Positions 1 through 64,000 are shown, counted from the first letter of the stretch. The stretch: DNA of 64,000 nt from Cyanobacteriota bacterium (GCA_022402445.1 JAKRSF010000008.1:62001-126000), one strand, 5' to 3'. The notes: generated by a model from the sequence alone, not told the origin. A program made the numbers and translations.

Positions 1-363
1 CTGGGCCGCAGTCTCCGCCACCCCAGGCTTGCCCCCAAAAAACACCACCGGCCAATCCCCCCGGCCCGCCGCTCGCTCCAGCAGCCCCTCCGCCAGCTCA
101 ATCCCCGGCATCCGCTTGATCCGCCGCCCCCGCGCCCGGAGATAGAGCACCACCCCCGCCCCATCCGGCACAATCAAATCCGCCCCCAGCAGCGCCGATC
201 GCAACTGGGCATCCCGCTCCGCCGCGATCGCCATCTCCGCATTCAGCGTCGCCACCGTCGCCCCGCGCCCCAGAGCCAAACAATCCAGCAGCCAGCCCAC
301 ATAATCCGCACACAGGTGAACCGGCAAGCCCAACACCGACGCGCGATCAAGGTTCAAACCCAT
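1..363 (-). CDS. WecG/TagA/CpsF-family glycosyltransferase, C-terminus cut by window edge
   Basis: The first 121 residues of a glycosyltransferase that would add a sugar (N-acetylmannosaminuronic acid or similar in characterised relatives) to a lipid-linked precursor during surface polysaccharide synthesis. The start is ATG at 363. Visible family landmarks are a VATLNAEM segment, the LIVPDGAGVV segment and RIKRMPGIELAEGLL, followed by the WPVVFFGGKPGVAE strand that begins the second half. The donor cannot be named. The gene continues past base 1. Identification rests on family motifs seen by eye. Confidence 0.85.
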   Translation of the reverse strand, partial: MGLNLDRASVLGLPVHLCADYVGWLLDCLALGRGATVATLNAEMAIAAERDAQLRSALLGADLIVPDGAGVVLYLRARGRRIKRMPGIELAEGLLERAAGRGDWPVVFFGGKPGVAETAAQ

Positions 364-576
364 GGCCGTGATCTAAACAACACCAACCCAACGAACAACC
401 AAAAAGGGAACGCCGAAAGGCCCCCAACCCCCGCTGCCCCGCAGCGGCACCCCAGCGGCCATTGCACATAATCGCCCGCCCATCGCCATCCCAGGGAAAG
501 AGGGGCAAGGAAGCTAACCCTCCCCGCCCCCACCAGCGGATGAACCGCCCCCTCAGCCCCCGCTCCCATGGGGGAA

Positions 577-858
577 TCAAGCCTCGGGCGCAACCTTATC
601 CTTAAACAACTTGCCCGCCGAAAAAGCCGGCACCCGCGTGGCAGGAATTTGCATCTTGTCGCCCGTTTTCGGGTTGCGACCCTCCCGGGCCTTCCGCTCG
701 CGGCTTTCAAAGGACCCAAACCCCACCAGGGTTACCTTATCGCCAGCGGAAACGGCGTCCACAATGGAATCGAGGGCCGCCGAGAGGACCAAATCCGCCT
801 GTTTTTTGGTCACCTGGGCCTTTTCAGCTACCTTATCGACGAGCTCGCCTTTATTCAT
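577..858 (-). CDS. hup: HU-type histone-like DNA-binding protein
   Basis: A 93-residue nucleoid protein of the HU/IHF family, which binds DNA as a dimer, bends it and compacts the chromosome. The N-terminal MNKGELVDKVAEKA helix, the GFGSFESRERKAREGRNP beta-arm with its basic residues, and the IPATRVPAFSAGKLFKD C-terminus are typical, and the length is standard. A strong ribosome-binding site (GGGAGG, complement of 864-869) lies 5 bases before the ATG at 858, so the start is secure. It is a single gene with its promoter in the gap to its right. Confidence 0.97.
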   Translation of the reverse strand: MNKGELVDKVAEKAQVTKKQADLVLSAALDSIVDAVSAGDKVTLVGFGSFESRERKAREGRNPKTGDKMQIPATRVPAFSAGKLFKDKVAPEA

Positions 859-1199
859 TACGTCCTCCCAGAAAATACGGGAAACTGGTTCGGTTCTTCG
901 CTACCAAACTTGGGGGAGCTGTGGCGCTCAAACCCTGTTGTAGCGAAGCTTTTGCTGCCACATTTTAAGGGGTATTTCCGGAATATAGGCGCTTCTGGGG
1001 GCTAAGAGCGGGGAATCTGTTCCCTTCTATGAAGTTTGGAATCGATTTAGTTGTTTTAATCACCCAAAGTTGTCCATTAGGTTAATAATTGTTGCGTTTC
1101 CTTGAGAGGTCTAGGGGGCCATGATTTGGGGCGGACGATCGCGGAACTGTGTGCGGCGGCGGCGGCGGGGACGGGGTGGGTTTTAGGATGGGGGCGTTG
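859..1199. promoter_or_regulatory. Divergent intergenic region between HU and the pentapeptide gene
   Basis: This 341-base gap must hold the promoters of the HU gene (reading left) and the pentapeptide gene (reading right). The part around 1030-1100 is clearly more A+T-rich than its surroundings and is the likeliest promoter area. I see no convincing small gene or hairpin. Frames here that read through the right half are complementary shadows of the pentapeptide gene. Confidence 0.4.
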
Positions 1200-2099
1200 A
1201 TGATCAGCCGACGGCTGAGGTTGCGAAGGATGGTAGGGCAGCGGGTACGGATGGTGACGGGCCTCGGGGCGATCGCAGCGACCCTGGGGGTGTTGATGCC
1301 GGGGCACAGGGGGATGGCCTTTGGGGGCAGCGGGGTTCCCCAGACCAATCCGCCAATCCAGCAGCAGACCTATCCACAGGGGGACCAAACCGAGCGGCTG
1401 CTGCGCGATCGCGTCTGTCCGGGCTGCAATCTGCGGGGCAGCAGTTTGGTGTATGCGAACCTGATAGGGGCGGACCTGCGGGGGGCGGACCTGCGGGGGG
1501 CGAACCTGAGTCAGGCGACCCTTGCGGAGGCGGACCTGCGGGGGGCGGACCTGCGGGGGGCAACGCTCCACGGGGCGGATTTGCAGGGGGCTTTTCTAGA
1601 TGGGGCCTTGCTTGGGGGCGCGAATTTTCAAGATGCCATTCTCTATGGGGTGACCGTGGTCGGTGCCCAGGTGGATCAGGCCAATCTGCGCGGGGCGGTG
1701 GGGGTGCCGACGGCCTGGGTGAGCGCCCGCGATCGCTTCAACTGGGGCGTTGCGGAGGCGGAGCGGGGCAATTTCGCCGGGGCCGCTGCCCACTATGACG
1801 CGGCGATCGCCCAGGATGGCACCTTCGCCGAAGCCTACCTCAACCGGGCGGTGGCGCGGGCCAATCTGGCGGACTATGAGGGGGCCGCAGCGGACAGCCA
1901 ACGGGCATCAACCCTCTTTGCCCAGCGCAACGATCCCCAGGGGGCGGAGCAGGCGGAGGCGTTTCAAACCCAGCTTGATGCCTACCTAGAGGCGAGTCAG
2001 GAACGCGATCGCCCCCGCCGTGGCGGCAATGGCATCGGTATCACGATCTTGAACTTTGTCCGCAGTCTCGGCGGTTTTCTGATTCCCCGTCTGCTGTAG
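1200..2099 (+). CDS. Secreted pentapeptide-repeat protein with C-terminal TPR
   Basis: About 299 residues. A basic N-terminus followed by a hydrophobic stretch ([14 protein letters not shown]) looks like a signal peptide. A CPGC motif then precedes some 20 tandem A(D/N)LxG pentapeptides, which fold into a right-handed four-sided beta-helix. The last 110 residues carry TPR-like helices ([22 protein letters not shown], then [20 protein letters not shown]). The combination of signal peptide, paired Cys, pentapeptides and TPR is a cyanobacterial type of unknown function. I chose the ATG at 1200; 1149 and 1188 are in-frame alternatives that would add a Gly-rich stretch unlike a leader. The DNA at 1464-1562 repeats a 15-base unit (GCGGACCTGCGGGGG), a likely site of copy-number change. 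Confidence 0.8.
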
Positions 2100-2285
2100 G
2101 TCCCATCTGTCGGAGTCGGGGACGCGGGCGGGAAACAGATCCCATGATCCCCGATATCTCAGGAACAAGGGAACGGGCTAGGGCATGAAAAAAAACCTAT
2201 CCCTTGGCCCCCCCAACCCCATGGCGGATCCCACGGGGATCCCTAGGCCGATGGATTGGCGGGAGTTCCTGGGGGTCGGGGCGGT

Positions 2286-3365
2286 CTAGTTCGCGATCGC
2301 GGCCCTAAATTCCTGCTCTTGGATCGTGCCCGGTTCGCCCATGGGTTTCGGCTCCGCCCCGTTGTGGGACAGGACGATGCCCCCCGCATTGCCCGATCGC
2401 ACCACCAGGGACTCCTTCGCGCTCCAGCCCTGTTCCATACCGGCCTTGAGCACCCCTTCAAATTCCACCTTGCCATCCACCACCACCCGCACCCAGGACT
2501 GATCCCGGGCCACCATTTCCACGCGGATGCCCTGGGGATCAAAGGCCGCCCGGGTGGGGAAGGTCAGCAGGGGGGTCACGGCCCGGGCCACGGCCACGCT
2601 GCCAGCGGGGCGAGCGGCGGCATTGTTGCTATTGCTATTGCTGTTGGCGGTCGGGGCGGGGCTTGCAGGGGCGGGGCTGGCCGCCACTGCCGGGGTTGGG
2701 GACGCGGCGGGCGAACTGGCGGCGGTGGGACTAGCGCTAGGACTGGGGGATGCTTCCGGCGAAGGCGTTGGGGTTGGGGAAGCTTCTGGGGATGGCTCGG
2801 GTGATGCTTCCGGCGTGGGGCTCGGGGACGGGGTGGGCGTCGCGATCGCGGCGGGGCTCGGGGAAACCGTCGGCGCTGGCGTTGGGGGCGTCGGAGATTC
2901 CGGCGGCGTCGGCACTGCGGCCGTGGGCACCGGCGATCGCGCCGCAGGCCCCCAGGAATTGGAGCGCTGGATCAGCACCGACAGGCCCACCACCGACAGC
3001 ACCAGCAGCACGATATACAAGCCATAGAGATGCAACGGCCGCACCCGAGGGGCCGGCACGATCGCCCCCCAGGACGCCCGGGACGGCCCCACATTTTCGA
3101 GGGGATAGGCCATCGACAGTTCCGTACCGTCCAGTTCCAGGGCATCCGCATATTGGCGAATGAACCCCCGCACATAGACCGGCTCCGGCAAAATCGCCAC
3201 ATTCGCCGTTTCTAGGGCCTGGAGCAGCCGCCGCTGAATCTTGGTGCGCGCACAGACCGCATCAAGGGAAAGCCCGAGGGCTTCTCGTCGCTGGCGTAGG
3301 CGATCGCCGATCTCGGCCAATCGCTCGGCCCGCAGGCCCTCGTGCTGGAGCGTACCGTCACTCAT
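2286..3365 (-). CDS. RodZ-like helix-turn-helix membrane protein
   Basis: 359 residues. RodZ proteins link the cytoplasmic MreB cytoskeleton to the cell-wall machinery. Residues about 15-85 form the Cro-like helix-turn-helix (LRQRREALGLSLDAVCARTK, then YVRGFIRQYADALELD). One membrane helix lies near residues 112-130 (LYGLYIVLLVLSVVGLSVLI). A Pro/Ser/Thr/Ala-rich linker of roughly 120 residues follows, then a C-terminal beta domain of the DUF4115 type (MVARDQSWVRVVVDGKVEFEGVLKAG). Its start overlaps the end of the pseudouridine synthase gene by 8 bases, so the two are probably translated together. No mreB lies nearby, so the cell-shape role is inferred from the family. Confidence 0.85.
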   Translation of the reverse strand: MSDGTLQHEGLRAERLAEIGDRLRQRREALGLSLDAVCARTKIQRRLLQALETANVAILPEPVYVRGFIRQYADALELDGTELSMAYPLENVGPSRASWGAIVPAPRVRPLHLYGLYIVLLVLSVVGLSVLIQRSNSWGPAARSPVPTAAVPTPPESPTPPTPAPTVSPSPAAIATPTPSPSPTPEASPEPSPEASPTPTPSPEASPSPSASPTAASSPAASPTPAVAASPAPASPAPTANSNSNSNNAAARPAGSVAVARAVTPLLTFPTRAAFDPQGIRVEMVARDQSWVRVVVDGKVEFEGVLKAGMEQGWSAKESLVVRSGNAGGIVLSHNGAEPKPMGEPGTIQEQEFRAAIAN

Positions 3366-4200
3366 GCTGGGGGTGGGGGTTGAAATGCTTTGACGATATT
3401 AAGCCGATTTGCCGGTGAAGGGAACTAACCTCCTGGTGGGTCAAGGGGCGATACTGGCCCCGCTGGAGGGCTCCGTGGCGGCCCCTTCGCCGTAGATCGA
3501 TCGAGCCGATCGCGGTGCGGTGGAGTTTGAGGACCGGGTGGCCGAGCAGTTCCCCAATGCGGCGAATTTGGCGATTGCGCCCCTCCCGCAGGACGATTTC
3601 TAGCTCCACGCGATCGCGCTCAATCCGGCACAGGGTCACCGGAGCGGGGGCCACGGGTCGCCCTTCAACCACCAGGCCGCCCGCCCGCCAGCGATCGAGG
3701 GTGTCCTCATCGGGCAGACCTTCGACCCAGACGCGGTAGGTTTTGGGCAGATGGTGGCGCGGATGGGTCAGTTGATAGGTCAGATCCCCGTCATTGGTCA
3801 GAATCAATGCGCCGCTGGAGTTGCGATCGAGCCGCCCCACCGGATGCAGGCCGGTGCCGATCGCCAAGTCCTCCGGCAGCAGATCGAGCACCGTTCGGCG
3901 GCCGCGATCGTCCTGGCAGGAGCACAGCACGTCCGTGGGCTTGTGCATCAGCAGGTATAGGTGCGATCGCCGGCCCTCGGTTGCCGCCGTCCGGGGGGCC
4001 GCCACGGGGTTGCCATCGAGGGTGATGCGCGCCTTGGCGGGATCCACGCGATCGCCCAGGGTGGCCACCTTTCCATTAACCAGGACACGGCCCGCCGTGA
4101 TCAACGTTTCCGCCTTGCGACGGGAGGCGATGCCCGCTTGGGCCAAAACTTTTTGCAGACGAACTTCCACAGGGCAGGGGGACAGGGGGGTAGGGGCCAA
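3358..4200 (-). CDS. rluB: RsuA/RluB-type rRNA pseudouridine synthase
   Basis: 280 residues. Enzymes of this family isomerise a uridine in ribosomal RNA to pseudouridine (position 2605 of 23S RNA for E. coli RluB). An N-terminal S4 RNA-binding domain covers residues about 11-60 (RLQKVLAQAGIASRRKAETL). The catalytic core contains HPVGRLDRNSSG with the active-site Asp, and the REGRNRQIRRIGELLGHPV motif near the C-terminus. It is the first gene of a pair with the RodZ-like gene. The subfamily (RluB, RluE or RsuA) cannot be fixed by eye; RluB is the most common annotation in cyanobacteria. Confidence 0.88.
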   Translation of the reverse strand: MAPTPLSPCPVEVRLQKVLAQAGIASRRKAETLITAGRVLVNGKVATLGDRVDPAKARITLDGNPVAAPRTAATEGRRSHLYLLMHKPTDVLCSCQDDRGRRTVLDLLPEDLAIGTGLHPVGRLDRNSSGALILTNDGDLTYQLTHPRHHLPKTYRVWVEGLPDEDTLDRWRAGGLVVEGRPVAPAPVTLCRIERDRVELEIVLREGRNRQIRRIGELLGHPVLKLHRTAIGSIDLRRRGRHGALQRGQYRPLTHQEVSSLHRQIGLISSKHFNPHPQHE

Positions 4201-4711
4201 CGATTAAACCAAGGGGCAATGCAAGGGGTCAATAAAAAAAGGTTAATCAAAAATTCAGGACCCCATCGGGCGGCATCGCAGCCCCAGCAACGGGCCACGG
4301 GAACCGGGGATCAGGGTAATGGGGCATATCATCCCGCTCCAAAAACCAAGGGCTGATCCGGGCCAAGCCACCCACAACCTAAGCGGGACCTGAAGCGAAC
4401 CGGGGGCGCGATGGGAGGTACGGTCGCGATCGCGCCGCCGAGGCCCTGGGGCGGCCCCTGGGGGATATTTATCCTAATCCTTGAGTATTCCATGCGATCG
4501 CCCGATGCGGCGCAGTTGCGCGATCGCCAATTCCCTCACCCCGCGCCCCATGGGGAAGGCTTCCACCCGGAGATTCTGCCAAAAACCCCTAGCGATTTCT
4601 GTAAGATAGTTGCGGTCCCCGCGTGCCACCCGCCACGGTTTCGGCCCGTGCCCCACCCCTGCCGTCTGCCCGGTCAAATCCGCCCCCCGCTTCCCTTGAT
4701 CGGAGCTGCCC
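4201..4711. other. Intergenic region upstream of rluB and of the cyclase gene
   Basis: This 511-base gap between two divergent genes has no convincing reading frame. An A-rich run just outside the rluB start (about 4228-4256) suits a promoter for the rluB-rodZ pair. The right part must hold the promoter of the cyclase operon; its 5' portion is G+C-rich and shows HIP1-type sites but no operator I can name. Confidence 0.35.
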
Positions 4712-6787
4712 ATGGATCCATTGATGCAAAAATTCCTCACCGCCCGCCGCGTGGAATACGTGCGGGTGGATGGGGCCGCGATCATTCGGGGGCTATCGGA
4801 TCAGGCCGCTCGCTTTGCGGAATCGCCCAGTTACGTGGCCCTGGGGGAAGATGTGCGCCTCGGCTTCCCGGAACTCTATGGCCTTGAAGATCTCCTGAAG
4901 GAGGCGATCGCCACCCAAAGCGCCACCTACCCCCTCCAGGGCATTGGCCGCTACGACGAAAACGGCCACCCGCGCCTCTATTTCGATCTACAAATCATTG
5001 GCGATCGCCCCAAACCCCACGACCGCCTCGACCACGATGCCCAAGCCCCCAAGGACGACGACGGCAACGGCGATCGCAACCCCGACCGGGATCCCACCAG
5101 CGATCTTGCCCCTGATCCCGACGGCATCGCCATCCTGTTTCTGGAGGACGTGACCGAACAGTGCCAAGCCCAGCAGCACCTGGTCCAGAGCGCCAACGAA
5201 ATGGGCCTGCTGCTGTCGCGGCTCGAAACCTCCGAAAAATACATCACCAACATCGTCAGCACCATGGCCGACGGCCTCATCGTCGTCGATAGCCACGGCA
5301 CCATCACCACCGTCAACGCCGCCGCCTGCACCCTCCTGGGCTATGACAGCGATCGCGACCTGTTGGGCAAAGCCCTGCAAACCATCCTGGTGGACGTGAA
5401 CCTCGCCCCCGCCGTCCTGCAACTGCTGCAAGATCGCCAGGACGAAGGCAGCCGCGACGTGGAAATCGTCTGCCGCACCCGCAGCGGGGGCAAAATCGTC
5501 GCCGCCTTCTCCTGCGCCACCATCCGCCCCGAGGGAGCCCCCGATGACCAGGTGGAATACATCTATGTGTTTCGGGATGCCACCCAGCGCCGCCTCGCCC
5601 GCGCCCGCATGGAGGTGGAGTACAACATCGCCCGCATCCTCTCGACCCACGACGATTTCGACGCGGCGGTCCCGCGCATTCTACAAACCATTGCCTACGG
5701 CTTGGATTGGCAGTTGGCCCAGCTTTGGGTACCGGCCCCCGACGGGTCGGATCAGTTGGTGTGGCAACATGCCTGGTTTGCGCCCCGCCATCGGGCGGCG
5801 GCCTGGGCGACCCAGATGCCTCGCCCCAGGGCCGATCGCGCGGTGGATCTACCGGGCCATATCTGGACCATGGGTCAGCCCTGCAACCTGGAACAACTCG
5901 GGGACCGTTCGGGGGATGAGATCGCGGCGGCCGCCCAGCGCCATGATCTCCACAGCGCCTTTGGTTTCCCGATTTTGTACGGCGAAGAACGGCTGGCGAT
6001 CGCCCTGTTCTACGGCCAAGATCCCCGCCCCGACGATGACGACCTGTGGCGCACCGCCGCCGCGATCGGCAACCAGCTCGGGCAATTTATCAAACGGCGC
6101 GAAGCGGAAGCCGCCCTCAAGGAAAGCCAACGGCAAACGGAACAACTGCTCCTGAGCATCCTGCCCGTTTCCATCGCCGATCGCCTCAAACAGGCCGAGG
6201 TCCACATTGGCCCCTTTGCCAGTACGATCGCCGAAAGCTTCGCAGAAGTCACCGTCATGTTTGCCGACCTGGTGGGCTTCACGGAAATCGCCGCCCGCCT
6301 GTCCCCCATCGCCCTAGTGGAGGCCCTGAACCAAATTTTTTCCAGCTTTGATCGCCTGAGCGAACGCTACGGCCTCGAAAAGATCAAAACCATCGGCGAT
6401 GCCTACATGGTCGTCGGTGGCCTACCCGAGCGGCGCAGCGACCACGCCGAAGCGATCGCCGCCATGGCCCTCGATATGCAAACCGCGATCGCCCAGTTCA
6501 ACGCCCAGCGCCAGTTGGAATTTAACATTCGCGTCGGCATCCACACCGGCCCCGTCGTCGCCGGGGTCATCGGCCTGAAGAAATTCGCCTACGATCTTTG
6601 GGGGGATACGGTCAACGTCGCCAGCCGCATGGAATCCCATGGCATGGTGGGCCGCATCCAGGTCAGTGATGCCACCTACCAACGGCTCCGGGGGGGAGAG
6701 TACCGATTCGAGCGGCGCGGCGAAATCGCAGTCAAAGGTAAAGGCACCATGACAACCTATTTCCTCGTCGGTCGGAGGGAGACGTGA
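4712..6787 (+). CDS. Class III adenylate cyclase with PAS and GAF sensor domains
   Basis: 691 residues, predicted to make cyclic AMP from ATP. The N-terminal 165 residues contain a PAS-like segment interrupted by a very acidic linker (about 100-140). A PAS domain covers about 175-295 and a GAF domain about 305-465. The catalytic domain covers about 490-690. FADLVGFTEI and the GDAYM motif supply the metal-binding Asp residues. K559 (in KIKTIGDAYM) and D628 (in YDLWGDTVN) occupy the base-selecting positions, where guanylate cyclases have Glu and Cys, so adenylate cyclase is favoured. There is no transmembrane helix, so it is cytosolic. The next gene starts inside its stop codon region (4-base overlap). 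Confidence 0.9.
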   Translation: MDPLMQKFLTARRVEYVRVDGAAIIRGLSDQAARFAESPSYVALGEDVRLGFPELYGLEDLLKEAIATQSATYPLQGIGRYDENGHPRLYFDLQIIGDRPKPHDRLDHDAQAPKDDDGNGDRNPDRDPTSDLAPDPDGIAILFLEDVTEQCQAQQHLVQSANEMGLLLSRLETSEKYITNIVSTMADGLIVVDSHGTITTVNAAACTLLGYDSDRDLLGKALQTILVDVNLAPAVLQLLQDRQDEGSRDVEIVCRTRSGGKIVAAFSCATIRPEGAPDDQVEYIYVFRDATQRRLARARMEVEYNIARILSTHDDFDAAVPRILQTIAYGLDWQLAQLWVPAPDGSDQLVWQHAWFAPRHRAAAWATQMPRPRADRAVDLPGHIWTMGQPCNLEQLGDRSGDEIAAAAQRHDLHSAFGFPILYGEERLAIALFYGQDPRPDDDDLWRTAAAIGNQLGQFIKRREAEAALKESQRQTEQLLLSILPVSIADRLKQAEVHIGPFASTIAESFAEVTVMFADLVGFTEIAARLSPIALVEALNQIFSSFDRLSERYGLEKIKTIGDAYMVVGGLPERRSDHAEAIAAMALDMQTAIAQFNAQRQLEFNIRVGIHTGPVVAGVIGLKKFAYDLWGDTVNVASRMESHGMVGRIQVSDATYQRLRGGEYRFERRGEIAVKGKGTMTTYFLVGRRET

Positions 6788-8166
6788 AGGTGGAACTCGG
6801 ATTTGATCGGGCACAAATCCTAGGGCGACCCCTCCCGAGGGCTTCGCGCCGCTGTCCCCTGGGGGAAATTGCGCGCCACCTGCGGCAGCCCGTGGGCGAG
6901 GGGCTAGGGGGCTGTGTGTTGATCCAAGATCGCAGTGATGGCGGTCGGCCCGTGGGGCTGGTGACGGCGACGGATGTGCTGGCGGTGGTGGGGGATCTGG
7001 GCTGGGAAAATCAGCCGGTGGACTCGCTGCCCCTGACGCCGCCGGAGACGATCGCCCTGGAGGAGCTTGATGATCCGAGTACATTGCTGCTGATCATGGC
7101 CGATCGCCAGGTGGAGCGGCTGTTGGTGGTGGATCCCCAGGGGCAGCCGGTGGCGATCGTCACCCTGGCGGATGCGGCCTTTGCCCTGGCGGCGGGGCTG
7201 GTGCCGATTCTCAATCAGCAGCGCCTGAGCCATATCCAACTGCGGACCTCGGCGGAAACCATGCGCTCTACCCTTGAGGCGTTGCCGGATGTGGTGCTGA
7301 TCCTCGATGCCCGGGGCGATCGCCTGGATCTGGTGCCCACCCGTCCGGCCCTGGGGGAAGATGGCCGCGAGGCGGAGGTGGTGAGCCAAACGATCGCCAG
7401 TTTTGTAGCCGATGGGGCCACCAGTCCGTGGCTGACGCCGGTGCGCGAGGCCCTGGCCCTGGGGCGGCCGGTGCAGTTTGAATATGCCCTGGAGGTGGAG
7501 GGGGAACTGCTGGCCTTTGTGGCGAATATTGCGCCGATGACCGATGACACGGCGGTGTGGGTGGCGCGGGATGTGACGGCCATTAAGGCATCGGAGCAGG
7601 CGACCCAATCGGCCAAGGCGGATCTGGAAAATTGGGTGCTGGCCCTCGAACAGCGGGAGGGGGAGCGATCGCAGCTCTTGGCCATTAGCGCCCTGCTGCG
7701 GAATTTGGCATCGGTGGCGGAATTTGAGGCCCTGGTGCCTGCGATGCTGGAGCCGATCCTGGGCCATGGAGCCCTGTGGATTGGTCCGTTGGTGGAGTTG
7801 GGGGGGCGATCGCTCCATCTCACCTGGGGGGAGGGGGACAGCACCTGGGGGCCGGAGGATTGCTGGATTTTGACGGGGGCCAGAGCGGGGCGATCGCCGG
7901 AGGGCGGCATCCCCCCTGAAGGGGACGGGGCGGCTCCGGCCTGCTGCTCGGGCGATCGAGACACCACCGCCCCCCGGCGATCGCACTGCATTCCCCTGTG
8001 CGATCGCGGGCAAGTCGTCGGCGTCCTGCGCATCGAAGGGACCAACGACGGCAAGGCCCACCTCTGGCCCAGTGAATCCTTCCTAGAACTGCTGGGGGAG
8101 CGGCTGCTGCTGACCTTCACGCTGCTGTACCTGATCGAGGAACGCTCCGGCCCGCGATCGCCCTAG
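6784..8166 (+). CDS. CBS-pair / PAS / GAF signalling protein
   Basis: 460 residues with a GTG start that overlaps the cyclase stop by 4 bases, so it is almost certainly translationally coupled. Residues about 10-150 look like a CBS pair (GRPVGLVTATDVLAVV and VERLLVVDPQGQPVAIVTL), a module that commonly binds adenosine nucleotides. A PAS-like domain (EALPDVVLILDARGDRLDLV) and a GAF-like domain at about 295-455 follow, joined by a short coiled segment. No output domain such as a kinase, cyclase or GGDEF is visible, so it is probably an accessory sensor or an adaptor for the cyclase. Such N-terminal arrays normally precede a histidine kinase in cyanobacteria; here the protein ends after GAF. Confidence 0.7.
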   Translation: MKVELGFDRAQILGRPLPRASRRCPLGEIARHLRQPVGEGLGGCVLIQDRSDGGRPVGLVTATDVLAVVGDLGWENQPVDSLPLTPPETIALEELDDPSTLLLIMADRQVERLLVVDPQGQPVAIVTLADAAFALAAGLVPILNQQRLSHIQLRTSAETMRSTLEALPDVVLILDARGDRLDLVPTRPALGEDGREAEVVSQTIASFVADGATSPWLTPVREALALGRPVQFEYALEVEGELLAFVANIAPMTDDTAVWVARDVTAIKASEQATQSAKADLENWVLALEQREGERSQLLAISALLRNLASVAEFEALVPAMLEPILGHGALWIGPLVELGGRSLHLTWGEGDSTWGPEDCWILTGARAGRSPEGGIPPEGDGAAPACCSGDRDTTAPRRSHCIPLCDRGQVVGVLRIEGTNDGKAHLWPSESFLELLGERLLLTFTLLYLIEERSGPRSP

Positions 8167-8364
8167 CCCCAGAGGCAGCCGTGGCGCGCATCCGCACCGG
8201 TTCCCAAGACCCACCACGGCCCATCGGCGGCCCAGGGAACCAAGATGCTAGGATGCTCCCACCATCGCTTGCCGGTGGCCCCTGGGAACCCCGAACGGTG
8301 GGCTAGCGTGACCGCGATCGCCCCAATGCGTTGATTATTGGATTATTGAGGGAAGTGCCGCACC

Positions 8365-8961
8365 ATGTATTCCAAAGACCTGCGCGATCGGCTCGGTAGC
8401 GTTGATCGGGTCCGTGAAATCCTCTTTGGCCCCCAACTGCGGACCTATGAACGGCAGTTTGAACAACTGGAAGGGGAACTGAAGCTCCTGCAACAGGACT
8501 TCCAACAGGAGCTGGTGGACCTGGAAACGGCCTTTGAAAAGGAACTCGAAAGCGCCCTGACCCACCTGGACGGCCAGGTGCAAAGCACCCAGGGGCAAGT
8601 GCGCACGTCCCTAGAAGAACTGCGCACCGCCGCCGATCGCGCCAGTCTCCAGCTCCAGGAGGTGCTTGCCAAGGTGGACGAAACCCTAGAGCAGCGCACC
8701 CAGGAGCTCGATCGCAACCTGCTGGAACTGCGGGCCGGTCTCCAGGGCAGCGTGCGGGATCTGCGCCAGGAGCTTTTTGATGCCCTAGAGCAGCATTTCA
8801 ATACCCTCGCCAGTTTCAAGATGAACCGCAAGGACATGGCGGAATTGCTGTTCCAGGTGTCCATGCAGGCGCGGGGCGAAGATTTGGTGCCGAAACTCGG
8901 GGCCGTGGGCCAGGAGGAGGACGGCAAGGCGGAGGAATTGGCGAAATTGCTGAATTTCTAG
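8365..8961 (+). CDS. Coiled-coil protein of unknown function, partner of OmpA/GTPase genes
   Basis: 198 residues, strongly charged and helical, with heptad-like Leu/Gln/Glu patterns from about residue 20 to 150 (for example QLEGELKLLQQDFQQELVDL). The C-terminal part (FKMNRKDMAELLFQVSMQ) is less coiled and looks like a conserved tail. There is no signal peptide or membrane helix, so it is cytosolic. It lies 83 bases upstream of the OmpA-domain gene on the same strand and the two are followed by a Ras-like GTPase. I do not recognise a named family. A scaffold or tether role is inference from shape and neighbours. Confidence 0.75.
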   Translation: MYSKDLRDRLGSVDRVREILFGPQLRTYERQFEQLEGELKLLQQDFQQELVDLETAFEKELESALTHLDGQVQSTQGQVRTSLEELRTAADRASLQLQEVLAKVDETLEQRTQELDRNLLELRAGLQGSVRDLRQELFDALEQHFNTLASFKMNRKDMAELLFQVSMQARGEDLVPKLGAVGQEEDGKAEELAKLLNF

Positions 8962-9044
8962 GAATGGCTGGGTATTTCTAGAAACAGTTGGGGGTGCATG
9001 GGTTCTGGGCAGGGCATCAATGCCTAGGTCAAGGGGGCGGCGCG

Positions 9045-11204
9045 GTGGCGACGGATGATCAGGAACGGCGGGGGTTTAAGGGCTGGCGATCGCGGCGGCA
9101 GTGGGCGATCGCGACCTCAGCCCCGGAGCAGCGCCCAGAAACGGCTCCCCAGGATCGGCCCGCAGCAGCGCCCGAGGAAACCCCTGCGGCGGCGGACAGC
9201 GCGATTGATGAGGCCACCGACGCCGGTTTGCAGGTGCTCCAGGAACTGCTCCTGGGCGATCGCACCGCCACCATTGACGCGCGCCTCGAACAGCTTCGGG
9301 AAAAGCAGCAGGAACTCGAACACCATTACTACGACCCCAAGGCCGTCATCAATTGGCTGGCCCCCTTGATCGATCGCGTCATCCACGAAAAAATCCGCTC
9401 CTCCAGGGACGAAATGTGCCAGTCCCTGACGCCGCTGATTGATGAGCTGATCTACCAGCGATCGCGCGAGGACCGCCGCGCCATGAGCCGCGCCCTGGCG
9501 GAAATTGTCCCCGCCGCGATCGAACGATGCATCGCCGACTCGCCCCAAACCATCGCCAAGGCCCTCGCCCCAGAAGTCGCCGACGCCATCCGCCTGCAAA
9601 TCGAGCTCGATCGCGAAGCCATCATCGACACCCTCGCCCCGGAAATGGGCCGCTCCATCAAGCGCCAAATCGAGCTAGAGCGCGATTCCATGGTGGACGC
9701 CCTCTACCCCGTCATTGGCAACACCATCCGCAAATACATGCGCGAGGTGGTGCGCACCATCAACGAAAAGGTCTCCACCGCCCTGACCGCCGAAGGCATT
9801 GGCCGCAAAATCCGCGCCCGGGTCCAGGGGGTGTCCGAGGCGGAATTGATCCTGCGGGAGTCCATTGATTTTGAGGTGATGGCGGCGTTGCTGATCCACA
9901 AATCCAGCGGCCTGGTGATGGTGGAGGTGCAGCGCGAAGATGGGCACCTGCTGGAGTCGGAAATGTTTGCGGGGATGCTCACGGCGATCGGCAGTTTTGT
10001 GCGCGACTGCATTGCCGAGCCCGATGCCGCCGTGTCGGATCTCAATGAGATTGAGTATGGCGAGTCGCGGATTTTGGTGGAAATGACGGGCTATTGCTAC
10101 CTGGCGACGATTACGCGGGGGGATCTGCCCAAGGCGGCCATTGATCAACTGCGGCGGACGCTCCAGCGGCTGGTGCTGTACTACGGGCGGGAGATGGAGG
10201 CGTTCAATGGCGATCGCGCGGCCCTGCCCCCGATTATTCAACAAAGCCTTCAGAATTTGGTGGATTCCTGCAATGAAATGGCCAGCAAGGCTAAAAAGCC
10301 CCCTGGACCGCCCTGGCTGCTGGTGGCGCTGCTGGGGGGGGCGGCGGCGGTGGTGATGCTGAGTACGCTGTGGGGGGGGTGGCAGGCCCAGCGGCGATCG
10401 GCCCTGCTGACGGCGGCGCGGGGGGCGTTGGCCGATCGCCCGGAACTGGCGATTTATAACCTGGGGGCTAGGTTCGAGGGGGGCGCGATCGCGGTGACCG
10501 GTCGGGTGCCCCAGGAGCGCTTGAAAACCTTGGCCTTTGATGTGGCGGCGGCGGCGATCGCGGCGGCGGATGGCGATCGGCGGGTGGTGAACCGCATCCA
10601 GGCCGTGCGGCAACCGCCGGATCCCGTGGCGGCGGCGGCGGAGGTGGCCCGCTTGACGGCGATTTTTAATGAACAACCGGGTACCCGCATCCAGGCCCGC
10701 TACCAAATCAACCCCAGTGCCGCCGACTCCGCCGCGATCGGCGTGGTGGTCCTCGATGGGCAAACCCTCCAGGGCAAGGATCTACAGACCTTCGAGCGGG
10801 CCTATGCCCGGATCCCCGGCGTCGGGAATTTAGAAAATCGCCTGCGGGTGGTGCGCCCCGGTACGGAAACTCGCCTCTATTTCGGCGTGGGCAGTCCGCA
10901 GCCGGTGGCGATCGACACCCGCTACAAAATTGATCCCGTCCGTCGGTTCCTCGTCGCCAATCCCGCCGCCCGGTTGCGGATCATTGGCCACAGCCCCGCC
11001 GATGAACCCAATGGCGGCGATGGGCTCGCCCGCGATCGCGCCGAACGGGTCCGGGCCGCCCTCATTGCCGAAGGCATCGCCCCCCAACGGCTGGCAGCAT
11101 CGGGCACCAGCGCCGATCCGCCCCAGGTCAGCGCCAGCGACCCCCAGTGGACCCGCCGCTGTGTACGATTTGAAACCGTTCCCCCTGAGCGCCCGTTCCC
11201 CTAA
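9045..11204 (+). CDS. Membrane protein with longin/roadblock-like domain and C-terminal OmpA-like domain
   Basis: About 719 residues. The start is GTG at 9045, preceded by AAGGGGG; a TTG at 8988 would add 19 residues. Residues 1-80 are disordered. Residues 85-270 have helical repeats (APEVADAIRLQIELDREAI and similar). Residues about 280-385 (LIHKSSGLVMVEV, MLTAIGSFVRDCI, then RILVEMTGYCYLATITRG) read like a longin/roadblock fold, the usual partner of MglA/Rab-type GTPases. A membrane helix lies at about 422-446. The periplasmic side has two BON-like segments and an OmpA-like end (LRIIGHSPADE, DRAERVRAAL, RLAASGTS) that would bind peptidoglycan. A Ras-like GTPase gene follows directly, supporting a GTPase-controlled, wall-anchored complex. 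The longin call is my pattern reading and needs a profile search. Confidence 0.75.
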   Translation: MATDDQERRGFKGWRSRRQWAIATSAPEQRPETAPQDRPAAAPEETPAAADSAIDEATDAGLQVLQELLLGDRTATIDARLEQLREKQQELEHHYYDPKAVINWLAPLIDRVIHEKIRSSRDEMCQSLTPLIDELIYQRSREDRRAMSRALAEIVPAAIERCIADSPQTIAKALAPEVADAIRLQIELDREAIIDTLAPEMGRSIKRQIELERDSMVDALYPVIGNTIRKYMREVVRTINEKVSTALTAEGIGRKIRARVQGVSEAELILRESIDFEVMAALLIHKSSGLVMVEVQREDGHLLESEMFAGMLTAIGSFVRDCIAEPDAAVSDLNEIEYGESRILVEMTGYCYLATITRGDLPKAAIDQLRRTLQRLVLYYGREMEAFNGDRAALPPIIQQSLQNLVDSCNEMASKAKKPPGPPWLLVALLGGAAAVVMLSTLWGGWQAQRRSALLTAARGALADRPELAIYNLGARFEGGAIAVTGRVPQERLKTLAFDVAAAAIAAADGDRRVVNRIQAVRQPPDPVAAAAEVARLTAIFNEQPGTRIQARYQINPSAADSAAIGVVVLDGQTLQGKDLQTFERAYARIPGVGNLENRLRVVRPGTETRLYFGVGSPQPVAIDTRYKIDPVRRFLVANPAARLRIIGHSPADEPNGGDGLARDRAERVRAALIAEGIAPQRLAASGTSADPPQVSASDPQWTRRCVRFETVPPERPFP

Positions 11205-11272
11205 AAGCGGACAATAGCAATCGGCCCCCTCCCGGCGTCGATTTCCCTAACCCCCTAGAGTGGTTTCTCGAC

Positions 11273-11809
11273 ATGACCGACATTTCCCAGAAAATTTGCT
11301 TAGTGGGCGATTTTGGTGTGGGAAAAACCAGTCTGATCCGGCGCTTCGTGGATCGTCAATTCAGCGATCGCTACCTGTCCACCGTGGGCGTAAAAATCTC
11401 CCGCCGTCAGGTGGAGGTGGCGGAACACCCCAGCAATCCCCTCCCAGGCCGCAATATTCAGCTTCTGATCTGGGATCTGGAAGGGCGCAGCAAATTCAAG
11501 GGCGTCGCCCCGAGCTACCTCCAGGGGGCCAAGGGGGTGATCATCGTCAGTGACCTGACCCGCCCGGAAACCGTGCGTGGGGTGGGGGACCACATTGATC
11601 TGTTCCATTCGGTCAATGCCCAGGGGGCGGTGGCATTGGCGCTCAATAAGGCGGATTTGGTGGCGGATCCGGCCCGAGAGGCGAAAAGTCTCCTGGATCC
11701 GCAGCAGTATCGCCGCGCCTTTGCCACCTATCTCACGTCCGCCAAATCCGGGATCCATGTGGATGAGATTTTTGAGGCGATCGCCCTGAAACTGTTGACC
11801 CAAGCGTAG
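11273..11809 (+). CDS. Ras/Rab-like small GTPase
   Basis: 178 residues and all five GTPase boxes: G1 GDFGVGKTS (K18), G2 Thr at about 37 in STVGVKI, G3 WDLEG (D68, G71), G4 NKAD and G5 TSAK. The overall pattern is of the Rab/Rap/MglA superfamily rather than translation or Era-type GTPases. The residue after G71, which is the catalytic Gln in Ras, is Arg (R72). Intrinsic hydrolysis is therefore probably slow and dependent on a partner. There is no lipid-anchor Cys at the C-terminus. It follows the OmpA/longin-like gene by 68 bases on the same strand, which suggests one transcript and a regulator-effector pair. The substrate or process it controls is unknown. Confidence 0.88.
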   Translation: MTDISQKICLVGDFGVGKTSLIRRFVDRQFSDRYLSTVGVKISRRQVEVAEHPSNPLPGRNIQLLIWDLEGRSKFKGVAPSYLQGAKGVIIVSDLTRPETVRGVGDHIDLFHSVNAQGAVALALNKADLVADPAREAKSLLDPQQYRRAFATYLTSAKSGIHVDEIFEAIALKLLTQA

Positions 11810-11817
11810 GGGGCGAT

Positions 11818-11865
11818 GGGTGGGGGCTTTGCCCCGATCGCGGGGGGCTGGGCGGGGAAATCCAA
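11818..11865. repeat. Dispersed repeat copies after the GTPase gene
   Basis: GGGTGGGGGCTTTGCCCC (a short hairpin) runs into GATCGCGGGGGGCTGGGCGG. The first half recurs with few changes at 50813-50838, and the second half is a truncated member of the family seen at 53347-53462, 58745-58785 and 63049-63086. The hairpin could help end transcription of the GTPase operon, but there is no T-run. Confidence 0.55.
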
Positions 11866-11921
11866 TCCCTGCGGGTTTGTTTCCTTCGGTTCTACTGATT
11901 TTTTGATTTTTTAAAACACCC

Positions 11922-12881
11922 ATGCCGTTTTCTCCCCTGTCTACCCTGGATGCCTTTGAAACTGCCGTGCCCATTGCCTTTTTGGGGTTGGGGGTGATGG
12001 GGGGGCCGATGGCGACGAATTTGGCCCGCAGTGGGGCGACGGTGCGCGGCTGGAACCGGACGGGCGATCGCCCTTCGGCGGTGGCGGCCTTTGGGGCGGG
12101 GGTGGTGGCGTGCCCGTCGATCGCGGCGGCGGTGGCGGAGGCGGCGGTGATTTTTACGTGTTTGGGGGATGTGCCGGATGTGGAGGCGGTGCTGCTGGGG
12201 CCGGGGGGGGTGGCGGAGGCGGCACGATCGGGGGCGATCGTGATCGATACCAGTACGATCGGGCCAATGGCGGCGCGGGATCTGGGGCGGCGGCTGGGCG
12301 ATCGCGGCTTGAAATTTTTAGATGCGCCCATCTCCGGCGGCGACATCGGTGCGCGCAATGGCACCTTGACCGTGATGGTGGGGGGCGATGCGGCGGATTT
12401 TGAAACCTGCCGGGGCTGGTTCAGTGCGATCGGCAAAACCATCCGCCACTGTGGCCCCGTGGGGAGCGGGCAGGCGGTGAAACTGTGCAATCAGGTGCTG
12501 GCGGCGGGGCACATGCTGGCCCTGTGCGAGGCGATCGCGTTGGCCGAGGCGGTGGACTTGGATCCGAATCTGGTGGTGGACGTGTGCAGCACCGGGGCGG
12601 CGGGATCCTGGGCCTTGGCGAATTTGGGGCCAAAGATCGTGGCGGAGGATTACGCGCCCGGTTTCGCGATCGCCCATATGCTCAAGGACTTGCGGCTGGT
12701 GCAGGAAACCCTCGCGGCCCAGGGGATCGAGCTACCGGCAACGGCCCTAGCGGATCAATGCTTTCAGGGAGTTGCTACCCTAGACGAGAATCAGGGTCGT
12801 TGGCAAGGAACCCAGGCGGCCATGCGGGCCTATCGCCGGGGCGCTTCCCCTGGCCGGGATGGGGATGCGATCGCGCCCTAG
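11922..12881 (+). CDS. NAD(P)-dependent beta-hydroxyacid dehydrogenase family protein
   Basis: 319 residues of the 3-hydroxyisobutyrate/tartronate-semialdehyde/6-phosphogluconate dehydrogenase superfamily, which oxidise beta-hydroxyacids or reduce the semialdehydes. The N-terminal Rossmann motif is IAFLGLGVMGGPMATNLARSG, the substrate motif is FLDAPISGG, and the catalytic Lys lies in GSGQAVKLCNQ. The C-terminal all-helical domain has the usual length. A cyanobacterial relative may act as a succinic- or glyoxylic-semialdehyde reductase, but the substrate cannot be told from the sequence. It is separated from the GTPase gene by a repeat, so probably a separate unit. Confidence 0.88.
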   Translation: MPFSPLSTLDAFETAVPIAFLGLGVMGGPMATNLARSGATVRGWNRTGDRPSAVAAFGAGVVACPSIAAAVAEAAVIFTCLGDVPDVEAVLLGPGGVAEAARSGAIVIDTSTIGPMAARDLGRRLGDRGLKFLDAPISGGDIGARNGTLTVMVGGDAADFETCRGWFSAIGKTIRHCGPVGSGQAVKLCNQVLAAGHMLALCEAIALAEAVDLDPNLVVDVCSTGAAGSWALANLGPKIVAEDYAPGFAIAHMLKDLRLVQETLAAQGIELPATALADQCFQGVATLDENQGRWQGTQAAMRAYRRGASPGRDGDAIAP

Positions 12882-12957
12882 ACCCCTTCACCCTTGCCCC
12901 CTTCGCCGCGCCATCGTCATCGTCCGTGTCATGTACCCGAGTCGTTCCTGAAGCCCT

Positions 12958-14160
12958 ATGTTCCAGTCCCCCGCTAAACTCCGCAAGGTTGATTCCGCAC
13001 CTCCTCCGGCGGCGTCCGTTGAGGCGGTGATTTCGACGGACTCGATCCGGGCGGCGGCGCGATCGCGGCTGCTGCGACCGGGCATTTGGCTACGGGCGGT
13101 GCTCTTCGGGGCGATCGCCACGGGCACCGTCGGATTCTTGGCCCCGGTGGACACCAGCGAGCAGCAGTCCCTGTCGGAGAAGGGGCTCAACCCGTTGCCG
13201 GTGGAAGGCTTTAATCCCATGGGCAACAGCCCCAGCGGGGCTAACCCCAGCGGCGCTAACCCCAGCGAATCCCCCGACACGGTACCGGGCACGTCCCTCC
13301 AATCCAGTTTGCTCAATGGTGGGGGGACGGAAAACCGCGATCGCGCTGCCGCCCCCCAATCCCCGGCTCCCAACGCCAATACCAACAAACCGGCCACCCG
13401 TACACCGGCCCGTCCCTCGGTGCCGCCGCCCCCCGCCAACCCGGAACAGGAAAAATCCTTCTGGATGGCGAACGCACCGGGCCAGAGCCAGAAATTTGAC
13501 CTGCGCCAGAGCCTGCGCATCTATGGCCAGCTTTACCAAAGCCCCACGTCCCTCGGGGTGGTGGCCGTGGGCATGGCGGAGGGCAACTATACGATGCTCA
13601 TCCAGAACGGCTCCCTGTTTGTGCAGCCCACGGGCAACTACTACGGCCATACGGATCCGGGGAATTTGTCCTGGGGCGAGCGGGTGACGAACTACGGCCC
13701 GTGCAGTGACCAGGGGCGCAGTCGCGGCAATATTGCCCTGGCGGAAAAGATGTGTGTCGACCGCCTGCGCGATCGCCTGCCGACCCTGTTGACGGATCTC
13801 AATTCGGCGGGGATTGATCCCTATGCGGATCTGCCGGCGTTGTTAAATGCGGCGGATTTGTATAACCAGGCGAGCCCGATCCATTCCCGCTGGTTCCCCC
13901 ATGCCCTCGCGATCGCGAAGCGGGGCGGTCTCTATGGGCCGACGGCCTATGCCTGGGCGCGCACGGCATCGTTCTATCTGGATGAAAACGATCGCCTGAA
14001 TGTGGAAAAGGGCACCAACCGCGCCAGTGGCCTGTTGGGCATTTGTGCGCGGGAGGGGCGGGCGGCGACCCAGTGGGATTGTGTCTATGCGGACCAGGCG
14101 CGTCGGGTGAACGCGATCGCCCAGGTCTATGACAAATTCCTCCAGCTTGCGACGCGCTAG
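12958..14160 (+). CDS. Membrane-anchored protein with a conserved cyanobacterial domain of unknown function
   Basis: 400 residues. A basic N-terminus is followed by one hydrophobic helix at about 40-62 (PGIWLRAVLFGAIATGTVGF), then a Pro/Asn/Ala-rich linker to about residue 160. The compact C-terminal domain contains AVGMAEGNYT, YYGHTDPGN, WGERVTNYG, CVDRLRDRLP and DQARRVNAI. I have a memory of this AEG...GHTDPGN arrangement in other cyanobacterial proteins but know no function. The layout (one anchor, linker, globular domain) suggests it acts in the periplasm. It ends 18 bases from the convergent glycosyltransferase gene. Confidence 0.7.
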   Translation: MFQSPAKLRKVDSAPPPAASVEAVISTDSIRAAARSRLLRPGIWLRAVLFGAIATGTVGFLAPVDTSEQQSLSEKGLNPLPVEGFNPMGNSPSGANPSGANPSESPDTVPGTSLQSSLLNGGGTENRDRAAAPQSPAPNANTNKPATRTPARPSVPPPPANPEQEKSFWMANAPGQSQKFDLRQSLRIYGQLYQSPTSLGVVAVGMAEGNYTMLIQNGSLFVQPTGNYYGHTDPGNLSWGERVTNYGPCSDQGRSRGNIALAEKMCVDRLRDRLPTLLTDLNSAGIDPYADLPALLNAADLYNQASPIHSRWFPHALAIAKRGGLYGPTAYAWARTASFYLDENDRLNVEKGTNRASGLLGICAREGRAATQWDCVYADQARRVNAIAQVYDKFLQLATR

Positions 14161-14178
14161 AAAAAAAGATTGGACGGT

Positions 14179-15180
14179 CTACGGGCCGCGATCGCCCCAG
14201 AGGATCTCGACCATGAGCCGCTGCCAGGATTGCTGGGCCAGGAGGGCATCTAGATCGAAGGGGCATCCATCGGCGGCGGCGAGGGCTTCGAGGCGGCTGG
14301 CCCACTCCCCCGGCAGTTCCACCGTCAGATAGGGGGCGTAGGGGATGGTTTTGCGCAATTCCTGGGCCATCAGCTCCGGGCGATCGCAGCGCAGGTGATG
14401 CCACGCCAGCCAGAGATAGGTGTCATAGAAAATTTCCCGCTGGAGTTTTTGGATGGGGGGCGGCAGGTCCGGGCGGGCAAAGAATTTTTTGAGCCATTGG
14501 TCCACGCAGGCGGCCTGGACGGCGCTATTTTTCGTCGTGTTGTCCCCATGGAGGCGATAGGCCACCACCGGCGCTTGCAGCCACGCCACCCGACAGCCCG
14601 CGATCTCCAGACGCAGCACCAGATCCACGTCATGGGATTGGCGCAGGGTTTCATCAAAGCCCCCCACCGCCTCTAGCCAAGATTTCCGCAACAGCAGCGC
14701 TCCCAGCCGCACGGGCTTCCAGCGCAGCCACGCCTCTAGATCGAGTTCTGGTGCGACTTCCCAGGGCCGGACGGTGGTCTGTTGGCCCGTGGCCTCGTCC
14801 TCGCAGATCCAGCCCCCCTGGACGCCGCCAAGGTCGCGATCGCGGTCCAGTTGCTCCAGGCGATCGCCCAACCCCGTCGTGCCCAGGTAGCGATCGTCCG
14901 CATCCAGGAACGCAATCATCGGCGATCGCGCCAACTCAATCCCCCGATTCCGCGCCGCCGCCGAGCCGCCATTGGCCTGTTGCACAATCCGCAGGCGATC
15001 GCCCAACGGCCCCCGCAGCGTCTCCAGGTAGGCCGCCGTCCCATCCGTCGAGCCATCATCCACCACGATGATTTCCCACGCCGTCAGGGTTTGGGCGCGC
15101 ACACTCGCGATCGCCGCCGCCAAGCGCCCCCCCGCGTTATAGGTTGGAATCACCACACTCACCAGCGGCGCGGCCCCCAT
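14179..15180 (-). CDS. Family 2 glycosyltransferase
   Basis: 333 residues with the GT-A fold of family 2: VSVVIPTYNAGGRL at the N-terminus, IIVVDDGSTDGT, then AFLDADD as the metal-binding DxD region and GGFDETLRQSHDVDL near the acceptor site. A sugar is transferred from a nucleotide donor, most likely to a surface polysaccharide or glycan; donor and acceptor are unknown. There is no membrane helix. It is a lone gene facing a convergent neighbour and is 156 bases from the divergent TPR lipoprotein gene. Confidence 0.9.
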   Translation of the reverse strand: MGAAPLVSVVIPTYNAGGRLAAAIASVRAQTLTAWEIIVVDDGSTDGTAAYLETLRGPLGDRLRIVQQANGGSAAARNRGIELARSPMIAFLDADDRYLGTTGLGDRLEQLDRDRDLGGVQGGWICEDEATGQQTTVRPWEVAPELDLEAWLRWKPVRLGALLLRKSWLEAVGGFDETLRQSHDVDLVLRLEIAGCRVAWLQAPVVAYRLHGDNTTKNSAVQAACVDQWLKKFFARPDLPPPIQKLQREIFYDTYLWLAWHHLRCDRPELMAQELRKTIPYAPYLTVELPGEWASRLEALAAADGCPFDLDALLAQQSWQRLMVEILWGDRGP

Positions 15181-15336
15181 CAGCGCCCTCCCCCATTCGC
15201 TAGAGTCGTCATAGCCCCCATCGCCCCAACCAATCCTTCAATAATTGCTAACCCTGCGGTTGGCCCTCCCCATCTCGGGAATATTTTCCTAAAAGCCCTC
15301 CCTTGCATTGACTGTAGATCAAGTCGATCAAACCCC

Positions 15337-16203
15337 ATGACTTACTCCCTGACCCTGCGCGCCCTTTGTACCCGTTTGGTGGCCGGTGGCGCGATCGCGA
15401 TCGCGATCGCCAGTTGTAGCGCCATCCCTGGCCTCGGTGGCGGCGAAACACCCCCCGGCGCACCGCAACTGAGCGCCGAAGAACGGGCCACCGCCGAAGG
15501 CATCGTCAAAGGGGCGGATGAAGCCCTCGCGGTCAACCCCAAGGACAAGGACGCCCTCTGGGATAAACTCCGGGCCTTGATGGAGCTGGGGCGCTACGAG
15601 GAGGCCCTGACCACCGCCGATGCAGCCCTGGCGGCGGATCCCAAGAGCGCGTCTGTCCTGGTGCGCAAAGGCACAGTCCTAGAGCGCCTCGAACGCCCGG
15701 ACGAAGCCCTGGCCGCCTACCAAGAGGCAACCAAGGTGCGCCCTAGCCTTGATCGCGCCTGGGCCCAGGCTGCCCGCCTCCAGGGCCAGAAGGGGCAGCA
15801 CGCCGAAGCCCTGAAGAGTATTGACCGCGCCCTCAAGCTCAAGCCGGACGATGGGGATTACCTGACCCGACGCGGCGAAACCCTGATGCAGCTCAAAAAG
15901 CCCCAGGATGCCCTCAAGGCGCTGGATCGGGTGATCGAGCTTCAGCCCGCCAACGGCCGCGCCCTGGCCCGCCGCGCGACGGCCCTCACTCAACTTAAGC
16001 GCTATGACGATGCGGTTAAGTCCGCCGATGCGGCCCTGGAGCTAGAGGCGGATAATGTGTCGGCGTGGCTGGCGAAGGGGGATGCCCTGCGGGGGCTGAA
16101 GAAGAAGGAGGAGGCGATGGCGGCCTATGAGAAGGCGCTGGAACTCGATCCTGAGTTTGCCAATACCCAAAAGCGCATCGATCAACTCAAGGCGGAGAAG
16201 TAG
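15337..16203 (+). CDS. TPR-repeat lipoprotein
   Basis: 288 residues. The N-terminus is a lipoprotein signal: basic start, a hydrophobic stretch of alternating Ile/Ala, and an IAS-Cys lipobox at about residue 27. Residues 40-285 are a run of about seven TPR units with the canonical Trp/Gly/Ala/Pro spacing (ALTTADAALAADPKSASVLV, ALKSIDRALKLKPDDGDYLT). It is therefore a membrane-attached protein-interaction scaffold facing the periplasm. The ATG at 15337 is chosen because it directly precedes the signal sequence; the frame is open further upstream without any leader. The partner is unknown. Confidence 0.85.
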   Translation: MTYSLTLRALCTRLVAGGAIAIAIASCSAIPGLGGGETPPGAPQLSAEERATAEGIVKGADEALAVNPKDKDALWDKLRALMELGRYEEALTTADAALAADPKSASVLVRKGTVLERLERPDEALAAYQEATKVRPSLDRAWAQAARLQGQKGQHAEALKSIDRALKLKPDDGDYLTRRGETLMQLKKPQDALKALDRVIELQPANGRALARRATALTQLKRYDDAVKSADAALELEADNVSAWLAKGDALRGLKKKEEAMAAYEKALELDPEFANTQKRIDQLKAEK

Positions 16204-16231
16204 GGGCGCGATCGCGGGGCGATTGTCAGGA

Positions 16232-16597
16232 TTAGGCGATCGCGAATTCCGTCAAGGCGCGTTTTTCGGGGGAATAGAACGCGAGGACAATTTCATCGGG
16301 CGTCAGACCAGCCTCCAAAAGATCCGTGGCGAATCCTTTGGGGGTTTGGTCGATTTCGATCCAAATTTTTTGGTGATGGATTCGTACATACAGAACCGTG
16401 CGATCAATGCGCCGTTTGCCTTGCCACCCGAGTTCGATCCAGAGGTAGTGATCGCGCGATCGGTCAAAAATAACCAAATGTTCGAGGGTGACGGGTACCT
16501 GTTCGCTGCCCTGGGCTTCGTTAGCCCATTGGCAATAGTCCGTCATCAGATTTTCGATCAGTTGCCGATAGTGGTCGATGCGTTCGGTTCGATCCAT
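16232..16597 (-). CDS. xisI: XisI-family protein (no XisH partner here)
   Basis: 121 residues. XisI, with XisH, is needed for excision of the fdxN element in heterocystous Anabaena, and homologous pairs are scattered as accessory genes in many cyanobacteria. Family landmarks are DHYRQLIENL, FDRSRDHYLWIELGW, VRIHHQKIWIEID and FYSPEKRALTEFAIA. The ATG at 16597 gives the family's usual length; a purine-rich AAGAGAAG lies about 10 bases before it. XisH usually precedes XisI, but here the upstream space contains a repeat and then an unrelated TPR gene. It may be an orphan remnant or act with a XisH elsewhere. Confidence 0.88.
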   Translation of the reverse strand: MDRTERIDHYRQLIENLMTDYCQWANEAQGSEQVPVTLEHLVIFDRSRDHYLWIELGWQGKRRIDRTVLYVRIHHQKIWIEIDQTPKGFATDLLEAGLTPDEIVLAFYSPEKRALTEFAIA

Positions 16598-16640
16598 TGC
16601 ATGAATCTTCTCTTGTGAAAGATTGATCGATAGCAAAATC

Positions 16641-16704
16641 GGTAGGGTGCCGTTCGCAAAGGTTTCATTTCACCGCACCGTTGCTAATGCGAACGCACCG
16701 CCCC
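16641..16704. repeat. Inverted repeat of the GGTGCGTTCG family
   Basis: GGTAGGGTGCCGTTCGCA at the left and TGCGAACGCACC at the right form a long imperfect hairpin in the gap between xisI and the TPR gene. Two more copies lie at 49881-50090. It resembles the small palindromic, MITE-like repeats that end in GCACCCTAC in many cyanobacteria. Confidence 0.7.
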
Positions 16705-16711
16705 GTATGAG

Positions 16712-17971
16712 TTAACCCTGGATTAGCGCCTGGAAACGGGGATCTTGGCGGATGGGGTCAAAGGCGCGATCAACTTTGGCGTCCTCTCGCCAGTCGGGAT
16801 CAAGTTCAATAGCCTGCTGCAAGCTTTCTAGGGCACGATTCATATTTTCTTGAAAGCTATAACATCGAGCTTGGCAGTACCAGGCCAAGGGGTAGCGAGG
16901 TTTGAGTTGGAGGACTTGATAGAATGTCATGATCGCTTTTTCATAACATCCGATACTCCCCAGGGCAACGCCAAGGTTATGCAGAGTTTTATATTGATCG
17001 GGCTGAAATTCGAGGACACGCTCATAGCTTATGATCGCTTGATCAGGATGTCCAAGTTTCAAAAGCACGTCACCTCGTTGTATCCAAGCTGCCACGTGAA
17101 ATGTAGATTCAAGCTGAAGTACTTGCTCATAGCTTTTAAGTGCTTCTTCGTGGCGTTTAAGTTGCTCAAGCGCATAGCCTTTCCAAAAAGCAGCCAAATC
17201 ATTGCTGAAATTAAAGCTTAGAGATTGAGTAAGATTTATGATTGATGATCCGTATTTTCCCTTAAATATCTTGAGTTTTCCTATCTCTAGATACAATCGA
17301 CTTAATTGCTTAGAATCACTCGCTACGCGAATCAGATCTTGCAGTTCTAGGAGCTTACCTATACAGTCTGCTTCTGTTACATTGCTATAACCCTTGTCTT
17401 CTAAGAAACTGGTCAGCAGATCTAAGTTACGATCCACCTCCGATGGCCCTAGCGGAAATCGATAGATGCCCAAACGCCAATCAAAAAAATCCCCCGCCCG
17501 CTCACTGAGATATTGAATCGTCGTGGGGCGACAGCAAAACACAAATGCACAGGGAAAGCGATCGCGCAGTGTCTCCCGCGCCCAGTTCAGATGTTGCAGA
17601 ATTGGCGGCACTCCACCCCAATCCACCTCATAAATCTGCACATCGCTCCAGCCCGCCTGCCGCTTCGTATCCTCATAGTCCAGCAGCGCCTCCTCCAGAT
17701 CCCGCACAAACAGCACATCAAATTCTGCCGATTCTGCCAGATCCTTCACCCGATCCACCAGCGTCGTCGCCTTGCGATCTAGGGTCAATTGGGCAAACCG
17801 CTTATCAGGAATATCCCGCCGCAACCGCTCAAATAGCTCAGTTTCCTTGGCGCGATCGCACACCACAAAATGCAGCTCAAACCCCGTCTGTCGTTGGAGC
17901 GATCGACGGAGATTTGCATAGATTTCCTCCGCAGTTTCCGGCGGTAAATCCTCCTCATCCTCCCAATTCAT
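16712..17971 (-). CDS. TPR protein with N-terminal STAND-like domain lacking a P-loop
   Basis: 419 residues. Residues 1-200 contain LHFVVCDRAKETELFERL, FDVLFVRDLEEALLD, LNWARETLRDRFPCAFVFCC and the FFDWRLGIYRF segment. This order matches the head of STAND-type NTPases in bacterial conflict and signalling proteins, but no Walker A sequence is present. Residues about 220-405 are TPR repeats (ALEQLKRHEEALKSYEQVLQ and similar). The C-terminal half is visibly more A+T-rich than the flanks and lacks HIP1 sites. It lies 65 bases downstream of an AAA-type ATPase gene on the same strand, so the two probably work as a pair in which the neighbour supplies the ATP hydrolysis. The function is unknown; conflict or stress sensing is inference. 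Confidence 0.75.
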   Translation of the reverse strand: MNWEDEEDLPPETAEEIYANLRRSLQRQTGFELHFVVCDRAKETELFERLRRDIPDKRFAQLTLDRKATTLVDRVKDLAESAEFDVLFVRDLEEALLDYEDTKRQAGWSDVQIYEVDWGGVPPILQHLNWARETLRDRFPCAFVFCCRPTTIQYLSERAGDFFDWRLGIYRFPLGPSEVDRNLDLLTSFLEDKGYSNVTEADCIGKLLELQDLIRVASDSKQLSRLYLEIGKLKIFKGKYGSSIINLTQSLSFNFSNDLAAFWKGYALEQLKRHEEALKSYEQVLQLESTFHVAAWIQRGDVLLKLGHPDQAIISYERVLEFQPDQYKTLHNLGVALGSIGCYEKAIMTFYQVLQLKPRYPLAWYCQARCYSFQENMNRALESLQQAIELDPDWREDAKVDRAFDPIRQDPRFQALIQG

Positions 17972-18036
17972 TACCCGTTCCTCATTCAGCGATCAACACA
18001 AAAAACACGCCCAAATCGATTATTTAGACAAAGAGC

Positions 18037-19434
18037 TTAAGCCCCTTGCTCCGGCGAGTTGGATCCTTGAAAAGCCGCCCACCGCTGCTTAAATTCCTTA
18101 GAACTGCGGATTAGGGGATGCACCGCTGCCCAGGTGATTTTGTCCTCCGCCTCCTCATCCCATTCGCGATATTCCAAAACGCAGAGTCGAAAGAGCAAAT
18201 TACGACAGCGATCTTCACATTCATTGCGGCTGTCCCGCGTTTGCTCCACCGCCATCAACGCCTCCCAATCCTCAAACCGAATTGCATCCAGATAGGTTTC
18301 CCGCGCCTCCGCGATCGCCCGCTGCACCGTTTTCATGTCAATCGGCAACACATCCACCCGCTTGAGCGCCTCCTGCACCAAACGCATCAGCTCCCGCATG
18401 TGGCCGCCACTCGCCAAACAGAGCCGCTCCACTGCCCTTTCTTCCTCAAAAATATCCGGCACCAGGGATTTTTTGGGATCCGCCTTCGCCACCCGACGGG
18501 CCAACACATCCCGCAGTTTTCCGTAGCCATCCGCCCGTAGTTGATGGGCCTGATCCGCGATCGCCACCATCGGCAACCGCTCCACCCCGTCATACTCATC
18601 CCGCAGCCGGGACGCACTGGCCGAAAATACAAACGACACCGGAGCCGTATAAATCGTATGGCAATTGAGCGCCTTCAACGAATCGGCCCGATCCAGAAAA
18701 ATTTCATCATGGTTCGTGCGCCCATCGGCCCGCTCAATCGGCAGAATGCGATCCAGGTTATCCGCAATAACGACTAAGTCCTGCTTTCCGTCCGGTAGCC
18801 TTTTGCGCGCGTCTTCAATTAATTGATTCAGAACCAATTCCAAACTGTCTATCCGATCACGCAACAGCTTTCGCACCTGATCGCGCTTTTGAGGTTCCAG
18901 TCGCACTGCCGTCGTCAGCTTCAAAAACTGACTCAGTTGCAATTCTACATTTGTCCTCAAGTCCTCAATTTTAATGTCCGCCAAAAGCAGAGACTTTAAA
19001 TCTTCAAGGGAGCGCATTAACCATTGTCCTAAAGGCTTGGAATCGAACCCCTTCAAGTCCTTAAAGCCATCCAAAAGATTGCGGGCACAGGCCAATAAAA
19101 TATCGCTATATTCCGTATCCCGTAGGTTCAGATCCCCCGCATCATCCGTCGCAGCGGCGAAATAGACCACAAAGAAGCCTTGCTCCTCTAGCCACAACTT
19201 CAGCTTCTTCAGCTCCGTAGACTTGCCGCCACCGCGATGGCCCGAATAGATCTGACAGGTTTTCTTCTGGGCCTGGGAAATTGTGCGACCCAGATCCATC
19301 GTGATGTCATCGTCTCCCCGCACCGCCGTACAGTCCACATAGGCCGGATCCCCAGGCTCCAGGGGCTGCGATGGATCAAACTCGTGCTTGATCTGGGTGA
19401 TCTGAAAATCTTGATTCGCCACGCCGACGGCCAC
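18037..19434 (-). CDS. AAA-type P-loop ATPase paired with the TPR protein
   Basis: About 465 residues. Walker A is GHRGGGKST near residues 65-73 and Walker B is LVVIADNLDRI near 215-225. SFVFSASASRL could provide a sensor residue, and a helical C-terminal half contains GGHMRELMRLVQEAL, which resembles the lid of AAA/STAND ATPases. I take GTG at 19434, spaced 8 bases after AGG; TTG at 19437 is equally in frame. There is no membrane helix. The family carries a SGHRGxGKSTEL signature that I have seen in cyanobacterial accessory ATPases without known function. With the TPR gene it forms a candidate two-gene module. Confidence 0.8.
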   Translation of the reverse strand: MAVGVANQDFQITQIKHEFDPSQPLEPGDPAYVDCTAVRGDDDITMDLGRTISQAQKKTCQIYSGHRGGGKSTELKKLKLWLEEQGFFVVYFAAATDDAGDLNLRDTEYSDILLACARNLLDGFKDLKGFDSKPLGQWLMRSLEDLKSLLLADIKIEDLRTNVELQLSQFLKLTTAVRLEPQKRDQVRKLLRDRIDSLELVLNQLIEDARKRLPDGKQDLVVIADNLDRILPIERADGRTNHDEIFLDRADSLKALNCHTIYTAPVSFVFSASASRLRDEYDGVERLPMVAIADQAHQLRADGYGKLRDVLARRVAKADPKKSLVPDIFEEERAVERLCLASGGHMRELMRLVQEALKRVDVLPIDMKTVQRAIAEARETYLDAIRFEDWEALMAVEQTRDSRNECEDRCRNLLFRLCVLEYREWDEEAEDKITWAAVHPLIRSSKEFKQRWAAFQGSNSPEQGA

Positions 19435-19560
19435 CAACGCTACCTGAGTCGAGTGTAGCCCACGCGATCGCGGCGGCCCCCGCAGACAAATCGCCCATCA
19501 AGCGCCCCCCAGATGACACAATAGGAAGCGACCGTAAACCCTTTATCTACCTGTGGAGCC

Positions 19561-20868
19561 GTGGCGTTTAAAGTCGGATTGCTAGGTCTTGGGACCGTTG
19601 GTGGCGGAGTCGCGCAGATCCTGTTGGATGCGAAGGGCCGGAGCCCCCTTCTGCAGGACGTGAAACTCCATCGCGTGGGGGTGCGATCGCTCGACAAACC
19701 CCGCTCGGTGGACGTGCCCGAAGCGCTCCTGACCACGGATCTCGAAGGGATTGTCACGGATCCCGATGTGGATATCGTCGTCGAGGTGATCGGCGGCCTA
19801 GAACCGGCGCGATCGCTCATGCTCCAGGCGATCGCCCACGGCAAACATGTGGTGACGGCGAACAAGGCCGCGATCGCGCGGTTCGGCCCAGAACTCTTTG
19901 ACGCCGCCAAGGCCAAGGGCGTGTACATCATGCTCGAAGCGGCGGTGGGGGGTGGCATCCCCATCGTTCAACCCCTCAAACAATCCCTCGGGGGCGATCG
20001 CCTCAATGCCCTGCTGGGGATCGTCAACGGCACCACCAACTACATCCTCAGCCGCATGGCCGCCGAAGGGGCCGATTTTGCAGCGGTCCTTGCCGATGCC
20101 CAAGCCCTAGGCTATGCGGAAGCGGACCCCACCGCCGACGTGGACGGCCTCGATGCGGCGGACAAAATCGCCATTCTGGCCTCCCTCGCCTTCGGGGGCC
20201 GGGTGAATCGAGAACAGGTGGTCTGTGAAGGCATCCGCCAGGTGAGCGCCACGGACATCGCCTATGCGCAAAAACTGGGCTTTGTCATTAAATTACTGGC
20301 GATCGCGGCGCGGCAGCCCGGAACCGACGGCCAGGACGCCCTTTCCCTGCGGGTCCATCCCACCCTGGTGCCCCTGGGCCATCCCCTCGCGCGGGTGGAC
20401 GGGGCCTACAACGCGATTTTTGTGGAAGGGGAACCGATCGGCCAGGTGATGTTTTTCGGCCCCGGAGCCGGAGCCGGTCCCACCGCCAGCGCCGTGGTGT
20501 CGGACATTCTCAACGTGGCGGGCAGTATGCAGGGCCGCGATCGCGACGGGGCCGCCCCGCTCCATCCGCTCCTGTCGTGCAGCCACCATGATTTCTTCCC
20601 GATCGCCCCGGCGGAAGATCTCCACAGCCGCTTTTTTGTGCGGTTCCTTACCCAGGACATGCCCGGTGTGATTGGCCGCATTGGCACCTGCTTCGGCGAT
20701 CGCGGCGTCAGTCTCGAATCCCTGGTGCAAACGGAGGTGAAGGGCGACGAAGCTCAAGTGGTCGTCGTCACCCACACGGTCCGCCAGGGGGATTTCCAGG
20801 CTGCGATCGCCGCGATCGAGCAGGACGCCTGCATCCGCAAGGTGGACAGTATCCTCCGGGTGCTTTAG
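19561..20868 (+). CDS. hom: Homoserine dehydrogenase
   Basis: 435 residues with GTG start. It reduces aspartate semialdehyde to homoserine with NAD(P)H, the branch point to threonine and methionine. The Rossmann motif GLLGLGTVGGGVAQIL is at the N-terminus, VVTANKAAIA and GIVNGTTNYILSRM mark the active-site region, and AEADPTADVDGLDAADKIAILA completes the catalytic domain. Residues about 355-435 are a C-terminal ACT domain (TQDMPGVIGRIGTCFGDRGV) that normally senses threonine. The length is standard. It is a monocistronic housekeeping gene between two accessory blocks. Confidence 0.96.
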   Translation: MAFKVGLLGLGTVGGGVAQILLDAKGRSPLLQDVKLHRVGVRSLDKPRSVDVPEALLTTDLEGIVTDPDVDIVVEVIGGLEPARSLMLQAIAHGKHVVTANKAAIARFGPELFDAAKAKGVYIMLEAAVGGGIPIVQPLKQSLGGDRLNALLGIVNGTTNYILSRMAAEGADFAAVLADAQALGYAEADPTADVDGLDAADKIAILASLAFGGRVNREQVVCEGIRQVSATDIAYAQKLGFVIKLLAIAARQPGTDGQDALSLRVHPTLVPLGHPLARVDGAYNAIFVEGEPIGQVMFFGPGAGAGPTASAVVSDILNVAGSMQGRDRDGAAPLHPLLSCSHHDFFPIAPAEDLHSRFFVRFLTQDMPGVIGRIGTCFGDRGVSLESLVQTEVKGDEAQVVVVTHTVRQGDFQAAIAAIEQDACIRKVDSILRVL

Positions 20869-20915
20869 ACCCGCCCATGATCTAACCCGGATCTCGGCTT
20901 TTTCATCCTGAGACC

Positions 20916-21383
20916 ATGCACACATCCCATCCAGATATCGTTGTCATGAGTCCTGATGGGGAATACTTAATGGTCGTTGGGGTCCACCTCGACGATCATC
21001 TCCCCCATCGCCAAAATGCCATCGAACAACTGACGCATTTGATGGCCTCCATGGGCTGCTCAACCGGGCTGGTCGTGATCGGTGAGCACATGACTATACT
21101 GCGGGATTTCCTAGAAAAGGCCGGGGGTGAATCGATCGCAATCGTGGGTGAAGCGGCCCTCCCGAAGTACCTCTTACCCGCCGCAGATGGGCAATGGCAA
21201 GGGCAGAGCGATTTAGAGTTTGAATCACGGGTTCAGCAGTGGCTTGAACAGATCAAACAAGCTCCAAACCTAGAATTTTTGCCCGACGATCTAAAGGCAC
21301 TTTTCAACGGAAGGATCATTAACCTTTTACGGCTAGGGGAAGTTCGGGCTGCTGGCCCCCGGTGGAGGCGAGTGATCCGTTGA
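20916..21383 (+). CDS. Small protein with degenerate restriction-nuclease-like domain, paired with PIN gene
   Basis: 155 residues. The segment HPDIVVMSPDGEYLMVVGVH, then IEQLTHLMASMGCSTGLVVI and MTILRDFL, has the order of a PD-(D/E)xK nuclease-like fold seen in a family of cyanobacterial accessory proteins. At the position where the core Glu-x-Lys should sit this copy reads GVH, so it is probably not an active nuclease. The C-terminus (LKALFNGRIINLLRLGEVRA) is separate from the fold. The last 22 bases overlap the start of the PIN-like gene, so the two are translated together. I have no firm family name, and the fold is my inference. A role as partner or neutraliser of the PIN protein is possible. 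Confidence 0.6.
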   Translation: MHTSHPDIVVMSPDGEYLMVVGVHLDDHLPHRQNAIEQLTHLMASMGCSTGLVVIGEHMTILRDFLEKAGGESIAIVGEAALPKYLLPAADGQWQGQSDLEFESRVQQWLEQIKQAPNLEFLPDDLKALFNGRIINLLRLGEVRAAGPRWRRVIR

Positions 21384-22051
21384 ATCCTAGGATTATTTTC
21401 GTAGAAACCAACTGGGTTGTGGATGTCGTTGCGCCAGCCCATTTGCAGAATTCCCAGGCGATTCAGTTACTAGAACGGGCCGATGCGGGCGAATTTCAGC
21501 TTTGGGTGCCCGCTATCTGCCTGATGGAAGCGCGAAAAACCGTACCTCGGAGGTTTGCCCCCAAGGCAAGCTCAGATGAGTTTCGTAAGTTCATCCGATG
21601 GGCCAGTGATGAGGGCCGTATTGCCCCTGAAGATAAGGCTGCTGCCTTTCGAGTTTTTGACCAGTTTGATGGACTGGTTACCCATGAACTGACGAGGGTT
21701 TCAGAACGGTTAGATGATTTGGCCTCGCATCCAGGGCTCAGTATTTTTCCCCTGTCGGAACCTATGCTAGAGCGTCAGGTTTTAATTGGAGACATGGACC
21801 TTTTCCTCAACCCCTATGACTTGGCGATTTTGGCGGCTGTCCTCGTTCAATCTGAAACCTTACGGCAACAGAATGGGGATGATTGGGTCGGCTTTTGCGA
21901 ACTGGATTCGGATCTTCAACCTTGGGATAAAAGGGGTGCTAAAAGGGCTATCCTCAGTCAGCTTTATGACGATTCTCGGGTGTGGGTCTATGGCGATTTT
22001 CTATTGGCAGATAGTGACGAGATTCCTGAAGATTGGATGACTCAACCGTGA
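21362..22051 (+). CDS. PIN-like domain protein (putative ribonuclease)
   Basis: 229 residues with GTG start inside the preceding gene. PIN nucleases cut RNA with a cluster of acidic residues. Matching points are IIFVETNWVVDVV (first acidic position Glu rather than the common Asp), the CLMEAR helix, and DLFLNPYDLAILAAVL towards the C-terminus. It is longer than the 130-150 residues of VapC toxins. It overlaps by 22 bases the gene for a degenerate nuclease-like protein, an arrangement reminiscent of, but not identical to, a toxin-antitoxin operon. The pair has no HIP1 sites and moderate G+C, hinting at horizontal transfer. Confidence 0.7.
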   Translation: MEASDPLNPRIIFVETNWVVDVVAPAHLQNSQAIQLLERADAGEFQLWVPAICLMEARKTVPRRFAPKASSDEFRKFIRWASDEGRIAPEDKAAAFRVFDQFDGLVTHELTRVSERLDDLASHPGLSIFPLSEPMLERQVLIGDMDLFLNPYDLAILAAVLVQSETLRQQNGDDWVGFCELDSDLQPWDKRGAKRAILSQLYDDSRVWVYGDFLLADSDEIPEDWMTQP

Positions 22052-22054
22052 CTG

Positions 22055-22075
22055 GGGCGGGTAAAATGCCCGCCC
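22055..22075. terminator. Hairpin between convergent PIN and proS genes
   Basis: GGGCGGG and CCCGCCC form a perfect 7-bp stem around the loop TAAAATG. It sits in the 44-base gap between two convergent genes, so it can serve both. A T-run is missing, so strength is uncertain. Confidence 0.6.
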
Positions 22076-22095
22076 TCCGGAATCCCGTGAAACCT

Positions 22096-23907
22096 TTACC
22101 CCTGGAGTGCCTGGTTCACTTGCCCTTGGATCCAGGGCACCACGTCGGCGATCGCCATCTCCTGGGTTTCGCCTGTGGCGCGGGTCACCACTTCTACCTT
22201 GCCGTCGGCGATCGCGCGGCCCGTGACAATGCGGAAGGGGATGCCAATCAAATCCGCGTCCTTAAATTTCACACCGGCCCGCTCCGGGCGATCGTCCAGG
22301 AGGGTTTCGATCCCCGCCGCGTTCAAGGCGTTATAGAGGTCCGTGGCGATCGCCATTTGGTCATCGGCCTTGATGTTGGGCACCGTGATGATGGCGTGGT
22401 AAGGCGCGATCGCGATCGGCCAAATGATGCCGTTTTTGTCGTGGGCCTGCTCGACGGCGGCCTGGGCAATGCGCGAGACGCCAACGCCGTAGCATCCCAT
22501 CCAAAGGGGCTGATCTTGACCGGCTTCGTCGGTGAAATTGGCCTGCATGGCTTGGGAATATTTCAAGCCCAATTGGAAGATGTGGCCCGCTTCAATGCCT
22601 CGGGCGGTTTCTAGGGTTTGGGTGGCGTCATGGATGGCGCGATCGCCCGCCATGGCCGACTGCAAATCCACCACGTCGGGGCAGGAAATTGTTGGAGATT
22701 TAGCTCCCCAATTCACGCCGACACTGTGGTAATTGGGCCGATTTGCACCCGTGACAAAATTCGTCAATTCCGCCGCCGTCGGATCCGCCAGCCGCAGGAA
22801 TTTTGCTTCAAAATTAGCCTGTTTTTTCAGGCAGGAATCCGCCAAATCTGGTCCCAAATAGCCCACGGGAATCGATTCAGCGGCCCACTGTTTCAGTTTA
22901 GTTTCATCGGGCACCTCCAGGGCCAATACCTTGGTTGCGCCGTAGTGTACCGCCCGACGGCTCAATTCATTAAATAGCTTCACGTCATTGACATCGCGAT
23001 CGCCCCGGATCGACACCAGCACCGGCACCACCAATCCCGTATCAAAGACACAGCCGTAGAGGACATTTTTGACCGTTTGGGTGGGATCGCATTTCAGGGC
23101 ATCGCAGAGGGTGGCGATCGTCGTCGTACCCGGTGTTTCTAGGGTTTCAAAGGTTTCAAACGGCGACGGCACCGCATCGGGGGGCAGGGAAACGGCCTTT
23201 TCTACATTGGCGGCGTATTGCCCATCTTCGGTGTATAAAATTTCGTCTTCCCCCGTTTCCGCCAGGATCATAAATTCCTGGGAAGCGCTGCCCCCGATCG
23301 CGCCGGAGTCCGCCTGGACGGGTCGAAAGGCCAAACCGCAGCGGCTCAAAATATTGCGGTAGGCCCGATCCATCGCATCGTAGGTTTCCTTGAGGGATTC
23401 GGGGGAACTGTGGAAGGAGTAGGCATCCTTCATAATAAATTCCCGACCCCGCAGGAGGCCAAACCGGGGGCGAATTTCGTCGCGGAATTTCGTTTGAATT
23501 TGATACAAATTAACGGGCAATTGGCGATAGGAGCGAATCAACTCCCGCGCGATCGCGGTGATCACCTCCTCATGGGTGGGGCCAAGGATCGCTTCTCGAT
23601 CCTGGCGATCGCGCAGGGTAAAGGCAATCCCTTCGGCCTTATACACATCCCAGCGGCCCGACTCCTGCCACAGTTCCGCCGGTTGCAGTTGGGGCAGCAA
23701 ACATTCCAGCGCCCCCGTTGCATCCATCTCCTCGCGCACAATTTGGGAGACTTTTTTGAGCACTCGCCACATCAGGGGAAGATAGGCATAGATGCCGCTG
23801 CCAATCTGTCGGATATAGCCCCCCCGCAGCAGCAATTTATGGCTAATGATCGTCGCTTCCGCCGGATCTTCGCGCAGGGTGACAAACAGCATTTGGGACA
23901 GGCGCAT
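22096..23907 (-). CDS. proS: Prolyl-tRNA synthetase
   Basis: 603 residues, class II. It charges tRNA-Pro with proline in the cytosol. The start at 23907 ([15 protein letters not shown]) matches the usual N-terminus; the upstream open frame is not conserved-looking. [11 protein letters not shown]-type N-terminal region, [20 protein letters not shown] (motif 2 region) and the Arg-containing [21 protein letters not shown] are present. The inserted editing domain spans about 225-390. The [10 protein letters not shown] motif 3 and an anticodon-binding domain close the protein. This is the long bacterial-type enzyme with an editing insert. Confidence 0.97.
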
Positions 23908-24043
23908 CGGGCAAACTCCCCCGCTAAAAACGGGTGATCTAGGGTGAATGGGTACGCGGCAAATCGCGGCAAATTCCACGGAATCGCCCTATATCTTGGC
24001 GGCGATCGCGCCCCAATGCAAGGGAAGACAGCGGCGGCGGCGA

Positions 24044-26044
24044 CTAGGGCTCCTCAGGGGGCGAATCCAGGCGGGCGAGGCGCTCCTGGGCCTGTTGATA
24101 GCAGGTGCGCCGCCCCTGTTCGAGGCACAGCTTCGCCGCCTGCCGAAAATCATCCGTCGCCGCCGTGGGGTTGCCGAGGCCGTCCTGGAGCGCCCCCCGC
24201 TGCAAATAGGCCAGGGCGTAGGAGGCGTCGCGGCGGATCGCCTCATTGAGATCCTCAAGGGTGCCCTGGAGTTCATTGAGGGCGCTGCGGACGATCGCCC
24301 GGTGGTAGTACGGATCCGGGGCATTGGGGGCTAGGCCAATCGCGGCATTGAGGTCCGCCAGGGCACCGGGCAAATCCTGCTTACGGAACCGGGCCTGCCC
24401 CCGGATTTGATAGGCCCCGCTGTCCTTGGCATCGAGGGTGAGGGCAGTGGTGGCATCGGCGATCGCCGCGTCAAAATTCCCCAGGGCGTACTGGGCCTGG
24501 GCGCGATCGCGGTGGACAGCGGCCCAATTTTTCTGGATCTTGATGGCCTGATCAAAATCCGCGATCGCCTCCGCGTACTTCCCCTCCTCCAACGACAGCC
24601 GCCCGCGTCCCCAGTAGGCCGTCGCGAGGCGAGGATTTTTGCTCAGGGCCGCCCCATAGCTTGATCGCGCACTCTGGCGATCGCCCAACCGGTGGCGGGT
24701 ACTGCCCAGGTAAAACTGCAAATCCGCCCCCTGCTGCCCCCGCCGCAGGGCTTGATTAAAATCCGCCAAGGCCCGGTTCCAGTCCCCCTGGACATAGTGG
24801 GCCACCCCCCGGTGGAAATAGGTGCGCCCATGGTCACGCCACTTCAGCGCTTGGCTATAGTCCGCCACCGCCTGGGCAAAGTTCGGCCCCACCCGGCGAT
24901 CGCCCTCGAAACGGTTGGGCAACAGGCGGCGGCTCTTGCTATTGAGCGTTCCCGGCGGCAGGGGGCTACCGGTCGCCACGATCGTCTCCGGCACCACCAC
25001 CTGGGCCGCCCGATCAAAGTAGCGCTTCGCCATCAGCCGCTGCGGTAACCCCACCTGCCACAGGCCCCCCAGGGCGATCGCCAGGGCCACCAGCGCCCCC
25101 CCCGCCTGCACCCGCCGATGCTGATACCAGGGCCGCGCCGCGATCGCCTTACGTTCCGCCACATTCGAGGCCGCATCGGTCCCCGCCAAAATCGTCCCCT
25201 CCAGGGGCACCTCTAGCAATTCATAAAGATCAACTAACACCTCCTCCGCCGTCTGGTAGCGCTGGGTGTAGTCATGGTGGACCATGCGATCAAGGATCGC
25301 CGCCAGCTCATTGCTCACCGACACCAAATGCCGCCACTCCAGCTTGCCCATGCCCCCGTCTTTGCTGGTGCCCCGCAGTTTCTGAAGCTCCTCCGACGAG
25401 AGCCCCGCCAATGCCTGGATGGCGATCGTCCCCACCGCATAAATGTCGCTATTGAGGCGAGGGGTGCCATAAAACTGCTCAATGGGCATATAGGATGGCG
25501 TGCCCGCCGCGATCGTCCGGGCAGCGGCGGCCCCCTCCTCCTGCTGCACAATTTCCTTGACGGACCCAAAGTCAATCAGCACCAGCTTGCCGTCGGAGCT
25601 GCGGCGGATCAGGTTCGCCGGTTTGATGTCGCGGTGGATCACCTGGTGCCCATGGACAAACACCAGCACCTCTAGGATTTCGGTGATGACACTGGCGACC
25701 CGTTCCTCCGGCAGCTTTTCCCCCGCTGGCATTTCCTTCGAGAGGGGATGGCCGGGGGTGAATTCCTTGACGAGGTAAAACTGCTTTTCCTGCTCGAAGT
25801 AGGCCAACAGCCGGGGAATTTGCGGATGGGAGCCGAGCTTTTGCAGCATTTCCGCCTCCCGCTGGAAGAGGCGATGGGCATTTTTCACCGCCGTGGGGTT
25901 GGGGCGCAACAGCCGCAGTTGTTTGACGACGCACTGGGGATAGCCCGGTCGCCGGAGGTCCGCTGCGAGGTAGGTTTTGCCGAAGGCCCCCGCACCCAAC
26001 ACTTGCAGGATGCGATAGCGCTTGTCTAAAAGTTGCCCAATCAC
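24044..26044 (-). CDS. Serine/threonine protein kinase with C-terminal TPR repeats
   Basis: 666 residues, GTG start. The Hanks-type kinase domain covers about 10-270. Its key residues are intact: glycine loop GAGAFG, ATP-binding K41, helix C Glu E63, HRD Asp D139 with DIKPAN, and DFG D158. A membrane helix lies near 310-335 (ALVALAIALGGLWQV), so the kinase faces the cytosol and the C-terminal six to eight TPR units (about 400-660) face the periplasm. A paralog with a dead kinase domain is the next gene upstream on the same strand. Substrates are unknown. Confidence 0.93.
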   Translation of the reverse strand: MIGQLLDKRYRILQVLGAGAFGKTYLAADLRRPGYPQCVVKQLRLLRPNPTAVKNAHRLFQREAEMLQKLGSHPQIPRLLAYFEQEKQFYLVKEFTPGHPLSKEMPAGEKLPEERVASVITEILEVLVFVHGHQVIHRDIKPANLIRRSSDGKLVLIDFGSVKEIVQQEEGAAAARTIAAGTPSYMPIEQFYGTPRLNSDIYAVGTIAIQALAGLSSEELQKLRGTSKDGGMGKLEWRHLVSVSNELAAILDRMVHHDYTQRYQTAEEVLVDLYELLEVPLEGTILAGTDAASNVAERKAIAARPWYQHRRVQAGGALVALAIALGGLWQVGLPQRLMAKRYFDRAAQVVVPETIVATGSPLPPGTLNSKSRRLLPNRFEGDRRVGPNFAQAVADYSQALKWRDHGRTYFHRGVAHYVQGDWNRALADFNQALRRGQQGADLQFYLGSTRHRLGDRQSARSSYGAALSKNPRLATAYWGRGRLSLEEGKYAEAIADFDQAIKIQKNWAAVHRDRAQAQYALGNFDAAIADATTALTLDAKDSGAYQIRGQARFRKQDLPGALADLNAAIGLAPNAPDPYYHRAIVRSALNELQGTLEDLNEAIRRDASYALAYLQRGALQDGLGNPTAATDDFRQAAKLCLEQGRRTCYQQAQERLARLDSPPEEP

Positions 26045-26257
26045 GCGAGGGTTATGGAGAGTTGTTAGGGGTACTGAGGGGGTCGCGGGGCCACGGGGGG
26101 GAGGGTTGGCCGGGGCAATGGCGGTGCGATCGCGCGGGACACTCGTTCAGGGGCTCGATCCAAATGCCCGATCTATACGCCTATTGTCCTGTACCATCCG
26201 CCATCTTGTCGCCCGGAGTGGTGGTCTGGGACGGTCGGGGTTCGCTGGGCTAGGGGA

Positions 26258-28423
26258 TTAGTTGCCGTTGGGATCGCTGTTGGGGTTGCCGTTGGGGTCG
26301 CCGTCGCTGTTGGGATCGTCGCCGCTGGGGCTGTCCTCGCCGGGGTCGGTTGTGCTGTCCTCCTCGTCCGGCTCGTCCCCTTCCGCTTGGCGGATGCGAT
26401 CGTCGAGGAGCTGGGGACGGACGGGGGTGCGGCCGGCTTCGAGCTGCTGGATTTGGTACTGGGCATCGCGGTAGCAGCCGAGGCGGCCCTGATCGAGGCA
26501 GAGTTTGGCGGATTGTTTGAAGTCCAGGAGGGCTCCGCTGCGATCGCGCAGGGCCAACCGGGCAACGCCGCGATCGTAATAGACCAGCGCATGGTTGGGG
26601 CGCAGTTCGATCGCCCGATTAAAATCCTCGATCGTGCCCTGGATTTCCCCCAGGTCGTAGCGGGACAGGCCGCGATTGTAGTAGGGATCCGGGTCGTCCG
26701 GCTCTAGCTGAATCGCCACATTGAGATCCGCGATCGCCGCCTGGAAATTTTCGAGCCGTCGATGGGCCAATGCGCGATTTTGGTAGGCCATGGCATAGCT
26801 CGGATTGAGCTCGATCGCCTTGGTGGCATCATCAATGGCCTGCTGCTGCTGATCGAGGTTGGAATGGGACAGGCTGCGGTTGAGGTAGGCCGCCGCCAGG
26901 GCCGGATCACTGGACTTCGCCGCCGCGATCGCCCGGTCATAGTCCGCGATCGCCCCCGCATCATCCCCCGTATCCGCCTTCACATTGCCCCGGTTGAGAT
27001 ACACCGACGCCAGGGAACTATCCCGCTTGAGGGCCTCGCTGTAGTCCGCCAGCGCCCCATCCAAATCCCCCAAGTAATAGCGCGCATTGCCCCGCTGGAA
27101 ATAGGCCGGAGCCCGGTCAGGCCGCGCCCGAATCGCCCGATCCAAATCCGCGATCGCCGCCTCAAAATCCCCCGCATCAATATAGGCAACCCCGCGCCGA
27201 TAGAGCACCTCCGGATTGCCCCCATCAATCGCCGCCGCCGCCTGGAACGCCGCCATCGCCCCCTGATAATTCCCCGCCTCCAGGGCCGCCGTCCCCTGGT
27301 GCAAATGCCACTGGATCCGCAGGGGCCGCGCCGCCAGCACTACGATCGCCACCCCCGCGATCGCCACCGCCCCCCCGATCAGCACCCGCCGCCGATCATC
27401 GCGCCATGCCGCCCGAGCCCGCTCCATCCACCGCGATCGCCACCCCTCGCGATCGCCCTCCTCCGTCTTCGCCAACTTACCCGCCCCCGCCCCATTCTTC
27501 TGGGCCGACAGCCCCCGCCCATAGCGCCCCGCCCCACTCAAACCCGCCCCCGAACCCACCCCACTGCCCAAGCCATAGAGCGTCCGCAAATCCTGAAGAG
27601 CCTCCGCCGCCGACTGGTAGCGCTGGTCAAAAAACGGACAGATCAACCGATCAATAAAATCCGCCAACGACGGCTCCACCGCATCCGCATCCCTGCGCCA
27701 CTGGGGACTCGGCGGCTTACTGCCATTGGCCTCCCCATGGCGCGGCAACTGGCTCGCCTTAAACCCCGTCAGGGCCTGCACACAGATCGTCCCCACCGAA
27801 TACAAATCACTGTTATAGAGCGGATTCCCCTGGAGCTGCTCCGGAGCCATATAGGCCAACACCTCCGGCGCTTGGCTCGGCGGCGTCGCGCTCTGGGCCC
27901 GGGCCGACGGATTAGCAATTTCCTGCACCAGGCCAAAATTAATCGGCACCAGTCGCCCATCCCCCTGGCGGCGGATCAGGTTATCGGGGCAAATATTGCG
28001 GTGGATCACCCCATTCTTATGGATGAAATCCAGCACCTCCAGCAGATCCTGGAGCAGGCGGATCACATATTCGTCCGACAGCTTCTGGCCGGGGAGCAGC
28101 TCCTGGGCCAGGGGATGGCCGAGGATATATTCCTCCACGAAATAAAGCTGCCCCTCCTCCTCAAAACAGGCCAAAAGCTGGGGAATTCGCTCATGGGTGC
28201 CCAGTTTTTCTAGGGTTTCCGCCTTCTTTTTGAAGAGCAGTTGCACCACCTGCAACGCCTTGGGATTGCGGCTGGGGAAGGAGAACTGGCGCACAATGCA
28301 CTGGGGATAGCCCGGACGACGCATATCGGCGGCCACGTAGGTTTGGCCGAAGGCCCCGGAGGTGAGCACTTCGACAATGCGATAGCGTCGATCAAGCAGT
28401 TGACCAATCGATAGGACGGCCAT
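26258..28423 (-). CDS. Pseudokinase with TPR repeats, paralog of the neighbouring kinase
   Basis: 721 residues, ATG at 28423. It has the same plan as the neighbour (kinase-like domain, one membrane helix near 345-370, then TPR). Every core catalytic position is changed: ATP Lys to R45, helix C Glu to K67, HRD Asp to N143 (HRNICPDN), and DFG Asp to N162 (NFG). All four align at a constant offset of +4 from the intact kinase, so this is a true pseudokinase. The tail ends in an Asp/Asn/Pro/Gly-rich repeat (DPNSDGDPNGNPNSDPNGN), unusual for this type. It is probably a regulatory partner or TPR scaffold of the intact kinase; that is inference. The gap to the kinase gene is 213 bases. Confidence 0.9.
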   Translation of the reverse strand: MAVLSIGQLLDRRYRIVEVLTSGAFGQTYVAADMRRPGYPQCIVRQFSFPSRNPKALQVVQLLFKKKAETLEKLGTHERIPQLLACFEEEGQLYFVEEYILGHPLAQELLPGQKLSDEYVIRLLQDLLEVLDFIHKNGVIHRNICPDNLIRRQGDGRLVPINFGLVQEIANPSARAQSATPPSQAPEVLAYMAPEQLQGNPLYNSDLYSVGTICVQALTGFKASQLPRHGEANGSKPPSPQWRRDADAVEPSLADFIDRLICPFFDQRYQSAAEALQDLRTLYGLGSGVGSGAGLSGAGRYGRGLSAQKNGAGAGKLAKTEEGDREGWRSRWMERARAAWRDDRRRVLIGGAVAIAGVAIVVLAARPLRIQWHLHQGTAALEAGNYQGAMAAFQAAAAIDGGNPEVLYRRGVAYIDAGDFEAAIADLDRAIRARPDRAPAYFQRGNARYYLGDLDGALADYSEALKRDSSLASVYLNRGNVKADTGDDAGAIADYDRAIAAAKSSDPALAAAYLNRSLSHSNLDQQQQAIDDATKAIELNPSYAMAYQNRALAHRRLENFQAAIADLNVAIQLEPDDPDPYYNRGLSRYDLGEIQGTIEDFNRAIELRPNHALVYYDRGVARLALRDRSGALLDFKQSAKLCLDQGRLGCYRDAQYQIQQLEAGRTPVRPQLLDDRIRQAEGDEPDEEDSTTDPGEDSPSGDDPNSDGDPNGNPNSDPNGN

Positions 28424-28684
28424 GGGCTGGGGGGCGTGACCCTCGGGCGCTAGGGTAGGGCAGACAGGCGATCGCGCGGGCACCAGGGGGGACACTCGGG
28501 GGGAGGGGTCTGGTGTGGCGGGCTGCCCAAACTGCGGTTAGATTCTACCCCAGTGTAGACTAAGGCTCGATTTCCGCTTCTGGGGCGCGTTTAGGGGCTG
28601 GGGGTGGGGGGCTAGGGGGCGCTGGGGCTGGGCGATCGCGCCGGGGGCGGTGGGGGAGGATCGGGGGAACGGCCGCAATGGAGC

Positions 28685-29521
28685 ATGGAAACTGTGGTGA
28701 CTGAATCGAGGGTTAAAGCGGTGGCTGAATCAAGGATGGGGCAGTGGCAATGGCGGCGGTGGCAGGGGTTGTCCTACCTGACGTGCGATCTGCTGGAGGG
28801 CTGGTCCCATGGCTTTTTTACGCGGGAGTTTTCGCCGCGATCGCCGGAGGAACTGACGGCCCTGCTGGCTCCGGGGGCGCGGCCCCTGCGGGTGAAACAG
28901 GTCCATGGCGATCGCGTGCTGCGGTCGGGGGAAATCCACGGGGGGGCGGTGCAGACGGAGGCATCCACCGGGGCGTCGGAGCAGTCTACCTATCCCCAGG
29001 CGGATGGCACGATCGCCGACGGGGCGGCCCAGGTGGCTTGGGTCTGTACGGCGGACTGCACCCCGGCGCTGATTGGCGATCGCCGGACCGGGCGGGTGGC
29101 GGCGGTCCATGCGGGATGGCGCGGCACGGCGGCGGCGGTGGTGCCCAAGGCGATCGCCCGCTTTCAAGAACTGGGCAGCCAGATCGAGGATGTGGTGGTG
29201 GCCCTCGGACCGGCCATCAGCGGCGATCGCTACCAGGTGGATGAACCCGTAGCGGCCCAAACCCTGGCGGCGCTGGATCTAGATCTAGAGGTGGCGATCG
29301 CCCTGGCAGAACCGCCGATTTTGCCGGATCCGGAGCCGGGGAAATGTCGCCTGGACGTGCGGCGGGTGAATGTGCTGCAACTGAAGCGCCTGGGGATTGA
29401 CCGCGATCGCATCGCCGTCGCCCCCCACTGCACCCACAGCGAGCCCGATCGCTTCTTTTCCTATCGCCGCGATGGCACCAAAACGGTCCAATGGTCCGGA
29501 ATCGCCAGCGCGATCGCCTAG
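28685..29521 (+). CDS. pgeF: Laccase-domain protein (peptidoglycan editing factor PgeF / YfiH family)
   Basis: 278 residues. Members of this family have a multicopper-like domain with purine nucleoside phosphorylase or peptidoglycan-editing roles reported for homologs. RVKQVHGDRV, VCTADCTPALIG, VHAGWRGTAAAVV (His-Cys-His metal site) and SEPDRFFSYRRDG are the family landmarks. The start is uncertain: ATG at 28685 or the in-frame ATG at 28736 (MGQWQ), which has AAGG just before it. It is a single gene on the plus strand, with a palindrome between it and the convergent terC gene. Confidence 0.85.
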   Translation: METVVTESRVKAVAESRMGQWQWRRWQGLSYLTCDLLEGWSHGFFTREFSPRSPEELTALLAPGARPLRVKQVHGDRVLRSGEIHGGAVQTEASTGASEQSTYPQADGTIADGAAQVAWVCTADCTPALIGDRRTGRVAAVHAGWRGTAAAVVPKAIARFQELGSQIEDVVVALGPAISGDRYQVDEPVAAQTLAALDLDLEVAIALAEPPILPDPEPGKCRLDVRRVNVLQLKRLGIDRDRIAVAPHCTHSEPDRFFSYRRDGTKTVQWSGIASAIA

Positions 29522-29547
29522 GGTACCCATCCCCTCTAGGCCCCGAA

Positions 29548-29569
29548 ACCAGGGGTTTAAACCCCTGGT
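29548..29569. terminator. Palindrome between convergent pgeF and TerC genes
   Basis: ACCAGGGGTTT and its exact reverse complement meet head to head, giving an 11-bp perfect palindrome. It lies 26 bases past the pgeF stop and before the TerC stop. There is no loop and no T-run on either side, so it may be a repeat element rather than a classical terminator. Confidence 0.45.
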
Positions 29570-29626
29570 CCCCCACCGATGAAACCGCGATTGAACCGCG
29601 ATCGCATCACCCCAAGGATCCTTGCC

Positions 29627-30448
29627 CTAGGGATCCTTACTCGCGACGCCCGCCGCCAGATCCACCACGGGAGCCCCGCGATCGCCCTCCGTCTCCGGTC
29701 GAGCCTTCGGGGACGCGCCCGCCTCAGGCCCCTCGACCGCCCCATCCGCCTCCACCTTCGGCAGCCGCACCGAAAAACCCCAGGCAAAAATCACCCCAAT
29801 GCAGGTAATCATGAACCAGTCCGGCGGCACCCACAGATCCGTCCCAAAGGCCAGTTCCAGGGAGCGAATCATCAGCCGCATCCCCACCAAGCCCACCGTC
29901 ACATAGCCCGCCGCCTCCAGCCGCTCATATTCCTCAAGCCAGCGGATGAACAGCCCCGCCATGAACCGCAGGGTAATCACCCCCAGGGTGCCCCCCGTCA
30001 GCACCAGCCAGGTTTCATCGGAAATGGCGATCGCCGTGGTCACACTATCGAGGGAAAACGCCAGATCCGTAATGGCGATCGTCGGCACCGCCTGCCACAG
30101 CCCATCAAAATGGAACCGGCCCCCCGGCGTACCATCCTCCCCCTCACCCGAGAAGAAATAGCGCCCCACCAGCCACAGCAGATAAATCGCCCCCAGCATT
30201 TCAAACTGCCAGAACCGAATCACCCACGTCGCCACCAAAATCAGCGAAATGCGCAGGACAAAGGCCGCCACCAGCCCCAGATTCAATGCCTTGCGCTGGA
30301 GTTCCTTGTCCGGCAACCCCTGGGCGATCGCCGCCAGGGCGATGGCATTATCCGCCGACAGCACCGCCTCCAGTGCCACCAGCACAATCAGCAGCAGCGC
30401 CGTATCAACCCCAAAACTGGGCGAAAAATCAAGAAACTGGTCTAGCAT
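29627..30448 (-). CDS. TerC-family integral membrane protein
   Basis: About 273 residues. TerC/Alx proteins are inner-membrane proteins linked to tellurite and manganese handling and, in chloroplasts and cyanobacteria, to thylakoid membrane assembly. It has about seven hydrophobic helices with the signature ALEAVLSADNAIALAAI and a second acidic helix (ITDLAFSLDSVTTAIAI). The start at 30448 (MLDQFLDF) is preferred over ATG at 30481, because the family begins with this short hydrophilic stretch. The C-terminal tail is hydrophilic. The specific ion is not evident. Confidence 0.85.
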   Translation of the reverse strand: MLDQFLDFSPSFGVDTALLLIVLVALEAVLSADNAIALAAIAQGLPDKELQRKALNLGLVAAFVLRISLILVATWVIRFWQFEMLGAIYLLWLVGRYFFSGEGEDGTPGGRFHFDGLWQAVPTIAITDLAFSLDSVTTAIAISDETWLVLTGGTLGVITLRFMAGLFIRWLEEYERLEAAGYVTVGLVGMRLMIRSLELAFGTDLWVPPDWFMITCIGVIFAWGFSVRLPKVEADGAVEGPEAGASPKARPETEGDRGAPVVDLAAGVASKDP

Positions 30449-30612
30449 GGCATCCTGGGACGCGATCGCCGCCTTCCCCAACGTAATTGACGAAGTATTC
30501 CTATCAGCCTACCGCTCTGTTACGCCTTGTAACAAACCCATTCACGAAACTGGCGGTCTGGCTGAAAGTAGTGGGGACTGCGATTGATAAAAAACCTGGA
30601 GTTCTGGAAGCT

Positions 30613-30708
30613 ATGGGTATCTCGGATACGCAAATCTACGTAGCCCTGTTGCTGGCCCTGGTGCCGGCGGTCCTAGCCTATCGTCTTTCGACGGCCCTTT
30701 ACAAATAA
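30613..30708 (+). CDS. psaM: Photosystem I subunit PsaM
   Basis: 31 residues and one transmembrane helix: MGISDTQIYVALLLALVP followed by AVLAYRLSTALYK. PsaM is a small intrinsic subunit near the trimer interface of cyanobacterial photosystem I. Length and order match the family fully; ISDTQ, the AL-rich helix and the RL-T-LYK ending are diagnostic. The ATG at 30613 is preceded by the purine-rich GGAAG at 6 bases. An open frame extends upstream but the added residues have no PsaM similarity, so this start is chosen. It is transcribed divergently from terC. Confidence 0.95.
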   Translation: MGISDTQIYVALLLALVPAVLAYRLSTALYK

Positions 30709-31307
30709 CGCGATCCTAGCGATCAATCCGACGACGAACTCATTTTTACCGCAGGGCTGGGGTGATAGGCCGCGATCGCGCAATTGCGTTGGAGAGCGTC
30801 TACCCCCCGGCCCTGTGCCATTACTGGGGATTGGTGCAGGGGGATCAGCACCCTTCCCATGGGGGCCAGCGGCAACGGAAAAAGGCACGATCCGGTTAGG
30901 GAATCCGCGAAAAAAACCAGAGGCGGAAGGTGCCCCACGGCCCCACCCCCTCGATCTAAGCCTTTAAATTGAAGATTTTTTGGGGATTTTTCGCCTCAAC
31001 CCTTGCGATCTTCGCCGCTGCAACTGTTAGCATTTGGGCGGATCGAGTTGGGGACGCCCCGTAGAGATTCACCGTAGCGCCCAGCCGCACCACACGGAAG
31101 CATTCCCCAGGGGGGCCGCGAGGGTGGAGGTGCCCTAGGGACCGTTGCCCCGTCCGGTTTTACCCCCCTGTCCCCGGAAGGGATGGGTGTCCACCGAGTG
31201 GCTGAGGCTTGGAGTTGGGGCTCGAAGTTCGAGGTTTTTGGCCCGTTCCCGTTGATTTCTTTCGCTAGCACCCTTCGCGGCAGCGCCTTCCGCAATCCCC
31301 GATCCGC
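30709..31307. other. Intergenic region after psaM
   Basis: The 600-base gap contains no gene I can support. A minus-strand frame over about 30959-31135 (segments VVRLGATVNLYGASPTRSAQ and MLTVAAAKIARVEAKNPQ) runs uninterrupted without a good start or a known relative. A CTCGAA-G-TTCGAG palindrome lies near 31220. I looked for SRP, RNase P and tmRNA landmarks and saw none. Confidence 0.3.
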
Positions 31308-31790
31308 ATGAATGCCCTACCGTCCCCCTCCCAGTATCCGCCCCCGGAGCGATCGCCCCGTCGTCAGCCCCGCCGTGGTGGATCGGCCCCGGCCCACCGC
31401 CGCGCGGCGCAACCCGGTGCCCGGAGCCATCCCTATCGGCAGCGGGCCTTGGAGTTGGGGGCGAAGTTGGGGGTCAACGCGATCGCGATTTTGGCAGCCA
31501 CCAGCGGGCTCTGTCGCCTGGTGCCGTTCTACCTGAGCCGCGACGGTGCCCTCCAGCAGCTCGAGTCGGAGGTGTCGGGCCTCGAAAGCCGCGTCGATGC
31601 CCTCCAAACGGAGTTCCGCACCCACTTTGATCCGGCCAACGGGGTCAACACCATGCGGGAAACCACGGGCCGCCTGTCGCCGAACCAGCGCTACCTGTTC
31701 CTGCCGGGGGAAGCGGAAACGGTTCCTGGGGAAGGGCGGGGCACCGCGCCATCGGACGCCCCCTCCGAGCCCGGTGAGATGACCCCCTAG
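31308..31790 (+). CDS. Small membrane coiled-coil protein of cyanobacterial type
   Basis: 160 residues. A basic, Arg/Pro-rich N-terminal third is followed by one hydrophobic segment at about 50-72 (LGVNAIAILAATSGLCRLVP), then a short coiled coil (ALQQLESEVSGLESRVDALQTEF) and a Pro/Glu/Gly-rich tail. This basic-TM-coil topology resembles FtsL-type division proteins, but I do not see enough to assign it. I recall similar short proteins as conserved among cyanobacteria without a function. It begins 599 bases after psaM and is probably its own unit. Confidence 0.6.
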   Translation: MNALPSPSQYPPPERSPRRQPRRGGSAPAHRRAAQPGARSHPYRQRALELGAKLGVNAIAILAATSGLCRLVPFYLSRDGALQQLESEVSGLESRVDALQTEFRTHFDPANGVNTMRETTGRLSPNQRYLFLPGEAETVPGEGRGTAPSDAPSEPGEMTP

Positions 31791-32079
31791 GGATTAGGAA
31801 CGAGCTGGGGAAGTGGCGATCTGGACTGGATCAGTCGCCCCCAGTTCATGGCTTCTCGACCTATGCCCTTGACGGTTCCTCCCAGTTTTCCTGGAGCTTG
31901 GTCCGTTTCGTGGTTGTTCATCCGCTGCCCCCTGGGCCGATCGCGCCCCCAGCTTCCTCACCAACAACGTAGGGCGGATTTTCAAAAAATCAAGTCTTGG
32001 CCCCTTCAAAATTGCCGCCGCCCCAGGGCTGCCGGAGATCCATTCTGTGAACCGCGATCGCCCCCCGCGATCGTCCAAC

Positions 32080-32481
32080 CTAGGGCTCAGCCCCCCCCGA
32101 AGGGCAAGGCACCGAAGCCCCCAGCAAGCGGCTAATGGTCTGCCGCAGCACATCCGCCTCAAAGGGTTTCGTTAAATATTCCGAAGCGCCCGCCAGCCGC
32201 CCCTGGACCCGATCAAACGCGCCATTGCGCCCCGTCAACATGACAATGGGCAGGGCCTTGAACTGCGGCAGACTCCGCACCGTCCGACAGAGTTCTAGGC
32301 CATCAATGTCGGGCATGGACACGTCCAGCAGCACCAGGGAAATATCCTCTTGGTAAACGATGGAGAGGGCATCGGTGGCATTATTGGCCACCAGGACTCG
32401 ATAGGTGTCGCCCAGGGTGCGACGGACGAGTTGATGGACAATGGGGCTATCGTCTACCGCTAAGATCGTAGGTTGAGCCAT
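32080..32481 (-). CDS. CheY-like response regulator
   Basis: 133 residues, a lone receiver domain. The acidic pair DD (residues 10-11), phospho-acceptor D53 (LVLLDVSMPDIDG), a Thr in VMLTGRN and Lys in LTKPFEADVLRQ form the phosphorylation site. There is no DNA-binding output, so it signals through protein contacts, as PilG/PilH-type regulators do. The last residues are Ser/Pro/Gly-rich. No kinase is directly adjacent, though a large histidine kinase is divergently encoded about 640 bases away. Confidence 0.9.
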   Translation of the reverse strand: MAQPTILAVDDSPIVHQLVRRTLGDTYRVLVANNATDALSIVYQEDISLVLLDVSMPDIDGLELCRTVRSLPQFKALPIVMLTGRNGAFDRVQGRLAGASEYLTKPFEADVLRQTISRLLGASVPCPSGGAEP

Positions 32482-33118
32482 TGCAGTTGCATTCCTCTCA
32501 GAGCCGACACGTTTGCGCTGATGCTGGCGGGGTGCGATCCGAGGCGACGGGGGGGCGCGATCGCCCGGTGACTTGCGCGTGTGATTTTTAGGGAACCATT
32601 CCTAGGGCCAGTCAACTCCCAGGGCTGATGCGCTGATCCGTTGGGCATTCGGGGGGCTTGGGGCCGCCGTCAGGGCACGCAGCGGCGAGGTACGGAGCCA
32701 CGGGATTAGCCGGTGGCGAGGGCACTACCCTCACGTTCTACGATAGATCGTTTTTCCGGTGGCTCTGCCACATCGTTACCGACCGCATTACGGGGGGGCC
32801 GCCTTTTAGATTTCTGTTAGCATCGGGGCAGGAATTGCGATCCTCCCTCCCCTGGGACTGGGCGGTCGGTGTGGTTGGGGCTTGGTGGTCTGAACCTTGG
32901 GGTCCGTTGAGGTGGATTTCAGCCCAGATGATGGCTTCCTCCGCTGCGGTGTCGGGATGCCCGAAGGGGGGTGCTGGCCCAGTTGCGGGTGCGCCCTTGG
33001 GGCCATGGCTGGGGGGAGGCTGCCGATCGTTAGGTTGAATCGCCCACTGCTCTACCCCAGCTAGCTCCGTCCTGATGGGCCTTGTGCCTGCGGCGTTCCG
33101 AAAGAGGTTGACGAATCA
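32482..33118. other. Intergenic region between the response regulator and histidine kinase genes
   Basis: 637 bases with no gene I can support. A plus-strand open frame over 32658-33038 translates to a Gly/Ala/Trp-rich composition with no domain-like pattern and is rejected. The segment 32740-32840 is more mixed in composition and could hold promoters for the divergent neighbours. Confidence 0.3.
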
Positions 33119-36100
33119 ATGAAGTCGCGATCGGTTCCACCTCGGATCGTTCAACGGGATTTGCCGCCCCCGGATGGCACTGCCCGGACGATGGCTTGGG
33201 ATTCTAATTCTTCAACGGTTGCTGCGACCCCGACGCCCATGGAAGTTGCGCTACAGGATTTGCTGGAAACGTTTCGGGATGTGGCGGGGACGACGGGGGG
33301 GGCGATCGCCCTGAGGAAGGCGGATGCGACGGGGGCGATCGCGGAGGAGGAGATGGCTGGCCCCTGGGCGGTGGTGGGGTTGCCGACGGCGTTGGCGCGC
33401 CATTTGACGTTGTGGGCCAGTGCCCTGGGGGCGAGCCGAACGGTGGTGGCGGTGGAGGAGGAACCGAGTTTGGCGGCGCTGGCGCTGGCGCTTCAGGCGG
33501 CGCGGCTGGGGTTTGTGTGGGGGGCTCCCATTTTTGATGGGCGGGGGCTGTTGGTGGGGGGGGCGGTGCTGGTGAATCTGGGGCCGCCGCCGCTGGATGA
33601 GCGGATTTTGCGATCGCTGGAGCGGTTGCGGGGGCAGGTGGGGCTGCTGTTTGATTGGCAGCGCGATCGCGTGTACCTAGACCAGTTGCGCTGCCAGAAC
33701 CACCGGGCGGAACGGCTGGCCCGCCAGAGTGAAAGTTTGCTGCAAAAGGCGTTGGGGCCGCGCGATCGCCCCCTCTATCCCTCCCTGCTGCGGGCGGTGC
33801 GCCAGCGGGCCCAGGGGATGCTGGTGGAGTTGGCGGGGCTGTCGGCCTTTGGGACGGATTTGGGCATTGCCCTGGCCCAGGGGCAAACCCTCAAGGGGAC
33901 GATCGCCCGGTGCGGTCAGGCGATGGAGGCCCATTTGGGGATTGATCGCCTCTGGATTTGGCTGCTGGATCATGAGGCGAAGGCTTTGGAGTTCCAGGGG
34001 CCGTCTGCGCCACCGCCCCCCGCGATCGCTGGAGCGGACTTTCAGCGGCCCATTCATCTCACGCTTGCCGCCGCCACCGCCCCTGGGGCAACGGCCAGCG
34101 ACGGGACGCCCCCGCCCCCAGACGGGCCACCGCAGGCGGACGCCACGGCCCCCGAACCCACCCATTGGCTTGTGGATGAGGGGCCACCAGGCACCTATAC
34201 CCTGCCGCCCGACCCGCCCCCCTCGGAAACGGCAGAACCATCCCCCGACCCCTTGCCCCTGCGGGCCTGCACGGCCAACCTGCCCCCCGATGGGGTGGAG
34301 CCGTCGTCCCTGTGGTTGCCGCCGGAGCTGCTGTCCTGGTGCCAGGGGGAAGGGTTCGCGTCGTTGGGGCGCTATCCCATGGTGGTGAACGATCGCCCCA
34401 TTGGCACCGCGATCGTCCTTTCCCATCACCCCCTGGGGGACACCAGCAGCCACATGTTGGAATGGGCCGCCAACAGTATCGCCGTGGTGTTTGATCGATT
34501 TCAGGCTCGGGAAGAATTGCTCCGGCGGCGCGAAAAATTGATGCTGCAACTGTCGGGGCAAATCCATAATTCCCTGGATCTCGACACGATTTTGCAGACG
34601 GCGGTCACGGAAATCCGCTCCCTCTTTCGCATTGATGACTGCTATTTCCTGTGGTATTTGCCGGTGGGAGAGGAGCCCAATGCCACCACGTCCCACTACG
34701 CGAGCCGGGAGGGGTTGCCGGATCTGTCCCTCGATCGCCTGCCGAACTACACCACATCCCTGGCCCGATTGATCCTCGATCTTGCGCCGATCGCGATCCA
34801 CAACAGCGCCACGGGGGAGGAGAGCGATGTCCATGGGGTGACCTATGGGGGGGGCGGCGTGCCCTGTGGCTATGGGGCGGGGGAGGCGGCGGCGGCGTTT
34901 CCGGAAAAGACGAGCCGATCGCCGTTGGCCGCCATGCCGGGGGCGGCGCTGATGCCGATTTTGCGGACGGCGGGCATTGCGTCCCAGTTGGTGGTGCCCC
35001 TGAAGACGCGATCGGGGCAGTATGGGGCGATCGCCTGTAGCAATCGGCAGCGGCCACGCCAGTGGAAGGAAACGGAAATTGAATTATTGCAGGCGGCGGT
35101 GGATCGCCTCGCGATCGCGATTGACCAGGCGGAACTCTATGCCCAAGCCCGCGCCACCGCCCTCGCGGCCCAATCCCAGGCCAAGCGCCTCAGCGAAACC
35201 CTCGACAACCTCAAAAAGGCCGAAGCGCAACTGGTCCAAAACGAAAAAATGTCGAGCCTCGGGCAAATGGTGGCCGGCGTTGCCCACGAAATCAATAATC
35301 CCGTCAGCTTCATCTACGGCAACCTGGATCACCTGCGGGGCTACGCCCAGGACACCCTTCAGCTCATTGGCCTCTATCAGGAATGCTACCCGGAGCCCCA
35401 TCCCAAAATCGCGACCCTTTGCCGTTCCATTGATCTCGACTTTTTGATTGAAGATATGCCCAAGCTGATCCATTCCATGGAGATGGGCACGGAACGCATC
35501 CGCCAAATTGTGATGTCCCTGCGGAATTTTTCGCGTTTGGATGAGGCGGCCATTAAGCAGGTGGATATCCATGAGGGCATCGATAGTACGCTGCTGATCC
35601 TGCAAAGCCGCCTGAAGCCGTCGGGGCATTTCCTCGGGGTCGAGGTGACGAAGTGCTATGGCGATCTGCTGCCGGTGGAGTGCTATGCGGGGCAGTTGAA
35701 CCAGGTCTTTATGAATATTATTGGCAATGCGATCGATGCCCTGGAGGTGCTGGATCGACCGGGCCACATCACGATTACGACGACGCAGCTTGAGGCGATC
35801 GCGCCGGAGGACGATGAGCGGCTGTTGAGCAATCCCCTCGATGGGGTGCCCACGGCCTGCATTCGCATCCGCGATGATGGGGTGGGTATTACGGAGGAGG
35901 TCCGCTCCCACCTGTTTGATCCATTTTTCACGACGAAGCCGGTGGGCAAGGGCACGGGGCTGGGGCTGTCGATTTGCTACCAGATTGTGGTGGATAAGCA
36001 CGGGGGGGCGCTGGAGTGCCATTCGGTGCCCGAGGGGGGGACGGAGTTTTTGATCCGGATTCCCATGGCCCTGCCGAACCACCTGAAGCCAAGGGCCTAG
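33119..36100 (+). CDS. Multi-GAF sensor histidine kinase
   Basis: 993 residues, no membrane helix, so a cytosolic sensor kinase. The first 220 residues are a GAF-like unit. A GAF-like unit covers about 255-460, interrupted by a Pro/Ala/Asp-rich insertion near 300-395. A better-conserved GAF domain covers about 480-690, with a Gly-rich insertion. The kinase has an H-box with His723 (GVAHEINNPVSF), an N-box (MNIIGNAIDALEVL), and G-boxes (DDGVGITEE, GKGTGLGLS). It has no receiver domain. GAF domains can hold bilins or small ligands, but no clear bilin-binding Cys is seen. The nearby response regulator is a possible partner by position only. Confidence 0.9.
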   Translation: MKSRSVPPRIVQRDLPPPDGTARTMAWDSNSSTVAATPTPMEVALQDLLETFRDVAGTTGGAIALRKADATGAIAEEEMAGPWAVVGLPTALARHLTLWASALGASRTVVAVEEEPSLAALALALQAARLGFVWGAPIFDGRGLLVGGAVLVNLGPPPLDERILRSLERLRGQVGLLFDWQRDRVYLDQLRCQNHRAERLARQSESLLQKALGPRDRPLYPSLLRAVRQRAQGMLVELAGLSAFGTDLGIALAQGQTLKGTIARCGQAMEAHLGIDRLWIWLLDHEAKALEFQGPSAPPPPAIAGADFQRPIHLTLAAATAPGATASDGTPPPPDGPPQADATAPEPTHWLVDEGPPGTYTLPPDPPPSETAEPSPDPLPLRACTANLPPDGVEPSSLWLPPELLSWCQGEGFASLGRYPMVVNDRPIGTAIVLSHHPLGDTSSHMLEWAANSIAVVFDRFQAREELLRRREKLMLQLSGQIHNSLDLDTILQTAVTEIRSLFRIDDCYFLWYLPVGEEPNATTSHYASREGLPDLSLDRLPNYTTSLARLILDLAPIAIHNSATGEESDVHGVTYGGGGVPCGYGAGEAAAAFPEKTSRSPLAAMPGAALMPILRTAGIASQLVVPLKTRSGQYGAIACSNRQRPRQWKETEIELLQAAVDRLAIAIDQAELYAQARATALAAQSQAKRLSETLDNLKKAEAQLVQNEKMSSLGQMVAGVAHEINNPVSFIYGNLDHLRGYAQDTLQLIGLYQECYPEPHPKIATLCRSIDLDFLIEDMPKLIHSMEMGTERIRQIVMSLRNFSRLDEAAIKQVDIHEGIDSTLLILQSRLKPSGHFLGVEVTKCYGDLLPVECYAGQLNQVFMNIIGNAIDALEVLDRPGHITITTTQLEAIAPEDDERLLSNPLDGVPTACIRIRDDGVGITEEVRSHLFDPFFTTKPVGKGTGLGLSICYQIVVDKHGGALECHSVPEGGTEFLIRIPMALPNHLKPRA

Positions 36101-36195
36101 GCGCGATCGCGCGGGTGGGGCGGGGTGGGCGATCGCCGCGTCCAGGGCCGGGGCCGCCCTCTCCAGAAATTTTTCAGAAATTTTCCCGGAAGCCC

Positions 36196-36225
36196 TTGAC
36201 AACCCTCTGGACGGACCAATAGTAT
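36196..36225 (+). promoter_or_regulatory. Sigma-70-type promoter of tRNA-Gln
   Basis: A consensus TTGACA at 36196-36201 and TAGTAT at 36220-36225 are separated by 18 bases and lie 22 bases before the tRNA. It fits a strong housekeeping promoter driving the tRNA. Confidence 0.75.
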
Positions 36226-36247
36226 GTTTAAGCCTTGAGCAAGCCGA

Positions 36248-36319
36248 TGGGGCGTGGCCAAGTGGTAAGGCAGCGGGTTTTGGTCCCGCCATTCGTAGGT
36301 TCGAACCCTACCGCCCCAG
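36248..36319 (+). tRNA. tRNA-Gln, anticodon TTG
   Basis: 72 nucleotides. The acceptor arm TGGGGCG pairs with CGCCCCA at 36312-36318 and the discriminator is G. The anticodon arm GCGGG-TTTTGGT-CCCGC places TTG at the anticodon, decoding CAA and CAG. The T arm holds GTTCGAACC. CCA is not encoded. A TTGACA/TAGTAT promoter lies just upstream. Confidence 0.96.
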
Positions 36320-36646
36320 TTTTGAACAACGTAAACGCATCGGGAAGGTCCTTCGCAGGGACCATAGAAACCTTGCGCTGATGCCTGTCCCCCTAACCCT
36401 AGAAGCTTTTCGGCCCGTTGCTGAAGGGTGAAAAGTTCTGGGGGCCGTGGCGCGATCGCGGAGACCTGATCTTGCTTGCCCTGATCTTCCTTGATCGGTG
36501 GTTCGGCTCGGTGGGGTGGCGATCGCTTCGGCACGGGTGGGGGTGGCTGTTCCTCGGGAAGCGCGATCGCAGCCATGGTCGCCACCTTAAAAGATTGTTA
36601 AAAAATGAAAGGTATCGCTCCCCAAACTCTTGAGGTATCTTGAGGT
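36320..36646. other. Gap between tRNA-Gln and kaiA
   Basis: 327 bases. I see no gene; frames here have no domain character. The last 70 bases are A+T-rich (TTGTTAAAAAATGAAAGG region at about 36590-36612) and probably hold the kaiA promoter. The sequence TTGAGG occurs twice just before the kaiA start. Confidence 0.4.
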
Positions 36647-37579
36647 TTGACGGACCTATCCCCTCGCGCTCCCGTTCCCTTGCGACCTCATCTTGTCATT
36701 GCCGCCTTTGTGCCGTCGGACCACCGGCTACAGCTTCTGGAGGAGCAATTTGATGCTTCCCGTTTCACGCTGCATTGGCTCCAATCTCCGGCGGAATTCC
36801 TGGATTTTTTGGGCGATCGCAAGCGGGATCTCGATTGTCTGATTCTGGAGGAAACCGCCGCCCTGCCTGCCCTGCTTGATGCCCTGCGCGATCGCTCCAT
36901 CCTCCTGCCCGCCGTCCTCCTGCGGGAGCCCGACAGCCCTAGCCGCCGCGACGATCTCCCCCAATACCACGCGGCGGAACTGATCATCCCCACCTCCGCC
37001 CTCGCCAAATCCTCCAGCGCCATCGACCTCGCGATCGCCAACTTCCTCCAGCTTCAGCCCCAGTCCTCCGATGACCTGGCCGACCATGGCACCGACGCCT
37101 CCGCCACCACCAGCACCCCCCCTCCCCCCTCCCCCCAGCGTTCCATCGCCCCCCTCCCCGCTGAACCGCTGCTCCAGCAGCAGCACCGCCTGTCCGAAAA
37201 ATTACGCGCCCGGTTGGGGTATCTCGGCGTGTACTACAAACGCGAAGCCAAAAACTTTCTTCGTTACCTCCCCCCAGACGAACAGCGGGAATTTTTATCG
37301 CGGCTTAAGGAAGATTACCGGGAAATTGTTCTAGTATATTTTTCGCAGGAATCTACCCTAAATCAACAGATTGATAACCTGGTGGATAAGGCATTTTTTG
37401 CTGATATTTCTGTGGCCCAAATCGTTGAAATTCATATGTCTTTGATGGAGGATTTTTCTAAGCAGCTTAAACTGGAAGGGCGCAGCGAAGAAATCCTGCT
37501 GGACTACCGCCTCACGCTCATTGACGTGATCGCCCACCTCTGCGAAATGTATCGTCGTTCCATCCCTCGGGAAGCGTAG
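36647..37579 (+). CDS. kaiA: Circadian clock protein KaiA
   Basis: 310 residues. KaiA binds the KaiC C-terminal tail and stimulates KaiC phosphorylation. The N-terminal pseudo-receiver (about 15-145) contains LDCLILEETAALPAL. A Pro/Thr-rich linker precedes the C-terminal four-helix dimer and KaiC-binding domain (LGYLGVYYKREAKNFLRYLP, then IVEIHMSLMEDFSKQLKLEG, then LLDYRLTLIDVIAHLCEMYR), which is nearly invariant in the family. It is a full-length protein, not the short C-terminal form of some filamentous species. No ATG precedes the conserved part; TTG at 36647, 11 bases after a GAGG, is the most likely start. Confidence 0.95.
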   Translation: MTDLSPRAPVPLRPHLVIAAFVPSDHRLQLLEEQFDASRFTLHWLQSPAEFLDFLGDRKRDLDCLILEETAALPALLDALRDRSILLPAVLLREPDSPSRRDDLPQYHAAELIIPTSALAKSSSAIDLAIANFLQLQPQSSDDLADHGTDASATTSTPPPPSPQRSIAPLPAEPLLQQQHRLSEKLRARLGYLGVYYKREAKNFLRYLPPDEQREFLSRLKEDYREIVLVYFSQESTLNQQIDNLVDKAFFADISVAQIVEIHMSLMEDFSKQLKLEGRSEEILLDYRLTLIDVIAHLCEMYRRSIPREA

Positions 37580-37942
37580 GATCTACACAGCAATGGGGGG
37601 CGATCGCACCCCAGCGGACCATCAGTTCTCCGGTCAAGCCATAGGGTCAGCGGCCATGTCAACCTCCACGATGATCGAACCCCCCAAGGCATCTCAACCT
37701 CCGCCCCTGAGCCCCGCCCCCGGTTCACGGATCAACGGCTCGATGAACCGCAACCCAACCGCGAGCCCAGGTCAGTTTCCCCCAGCGATCGACGCCAGTT
37801 GCCGATGCCCTTGTCCCCCTTCTGTTGATTAATCGCCCTTGCCCCGTCCATTTCCGTTTCCGTTCAATCCCCCCTAGCCTATTGCCCCTTCGTAATCAGA
37901 AAGGTGACAGCGGCCCCCCTAGCCATTTCCCGTGTTTTTGCC
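37580..37942. promoter_or_regulatory. kaiA-kaiB gap, expected kaiBC promoter region
   Basis: 363 bases without a gene. kaiB and kaiC are usually transcribed from their own promoter just upstream of kaiB, regulated by RpaA and the clock, so this is the expected place. I could not pick out a single promoter or operator by eye. Confidence 0.4.
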
Positions 37943-38257
37943 ATGAGCCTCCTGAAAAAAACCTATGTCCTTAAGCTTTATGTGGCAGGTAACACGCCCA
38001 ACTCCGTGCGGGCACTGAAAACCCTGAAAAATATTCTGGAGGAGGAATTTCAGGGCGTTTATGCCCTGAAGGTCATTGACGTGCTCAAAAACCCCCAGTT
38101 GGCGGAGGAGGATAAGATTTTGGCGACGCCCACCCTCGCGAAGATTCTGCCGCCGCCGGTTCGTAAGATCATTGGCGATCTCTCGGATCGAGAACGGGTG
38201 CTCATTGGCCTCGATCTCCTCTATGAAGAACTTTCGGAGGATGATGCGATCATTTAG
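37943..38257 (+). CDS. kaiB: Circadian clock protein KaiB
   Basis: 104 residues. KaiB binds phosphorylated KaiC after a fold switch, sequesters KaiA and promotes KaiC dephosphorylation. Family motifs are [40 protein letters not shown] and [20 protein letters not shown]. The C-terminal acidic tail (ELSEDDAII) is shorter than in many species. The ATG at 37943 matches the family start; the in-frame codon at 37904 would add 13 non-conserved residues. kaiC follows after 243 bases. Confidence 0.97.
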
Positions 38258-38500
38258 ATGTTTAAATTAAGTCTTAAGTATCTAGATGTCCCCTAATTCA
38301 GGCCATGGCATCGGTGGAGATGGATAACCCTGTGGTATCGGCTGCCCTGCCCCATCGATTCGCCACAATGCCCCCCAATCTCCCCCGGATCGATCCTTCC
38401 CCCCGATCAGTCGATCCAAATTTCCACTACCCTAACCATTGATTGTTCTTGCATTGGTTGTAGTTATTTAGCTCCTTCGGTTTAGGTTTTAACACTCATC

Positions 38501-40060
38501 ATGGCTCAATCTGAAAGTCTACCTTCCAACGGCGATCGTAAGCTGATGGGCGTCCAGAAGATTCGGACCATGATCGAAGGGTTTGACGACATCAGCCACG
38601 GTGGTTTGCCCGTGGGCCGTGCAACCCTGGTCAGCGGCACTTCGGGGACTGGCAAAACCCTGTTTGCGACCCAGTTTCTTTATAACGGCATCATGTATTT
38701 TGATGAGCCGGGAATTTTTGTGACCTTCGAGGAATCCCCGGCGGATATTATCAAAAATGCCCAGAGTTTCGGTTGGGATCTGCAAAGTTTAATTGATGCA
38801 GGAAAGTTGTTTGTTTTAGATGCGTCGCCGGATCCGGAGGGACAGGAAATTGTTGGCAGTTTTGACCTGTCGGCGTTGATTGAACGGATCCAGTATGCGA
38901 TCCGTAAATACAAGGCGAAGCGGGTTTCGATTGATTCGATTACGGCGGTGTTTCAGCAGTACGATGCGGCGTCGGTGGTGCGGCGGGAGATTTTCCGCCT
39001 AGTGGCGCGCCTGAAACAGGTGGGGGTGACGACGGTGATGACCACGGAGCGGGAGCTGGAATATGGCCCCGTGGCGCGGTTTGGGGTGGAGGAGTTTGTT
39101 TCGGATAATGTGGCGATTATGCGGAACGTTTTGGAGGGGGAAAGACGACGCAGAACCCTAGAGATTCTGAAGCTGCGGGGGACGACCCACATGAAGGGGG
39201 AGTACCCGTTTACGATGACGAATCAGGGAATTAGTATTTTTCCGCTGGGGGCGATGCGCTTGACCCAGCGATCGTCGAATGCGCGGGTGTCGTCGGGGGT
39301 GGAGACCCTCGATCGCATGTGCGGTGGGGGATTCTTTAAGGATTCAATTATTCTGGCGACGGGGGCGACGGGTACCGGAAAAACGCTCCTGGTGAGTAAG
39401 TTCATTGAGGATGCGTGCAAGAACGGCGATCGCGCGATTCTGTTTGCCTATGAGGAGTCGCGGGCGCAGCTTTCGCGGAATGCCTACTCTTGGGGGATTG
39501 ATTTTGAGGATTTGGAGCGGCGGGGACTGCTGAAGATTTTGTGTGCCTATCCGGAGTCGGCGGGGCTGGAGGATCATTTGCAGATTATTAAATCTGAGAT
39601 TGCGGAATTTAAGCCGTCTCGGATTGCGATTGATTCCCTGTCGGCGATGGCGCGGGGGGTGAGTAATAATGCCTTTCGGCAGTTTGTGATTGGGGTGACG
39701 GGCTACGCGAAGCAGGAGGAGATTACGGGGTTCTTTACGAATACGACGGACCAGTTTATGGGGTCCCATTCGATTACGGATTCCCACATTTCTACGATTA
39801 CGGACACGATTTTGATGTTGCAGTATGTGGAAATTCGCGGGGAGATGTGTCGGGCGATTAATGTGTTTAAGATGCGGGGCTCGGAGCACGATAAGGGCAT
39901 TCGGGAATATACGATTAGTCGCAATGGGCCGGAAATTCGCGATTCGTTCCGCCAGTATGAGCGGATTATTAGTGGGTCGCCGACGCGGGTGACGGTGAAT
40001 GAGAAGAGTGAGCTATCGCGGATTGTGCGTGGGGTTCAGGAGAAGTCTGGGGATGTTTAA
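38501..40060 (+). CDS. kaiC: Circadian clock ATPase/kinase KaiC
   Basis: 519 residues, the same length as the model cyanobacterial protein. KaiC is a double-hexamer clock core with autokinase, autophosphatase and ATPase activity. The CI ring has Walker A GTSGTGKT with the catalytic Glu pair in FEESP; the CII ring has GATGTGKT. The autophosphorylated residues fall exactly at S431 and T432 in SHISTITDTI. The C-terminal KaiA-binding tail (SELSRIVRGVQEKSGDV) is intact. With kaiA and kaiB upstream the clock is complete. The stop codon shares one base with the next gene's ATG (TAATG). Confidence 0.98.
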   Translation: MAQSESLPSNGDRKLMGVQKIRTMIEGFDDISHGGLPVGRATLVSGTSGTGKTLFATQFLYNGIMYFDEPGIFVTFEESPADIIKNAQSFGWDLQSLIDAGKLFVLDASPDPEGQEIVGSFDLSALIERIQYAIRKYKAKRVSIDSITAVFQQYDAASVVRREIFRLVARLKQVGVTTVMTTERELEYGPVARFGVEEFVSDNVAIMRNVLEGERRRRTLEILKLRGTTHMKGEYPFTMTNQGISIFPLGAMRLTQRSSNARVSSGVETLDRMCGGGFFKDSIILATGATGTGKTLLVSKFIEDACKNGDRAILFAYEESRAQLSRNAYSWGIDFEDLERRGLLKILCAYPESAGLEDHLQIIKSEIAEFKPSRIAIDSLSAMARGVSNNAFRQFVIGVTGYAKQEEITGFFTNTTDQFMGSHSITDSHISTITDTILMLQYVEIRGEMCRAINVFKMRGSEHDKGIREYTISRNGPEIRDSFRQYERIISGSPTRVTVNEKSELSRIVRGVQEKSGDV

Positions 40061-40905
40061 TGGCTAGGGGTGGGGCGGCGCGGGTGGCGGTTTCGCGCTA
40101 TGCGGAGTTTGCGGTGAGCTATTGCCACCGGCTGCCGGAGTTGGATGGGGTGCAAAATGGGGTGCGATTTGGGGCGGCGGCGCGATCGCCGGGGGCCACG
40201 GTGGGCCTATGGGTGACGGTGGCGGGGCCGGTGGATGCCTACGGGATGGTGGTGAATCTTTCGACGGTGGTCAAAGGGGCGATCGCGCGGGAGGTGCTCG
40301 GGCCGCTGGATGGGGCGTATCTAAATGATGTGTGGCCGGAATTTGAGACGATGTTGCCGGCTCCGGAGTCGTTGGCCTGGGCAATCTGGAGACGGTTGGC
40401 GCGATCGCTGGATTTAGTGCGGGTACGGGTGCAGTGGCGTCCGACGGTATGGGCGGACTATGGGGGAGAGGGTATGGATGCGCTGTTGACGATTGAAACC
40501 CAGTTCTGTGCGGCCCATCGCCTGTCGATGCCGGGACTGAGCCTGGAGGAAAATTACGCGATCTATGGCAAGTGCGCACGGCCCAGCGGCCACGGCCATA
40601 ACTATAAATTGGCGGTGACGGTGCGTGGCCCCATTGATCCGCGCACGGGCATGGTGGCGGAACTGGTTGCCTTTGAGCGGCTGGTGAATGAGGTGCTGGT
40701 GGAGGAGCTGGACCACAGTTTTCTCAATGCCGATGTGCCCCACTTCGCGATGGTGGTGCCGACGGCGGAAAATATTGCCCTCTATGCCCGCGATCGCCTG
40801 GCGGAACCGCTGCGATCGCTGGGGGTTGAGCTATACAAAATCCGCCTCTACGAAACGGATAAAAACGTCTGCGAAGTTTACGGCGAGGGCTACGGCAAGG
40901 ACTAG
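40060..40905 (+). CDS. Tandem 6-pyruvoyl-tetrahydropterin/6-carboxytetrahydropterin synthase-like protein
   Basis: 281 residues, two copies of the PTPS/QueD fold. The C-terminal copy (about 139-281) has all catalytic groups: zinc His in FCAAHRL, nucleophilic Cys and His-x-His in KCARPSGHGHNY, Asp-His in ELDHSFLN and Glu in LYETDKN. It should make 6-carboxytetrahydropterin for queuosine, or act on dihydroneopterin triphosphate. The N-terminal copy (about 1-130) keeps the first His (CHRL) but has lost the His-x-His and Cys, so it is catalytically dead. It starts on the kaiC stop (TAATG), so it is probably translated with kaiC, which is not usual for this enzyme. Confidence 0.88.
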   Translation: MARGGAARVAVSRYAEFAVSYCHRLPELDGVQNGVRFGAAARSPGATVGLWVTVAGPVDAYGMVVNLSTVVKGAIAREVLGPLDGAYLNDVWPEFETMLPAPESLAWAIWRRLARSLDLVRVRVQWRPTVWADYGGEGMDALLTIETQFCAAHRLSMPGLSLEENYAIYGKCARPSGHGHNYKLAVTVRGPIDPRTGMVAELVAFERLVNEVLVEELDHSFLNADVPHFAMVVPTAENIALYARDRLAEPLRSLGVELYKIRLYETDKNVCEVYGEGYGKD

Positions 40906-40913
40906 GACCAACC

Positions 40914-41222
40914 CTAAGGCGAAGCGGGCTGGGACTGGGTGGGGCGATAGGTAGGCACATCAAGCAGGCCCGCCTTCTGGATGGCAATGACCGCCACGGA
41001 CGCCACCGCAACACCCACCACCAAACCCGCCGCCAACACAATCAAAAACACCTGCTGCATCCGCCGCTTCATGGCGGGACTCACGGCCCTGGGCGCTTCG
41101 ATGCCGGTGCCGTAGGTCTTGGCAAACTCCGACTGCAATCCCTGCCCCGCCGGATCATTGAGGCCCGGTGGGGTGTTTTTGTCGCCAAAGGGGTTGGGCG
41201 ATCCACCAGAAAATCCGTTCAT
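40914..41222 (-). CDS. Small membrane protein of unknown function
   Basis: 102 residues. A Gly/Pro/Asn-rich hydrophilic N-terminus (FGDKNTPPGLNDPAGQGLQS) and basic patch (MKRRMQQ) precede one membrane helix at about 58-82 (VFLIVLAAGLVVGVAVASVA), with a short polar tail. By the positive-inside rule the N-terminus is cytosolic. I do not recognise the family. It converges on the pterin-synthase gene with a 9-base gap and is divergent from the Psb35-like gene. The open frame is well bounded and has a plausible ATG. Confidence 0.65.
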   Translation of the reverse strand: MNGFSGGSPNPFGDKNTPPGLNDPAGQGLQSEFAKTYGTGIEAPRAVSPAMKRRMQQVFLIVLAAGLVVGVAVASVAVIAIQKAGLLDVPTYRPTQSQPASP

Positions 41223-41459
41223 GTCCTGCTGCCAATCCTTAAATGAATCCTTGCTAATCCTGTCGCTGGTGCCGATCGCTGACGCTGGCCGACGCCCCGC
41301 TACGGTTTGCCATCTCCCTAGGATAGGAGCCCCAGGGGCGCGATCGCCGGTTAACCGCTCCGGAAGGGGGGAGAACCGTACAGCATGACCTGGGCGACAT
41401 CCGCAACAATGTGTTACATTTGTTTACAAGAAGACACAAGGATTTGCACGGAGGATTCC

Positions 41460-41690
41460 ATGGCACTTGTCATCGCCCTTTTCGTCATCGGTTGGGTCGC
41501 GGCGGCCGTCCTCGGTACCCAGGCTTATTTCCGGGGTGAGCAAACCAAGCCGATCCATGAGCGGAACTGGAGCTCCGATTCCTTCGAGTCCCTGGCGGAG
41601 AGCGTGACCGGGACGAAGGTAGATTTTGCGGAGCGCCGTCCGGCCTACGGCATGGATGAGTTTGCGAGCGCCCAGTTGCCCAAGGCTTAG
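41460..41690 (+). CDS. psb35: Psb35-like photosystem II assembly protein (Ssl2148 type)
   Basis: 76 residues. One N-terminal helix (MALVIALFVIGWVAAAVLGT) is followed by QAYFRGEQTKPIHERNWSSD and a conserved polar tail (YGMDEFASAQLPKA). I recognise the ARG-free EQTKPIHERNW region from Synechocystis Ssl2148, named Psb35, which stabilises the CP47 assembly module and associated high-light-inducible proteins. Name recall is from memory. A perfect GGAGG at 41450-41454 lies 5 bases before the ATG at 41460, so earlier in-frame starts are excluded. A strong terminator stands 225 bases downstream. Confidence 0.75.
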   Translation: MALVIALFVIGWVAAAVLGTQAYFRGEQTKPIHERNWSSDSFESLAESVTGTKVDFAERRPAYGMDEFASAQLPKA

Positions 41691-41914
41691 TGAATGGCCC
41701 AATTCGGTGGCATCGGTGGGGAATGGAAGCCCTACGGATGCCGCTGAATTCGACGGCCCTGAGCCCTAGGGGTGGCTGCGTCGGTTGATGATCAGGCCCC
41801 TTGAAGGTTGATCTTCGCGGGAATTTTTTCGGACTCGATTTTCTCAAGCATCAGTTTCTCGAACACAAAGGACAGTGGCCTCGGACGTTAGACACCCGAT
41901 GGCTTTAGACAGGG

Positions 41915-41942
41915 GCCTCCGCGATCGCGGGGGCTTTTTTTT
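41915..41942 (+). terminator. HIP1-centred rho-independent terminator
   Basis: GCCTCCGCGA and TCGCGGGGGC pair in a 10-bp near-perfect stem whose centre is the HIP1 octamer, followed by eight T. It reads on the plus strand and would end the psb35 transcript or a small RNA from the 41691-41914 interval. Confidence 0.85.
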
Positions 41943-41992
41943 CGCTGCGACGGGGAAGGGTTTAGGGATGTTGAGGCATGGCTTTGCTCAGC

Positions 41993-42640
41993 TCAGCGAT
42001 CGCCTAGGAGTTCTCCAAGGGTTGTGGTGAGCAAGATCAATCCAACGATCACCATGGCCGTGGCAGCGATGCGGTTGATCAGACGATGGAATTGGGGGCG
42101 AATCCGCGATCGTGCCCGATCGGCCAGGTAGGCATAGGCGAGTTTGACGCTACCCACCGCGATCGCCGCGATCGCCATGACCATCACCCAATCTGGGACG
42201 GTGAGGGCGGAGAGGTCCAAAAAAGCGGGAAAAAAACCGAAATAAAACAGAATTGCTTTTTGATCCCCGAGGGTAATCGATAGGCCCATGAAAAGACTCG
42301 ATGCCCAGGAATATTGATCGCTGTTTTCCGCTTGATTGCTAATGGGAACCGCTCGCCAGAGTTGGACGGCCAGCCAGAGGAGATAAAGCCCCCCAAAGCT
42401 TTTAATCAACATAAACAGGGGGCTAAATTGTTCCGCAAAAAAGGCTAACCCCCAAACGGCAAGGGCAATGAAAATTAAATCCCCAATGACAATGCCAAGG
42501 GCCGTTAAAGCCCCATGCCAAAAGCCAAGGCTAGCGGATCGGGCCGAAACGGTCAGTACGCTCAAACTGGGCACCGCCGCCAAGGCCGCGATCGCGCCAA
42601 ACAGGGCCACCAGGGTACCGACACTCAATTGACTCGCCAT
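41993..42640 (-). CDS. LysE/RhtB-family amino acid exporter
   Basis: 215 residues with six hydrophobic helices. The family exports amino acids such as lysine, threonine or homoserine lactone. Landmarks are the N-terminal small-residue helix, SLGFWHGALTALGIVIGDL, the FGGLYLLWLAVQLWR helix and a FMGLSITLGDQKAILFYFGF segment. The substrate cannot be told. It sits 26 bases from the glycosyltransferase-like gene on the same strand, downstream of it, so they may be co-transcribed, though no functional link is obvious. Confidence 0.88.
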   Translation of the reverse strand: MASQLSVGTLVALFGAIAALAAVPSLSVLTVSARSASLGFWHGALTALGIVIGDLIFIALAVWGLAFFAEQFSPLFMLIKSFGGLYLLWLAVQLWRAVPISNQAENSDQYSWASSLFMGLSITLGDQKAILFYFGFFPAFLDLSALTVPDWVMVMAIAAIAVGSVKLAYAYLADRARSRIRPQFHRLINRIAATAMVIVGLILLTTTLGELLGDR

Positions 42641-42666
42641 GGCAAAATTCGATGGATCCCGTTTCC

Positions 42667-43575
42667 CTATCCCTTAAACAGTCGCCGGAGCATCTGACGT
42701 AGGGGGGCAGATTTCGGCGGGGCCAGGGGCGATCGCGCCGGTTTTGGCTCCTGGAGATAGCGATAATGCTCCCAAATATCCCAGTAGGGGCAACCGGGTT
42801 GGATTTTGATACCCGCCCAGTGGAGATAGGGCACAGGTTTGTCCGCCCGAGGATCGAAGAGGCGATCGCCCCGCCATTCAAAATGACCGCTGCCCGCCCA
42901 ACTGCCCGCCCCCTTGTCCGGCCCCTGCACCAAATTGCGCCGATTAGGAAATTTTTTGAGGATGGCGTAGTTCATGATCGGCTGATCCGAGGTTTTCTGG
43001 GAAAAGTCAAAATACTCCGGATGGGCCGCGCATTCCCCAAAGGCCGTATATAAATCTGCCTCGGTCATCAGTCCTTTTTTTGAACCCCAAAGCCCCCCAT
43101 TAAAAATCCCCTTCAGCTCCTCCTCCGAGAAAACATTTAAGTCGAGAACCGCCGGACTAAACACATTTTTGATACCGCCCGCATGTTGATAGTCGCAGCA
43201 AATAAAATCAACCTCATCCAGGGCATCCATGAAGTTGGCGATTTTCTCGAAAACGACAATATCCGTGTCAATGTAGAGAAATCGCTCGAAGGGGCCAAAC
43301 CAGCAGGCTTGCTTACGAAATTGATTCGGGCGCGCAAAAAACTCGTCCCCGAAGATGGTTTGTAACTGTCGCGATAGGCGATCAATGAACTCCAAATCCT
43401 CATAGATCAACACCCCAAAGCGATCGCCCAGGATTTTCGCCACCTGCTGATAGTGATCGTCATAGGGGATGAGCATCACCGGCGTGTCGGGATCCGTGGC
43501 GCGGATGCTTTCGAGGAGGGCGATCGCATAGTCCGTGAAGCGATCGTTGGCCGTGATGTAAAAGCCGCGATTCAT
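42667..43575 (-). CDS. Glycosyltransferase-like protein (Npun_R2821/R2823 type)
   Basis: About 302 residues. It reads as a GT-A-fold protein of the type annotated in Nostoc as Npun_R2821/R2823. FYITANDRFTDYAIALLESI, MLIPYDD and RFLYIDTDIVVFE (the DxD metal motif) are followed by IFNGGLWGSKKGL and a HWAGIK segment. It is expected to transfer a sugar from a nucleotide donor, but acceptor and donor are unknown. ATG at 43575 is preferred over the TTG two codons upstream. The lysE-type gene follows at 26 bases. The family memory is mine and unchecked. Confidence 0.8.
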   Translation of the reverse strand: MNRGFYITANDRFTDYAIALLESIRATDPDTPVMLIPYDDHYQQVAKILGDRFGVLIYEDLEFIDRLSRQLQTIFGDEFFARPNQFRKQACWFGPFERFLYIDTDIVVFEKIANFMDALDEVDFICCDYQHAGGIKNVFSPAVLDLNVFSEEELKGIFNGGLWGSKKGLMTEADLYTAFGECAAHPEYFDFSQKTSDQPIMNYAILKKFPNRRNLVQGPDKGAGSWAGSGHFEWRGDRLFDPRADKPVPYLHWAGIKIQPGCPYWDIWEHYRYLQEPKPARSPLAPPKSAPLRQMLRRLFKG

Positions 43576-43765
43576 GGGCAATACGTCCTAGGGGCGAGAT
43601 CTGTGTGGATCATAATCCGTAAAAATGGCCGCGACCTGGCCGCTTCCATTGCCCATGGTACGGTTTGAGGCGACGCCGGTCGGGATTCTGAGCGGCCCCT
43701 AGCTCAACCAATCCGTGGCTCAATCCGTGGCCCAGTCTGTGGTCCAGTCTGGGGCTCAACGAAAA

Positions 43766-43800
43766 GGGCGACGATCGCGCGATCGTCGCCCCACTTTTTT
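43766..43800. terminator. Perfect hairpin terminator downstream of glutamate synthase
   Basis: A 26-base perfect palindrome (left half GGGCGACGATCGC) is followed by CACTTTTTT on the plus strand and by TTTT on the minus strand. It is centred on overlapping HIP1-like sequence. On the minus strand it lies 31 bases past the glutamate synthase stop, so it probably ends that gene's transcript; it can also act in the other direction. Confidence 0.85.
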
Positions 43801-43830
43801 AGACCCTAGGCCGGATTACCCAAAACCGCC

Positions 43831-46800
43831 CTAGACCTGGAGCGCCACCTTCGGCTCCGAGGACGCATTCGGGTTCGCCTCGGGAGAATCCGCCTCCGAC
43901 GGGGGCACCGCCTGCCAGAACTTGGGCAGCGCATTGGCCCAGTCCGCCAGAAGCGCCTTGGCCTTCGGACTACCGGTCTTCTCCGCGTGGGCTTCTAGGA
44001 GTGATTTCAGTTGCTCCTCGCCCGCCGGGGTGCAGACCCGCTGGACCTTGATGATTTCCGGGTTCACCTTTTCCGTAAAACTGCCGTCCTCATCCAGGAA
44101 GTAGGCCAGACCGCCGGTCATGCCCGCCCCCACGTTGCGGCCCACGCTGCCCAGGACCACGATCGTGCCGCCGGTCATGTATTCGCAGCAGTGGTCGCCC
44201 GCCCCTTCAATGACCGCTTGGCCCTTCGAGTTGCGGACGGCGAACCGTTCCCCGGCCCGCCCGTTGGCATAGAGGGTGCCGCCGGTGGCCCCATACAGGC
44301 AGGTGTTGCCCAGGATGGCGTTGTCCGCCGGATCGAAGGTGGCGATCGCGGGGGGCCGGATGATGATTTCGCCGCCGTTCATGCCCTTGCCCACGTAGTC
44401 ATTGGCCTCGCCGTGCAGGTCTAGGGTCATGCCCAGGACGTTGAAGGCCCCGAAGCTTTGGCCCGCACTGCCGGTGAATTGCAGGTGGATTTGCCCCTCG
44501 AAGCCGTTGTTGCCGTAGAGCTGGGCGATGCGACCGGCGATGCGCGCGCCGACGGAGCGATCGGTATTGACGATCGCCGTGGCCTTGCGGAGGCTGCCCT
44601 GGTTACGGATGGCGGTTTGGAGGGCATCGTCCGCCAGGAGGGCATTGTCGAGCACCACGCCGTTGCTGTGGGGGCGGGCCTCGTGGTTGAGCCAGGTGCG
44701 ATCGCTGCGGGTATCGGGCAGATCCGTCAATACCGACAGGTCAATGGCCTGGGTCTTGGTGAGGGCCACATCCGACCGCACCGCCAGCAGATCCGCCCGC
44801 CCAATGATTTCCCCAAGGCTGCGGTAGCCCAGGTGGGCCAGGAGCGATCGCACCTCCTGGGCCACGAAGTAGAAGAAATTCACCACCCGTTCAGGGATAC
44901 CGGGGAACCGCTCCCGCAGGCGCTCCTGTTGGGTGGCGACGCCGACGGGGCAGGCATTGGTGTGGCAAACGCGGGCCATGATGCAGCCCTCGGCGATCAT
45001 GGCGATCGTGCCGAAGCCGTACTCCTCACCCCCCATCAGGGCACCCATCAGCACATCCCAGCCGGTTTTGAAGCCCCCATCGACCCGCAGAATGGCGCGA
45101 TCGCGGAGTTTGTTCTCCATCAGGATGCGATGAACTTCCGCTAGGCCCAATTCCCACGGGCTGCCCGCGTGCTTAATCGAGCTCAGGGGCGAGGCACCGG
45201 TGCCGCCGTCGTGGCCGGAAATTTGGATCACATCCGCATTGGCCTTGGCGACCCCCGCCGCGATCGTGCCGATGCCGATTTCCGCCACCAGCTTCACGGA
45301 CACCTTCGCCTTGGGATTGATCTGGTGCAGATCAAAGATCAACTGGGCTAGATCCTCAATCGAATAGATGTCGTGGTGGGGCGGCGGCGAAATCAGCGTC
45401 ACTCCGGGCTTCGAGCGGCGCAGCATGGCAATGTAGGCGCTCACCTTCTTGCCGGGAAGCTGGCCCCCTTCGCCCGGTTTTGCCCCCTGCGCCACCTTAA
45501 TTTCAATCTGGTCCGCGCTCATGAGGTACTCCGGCGTCACGCCAAAGCGCCCCGAGGCCACCTGTTTAATGGCAGAACTGGCGGTATCGCCGTTACGTAG
45601 ACCGCGCAGGTAGGGGAACGTGGGGGAAATGCCGTTGGCGTCCACATCCGCGATCGGCTGATAGCGCTTGGGATCCTCGCCCCCTTCCCCGGAGTTCGAT
45701 CGCCCCCCGATGCGGTTCATGGCGATCGCGAGGGTCTCATGGGCCTCGGGCGAGAGGGCACCGAGGGACATGCCCCCCGTGCAGAACCGCTTACAAATTT
45801 CCTCGATCGACTCCACCTCATCAATGGAAATGGGGGCGCGATCGCTCTTGAACTCCAGCAGATCCCGCAGGGCCGTGGGGGTGCGCCCTTGGAGGTACTT
45901 TTTGTACACGTCGTAATGGTTGTAGGCATCCTGGGGCAGGTCATCCCCCTTCCAGGCCCCCGTCGCCGTCTGGGACTCGAAGCCGCTGACGGCCTTGTGG
46001 AGCGCCTTCGCCATTTCGGGGGAATTCATGTGATATTCGCCCCCCTTGCGGTACTGGACGAAGCCCATGTTTTCCAGGCGCGTCGCCGTCAGTTCCGGGA
46101 ACGCCGCCGCATGGAACGACGAGGTTTCCCGCGCCAGATCCGCCAGGCCGATGCCCCCAATGCGGGACGTGGTGCCCACAAACGACGTATCGAGCAGTTC
46201 GCGGCCAATGCCGATCGCCTCGAAGATCTGCGCCCCGTGGTAGCTCGCCAGCAGTGAGATCCCCATCTTCGACAGGATTTTGAGTAAACCCGCCTCAACG
46301 GCACTGCGGTAATTGTCCTGGGCCTGCTCGATGGTGACGGCGGGCAATTTGCCCTGCTCCATCAGCTTTTGGATCCGGGCATCCCCCCACCAGTGGCGGG
46401 CCGATTCCAACGCCAGATAGGGACACACGGCGCTGGCCCCATAGCCCACCAGGCAGGCGAAATGGTGCGTGCTCCAGCATTGGGCCGTGTCCACCACCAG
46501 GGACACCTTCATGCGCAGGCCGTGGCGGATCAGGTGATGGTGAACCGCTCCCACCGCCGCCAGGGGGGGAATATAGGTGGTTTCGGCGGAAATGTCCCCC
46601 TCGCGATCGCTCAGGATCAGGATTTCAGCACCGTCTTTCACCGCCGCCGCCGCGCGATCGCACAGGGCCGCGATCGCCGGTTTCAGGCCCGCCGGCCCAT
46701 CCGCCAAACTGTACAGGGTCGAAAGGGTCGTCACCCCAAAGCCCGACCCTTGGATCCAGGCCAACTCCCCATCATTGAGCACCGGCGACGCCAGTTTGAG

Positions 46801-48606
46801 TAAACGCGCCCCCTCCGGCCCAATCTGCAACAGATTATGGCGACGGCCCAGGTGCATCTCCAGCGACATCACCAGCTTCTCCCGCAGGGGATCAATCGGC
46901 GGATTGGTCACCTGGGCAAAGCGCTGCTTGAAATAGTCATAGAGCAAGTGCGGCTTCGTCGAAAGCACCGCCAGGGGAATGTCATCCCCCATGCAGAACG
47001 TGGCCTCCTTACCGCCGCTGGCCATGTCGGCAATGACCATCTCCACATCTTCCGCCGTATAGCCAAAGGCCGTCTGCCGTTGCAGCAGGGCCGGAGCCCC
47101 CAACTGCGGCTGGGCCGGAAAACCCTGGGGCTCCAGCACCTTCTGATGATCCCGCAGCCATTCGCCGTAGGGATGCTGGCGGGCCACCCGCTCCTTGAGA
47201 TCCCAATTTTTCAAAATCTCGTGGTTCACCAGATCCAGGGCGATCGCCTGACCCGGCCCCAGCCGCCCCTTCTCAATAATCGCGGCCTCATCCACGGGCA
47301 CCGTCCCCGCCTCGGACCCCACGATTAAATAATCATCCTTCGTGATGCAATAGCGGGCGGGCCGCAGACCGTTGCGATCGAGCGTCGCCCCCACGATCTT
47401 GCCATCGCTAAAGGCCAGCAGCGCCGGACCATCCCACGACTCCTGAATGCCCCGGTTGTAGTTGTAATAGTCCACAATTTCCGGGTGATCCTTCAGATCC
47501 GGCTGGTTCTCATAGGCTTCCGGCACCAGGGTCGTCACCGCCTCCAGCAGACTGCGGCCCGATCGCACCAGCAGTTCCAGGGAATTATCCAGGTTCGCCG
47601 AATCGCTATTTTCGTAGCTCACCACCGGCTTGAGGTCCGCCAACTGGGCCTCCGTCCACACCGGATGGGCCAGATCCGACTGGCGCGCCAGCATCCAGTT
47701 CAGATTCCCCAGCAGGGTATTAATTTCGCCATTGTGGCCCAACAGGCGCATGGGCTGGGCCAGGGGCCAGCGGGGCATGGTGTTGGTGCTGAAACGGCGG
47801 TGGTAGAGGGCAAAGGGGCTGACGTAGGCCGGGTTGGTCAGATCCTGATAGAACTGGGGCAACACCACCGATCGCACCATGCCCTTGTAGACCACCGTGT
47901 AGGTGGACATGGAGCAAATGTAGAAGCCCAGGGACTGGGACGGCACCTTGTCCGGATCGTGGCCCAGGGCCGCCACCACCGCATTGCCGATGCGCCGCCG
48001 CACCCGGTAGAGTCGGCGATCGAGCCCATCCCCCACCAGGGGCTCATCCCCCACGGACTCCAGGATCGCCTGCTCAATGCGGGGCAGATTTTCGAGGGCC
48101 TGCTCCCCCAGCACCGACGGATCCGTTGGCACCACCCGCCAGCCCAGGAGCTTCAGATCATTGTCCGCGCAGGCTTGCCCAAAGGCCGATCGCGCCGCCG
48201 CCGCCTGGGCCTCATCCTGGGGCAAAAACACCATCGCCAGGGCCGATCGCGCCGGGACAACCTCAATCCCCTGCGCCGCCCCCCAGGTTTGCAGCAGCGC
48301 CCAGGGAATCGCCGTCATGATCCCCGCCCCATCGCCCGAATCGCGATCGGCACTGCACCCGCCCCGATGCTCCATGCACCCCAGGGCGATCGTCGCCTTT
48401 TTAACCAGGTCATGGCTCGCCTCGGCCCGACGATGGGCAATGAACCCCACCCCACAAGCGTCGCGCTCCTCCGTCAGGTAGCGAGGCCCCTGGTCCGGCA
48501 TCGGCGGCAGGGGATTATCGGGAATAGCCTCCGAGAACCCAGCCCCGATTGCCATCGGCTGGCCGGCCATCGGAAAAACGTTTGCTCGATTCGTGCGATC
48601 GCTCAT
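43831..48606 (-). CDS. glsF: Ferredoxin-dependent glutamate synthase
   Basis: 1591 residues. It makes two glutamate from glutamine and 2-oxoglutarate with reduced ferredoxin, the second step of ammonium assimilation and photorespiratory nitrogen recycling. The class II glutaminase begins at Cys51 ([13 protein letters not shown]) after an N-terminal propeptide. The FMN/synthase barrel contains [17 protein letters not shown]. The iron-sulphur cluster ligands are in [15 protein letters not shown] (C-x5-C-x4-C). The C-terminal Gly-rich beta-helix follows. The length fits the ferredoxin type (about 1550), and no NADPH-binding small subunit is adjacent. A strong hairpin terminator stands downstream. 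Confidence 0.97.
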
Positions 48607-49360
48607 GGTGGTTTCAGATCTTTACGGTGTCGGGTCTAGAACCGTCAGCATCAGGCCAACGGGCGGCTATCAGGCGGGCACGGTCCCCAGGGGAGCTATT
48701 GCCAGAGGGTTGATAACCTAGGACAATTGGTAGTCGGCTACCCAAAAGGTAAAAAGAACTACCGCCCCTTTCGGGGATTCATGCGGGGCCATAGGCAAGG
48801 GGGCACCGGGGTGCCAAGGGCGATGGATCGGATGGGTTCGTGGCCGTCAGGGGGCACAGAAACACAGGCAGTGCCGGGGCAGCGCGGGGGGACTGGGGGA
48901 AACGTCGGGGCTTCTGACCCAGGAACAGGCGGCCTTAGCAGCAGCTTGCGGATCTAGTGGATCTAAGAGTATGGGGCACGGAGACGGGTTAGGGCAACTG
49001 GCCGGGACGTTTACGCGATATCCCCGAGGACATCGGGGGGGCGGCGGGGGCACGATGGCAATGGCCCGCGATCGCGGGGGAGCAACGGCCTAGGGTAATC
49101 GGCGCGGGGTCGCCGCCGCCATCGCTCCGACGGGGCCGGAGGGTTGCCCGTGCAGACTGATCGCGCAGGCGGTCCGATGACAGTCCATGGCGCGGTGGCG
49201 TCAGTCGCTTGTTTCGCTTGGGTTACGCGCGACTAAAGACCGGTCCTGAGGGCGGCATATATCGTACGACGATTGTAGATAGATCTGCGTAATCTAGACC
49301 ACATTCCCCCCTGAAACTTCCGGCTCGGGCGCTGGGGGGGCCGCCCCGGTGGCGCGGGGC
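48607..49360. other. Large intergenic region between glutamate synthase and VOC genes
   Basis: 754 bases without a supported gene. On the minus strand the first part is the glutamate synthase promoter/5' leader. It contains a compact hairpin (GGTAG-TCGG-CTACC at 48729-48742, with a UNCG-type loop) and a second stem CCCC-TTTC-GGGG at 48765-48776. Around 49255-49305 the DNA is A+T-rich (TATATCGTACGACGATTG). No tRNA or known RNA could be placed. Confidence 0.35.
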
Positions 49361-49819
49361 CTAGGGGGCATCATCGCGCAGGTTAGGGTTGGTGCCCAGC
49401 TCCCGCAGCAGTTCAATGGGCAGGCCGTCGCGATCGGCGATGAAGGCCACCTCATAAATTGTCGCGCCGATCGCCTGCTGCCGGGGGCTCAGCAAAATCT
49501 TCAGCGGTCCCGCATCGGCGGCCTGGAGGCGATCGCCCAGGTCCGTCAGCCAATCCCCCAAGCCCGAAGCCTTGCCCAACCGCTCCGGCGACACATCTAG
49601 GGATAGGTGGTAGTAGCCCACATAGCCCTCATCCCCGAACGGGTCCGGGCAATGGACCGGCTGGGGCACTTCAATTAATTCCAGCCGCCCCCCAAAGCCC
49701 TCCATCCAACAGGCCAGGGTCATGCCCGCCGTGAACCGCTCCGTCACCCGATAGCCCAGGGTTTCGTAGAAGGGCAAGGATCGGTGGATATTGGCGGTGC
49801 GGATCGAAACGTGGTGCAT
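49361..49819 (-). CDS. VOC/glyoxalase-fold protein
   Basis: 152 residues with two beta-alpha-beta-beta-beta units of the vicinal-oxygen-chelate fold: MHHVSIRTANIHRSLPFYETLGY at the start, LELIEVP, YYHLSLDVS and VAFIADRDGLPIELL at the end. Metal-ligand candidates are the first His, a central Glu, a His in the second unit and the final Glu, as in glyoxalase I. It could detoxify methylglyoxal, but other dioxygenase or resistance activities share the fold. The ATG at 49819 fits the family start. It is alone between repeats. Confidence 0.82.
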   Translation of the reverse strand: MHHVSIRTANIHRSLPFYETLGYRVTERFTAGMTLACWMEGFGGRLELIEVPQPVHCPDPFGDEGYVGYYHLSLDVSPERLGKASGLGDWLTDLGDRLQAADAGPLKILLSPRQQAIGATIYEVAFIADRDGLPIELLRELGTNPNLRDDAP

Positions 49820-49880
49820 GGGGCAAGGGCGCAGCGGATTGCTTGGCGGGCTTAGGGGCAAATCAAATCAATAATTAATG

Positions 49881-50090
49881 GTAGGGTGCGTTCGGTAGCG
49901 GCCAAATCAACGCGATCGCGTATCTACCCCGAACGCACCGGCCATCCCGGATCAACGCGATCGCCAAGACCAACCCAGAATTCCGGTGATATGGATCGGT
50001 AACATAGATTGATCGATGCCATTCAAAGGGGGCGGTGCGTTCGCATGGGCACCCTTTCAGTGAAAATCAACCGGGGCGAACGCACCCTAC
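49881..50090. repeat. Two hairpin repeat units of the GGTGCGTTCG family, arranged as inverted outer ends
   Basis: The ends GTAGGGTGCGTTC (49881-49893) and GAACGCACCCTAC (50078-50090) are exact reverse complements. Inside, GAACGCACC at 49931-49939 and GGTGCGTTCG at 50034-50043 make two nested hairpins, each about 60 bases, separated by about 90 bases. A third relative is at 16641-16704. The 210-base block looks like a small non-coding (MITE-like) element with no open frame. Confidence 0.8.
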
Positions 50091-50142
50091 CGGCGGCCTA
50101 TTGATTATTGAATGCGGTGGGGCAGCGACCAGTCCAACCAAG

Positions 50143-50664
50143 CTATTCAAAGAGGCGAAAGTAGGGATAGCGGATGGGCACGCCCGGTTCCTTATCGAGG
50201 GTGAAATTGATGGTTTTCCAGCGGGGATCCTCGTCCGGCGAGGGGCCAAACTCCACCGGCAGGCCATACAGGCGCGGCGGGGAGGCGGCGGGTGTCGGGT
50301 CCGCGTGGGGGCCGTGGGGGGTGCTGCGTTCGAGGTAGGTGCGCAGGAGGGCTTGGTAGCGGCGGGCGACGATGATGCGCGTGGCCCGGTAGCCTTCGGT
50401 GTAGAGGCGATCGAGGGCCTCATGGATTTCAAAGCGGATGCCGTCCGGGTGGGTGTGCTGGCGGTACCATTCCCCTTCCCACTGTCGCCATTGGCGGCTG
50501 GACTGGAGGTGGACCAGTTCGCCGGTGTCGGGGTTGGCTTCAAAGGCTCCGTGGCGCTGGCAGAGGTAGGTGTCGGTGAGGGTGAGGGCGGCGATTTTTT
50601 GGTGGCAGTGGGGGCACTCGATCTCGGGGCCGAAGATTGGATACTGTAGGGCTGGATTGAGCAT
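50143..50664 (-). CDS. TIGR02652-type cyanobacterial protein of unknown function
   Basis: 173 residues. Residues 15-45 have a CPHC...C pattern like a zinc ribbon (IECPHCHQKI and YLCQRHGAF). Then come VHLQSSRQWRQWEGEWYRQH, HEALDRLYTEGYRATRIIVA and a C-terminal FGPSPDEDPRWKTINF segment. The order agrees with the uncharacterised cyanobacterial family TIGR02652, as I recall it. The Pro-rich loop near 130-140 is variable. It is a lone gene on the minus strand, divergent from the gamma-carbonic-anhydrase-like gene. The function is unknown. Confidence 0.82.
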   Translation of the reverse strand: MLNPALQYPIFGPEIECPHCHQKIAALTLTDTYLCQRHGAFEANPDTGELVHLQSSRQWRQWEGEWYRQHTHPDGIRFEIHEALDRLYTEGYRATRIIVARRYQALLRTYLERSTPHGPHADPTPAASPPRLYGLPVEFGPSPDEDPRWKTINFTLDKEPGVPIRYPYFRLFE

Positions 50665-50812
50665 GGTTAAGACGGTTCAGTTAACCCTAGGGGCGATCCG
50701 GCGCGCGGGGGATGGTCGTGGCGGGGGAGGCGGCGGGGGCCGGGGTTTGACCATCTGGATTTCGGTTGGTCTCATTATAACGGGGGGGCTTTGGGGGGCT
50801 AGGCGGGGCGAC

Positions 50813-50838
50813 GGGTGAGGGCTTTGCCCTGATCGCGG
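50813..50838. repeat. Second copy of GGGTGRGGGCTTTGCCC hairpin
   Basis: GGGTGAGGGCTTTGCCCT then GATCGCGG nearly repeats the sequence at 11818-11843. It lies between the TIGR02652 gene and the gamma-carbonic-anhydrase-like gene. Confidence 0.5.
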
Positions 50839-50879
50839 CGGTGGGCGATGAAAATTGGGTTTTAGGTGGAGGGATAGCC

Positions 50880-51494
50880 ATGGTGATGGGTGTGGATTTG
50901 GTGGGGATGTTGGTGGGGCAGTTGCTCGGCGATCTGGTGGATGAGTTGGTGGATGAGTCGGAGACTGGGGGGGCGATCGCGGTGGGGCCGTGGCCTGCGC
51001 CGGATGTGTCGAATGCGGCGTTTGTGGCTCCGACGGCGACGGTGATGGGGCGCGTCAGCGTGGGGGCGGAGGTGAGCATTTGGTATGGGGCGGTGGTGCG
51101 GGGGGATGTGTCGGAGATTGTCCTGGGCGATCGCGTGAATATCCAAGACGGGGCGGTGCTCCATGGGGATGCGGGGGAGCCGACGGTGTTGGCGGCGGAT
51201 GTGACGGTGGGCCACCGGGCGGTGATCCATTCGGCCCAGATTGGGCGGGGCTGCATTGTGGGGATGGGGGCGATCGTGCTCAATGGGGTGCGGGTGGGGG
51301 CGGGCAGTGTGATTGGGGCGGGGGCGGTGGTGACGAAGGATGTGCCGCCGCGATCGCTGGTGCTGGGGGTGCCTGCCAAGGTGGTGCGGGAGTTGCCGGA
51401 GACGGCCATCGAGGAGGCGATCGCCCACGCGGCCAAGTATGTGCAGCTCGCCCGATGCCATGGGGGGACGGGGACGGATCCGGGGTTTGCCTAG
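50880..51494 (+). CDS. Gamma-carbonic-anhydrase-like left-handed beta-helix protein
   Basis: 204 residues. The core is a hexapeptide-repeat left-handed beta-helix ([40 protein letters not shown]). The three metal His are retained (LHGD, then VGHRAVIH) with Arg and Gln neighbours, so gamma-class carbonic anhydrase or a related metalloprotein is possible. The N-terminal 40 residues form an extra amphipathic helix ([20 protein letters not shown]) not in the minimal fold. ATG at 50880 with GGAGGG 6 bases before is the best start. Hydration of CO2 is plausible in this cell, but activity is not provable from sequence. Confidence 0.82.
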
Positions 51495-51701
51495 GCAGCG
51501 CGCGATCGCGCAGGGGATCGGGGCAAAATTCACGATCCCAAACCGGACCAATTGCAGGAAAATAGGAAGGATGACGGTTTCAACGCAGGGACGCTCACCG
51601 TGGCCCCCGCGTCCATCGGGGGTGATGCTCGTTTGTTTGGTTATCCCCGAGATCCCTTAGCCTGCTAATTTTGAGAAGCTTCGATTCAGGAGAAGAGCGA
51701 T

Positions 51702-51824
51702 ATGGATTTTGATTGGCGCATTGTTGCGGTCCTCGGGCCGGTGATCCTGGCCGCAAGCTGGGCTGCGTTTAATATTGCTTCCGCTGCGATCGAGCAGATC
51801 CGCCGCCAACTCGGCAATAACTAG
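51702..51824 (+). CDS. psbY: Photosystem II protein PsbY
   Basis: 40 residues with one transmembrane helix ([19 protein letters not shown]), MDFDWR at the front and AIEQIRRQL at the end. PsbY is a small peripheral subunit near cytochrome b559. Start DWR and the NI-x-x-A helix end are typical. AGGAG at 51688-51692 stands 9 bases before the ATG. It is a small independent gene between the gamma-carbonic-anhydrase-like gene and folC. Confidence 0.92.
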
Positions 51825-51930
51825 GGTTGCGGGATAGGGTTTCGGGACCGCTACGCGATCGCGCGGCGGTCTAGGGCGGCTGGGTTGCGTTGGTGCGGCC
51901 CAGCCGTTTGCCGTTGGGACAGTTGGAACG

Positions 51931-53352
51931 ATGGACAGGGCGACAGGAATAGGCATCCGTGGCACGGGAACGGGGGACGATATGGCGGATTTGGCGCAGG
52001 ATCAGGGGCAACGGACGGCGGAGCAACGGCTGACGGAGCGGTTGGCGGCCCTGCGACCGGCCCGGGTGGATCTGGGGCTCGATCGCATGGAACGGCTGCT
52101 GGCGGCGCTGGGCAATCCCCAGGGGCAGGTGCCGATCGCCCATGTGGCGGGTACGAATGGCAAGGGATCCACCTGCGCGGCGATCGCGGCGATCGCGTCG
52201 GCGGCGGGCTATCGCACGGGGCGCTACACGTCTCCTCATCTGGTGTCCTGGACGGAGCGCATTTGTATTGATGGGGCCGCGATCGCGCCGACGGTTTTTT
52301 TAGAGCTTTTGGAAGAGGTGCTGGCGGCCAGTGAGGCCCTGGCGCAGGAGGATGAAGCCCTGTTCCCGACCCAGTTTGAACTGGTGACGGCGGTGGCGTG
52401 GCTGCACTTCGCCCGTCAGGGGGTGGATCTGGCGGTGATGGAGGTGGGGCTGGGGGGGCGGCTGGATGCGACGAATGTGTGCGATCGCCCGCTGGTGACG
52501 GCGATCGTGTCCATTTCCCGGGACCATTGGCAGGTGTTGGGGGATTCGATCGCGGCGATCGCCACGGAAAAGGCGGGCATCATGAAGGCCCAGGTGCCCA
52601 CGGTCATCGGCCCACTGCCCCCGGCGGCCCGGAAGGTGGTGCGCGATCGCGCGGCGGCCCTGCCCTGCCCGGTGATCGAAGCGGTCCCGGCGGTGCCCAT
52701 TGATCCGCCCCGGGATGCCACCGTGGGTACCTGGATGGATTGGGTGGAGGCGTCGGAGGTGGCCTATCCCCTCGCCCTGACCGGCCAGGTGCAGCGCCAA
52801 AATTCCGCCGTGGCGATCGCCATGGTCCAGCAACTGCAAGCCCAAGGGTTTGACCGCATCGACACCGCCGCCATCCAAACGGGTATGGCCCAGGTGACCT
52901 GGCCCGGACGGATGCAGTGGGTCACCTGGCGCAATCGTCTGCTGCTGGTGGACGGAGCCCACAACCGCGATGCCGCCGATGCCCTGCGGCTCCATGTCGA
53001 TGGCCTCATGCGGGGGGAAACCGCCTGGGTGATGGGCGTCATGGCCACCAAGGACTATCGCGGCCTGTTTGAAAGCCTCCTGCGCCCGGACGATCGCCTC
53101 TACCTGGTGCCGATTCCCGACCACGCGGGCATGGATCCAAAGGAACTCGCCGCGATCGCCCTAGAAATCTGCCCCGAACTGCGCGACTGCCAGACCTTTG
53201 ATGACCTCGACGGGGCGATCTCCGCCGCCTTCACCCCGCCCCCCCACACCACCCAAGATCCAGAACTCCAGGCCCTCGTGGTCCTGTGCGGTTCCCTCTA
53301 TCTGGTGGGGCGATTCCTCGGTGACCTCGCCCAGAAAACCAACCAACCGTAG
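51931..53352 (+). CDS. folC: Bifunctional dihydrofolate/folylpolyglutamate synthase
   Basis: 473 residues at most. It adds glutamate to dihydropteroate and then to folates. The Mur-ligase-type fold shows the P-loop AHVAGTNGKGSTCA, the TSPHLVSWTERI segment, and MEVGLGGRLDATNV with conserved metal and substrate residues. The C-terminal domain contains VDGAHNRDAADAL. The true start may be ATG 51982 (MADLAQ), which has GGGGGA before it; the first 17 residues lack conservation. The gene faces the cupA gene, with a repeat pair in between. Confidence 0.93.
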   Translation: MDRATGIGIRGTGTGDDMADLAQDQGQRTAEQRLTERLAALRPARVDLGLDRMERLLAALGNPQGQVPIAHVAGTNGKGSTCAAIAAIASAAGYRTGRYTSPHLVSWTERICIDGAAIAPTVFLELLEEVLAASEALAQEDEALFPTQFELVTAVAWLHFARQGVDLAVMEVGLGGRLDATNVCDRPLVTAIVSISRDHWQVLGDSIAAIATEKAGIMKAQVPTVIGPLPPAARKVVRDRAAALPCPVIEAVPAVPIDPPRDATVGTWMDWVEASEVAYPLALTGQVQRQNSAVAIAMVQQLQAQGFDRIDTAAIQTGMAQVTWPGRMQWVTWRNRLLLVDGAHNRDAADALRLHVDGLMRGETAWVMGVMATKDYRGLFESLLRPDDRLYLVPIPDHAGMDPKELAAIALEICPELRDCQTFDDLDGAISAAFTPPPHTTQDPELQALVVLCGSLYLVGRFLGDLAQKTNQP

Positions 53353-53462
53353 GGGTTGGGTCTCCCAACCCTAGCCCCACCGATCACCCCAAGCCCGCTC
53401 GACCCTGGCCCTGGGCATGTCAGTGATCGCGGGGGCTGGGCGGGAAAACCCCGCCCCTACAG
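53347..53462. repeat. Inverted pair of dispersed repeat between convergent folC and cupA
   Basis: CCGTAGGGGTTGGGTCTCCC at the left and a related inverted copy ending GCCCCTAC at the right (53424-53462) enclose about 47 bases. Each unit itself folds (GGTTGGG-TCT-CCCAACC). Related single copies are at 58745-58785 and 63049-63086, with a truncated one near 11836. It overlaps the last codons of folC. Confidence 0.7.
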
Positions 53463-53528
53463 GTGGATCTTTTGGGAGAACGCGATCATGGGGTTGTAGG
53501 GCCATTTGACGGCACCCCCGAACCGACC

Positions 53529-54812
53529 CTAGCGGTAGTCCAGGCTCTGGATGTGCAGCAGCCGCGCCTCGGGACGGCGGAAGCGATCGAGCTGCTGCTC
53601 AAAGAATTGGCGATTCTTGAGGCGGTGCTCCGGATCCGGGTCATCGAGGGGATAGCAAGTTGCCTGCCGCAGGGCTTGAATCACCGCCGAGGTGACGCAA
53701 TACATCGATCGCTGGAACGTAATGCCAATCTGCACCAGCAGGTCGCGATCGCGGCGGCCATAGCCGTCATAGTAGGCGCGCAATTCATCCGGCAAAAAGT
53801 GCAGCATATCCTGCATCAGCAGCGTCGGCGGAATGCCCGCAGAACCGATGGGCAACGGATCCGCGTAGAGAATGCCGTAGTGGAAATCCGCCTGCTCGTG
53901 GGGAATTTGATCCGCCTGGGCATTGTAGGATTTGGTGCCCCGGAACGGGTTGGTGCGATAGAACACCGCTTCCACGTAGGGCAGGGCCGCATCGCTGAGC
54001 CAGTTAAATCCCTTCGATCGCGGCACCAATTCAAACACCTCATCGCCAATTTTCACCTCATGGTAAATAGGGCGACTGGCGACGGCGAAAATGCCATTGA
54101 ACAGGAAATTCATGGCATCGGGCACACTGGCGATCGTGCCGTCCTTGTACTGGTCATACATTTCAAAGAAGACCGGAGCCATCACTTCCCAAAACAGCCC
54201 CAGGTTGCTGTAGTAGGACAGTTGGCGGCACTGCTCATAGAACGCTTCCGGATAGAGTTTATATAAACCCAGCATGGCCGGATTGCCCTTGAAGTAGGCC
54301 CAGATGGCGCGATCGCAATTTTGGCGATATTCATCCGTGTCCAAATACGGGTCAAAGCCGCCCCCCATGCCCCGGTGCCACAGCATCGCCCGCATACAGG
54401 CTTCGGCGAATTCCATGTTGATGCGATCGTGCCAGAGGTGGTGAAGCAAACGCGGCAGGGAACCGGTTTCACCCCGTTTCATAAAGGCGCGCAGTTCCGG
54501 ATGGGCATCGCCGCCGCCGCGCCACACCCGCAGTTCCGATTGATCGCCCGCGTAGCTATTTTGGCGATCTAAATATTCGTCCGGCAGGAAATATTTAAAG
54601 AAGGGCAGCGGATTTAAAAATTCCCGCTCAGCGATGTACAGCAAATCGCGCCAATAGAAATCCATCGGCACCGCATACGCCTTATAGATGCAGATAATTT
54701 GCATCAGGTTTTCGGGGGTGTCCGGCAGCATGGCACCGCCCGCTTCGAGGCGATGGATAATCTCAGCGAAGGGGTGGGTGGAGGGGGGCAATTGTAGATT
54801 GGCGGCGGTCAT
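53529..54812 (-). CDS. cupA: CO2 hydration protein CupA/ChpY of the NDH-1MS complex
   Basis: 427 residues. CupA couples to NDH-1 to convert CO2 to bicarbonate during inducible CO2 uptake at the thylakoid. Family patterns are a C-terminal LLMQDMLHFLPDEL, the RLLHHLWHDRINMEFAEACM core with His/Arg residues thought to lie near the metal site, and GGGFDPYLDTDEY. The ATG at 54812 (MTAANLQLPP) is the expected start. It is the last gene of ndhF3-ndhD3-cupA, and this order marks the inducible system rather than the constitutive ndhF4-ndhD4-cupB. The cupS gene that follows in some species is absent here; folC comes next on the other strand. Confidence 0.95.
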   Translation of the reverse strand: MTAANLQLPPSTHPFAEIIHRLEAGGAMLPDTPENLMQIICIYKAYAVPMDFYWRDLLYIAEREFLNPLPFFKYFLPDEYLDRQNSYAGDQSELRVWRGGGDAHPELRAFMKRGETGSLPRLLHHLWHDRINMEFAEACMRAMLWHRGMGGGFDPYLDTDEYRQNCDRAIWAYFKGNPAMLGLYKLYPEAFYEQCRQLSYYSNLGLFWEVMAPVFFEMYDQYKDGTIASVPDAMNFLFNGIFAVASRPIYHEVKIGDEVFELVPRSKGFNWLSDAALPYVEAVFYRTNPFRGTKSYNAQADQIPHEQADFHYGILYADPLPIGSAGIPPTLLMQDMLHFLPDELRAYYDGYGRRDRDLLVQIGITFQRSMYCVTSAVIQALRQATCYPLDDPDPEHRLKNRQFFEQQLDRFRRPEARLLHIQSLDYR

Positions 54813-54964
54813 CTCTACGGCTCCTAAAAAGCTAGAAAGGGGGGTAGGGTTGGGGATTGAACTGGCCCTACCCAACCTTAAAAAAGGGCTCTCAATGCAA
54901 GGCTGCTCTAAACTTCACCCATCACGACAACCGGTGGTGAAAGGGCAGCATTTCAGGGGTTTTG

Positions 54965-56497
54965 CTAAGGCAAAGTGGGTGCTTCGGTGGCGGGGGCCAA
55001 TGTGGCGATCGCGGTTTCCGGGGGCACCGTCGGGGCGGCGGCGGCGGCATAGCCAGCGGTGATCGGCTCGCTCCAGCGCACCAGGCCAGCGGGCCAAATG
55101 CCAAAGGCAAAGATCATCACCGTCAGCACCAGGGCGGGCACCTGTTGCAGCCAGGGCACCGTGGGGTAGGGCACGGGGGTTTCGTCGAGCTTGCCGAAGC
55201 AGGTGCGGTTGATGGCGATCGCAAAGTAAACCGCCGTCAGACCGGACGCGACGACGCACAACGACGCCATGACGGGATAGACGCTGAAGGCCCCTTGAAT
55301 AATGGCGAATTCCGCCGTGAAGCCCACCAAACCGGGGATTCCCGCACTCGCCATGGCCGCCAGCACAAACAGGGAACTGGTGGCGGGCAGGCCGCGCATG
55401 GGGTGCATCAGGCCGCTGAGGGCGTCGCGATCGCGCGAACCGGTGACCGATTCAATGGTGCCCGCCAGGTAAAACAGCAGCGCCGCAATCAAACCGTGGG
55501 CCACCATTTGCAGCGAGGCCCCCAATAGGGACAGGGGCGTCAGTGCTGCCAGGGCAACGATGAAATAGCCCATATGGCCGATGGAACTGTAGGCGATCGT
55601 CCGCTTGAGATCCCGCTGGGCCAGGGCATTGAAGGATCCATACAAGGCCCCCAAGGCACCGACGAGCGCGAGACCGGGCGCGATCGCGGCCCAGGCATCG
55701 GGGAACGCCCCCAAACCGTAGCGAATCAGGCCAAAGGCCCCCAATTTCGCCGCCGCACCGCTCAGCAAAATCGACACGGGGGGCGACGCTTCCGCATAGG
55801 TATCCGGCTGCCAGCTATGGAGGGGAATCAGGGGTAATTTAATGCCAAATCCCAACAGCAACAGGCCCAAACAAATCAACTGGGCCGTCAGGGGCAGATG
55901 GCTAAAATCAAGGCCCGCGCGATCAAAATTCTCCGCCCCCGAAAGCCAGGTGGCACACAGGAACGACACCAAAACAAAGGAGCCGGACAGGGCCGTGAAA
56001 ATCAAAAATTTGGTGGCCGCATAGCCCTTGCGATCGGGGCTGCCCCAGATGGCAATGAGCAGATAAAAAGGAATCAATTCCAGTTCATAGAACAGGATGA
56101 ACAGGAGCAAATTCTGGGCCAAAAATGCGCCATTCAAACCGGCCCCCGCCAGCAGCAGCAGGGCATAGTACAGGCGAGGCCGATGGAGATTTTGGCTCGG
56201 GCTCGCCCACAGGGCCACCCACAGCACCAGGGCGCTCAACCCCAGCACCGGCAGGGATAGGCCATCAACGCCGACGCTGTAGGTCAACCCCAGTTTGGGC
56301 AGCCAATCGATCGCGGTGGACCACTGGGGGGCGATCGCGGCGGGGTCGAATTGCGTTGCCATCGCCAGAACAATTGCGGCGACGGCGCTGGCGAAGGTCA
56401 GGGCAAGGCGGCGGGCCGTTTGGCTCGATAGGTTGGGCCACAGGGCGATCGCGATCGCCCCGAGGATGGGAATGACAATGGTGAGGCTAGAAAACAT
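54965..56497 (-). CDS. ndhD3: NDH-1 subunit NdhD3 (CO2 uptake)
   Basis: 510 residues, about 14 transmembrane helices. An antiporter-like proton-pumping subunit of the NDH-1MS CO2-uptake complex. Typical residues include Glu in FYELELIPFYLLI, Lys in GFGIKLPLIPLHSWQPDTYAEA and RTIAYSSIGHMG. The C-terminus is a hydrophilic Pro/Ala/Thr tail. Assignment to NdhD3 rather than D1 or D4 rests on adjacency to ndhF3 and cupA in the characteristic order. The upstream gene stops 48 bases before its start, consistent with one mRNA. Confidence 0.94.
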   Translation of the reverse strand: MFSSLTIVIPILGAIAIALWPNLSSQTARRLALTFASAVAAIVLAMATQFDPAAIAPQWSTAIDWLPKLGLTYSVGVDGLSLPVLGLSALVLWVALWASPSQNLHRPRLYYALLLLAGAGLNGAFLAQNLLLFILFYELELIPFYLLIAIWGSPDRKGYAATKFLIFTALSGSFVLVSFLCATWLSGAENFDRAGLDFSHLPLTAQLICLGLLLLGFGIKLPLIPLHSWQPDTYAEASPPVSILLSGAAAKLGAFGLIRYGLGAFPDAWAAIAPGLALVGALGALYGSFNALAQRDLKRTIAYSSIGHMGYFIVALAALTPLSLLGASLQMVAHGLIAALLFYLAGTIESVTGSRDRDALSGLMHPMRGLPATSSLFVLAAMASAGIPGLVGFTAEFAIIQGAFSVYPVMASLCVVASGLTAVYFAIAINRTCFGKLDETPVPYPTVPWLQQVPALVLTVMIFAFGIWPAGLVRWSEPITAGYAAAAAPTVPPETAIATLAPATEAPTLP

Positions 56498-56545
56498 CGC
56501 TGGACCTGAAGGCTAGGACTCTAGAAACATGAAGGATCGATCTAG

Positions 56546-58432
56546 CTAGAAGGAAAAATTCAGGGCCAGGGGGCTCTCGGCCACCACGGGCCAGCCCACC
56601 AACACCCCAAACAGCAGCAAACTCGACAGGATCGACAGGGCATAGAACTGGGCGCGCCCGGACGTGTTGTAGCGCAGCCCCTGGCCCCCCATCAGGGCCG
56701 CAGCCCCCATGGCATTGGCAATGCCGTCGATGATGAACCGGTCAAACCAGGCCAGGGCGCGGCCCAGGGCACCGACCCCATTGACCACCGTCAGGCGGTA
56801 GAGGTCCGGCGTATAAAAATCCCGAGCGAAAAAGTCCCGCACCGGCGCACCCAGACCGGCCAAGAGCGGCTTCGGCTGCGCGCCCCAGTAGCCAATCCCG
56901 CCGATCGCGAGGCCCGCCAATGAACTGACCACCACGGCGATCGCCACTGGCCAATGGGCCAACGCCGCCGCCCACGTTTCCGCGAACCAATCCGTCAGGC
57001 CCAGCAGCAGCGGCACATGGAGCACAAACCCCAGCGCGATCGCCGTGGGCAGGGTCATGGTCCAGCTCACCTCCGGGGCGCGCTCGGTCATCGGTTTGAT
57101 CTGGCCAAAGAACATCAACCCCAGGGCGCGGGCCAACGCGATCGCCGCCAGCGCATCCGCCACCAGCAGCGCGATCGCCAACCCCGCCTCCGACGGCCAC
57201 AGGTGATCCACCGCCGCAAACGTGGTCCAAAATCCCCCCAGCGGCGGCAGGGCGATCACCCCAGCGGCCCCGACGGCAAAGCCCAGACCCGGCACCGGAC
57301 GGCGACCCCACAGGCCCCCCATCTGGCGCAGATCCTGGGTGATGCAGTTCCAAACAACGCTGCCCGACGCCATCACCAGCAGCCCCATGGCCATGCCAAA
57401 GGCGAACAGGCCCGCCAACGCAGTGGTTCCCTGGCCCGTGGCAATCTGCACAAAGGCAATGCCCATGGCGCTACTGGTCAGATACGACAGCACCCGCTTC
57501 ACATCCACCTGGGCGATCGCGATCGCGGCGCAGCCCACCGCCGTCGCAATGCCAATGGACGCCTCCACCGTCACCGCGATCGGCGACAGATTAATCACCG
57601 GCTGCAACTTAACTAAAACCCAAGCCCCCGCCTGGACCACCACCGCATTCCGCAAAATCGTCGCCGGGAGCGGTGCCTCCATGGCCTCATCCAGCCACAG
57701 GTGCAGCGGCAGTTGGGCACATTTCCCCGCCGGACCCGCCACCAGGGCCAGCCCCAGCAGCGTCGCCGCCCAGGGGGTCAAATCCGCCGTGGTCGCCCAC
57801 AGGGCCAGCTCCTCAAAATTCCACGTCCCCGCCACGGGCAGCAGGGCAATAATCCCCAGCAGCAGGGCCAAATCCCCCACCCGCTTGGTCAAGAACGCAT
57901 CCCGCGCCCCGGTGACCACCAGCGGCTGGGCAAACCAAAATCCAACCAGTAGATAGGTCGCCAGGGTCAGCAGCTCTAGAAGCACATAGCTGAAAAAGGC
58001 CGAATCGCAAAGCATCAGCACGCAGGTGCCCGCCTCGAACAGCCCCAGCAGGGAGAAAAATCGCGCCCAGCCCCAGTCCATTTCCAGGTAGCCGATCGCG
58101 AAGACCTGGGCCAGGGCATTGGTACCCGTAATCACGGCCATGGCCGCCACGGCGATCGCGGACGCCGTTAGATCCAGCGTCACATGGACCCCCGCCGCCT
58201 GGAACCAGGTAATGGATAAATGGCGCACCGGCTGATCCCACAGGGCCACCAGGGCCAACACACTGTGGCTAAAGGCCAGCAAAGTTGCCAGCAGGCTCAG
58301 GTAGCCCGACGGACGCGGCCCCGTTTTTTCGATCGCTCCCGGCGACCACAGCAGGGCCAAAACCCCCGCCACCAAGGTGTACAACGGCACAATCCAGACC
58401 CACTGGAGCGCCACCTCAAAGATTTGTTCCAT
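56546..58432 (-). CDS. ndhF3: NDH-1 subunit NdhF3 (CO2 uptake)
   Basis: 628 residues, about 16 transmembrane helices. It belongs to the antiporter-like NdhF subunits and forms the tip of the NDH-1MS arm that carries CupA. Proton-path landmarks include the Lys in LVAGPAGKCAQLPLHLWLDEA (acidic and His region) and DVKRVLSYLTSSAMG. The C-terminal part includes the long amphipathic lateral helix region seen in NdhF. A perfect ribosome-binding site GGAGGTG (complement of 58443-58449) lies 10 bases before the ATG at 58432. It is the first gene of the operon. Confidence 0.95.
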   Translation of the reverse strand: MEQIFEVALQWVWIVPLYTLVAGVLALLWSPGAIEKTGPRPSGYLSLLATLLAFSHSVLALVALWDQPVRHLSITWFQAAGVHVTLDLTASAIAVAAMAVITGTNALAQVFAIGYLEMDWGWARFFSLLGLFEAGTCVLMLCDSAFFSYVLLELLTLATYLLVGFWFAQPLVVTGARDAFLTKRVGDLALLLGIIALLPVAGTWNFEELALWATTADLTPWAATLLGLALVAGPAGKCAQLPLHLWLDEAMEAPLPATILRNAVVVQAGAWVLVKLQPVINLSPIAVTVEASIGIATAVGCAAIAIAQVDVKRVLSYLTSSAMGIAFVQIATGQGTTALAGLFAFGMAMGLLVMASGSVVWNCITQDLRQMGGLWGRRPVPGLGFAVGAAGVIALPPLGGFWTTFAAVDHLWPSEAGLAIALLVADALAAIALARALGLMFFGQIKPMTERAPEVSWTMTLPTAIALGFVLHVPLLLGLTDWFAETWAAALAHWPVAIAVVVSSLAGLAIGGIGYWGAQPKPLLAGLGAPVRDFFARDFYTPDLYRLTVVNGVGALGRALAWFDRFIIDGIANAMGAAALMGGQGLRYNTSGRAQFYALSILSSLLLFGVLVGWPVVAESPLALNFSF

Positions 58433-58857
58433 CAGGATTTCTCACCTCCATTTGAGGATTGTTCAGGGGTGCCATGGACCGCCGCCTAGACGACCAGGCG
58501 ATCGCTACAAAAATCGCGTTAGCCCTGGCGTGCCGTGGCCCTAGCCCGCTCCAGCAAAACAACCGCAAGCCGGACCGACCCCAGCAGGATTCGCTAAAGC
58601 AACGGTTTGCCGAAGCAAAACTTAATATTGTTTTAGATTTTCTTAAAAACCAGGATAGCGGTTGGCGGGGGTGGGGAAAAGATAAGTTCAGGTTGATTTT
58701 CTGATTCCATCCCAAGGCTTAGCTTATTAATTCTCCCTTGGGTCACCGTAGGGGTTGGGTCTCCCAACCCGGCCCCCCGCGATCGCCCCAATCCCGTTCA
58801 ACCCTGGAAAATATGGGGGCACGGCGGGACGGAAACCACGGGTGGGGCTGGGCTCGT
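58433..58857. promoter_or_regulatory. Promoter region of the CO2-uptake operon plus repeat copy
   Basis: 425 bases. The stretch 58590-58720 is A+T-rich and should hold the ndhF3 promoter; the operon is normally repressed by NdhR/CcmR in high CO2. I searched for the reported TCAATG-N10-ATCAAT type site and saw no clear copy. The right part (58745-58785) is a copy of the dispersed repeat CCGTAGGGGTTGGG..., near the gcvP stop. Confidence 0.45.
58745..58785. repeat. Copy of GTAGGGGTTGGG dispersed repeat
   Basis: CACCGTAGGGGTTGGGTCTC followed by CCAACCCGGCCCCCCGCGATC. It folds as GGTTGGG-TCT-CCCAACC and matches the units at 53347-53462 and, in the other orientation, 63049-63086. Confidence 0.7.
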
Positions 58858-61851
58858 TTAGTCTTCGTAGGCTTCCATGGGCGCGCAGGAGCAAACCAGG
58901 TGGCGATCGCCCCAGGCGTTATCGATCCGTCCCACGGCGGGCCAGAATTTGTGCTCCCGGGTCCAGGGGGCCGGATAGGCCGCCACCTCGCGGGAATAGG
59001 GCCGCTCCCAGCGATCGCCCAGCAGGATCGCCGCCGGGTGGGGCGCATGTTTCAGGGGATTGTCATCGGTGGGCATCTCCCCCCGTTCGATCGCGGCGAT
59101 CTCCTCCCGGATGGCGATCAGGGCCGCGCAGAAGCGATCCAGCTCCTCCTTGGATTCACTTTCCGTCGGCTCGATCATCATCGTCCCCAGGACCGGCCAG
59201 GACACCGTGGGCGCATGGAAGCCATAGTCCATCAGCCGCTTGGCCACATCCTCCACCTCGATCGCGGCGGACCGTTTGACTAAACGCAAATCGATAATGC
59301 ACTCGTGGGCCACATCCCCCGACTCGCCGCGATAGAGCACCGGGAAGGCGCGATCGACCCGGGCCGCCACGTAATTGGCATTGAGGATGGCGATTTTGGT
59401 CGCTTGGGTGAGCCCCTCGGCCCCCATCATTTTGATGTACATCCAGGAAATGGGCAGGATGCTGGCGCTACCCCAGGGGGCCGCCGACACGAAGCCCACC
59501 GGATGGGGCTGCTCCGTGGTGCCCAGGTCGGTCTTGGGCAAAAAGGGCACCAGATGGGTCGCCACGCCGATTGGCCCCATGCCGGGACCGCCGCCCCCGT
59601 GGGGAATGCAGAAGGTTTTGTGGAGATTGAGGTGGCACACGTCCGCCCCAAAGTCGCCGGGACGGCACAGGCCCACCAGGGCGTTGGTGTTGGCCCCATC
59701 CATATAAACCTGGCCGCCGCAGCGGTGGACGATCGCGCAGATGTCCTTGATGCCCGTTTCAAAGACGCCGTGGGTGGACGGGTAGGTGACCATCAGGGCC
59801 GCCAGGTGGTCCGCGTGCTGCTGGGCTTTGGCCGTCAGATCCTCTAGGTCGATGTTGCCGCGATCGTCACACTGGATGGGCACCACCTTCATGCCGGCCA
59901 TGACGGCGCTGGCGGGGTTGGTGCCATGGGCGGAGGTGGGAATCAGGCAAATGTGGCGGTGCCCTTCGCCGCGAGCCTTGTGGTACTGCTGAATGGTGAG
60001 CAACCCGGCATATTCCCCCTGGGAACCGGCGTTGGGCTGGAGGGAGATGGCGGCAAAGCCGGTGATTTCGGCCAAATCCCGCTCCAGTTGCTCGAACAGG
60101 ATCTGGTAGCCCCGGGCGCGATCGCGGGGGGCGTAGGGGTGAATGCTGCCAAATTCCGGCCAGGTGACGGGCATCATTTCCGCCGCCGCATTCAGCTTCA
60201 TCGTGCAGGAGCCCAGGGGAATCATGGACGTATTGAGGGCCAGATCCTTGGCTTCGAGGCGATGGAGATAGCGCATGAGGGCGGTTTCTGACCGGTGCGC
60301 CCGGAAGATCGGCTGGGTCAAAAAGTCGCTGGTGCGGGCGATCGGGGCGTCGTAGGGGCGATCGCACTCCTTGGCCAGATCATCGGCGGTCCAGAGCAAC
60401 TGCTTCGAGTCCGCAAAGGCGGCCACCAGTTCCGCCCAATGGTCCGCCGTGGTGGTTTCATCGAGGCTGATGCCCACGGATCCGTCGGCGAAGTAGCGCA
60501 GGTCCAGGGTTTTGGCCTCTAGGGCCGTGCGGATGGCGAGCTGGGTTTGGTGGGGGGCCGCTTCGGTGGGCCGGATGCGGATGGTGTCGAAGGTGATCGC
60601 GCGATCGACCTGATAGCCCAGCCGTTCGAGGGCCGTCGCCAGGGCCAGGGTGAGCGATCGCACCCGCACCGCGATCGCCCGGAGCCCGTCGGGGCCGTGG
60701 TAAATGGCATAGGCCGCCGCCATCACCGCCAACAGCACCTGGGCCGTGCAGATATTGCTCGTGGCCTTGTCGCGGCGGATGTGCTGCTCGCGGGTTTGCA
60801 GGGCCAGCCGCAGGGCCGGATCCCCATTGACATCCCGCGACTGGCCGACGATCCGCCCCGGAATTTGGCGCTTGTAGGCTTCGCGGGTGGCAAAGAACGC
60901 CGCGTGGGGACCGCCGTAGCCCAGGGGCACGCCGAACCGTTGGGCACTGCCGATCGCGATGTCAGCCCCCCACTCTCCGGGCGGCGTCAGCAGGGTCAGG
61001 GCCAGCAGATCCGTCGCCACGATCACCAGCGCCCCGGCCCGGTGGGCGCGCTCCACCACCTCGGCGTAGTCCGCGATCGCCCCCGTCGTGGTGGGATATT
61101 GCAAACAAATGCCAAAGGCCGCCCCTTCCCCGGACGTCACCTCAAAATCAAACGTCTGCCAATCCGCGATCGCCACCTCAATGCCCAACGGCAGCGCGCG
61201 GGTTTTGAGCACCTCGATCGTCTGCGGATGGCAGCCCGAATCCACCCAAAAGCGATTGGCCCCCTTCACCTTGCACAGGCCCCGCGCCATCGCCATGGCC
61301 TCCGCCGCCGCCGTCCCCTCATCGAGCAGGGACGCATTGGCAAGTTCGAGCCCCGTCAGTTCCGTCACCAGGGTCTGAAAATTCAGGAGCATTTCCAAGC
61401 GCCCCTGGGCAATTTCCGCCTGATAGGGGGTGTAGGCCGTGTACCAGCCCGGATTTTCCAAAATATTGCGCTGCACCACCGGCGGCACGATGCAGTTGTA
61501 GTAGCCCATGCCGATGTGCGATCGCCACAGTTGATTCTGCTGCGCGATCGCCTTGAGGGCCGCCAAAGCCTCCGCCTCCGTTTTGGGGGGATCGAGTTGA
61601 AGGGCGCGATCGAGTCGAATCGCCGACGGCACCACGCGATCGATCAGCGCCTCCAGATCCGTCACCCCCAGCGTCGCCAGCATTTGCGCCACCTCCGCCC
61701 CATCCGGGCCAATGTGCCGCTGGGCAAAGGGGCGGCCCCCCGGCGTGGGCAACGGCGCAGGGGAATTGAGCTTCACCGGCTCGGTCACCAGGCGATCGCC
61801 CTGGGGGACAGCGGGAGAGGTGGGAGATGCGGGTTGGGACGCTTGAATCAT
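58858..61851 (-). CDS. gcvP: Glycine dehydrogenase (decarboxylating), P-protein
   Basis: 997 residues, the single-chain P-protein of the glycine cleavage system, which decarboxylates glycine and passes the aminomethyl group to lipoyl-GcvH. In photosynthetic cells it serves photorespiration. The PLP Lys lies in [19 protein letters not shown]-terminal FAQRHIGPD and C-terminal PMEAYED and GDRHLVCSC are also family marks. The start at 61851 ([10 protein letters not shown]) replaces a longer open frame with non-conserved residues; it has no good ribosome-binding site. gcvH and gcvT are not in the window. Confidence 0.96.
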
Positions 61852-62116
61852 GGGAGGCGGAAACACTCCGGGCCAGTTGGATGAATAGGGATGCTCCCCA
61901 TTGTGTCGGATATTGAAGATTCTTTGCGGCGGGGCCGTTGCCTGGGGGGAATTTTTTTGGCCCGAGCCCCAACGGTTCCGCCACCAAACCGGCCCAACGC
62001 CACAAAAAAAGAGGCCCGCCTTGGACCTCAATCTATCGATGGGAATTGCTGATGAGGTTGATGGGAGGGGCCGCGCGCGATCGCGCCCTCGATCCCCCCC
62101 AATTCCCTAGGCCGCA

Positions 62117-62845
62117 TTAGTCACGGCTATTGAGGGCAATCAAAAACCGCAGCAGGAAAATGAACAGGTTGATGTACGTCAAATACATCGACAGGGCCGC
62201 CGACAGGTACTGGCGATCGTTATAGGTGCGCGGCAGGATGAAAAAGTCCACCACCGCGCTACCCATGAACAGCACCACCCCAAAGCCAGAAATGGCCAAT
62301 TCAAACAGGGTGGGCGTGTGGATGCCAAACAGCCCCAGCAGCAACTGGATGCCAATGACGACCAACAGACCAATCAGGCCCAGGCTGAAGGTTTGGGTCA
62401 GGGCGAGGCCATCCTCTTCCGACAGGCGGTTAGCAATGGGCCGCGCGGCGATGAACGTAAGGCCGCAGGCGAGGGCCGCAAAGCCAATGCCGCCAATGCC
62501 CACCCCCGACGTGCCGAGGGCCTGGAACACGAGACCCGTCAGGGTGTAGCCCGACAGCAGGCTGTAGGTGGCCAGCAGGGGCAGGGCCGTGGCGTTGTTG
62601 GCCTTTTCGGCGATGTTGCTGCCAATGAAAAAGAGGGCGATTTCCGCAATCAGGGCCACCCAGAAGCTGGTCATGAACAGCCCCGGATTGGTGGCCAGCA
62701 GGTTCAGGCCGCCGTAGGTGCCAACCGCCGTCAACACCAGGCCGCCGCCGACGTAGGGCAGGGCGTTGGGGATGACATTGGGGCCGACGAGGGCGTTCTG
62801 ACGCGCTTCGGCCATGGCTTTGCGAAAGTTGCTGGTGTTTGCCAT
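62117..62845 (-). CDS. Bax inhibitor-1 family membrane protein
   Basis: 242 residues, seven hydrophobic helices. The family (YccA/YbhL/TMBIM) are small integral proteins that, where studied, leak calcium or bind proteases such as FtsH. Landmarks are a hydrophilic start, LLATYSLLSGYTLTGLVF, and SMYLTYINLFIFLLRFL at the end, with Asp residues in the last helices (GSAVVDFFILPRTYND). The ATG at 62845 is preceded by CAGGAGCGG (purine-rich). It lies 265 bases upstream of gcvP on the same strand. Confidence 0.88.
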   Translation of the reverse strand: MANTSNFRKAMAEARQNALVGPNVIPNALPYVGGGLVLTAVGTYGGLNLLATNPGLFMTSFWVALIAEIALFFIGSNIAEKANNATALPLLATYSLLSGYTLTGLVFQALGTSGVGIGGIGFAALACGLTFIAARPIANRLSEEDGLALTQTFSLGLIGLLVVIGIQLLLGLFGIHTPTLFELAISGFGVVLFMGSAVVDFFILPRTYNDRQYLSAALSMYLTYINLFIFLLRFLIALNSRD

Positions 62846-63048
62846 TTCGTCCGCTCCTGTGGTGGGGACGATCGCGGGTCCGTGGGGGTGCCCAACTGAT
62901 CGCGCCCAAAATACTCAAGGGTTAGTCTGCAAAAATTTGCCTGGTTCCATTGTGCCCTGATGGCCCGTCTCGTGGGCGATCGCGGCGGTTGAGAAATCCG
63001 AACCTGTGCGGCGGTGCTCCCCTGTGCTAGCGGGGATGGGGCTGGCTG

Positions 63049-63086
63049 GTGGGGGCTGGGCGAGGAAACCTTGCCCCTACGGTGGG
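63049..63086. repeat. Copy of the dispersed GCCCCTACGG repeat
   Basis: GGTGGGGGCTGGGCGAGG followed by AAACCTTGCCCCTACGGTGG. It is the plus-orientation form of the units at 53424-53462 and, inverted, 58745-58785. It lies 24 bases downstream of the transporter stop. Confidence 0.6.
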
Positions 63087-63109
63087 GGAAAGGGCCGCAG
63101 GGCAAAAAT

Positions 63110-64000
63110 TCAGACGAGGGAAAGGGCCACGATCGCCACGCCCGCCGTTGCTACACAGGCCCCAATGCTGGCGCGCCAACTGAGGCGATCGCCCAGGAGC
63201 GCCACCACGGGCAACACAAAAATGGGGCTGGTGGCGATCAGGGTTTGGGCCACGCCGACGGGGGCATATTTGAAGGCCGTTTGCTGGAGCCAAATGCCGC
63301 CGAAGGTGCCGGTCAGGGCCGCTAGGGCGATCGCTCCCCAAGTGCGCCATCGAGTTCTAGAGGTTAACGGTTTACGGTAGGTTCGCCTGCGGGGCTGGGC
63401 GGTCCACCGGGCGATCGCGAGCCACAGCAGCACCGGCACAGTTCCCGCCACCAGCCGCACCAGGGTACTGTGCAACGGCAACACCACCGTTTCCGCCAGG
63501 GCCGTCCGGGCCAGGAGCGCCCCCGCCACCTGGGCGATCGCGGCCACCACCGCCCACCCCATGCCCCAGGAATCGAGGGGGTGCGATCGCCCCCAATCTG
63601 CCCCGATTTTCCCCGCCTCAGTTTGCTCCGCCAGGGTCCAGCCCACGCCCCCCACGGTGACGCCAATGCCCGCCCACACCGGCAACGGCAGCCGCTCCCC
63701 CAACAGCAGCGAGCCCGCGATCGTCACCAGGATCGGCACCAGCAGTTCAAACAGCAGCACCCGCCGCGCCCCCAGCCGGTTGAGGGCCAGAAAGTAGGCC
63801 GTATCCCCCACGGCGATGCCTAAAAATCCGCTGAGCCCCAGCAGCGCGATCGCCCGCCCGTCCACGGACCACGGTTGCCCCAGCAGTGCCATGGCCCCCG
63901 CGATCGCCGCGATCGCCACACAACCCTTGGCCCCATTGAGCACCAGCGGTGGCAGCGATCGCCCCAGCCGTTCATAGAGCACCGTCGCGATCGCCCAGCA
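63110..64000 (-). CDS. EamA/DMT-family transporter, N-terminus cut by window edge
   Basis: At least 297 residues are visible and about ten helices are expected (two EamA repeats). These carriers export or import metabolites such as amino acids or nucleotide sugars. Second-repeat landmarks are GAIALAALTGTFGGIWLQQT, then AFKYAPVGVAQTLIATSPIF and LLGDRLSWRASIG. Reading from the edge, CWAIATVLYERLGR is open and typical of the first helix, so the true start lies outside. The substrate is unknown. Confidence 0.88.
   Translation of the reverse strand, partial: CWAIATVLYERLGRSLPPLVLNGAKGCVAIAAIAGAMALLGQPWSVDGRAIALLGLSGFLGIAVGDTAYFLALNRLGARRVLLFELLVPILVTIAGSLLLGERLPLPVWAGIGVTVGGVGWTLAEQTEAGKIGADWGRSHPLDSWGMGWAVVAAIAQVAGALLARTALAETVVLPLHSTLVRLVAGTVPVLLWLAIARWTAQPRRRTYRKPLTSRTRWRTWGAIALAALTGTFGGIWLQQTAFKYAPVGVAQTLIATSPIFVLPVVALLGDRLSWRASIGACVATAGVAIVALSLV

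What the first reader, a model, noticed from the sequence alone, without database searches (positions are those of the whole stretch)
16232..19434. Accessory island: AAA ATPase, P-loop-less STAND-like TPR protein and orphan XisI
The AAA gene (Walker A GHRGGGKST) is followed by a TPR protein whose N-terminal STAND-like head has lost the P-loop. The natural reading is a split STAND system with ATPase in one chain and the sensor TPR in the other. A XisI gene without XisH and a palindromic repeat are downstream. From about 16243 to 17557 there is no HIP1 octamer, and the TPR half is A+T-richer than the flanks, both suggesting transfer. Such split modules are often conflict systems.
Basis: partly seen in the sequence, partly recalled or inferred. 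Interest (0 to 1): 0.6.

Follow-up and report, generated by a model that had tools for sequence, protein, structure and literature searches.

The report
Split NLR-like ATPase and TPR sensor
Two neighbouring cyanobacterial genes, an ATPase and a repeat protein whose head domain has no ATP-binding motif, always travel together across cyanobacteria, and the repeats change fastest on their binding face, so the pair is probably an immune-receptor-like sensor split over two proteins whose trigger and effect are unknown.

Summary
In detail: a P-loop ATPase (18037-19437, -), a TPR protein whose N-terminal head lacks a P-loop (16712-17971, -) and an orphan XisI (16232-16636, -). The pair is real. In 80 relatives from cyanobacterial genomes the ATPase is directly followed by a head-TPR gene in 74; in three more the head lies further downstream, and the last three contigs end. 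Heads lack GxxxxGK[ST] in 59/59; ATPases have it in 48/48. A sister ATPase family is coupled to the same head fused to an intact nSTAND1 NTPase, usually with WD40 repeats. A relative occupies the effector slot of a published VMAP ternary conflict system. Where sister ATPases are 95-99.6% identical, heads are 90% but TPR arrays only 57%, with very different lengths. Between neighbouring near-identical repeats, six ligand-face positions have pN/pS 1.95 (1.33-2.72) against 0.27 elsewhere, as in fungal NLR repeats. The pair is patchy, swapped between close relatives at one locus, and absent beside hom in four relatives. XisI and the HIP1 gap are incidental. Best reading: a two-chain, NLR-like diversifying sensor. 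Invader, effector and anti-phage activity are unproven; the head's STAND ancestry is inferred.

The parts
18037..19437 (-). AAA/KAP-like P-loop ATPase (466 aa; TTG start as called, true start uncertain)
   Evidence: family alignment A4 of 48 sequences.
19216..19242 (-). Walker A GHRGGGKST of the ATPase
   Evidence: GxxxxGK[ST] in 48/48 family members.
18748..18774 (-). Walker B region VVIADNLDR of the ATPase
   Evidence: D226 invariant, D229 and R230 nearly invariant.
18109..18276 (-). Predicted C-terminal winged-helix-like domain of the ATPase (ends in the conserved W..HPLI motif)
   Evidence: Helix-helix-hairpin in the model; W436, H440, P441 invariant.
16712..17971 (-). Head-TPR protein (419 aa), partner of the ATPase, 65 nt downstream of it
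   Evidence: pairing.
17450..17932 (-). P-loop-less alpha/beta head (residues 14-174), five alternating strands
   Evidence: AlphaFold model mean pLDDT 85.7 for the protein; no P-loop in 59/59 heads; F35, N129, R132, R158, D161, F162, D164, W165 invariant.
16793..17311 (-). TPR array (about residues 221-393) with conserved end-of-array motif; lowest G+C of the window

Best explanation
The two genes encode the halves of one NLR/STAND-like sensor switch. Chain 1 is an active KAP/Orc-Cdc6-like ATPase with a C-terminal winged helix. Chain 2 is a docking head without a P-loop that carries a TPR array. I propose that the head binds the ATPase, that the TPR concave face binds a protein ligand, most likely from an invader or a non-self competitor, and that binding triggers ATP-driven assembly of a mixed oligomer that launches a response. 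Shown here: obligate gene coupling, loss of the P-loop in the head, full ATPase motifs in the partner, fast turnover and diversifying selection of the TPR ligand face, the same head wired to an nSTAND1 NTPase (often with WD40) in a sister system, and an ATPase relative inside a VMAP conflict system. Inferred: physical interaction, oligomerisation, ligand, effector output (none is encoded in the pair) and the anti-invader role.
For: Pairing 74/80, with three more separated, at least one by an apparent transposase gene, and three contig ends. Overlap ATGA (-4) is the commonest spacing. Pairing is also kept in sister family B, in a third divergent pair of the same genome and on an Acidobacteriota plasmid. 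Heads A and B are homologous (hhalign 98.5%, E 4e-15), as are ATPases A and B (100%). B-type partner proteins carry nSTAND1, and three of the four scanned also WD40. VMAP-C/VMAP-M1, MoxR and a vWA-like protein with the ATPase at its C terminus form one locus, L194. ATPase models resemble Cdc6/Orc, TnsC, the archaeal ATPase SSO1545, RdrA, CED-4 and Dark. TPR arrays 57% identical where ATPases are 95-99.6% and heads 90%, median array length difference about 150 aa, in loci whose flanks are often 93-98% identical. pN/pS 1.95 at positions 2, 5, 9, 12, 13, 34 against 0.27 elsewhere; held-out choice of positions gives 1.97. Allele swap at one locus. On conjugative plasmid pREC1 between tyrosine recombinases.
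Against: No effector domain, no known defence-family match above weak ATPase or TPR resemblance, and no experiment. Head-STAND homology not detected by profiles. The copy in the window has a short, divergent TPR array without near-identical repeats, so the selection result comes from relatives. The few headless TPR arrays analysed show the same ligand-face trend, so diversification may not be peculiar to this pair. ATPase model only pLDDT 75.
Confidence: 0.6

Rival explanations
1. A split transcriptional or signalling regulator of the MalT/SWACOS type: the TPR array senses an endogenous protein or metabolite, and the ATPase with its winged helix binds DNA, with no role in conflict.
For: Winged-helix-like C terminus. 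MalT, Orc and TnsC (DNA-binding or transcriptional ATPases) are among the structural matches. No effector domain in the pair. Transcriptional STAND regulators are well known (own knowledge).
Against: Patchy distribution, allele swap, repeat turnover and positive selection on the binding face, and sister forms in nSTAND1-WD40 proteins and in a VMAP system.
Confidence: 0.17
2. Kin or allorecognition rather than anti-phage defence: the diversified TPR arrays recognise proteins of non-self neighbours in filaments and mats, as fungal het NLRs do.
For: Same evolutionary signature as in Podospora NLRs: repeat-number polymorphism and positive selection on the concave face (PMC4986451). Most named carriers are filamentous genera. 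No relatives in the phage or viral-contig collections.
Against: No contact-dependent delivery gene nearby; no conserved third gene at all in the neighbourhoods except other TPR proteins. Host filamentousness was not tested against genome size.
Confidence: 0.15
3. A housekeeping ATP-dependent scaffold or chaperone with a TPR adaptor, with the array variability being only neutral repeat slippage.
For: TPR adaptors with AAA ATPases are common (own knowledge); the pair has no toxin domain.
Against: pN/pS significantly above 1 at six ligand-face positions; not universal; hom locus of four relatives lacks it.
Confidence: 0.08

Closest known systems
nSTAND2 two-gene counter-invader operon (Kaur et al. 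2021, PMC8195603)
   Same: Mobile two-gene unit with one active NTPase and one partner whose NTP-binding motifs have eroded; predicted hetero-oligomer.
   Different: There the eroded protein carries GT4 or HEPN effector modules; here it carries a hypervariable TPR sensor and no effector. Sequence relation not tested.
iSTAND / VMAP MoxR-vWA ternary systems (Kaur et al. 2020, PMC7159879)
   Same: Inactive STAND-like component; an ATPase of the present family sits at the C terminus (effector slot) of the vWA-like protein beside MoxR and VMAP in L194.
   Different: No MoxR, vWA or VMAP gene in the window pair or as a conserved neighbour.
Fungal NLRs with high internal repeat conservation (Dyrka et al. 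2014, PMC4986451)
   Same: TPR arrays with repeat-number changes and positive selection at concave positions.
   Different: Fungal NLRs are single chains with an active NACHT or NB-ARC; here the NTPase is a separate protein and its partner's head has no P-loop.
KAP family P-loop NTPases (Pfam PF07693)
   Same: Relatives of the ATPase pass the curated cut-off (34.4, 26.4 and 23.2 bits against 20).
   Different: The window protein itself scores 18.3, just below the cut-off.

Membership tests
STAND/NLR proteins | Intact P-loop NTPase with Walker A and B | tested here: met
   In the ATPase chain: GxxxxGK[ST] in 48/48 and D226 invariant.
STAND/NLR proteins | NTPase and superstructure-forming sensor in one polypeptide | tested here: not met
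   Two genes in every family A locus examined; in family B the head is fused to a second, intact nSTAND1 NTPase.
STAND/NLR proteins | STAND-type helical lid and winged helix after the NTPase core | tested here: inconclusive
   Lid-like helices and a winged-helix-like end in a model of pLDDT 75; matches to Cdc6, CED-4 and Dark at Z 8-10.5 with rmsd mostly above 8.
STAND/NLR proteins | Effector domain | tested here: not met
   Pfam, NCBIfam and PADLOC find none in either chain of the window pair.
Inactive STAND (iSTAND-like) head | STAND fold with lost NTP-binding motifs | tested here: inconclusive
   No P-loop in 59/59 heads, five alternating strands. No profile similarity to nSTAND1 or to the ATPase. 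Head fold not searched alone.
KAP_NTPase (PF07693) | Score above Pfam's gathering cut-off | tested here: not met
   18.3 against 20 for the window protein; relatives pass.
nSTAND2 two-gene operon | Eroded partner carries GT4 or HEPN module | tested here: not met
   Partner carries only TPRs.
Diversifying NLR-type sensor repeats | Repeat-number variation and positive selection on the ligand face | tested here: met
   Family-wide, not in the window copy itself.
XisHI locus | XisH next to XisI | tested here: not met
   No XisH near 16232-16636; 9 XisI and 6 to 7 XisH hits in the genome.

The most novel reading that the evidence does not exclude
A previously undescribed class of prokaryotic immune receptor that is split in two: a generic Orc/KAP-like ATPase motor is licensed by a pseudo-ATPase head that carries a hypervariable, positively selected TPR array. 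Repertoire diversity is made by repeat shuffling on the head chain only, and the same motor-head interface is reused in nSTAND1-WD40 receptors.
Probability: 0.4. Interest if true: 0.78.

Novelty: new variant of a known kind. Interest (0 to 1): 0.6.

Why it matters
If true, NLR-like receptors need not be one chain. A constant ATPase can serve an exchangeable sensor chain, as reader and receptor are separated in some eukaryotic immune pathways. The system would give a bacterial model with built-in repertoire diversification, without diversity-generating retroelements, in cyanobacteria that can be cultured and transformed. The sharply defined six-position ligand face makes the ligand directly testable.

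Tried and rejected
HIP1 desert as transfer evidence: rejected, about two such gaps expected. XisI as a component: rejected. Among wider loci it was found only beside the G001 pair, with another distant hit in L165, and XisI is multicopy. Palindrome as a module border: rejected, dispersed repeat. Conserved third gene or effector next to the pair: none found by all-against-all clustering of neighbours, only other TPR proteins. Head as a degenerate copy of the ATPase or of nSTAND1: no profile similarity. Fold search with the head-TPR model returned only TPR structures, so the head fold is untested, not shown to be new. Solved relatives by sequence: none convincing. Phage and viral-contig relatives: none. 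High internal repeat conservation as a mark of head-linked arrays: 9/55 against 1/3 headless, too few to conclude.

Full report
What is there. The minus strand holds, in order of transcription, an ATPase (18037-19437, 466 aa), a TPR protein (16712-17971, 419 aa, 65 nt further on) and a XisI gene (16232-16636). The ATPase has Walker A GHRGGGKST and only weak Pfam resemblance to KAP_NTPase (18.3 bits, cut-off 20) and other AAA models. The TPR protein has TPRs from about residue 221 and no Pfam match in its head. The ~55-nt palindromic stretch between the TPR gene and XisI is one copy of a dispersed repeat of about 64 bp, with about 17 copies at E < 0.01 in this genome. The TPR half is the lowest-G+C part of the 64-kb window (41.8% against 61.9% on average), but the HIP1-free stretch is unremarkable.

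The pair is a unit. A search of 59 relatives found 12 ATPase genes next to head-TPR genes in several families. In a scan of 84,980 species' genomes the best 80 ATPase relatives were all cyanobacterial. In 74 of them a head-TPR gene starts at most 640 nt after the ATPase. In three the head is further downstream (L174 with an apparent transposase gene in between, L134, L186). In three the contig ends within 300 nt. The commonest spacing is a 4-nt overlap, which points to translational coupling (inference). All 59 representative heads lack GxxxxGK[ST]; all 48 representative ATPases have it. Head residues F35, N129, R132, R158, D161, F162, D164 and W165 are invariant. The N/R pair and the A-P/G-D motif recur, with exceptions, in all head types aligned, as expected for a shared interface (inference).

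Relatives of the pair. A second ATPase family (about 320-345 bits against over 450 for the first) is followed by proteins of 1000-1920 aa. These begin with the same head (hhalign 98.5%, E 4e-15) and continue into an nSTAND1 NTPase with an intact P-loop, with WD40 repeats in three of the four that were scanned. The ATPases of the two families match over their whole length. The window's own genome has three pairs. The first is the one described here. The second is a B-type whose head gene is a 160-aa stub (L101). The third is a divergent pair with another type of TPR (L102, L103). An ATPase-head-TPR pair also lies on an Acidisarcina plasmid (Acidobacteriota). A B pair lies on a conjugative Acaryochloris plasmid between two tyrosine recombinases. 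On a Nostoc plasmid the ATPase domain is fused to the C terminus of a vWA-like protein next to MoxR and a protein with VMAP-C and VMAP-M1. That is the published VMAP ternary conflict system (PMC7159879) with this ATPase in the position where effectors sit.

Not universal, not simply vertical. By my count of the table, family A occurs in about 91 of 390 sampled genomes of the class, and A or B in 184 (counts are lower bounds because few candidates per genome were scored). The homoserine dehydrogenase locus where the window's pair sits has no pair in four relatives of the same family. In two genomes of one genus, flanks that are 89-90% identical at DNA level over 5 kb carry ATPases that are only about 42% alike, and the identity ends at the end of the upstream MFS gene. 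The simplest reading is exchange of the cassette.

The TPR array behaves like a receptor. For pairs of loci with ATPases 95-99.6% identical, heads are 90% identical, the linker 77% and the TPR arrays 57%. Array lengths differ by a median of about 150 residues, the same as between distant members. Flanking DNA in such pairs is often 93-98% identical. Three headless TPR genes in the same loci stayed 80-94% identical. Between neighbouring repeats at least 80% identical (83 pairs, 31 arrays) pN/pS is 1.95 (bootstrap 1.33-2.72) at positions 2, 5, 9, 12, 13, 34 and 0.27 (0.22-0.34) at the other 28. Choosing the six positions in one half of the arrays and testing in the other half gives 1.97. These six positions lie on the TPR concave ligand face (own knowledge of TPR numbering). 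Fungal NLR TPR repeats show the same combination of repeat-number change and positive selection on the concave face (PMC4986451). Limits: headless arrays were too few for a fair control and show the same trend, and the window's own array is short and not internally conserved.

Structure. The head-TPR model (mean pLDDT 85.7) has alternating strands and helices in the head (strands 32-37, 59-63, 86-90, 142-147, 168-171), compatible with a Rossmann-like P-loop-type core without the P-loop, then helical repeats. The fold search was filled by TPR structures, so the head was not tested. The ATPase model (pLDDT 75) resembles Cdc6/Orc, TnsC, the archaeal ATPases SSO1545 and PABY2304, RdrA of RADAR, CED-4 and Dark, with domain rotations. 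No profile similarity was found between head and ATPase or head and nSTAND1. 'Pseudo-STAND head' is therefore a hypothesis.

Mechanism proposed. A constant ATPase is engaged by the head; ligand binding to the TPR face releases or orders an ATP-driven mixed oligomer, as in NLRs, with the head perhaps supplying conserved arginines in trans. The output is unknown: the pair encodes no effector and has no conserved third gene. The output may come from the ATPase's winged helix acting on DNA, from nSTAND1 or VMAP systems sharing the interface, or from an unlinked effector. What is shown is coupling, loss of the P-loop, diversification and context; the rest is inference.

Relation to known systems. 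The closest published parallel is the nSTAND2 two-gene operon, with one active and one eroded STAND protein, but there the eroded partner bears GT4 or HEPN effectors (PMC8195603). I found no description of this ATPase-head-TPR pair in the papers searched, which does not exclude one elsewhere. I rate it a new variant of a known kind.

Noticed in passing
L194:1958-7131 (Nostoc sp. [quoted passage not shown]
   Followed up: partly
G000:C13:253056-255500 (L101, L206): Second pair of the same genome: B-type ATPase intact, but its partner is reduced to a 160-aa head stub with no nSTAND1 or WD40; looks degenerate.
   Followed up: partly
G000:C9:212000-215000 (L102, L103, L205): Third, divergent ATPase-head pair with kinesin-light-chain-type TPRs; a 100-N assembly gap lies inside the TPR array.
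   Followed up: partly
window 16650-16704: One copy of a dispersed imperfect palindromic repeat of about 64 bp, with about 17 copies at E < 0.01 in the genome.
   Followed up: partly
L081 and L075 (G004 and G002): Same site after an EmrA/MFS operon carries two very different ATPase-TPR alleles in two genomes of one genus.
   Followed up: yes
L067, L069, L073, L177: Loci with two head-TPR genes, one on each side of the ATPase; suggests that one ATPase can serve two sensors.
   Followed up: no
G000:C11:78238, C11:486128 and C7:624838: Orphan XisI genes; the genome has 9 XisI hits and 6 to 7 XisH hits, and one XisH (C7:176509-176909) appears split in two frames.
   Followed up: no
L193 (Acaryochloris marina MBIC10699 plasmid pREC1): B-type pair between two tyrosine recombinases, with HicAB and a NACHT gene next door: a possible defence island on a conjugative plasmid.
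   Followed up: no
L168:113-1639: Headless protein made almost only of near-identical TPRs, about 3 kb upstream of an ATPase-head pair; could be a donor of repeats by gene conversion.
   Followed up: no
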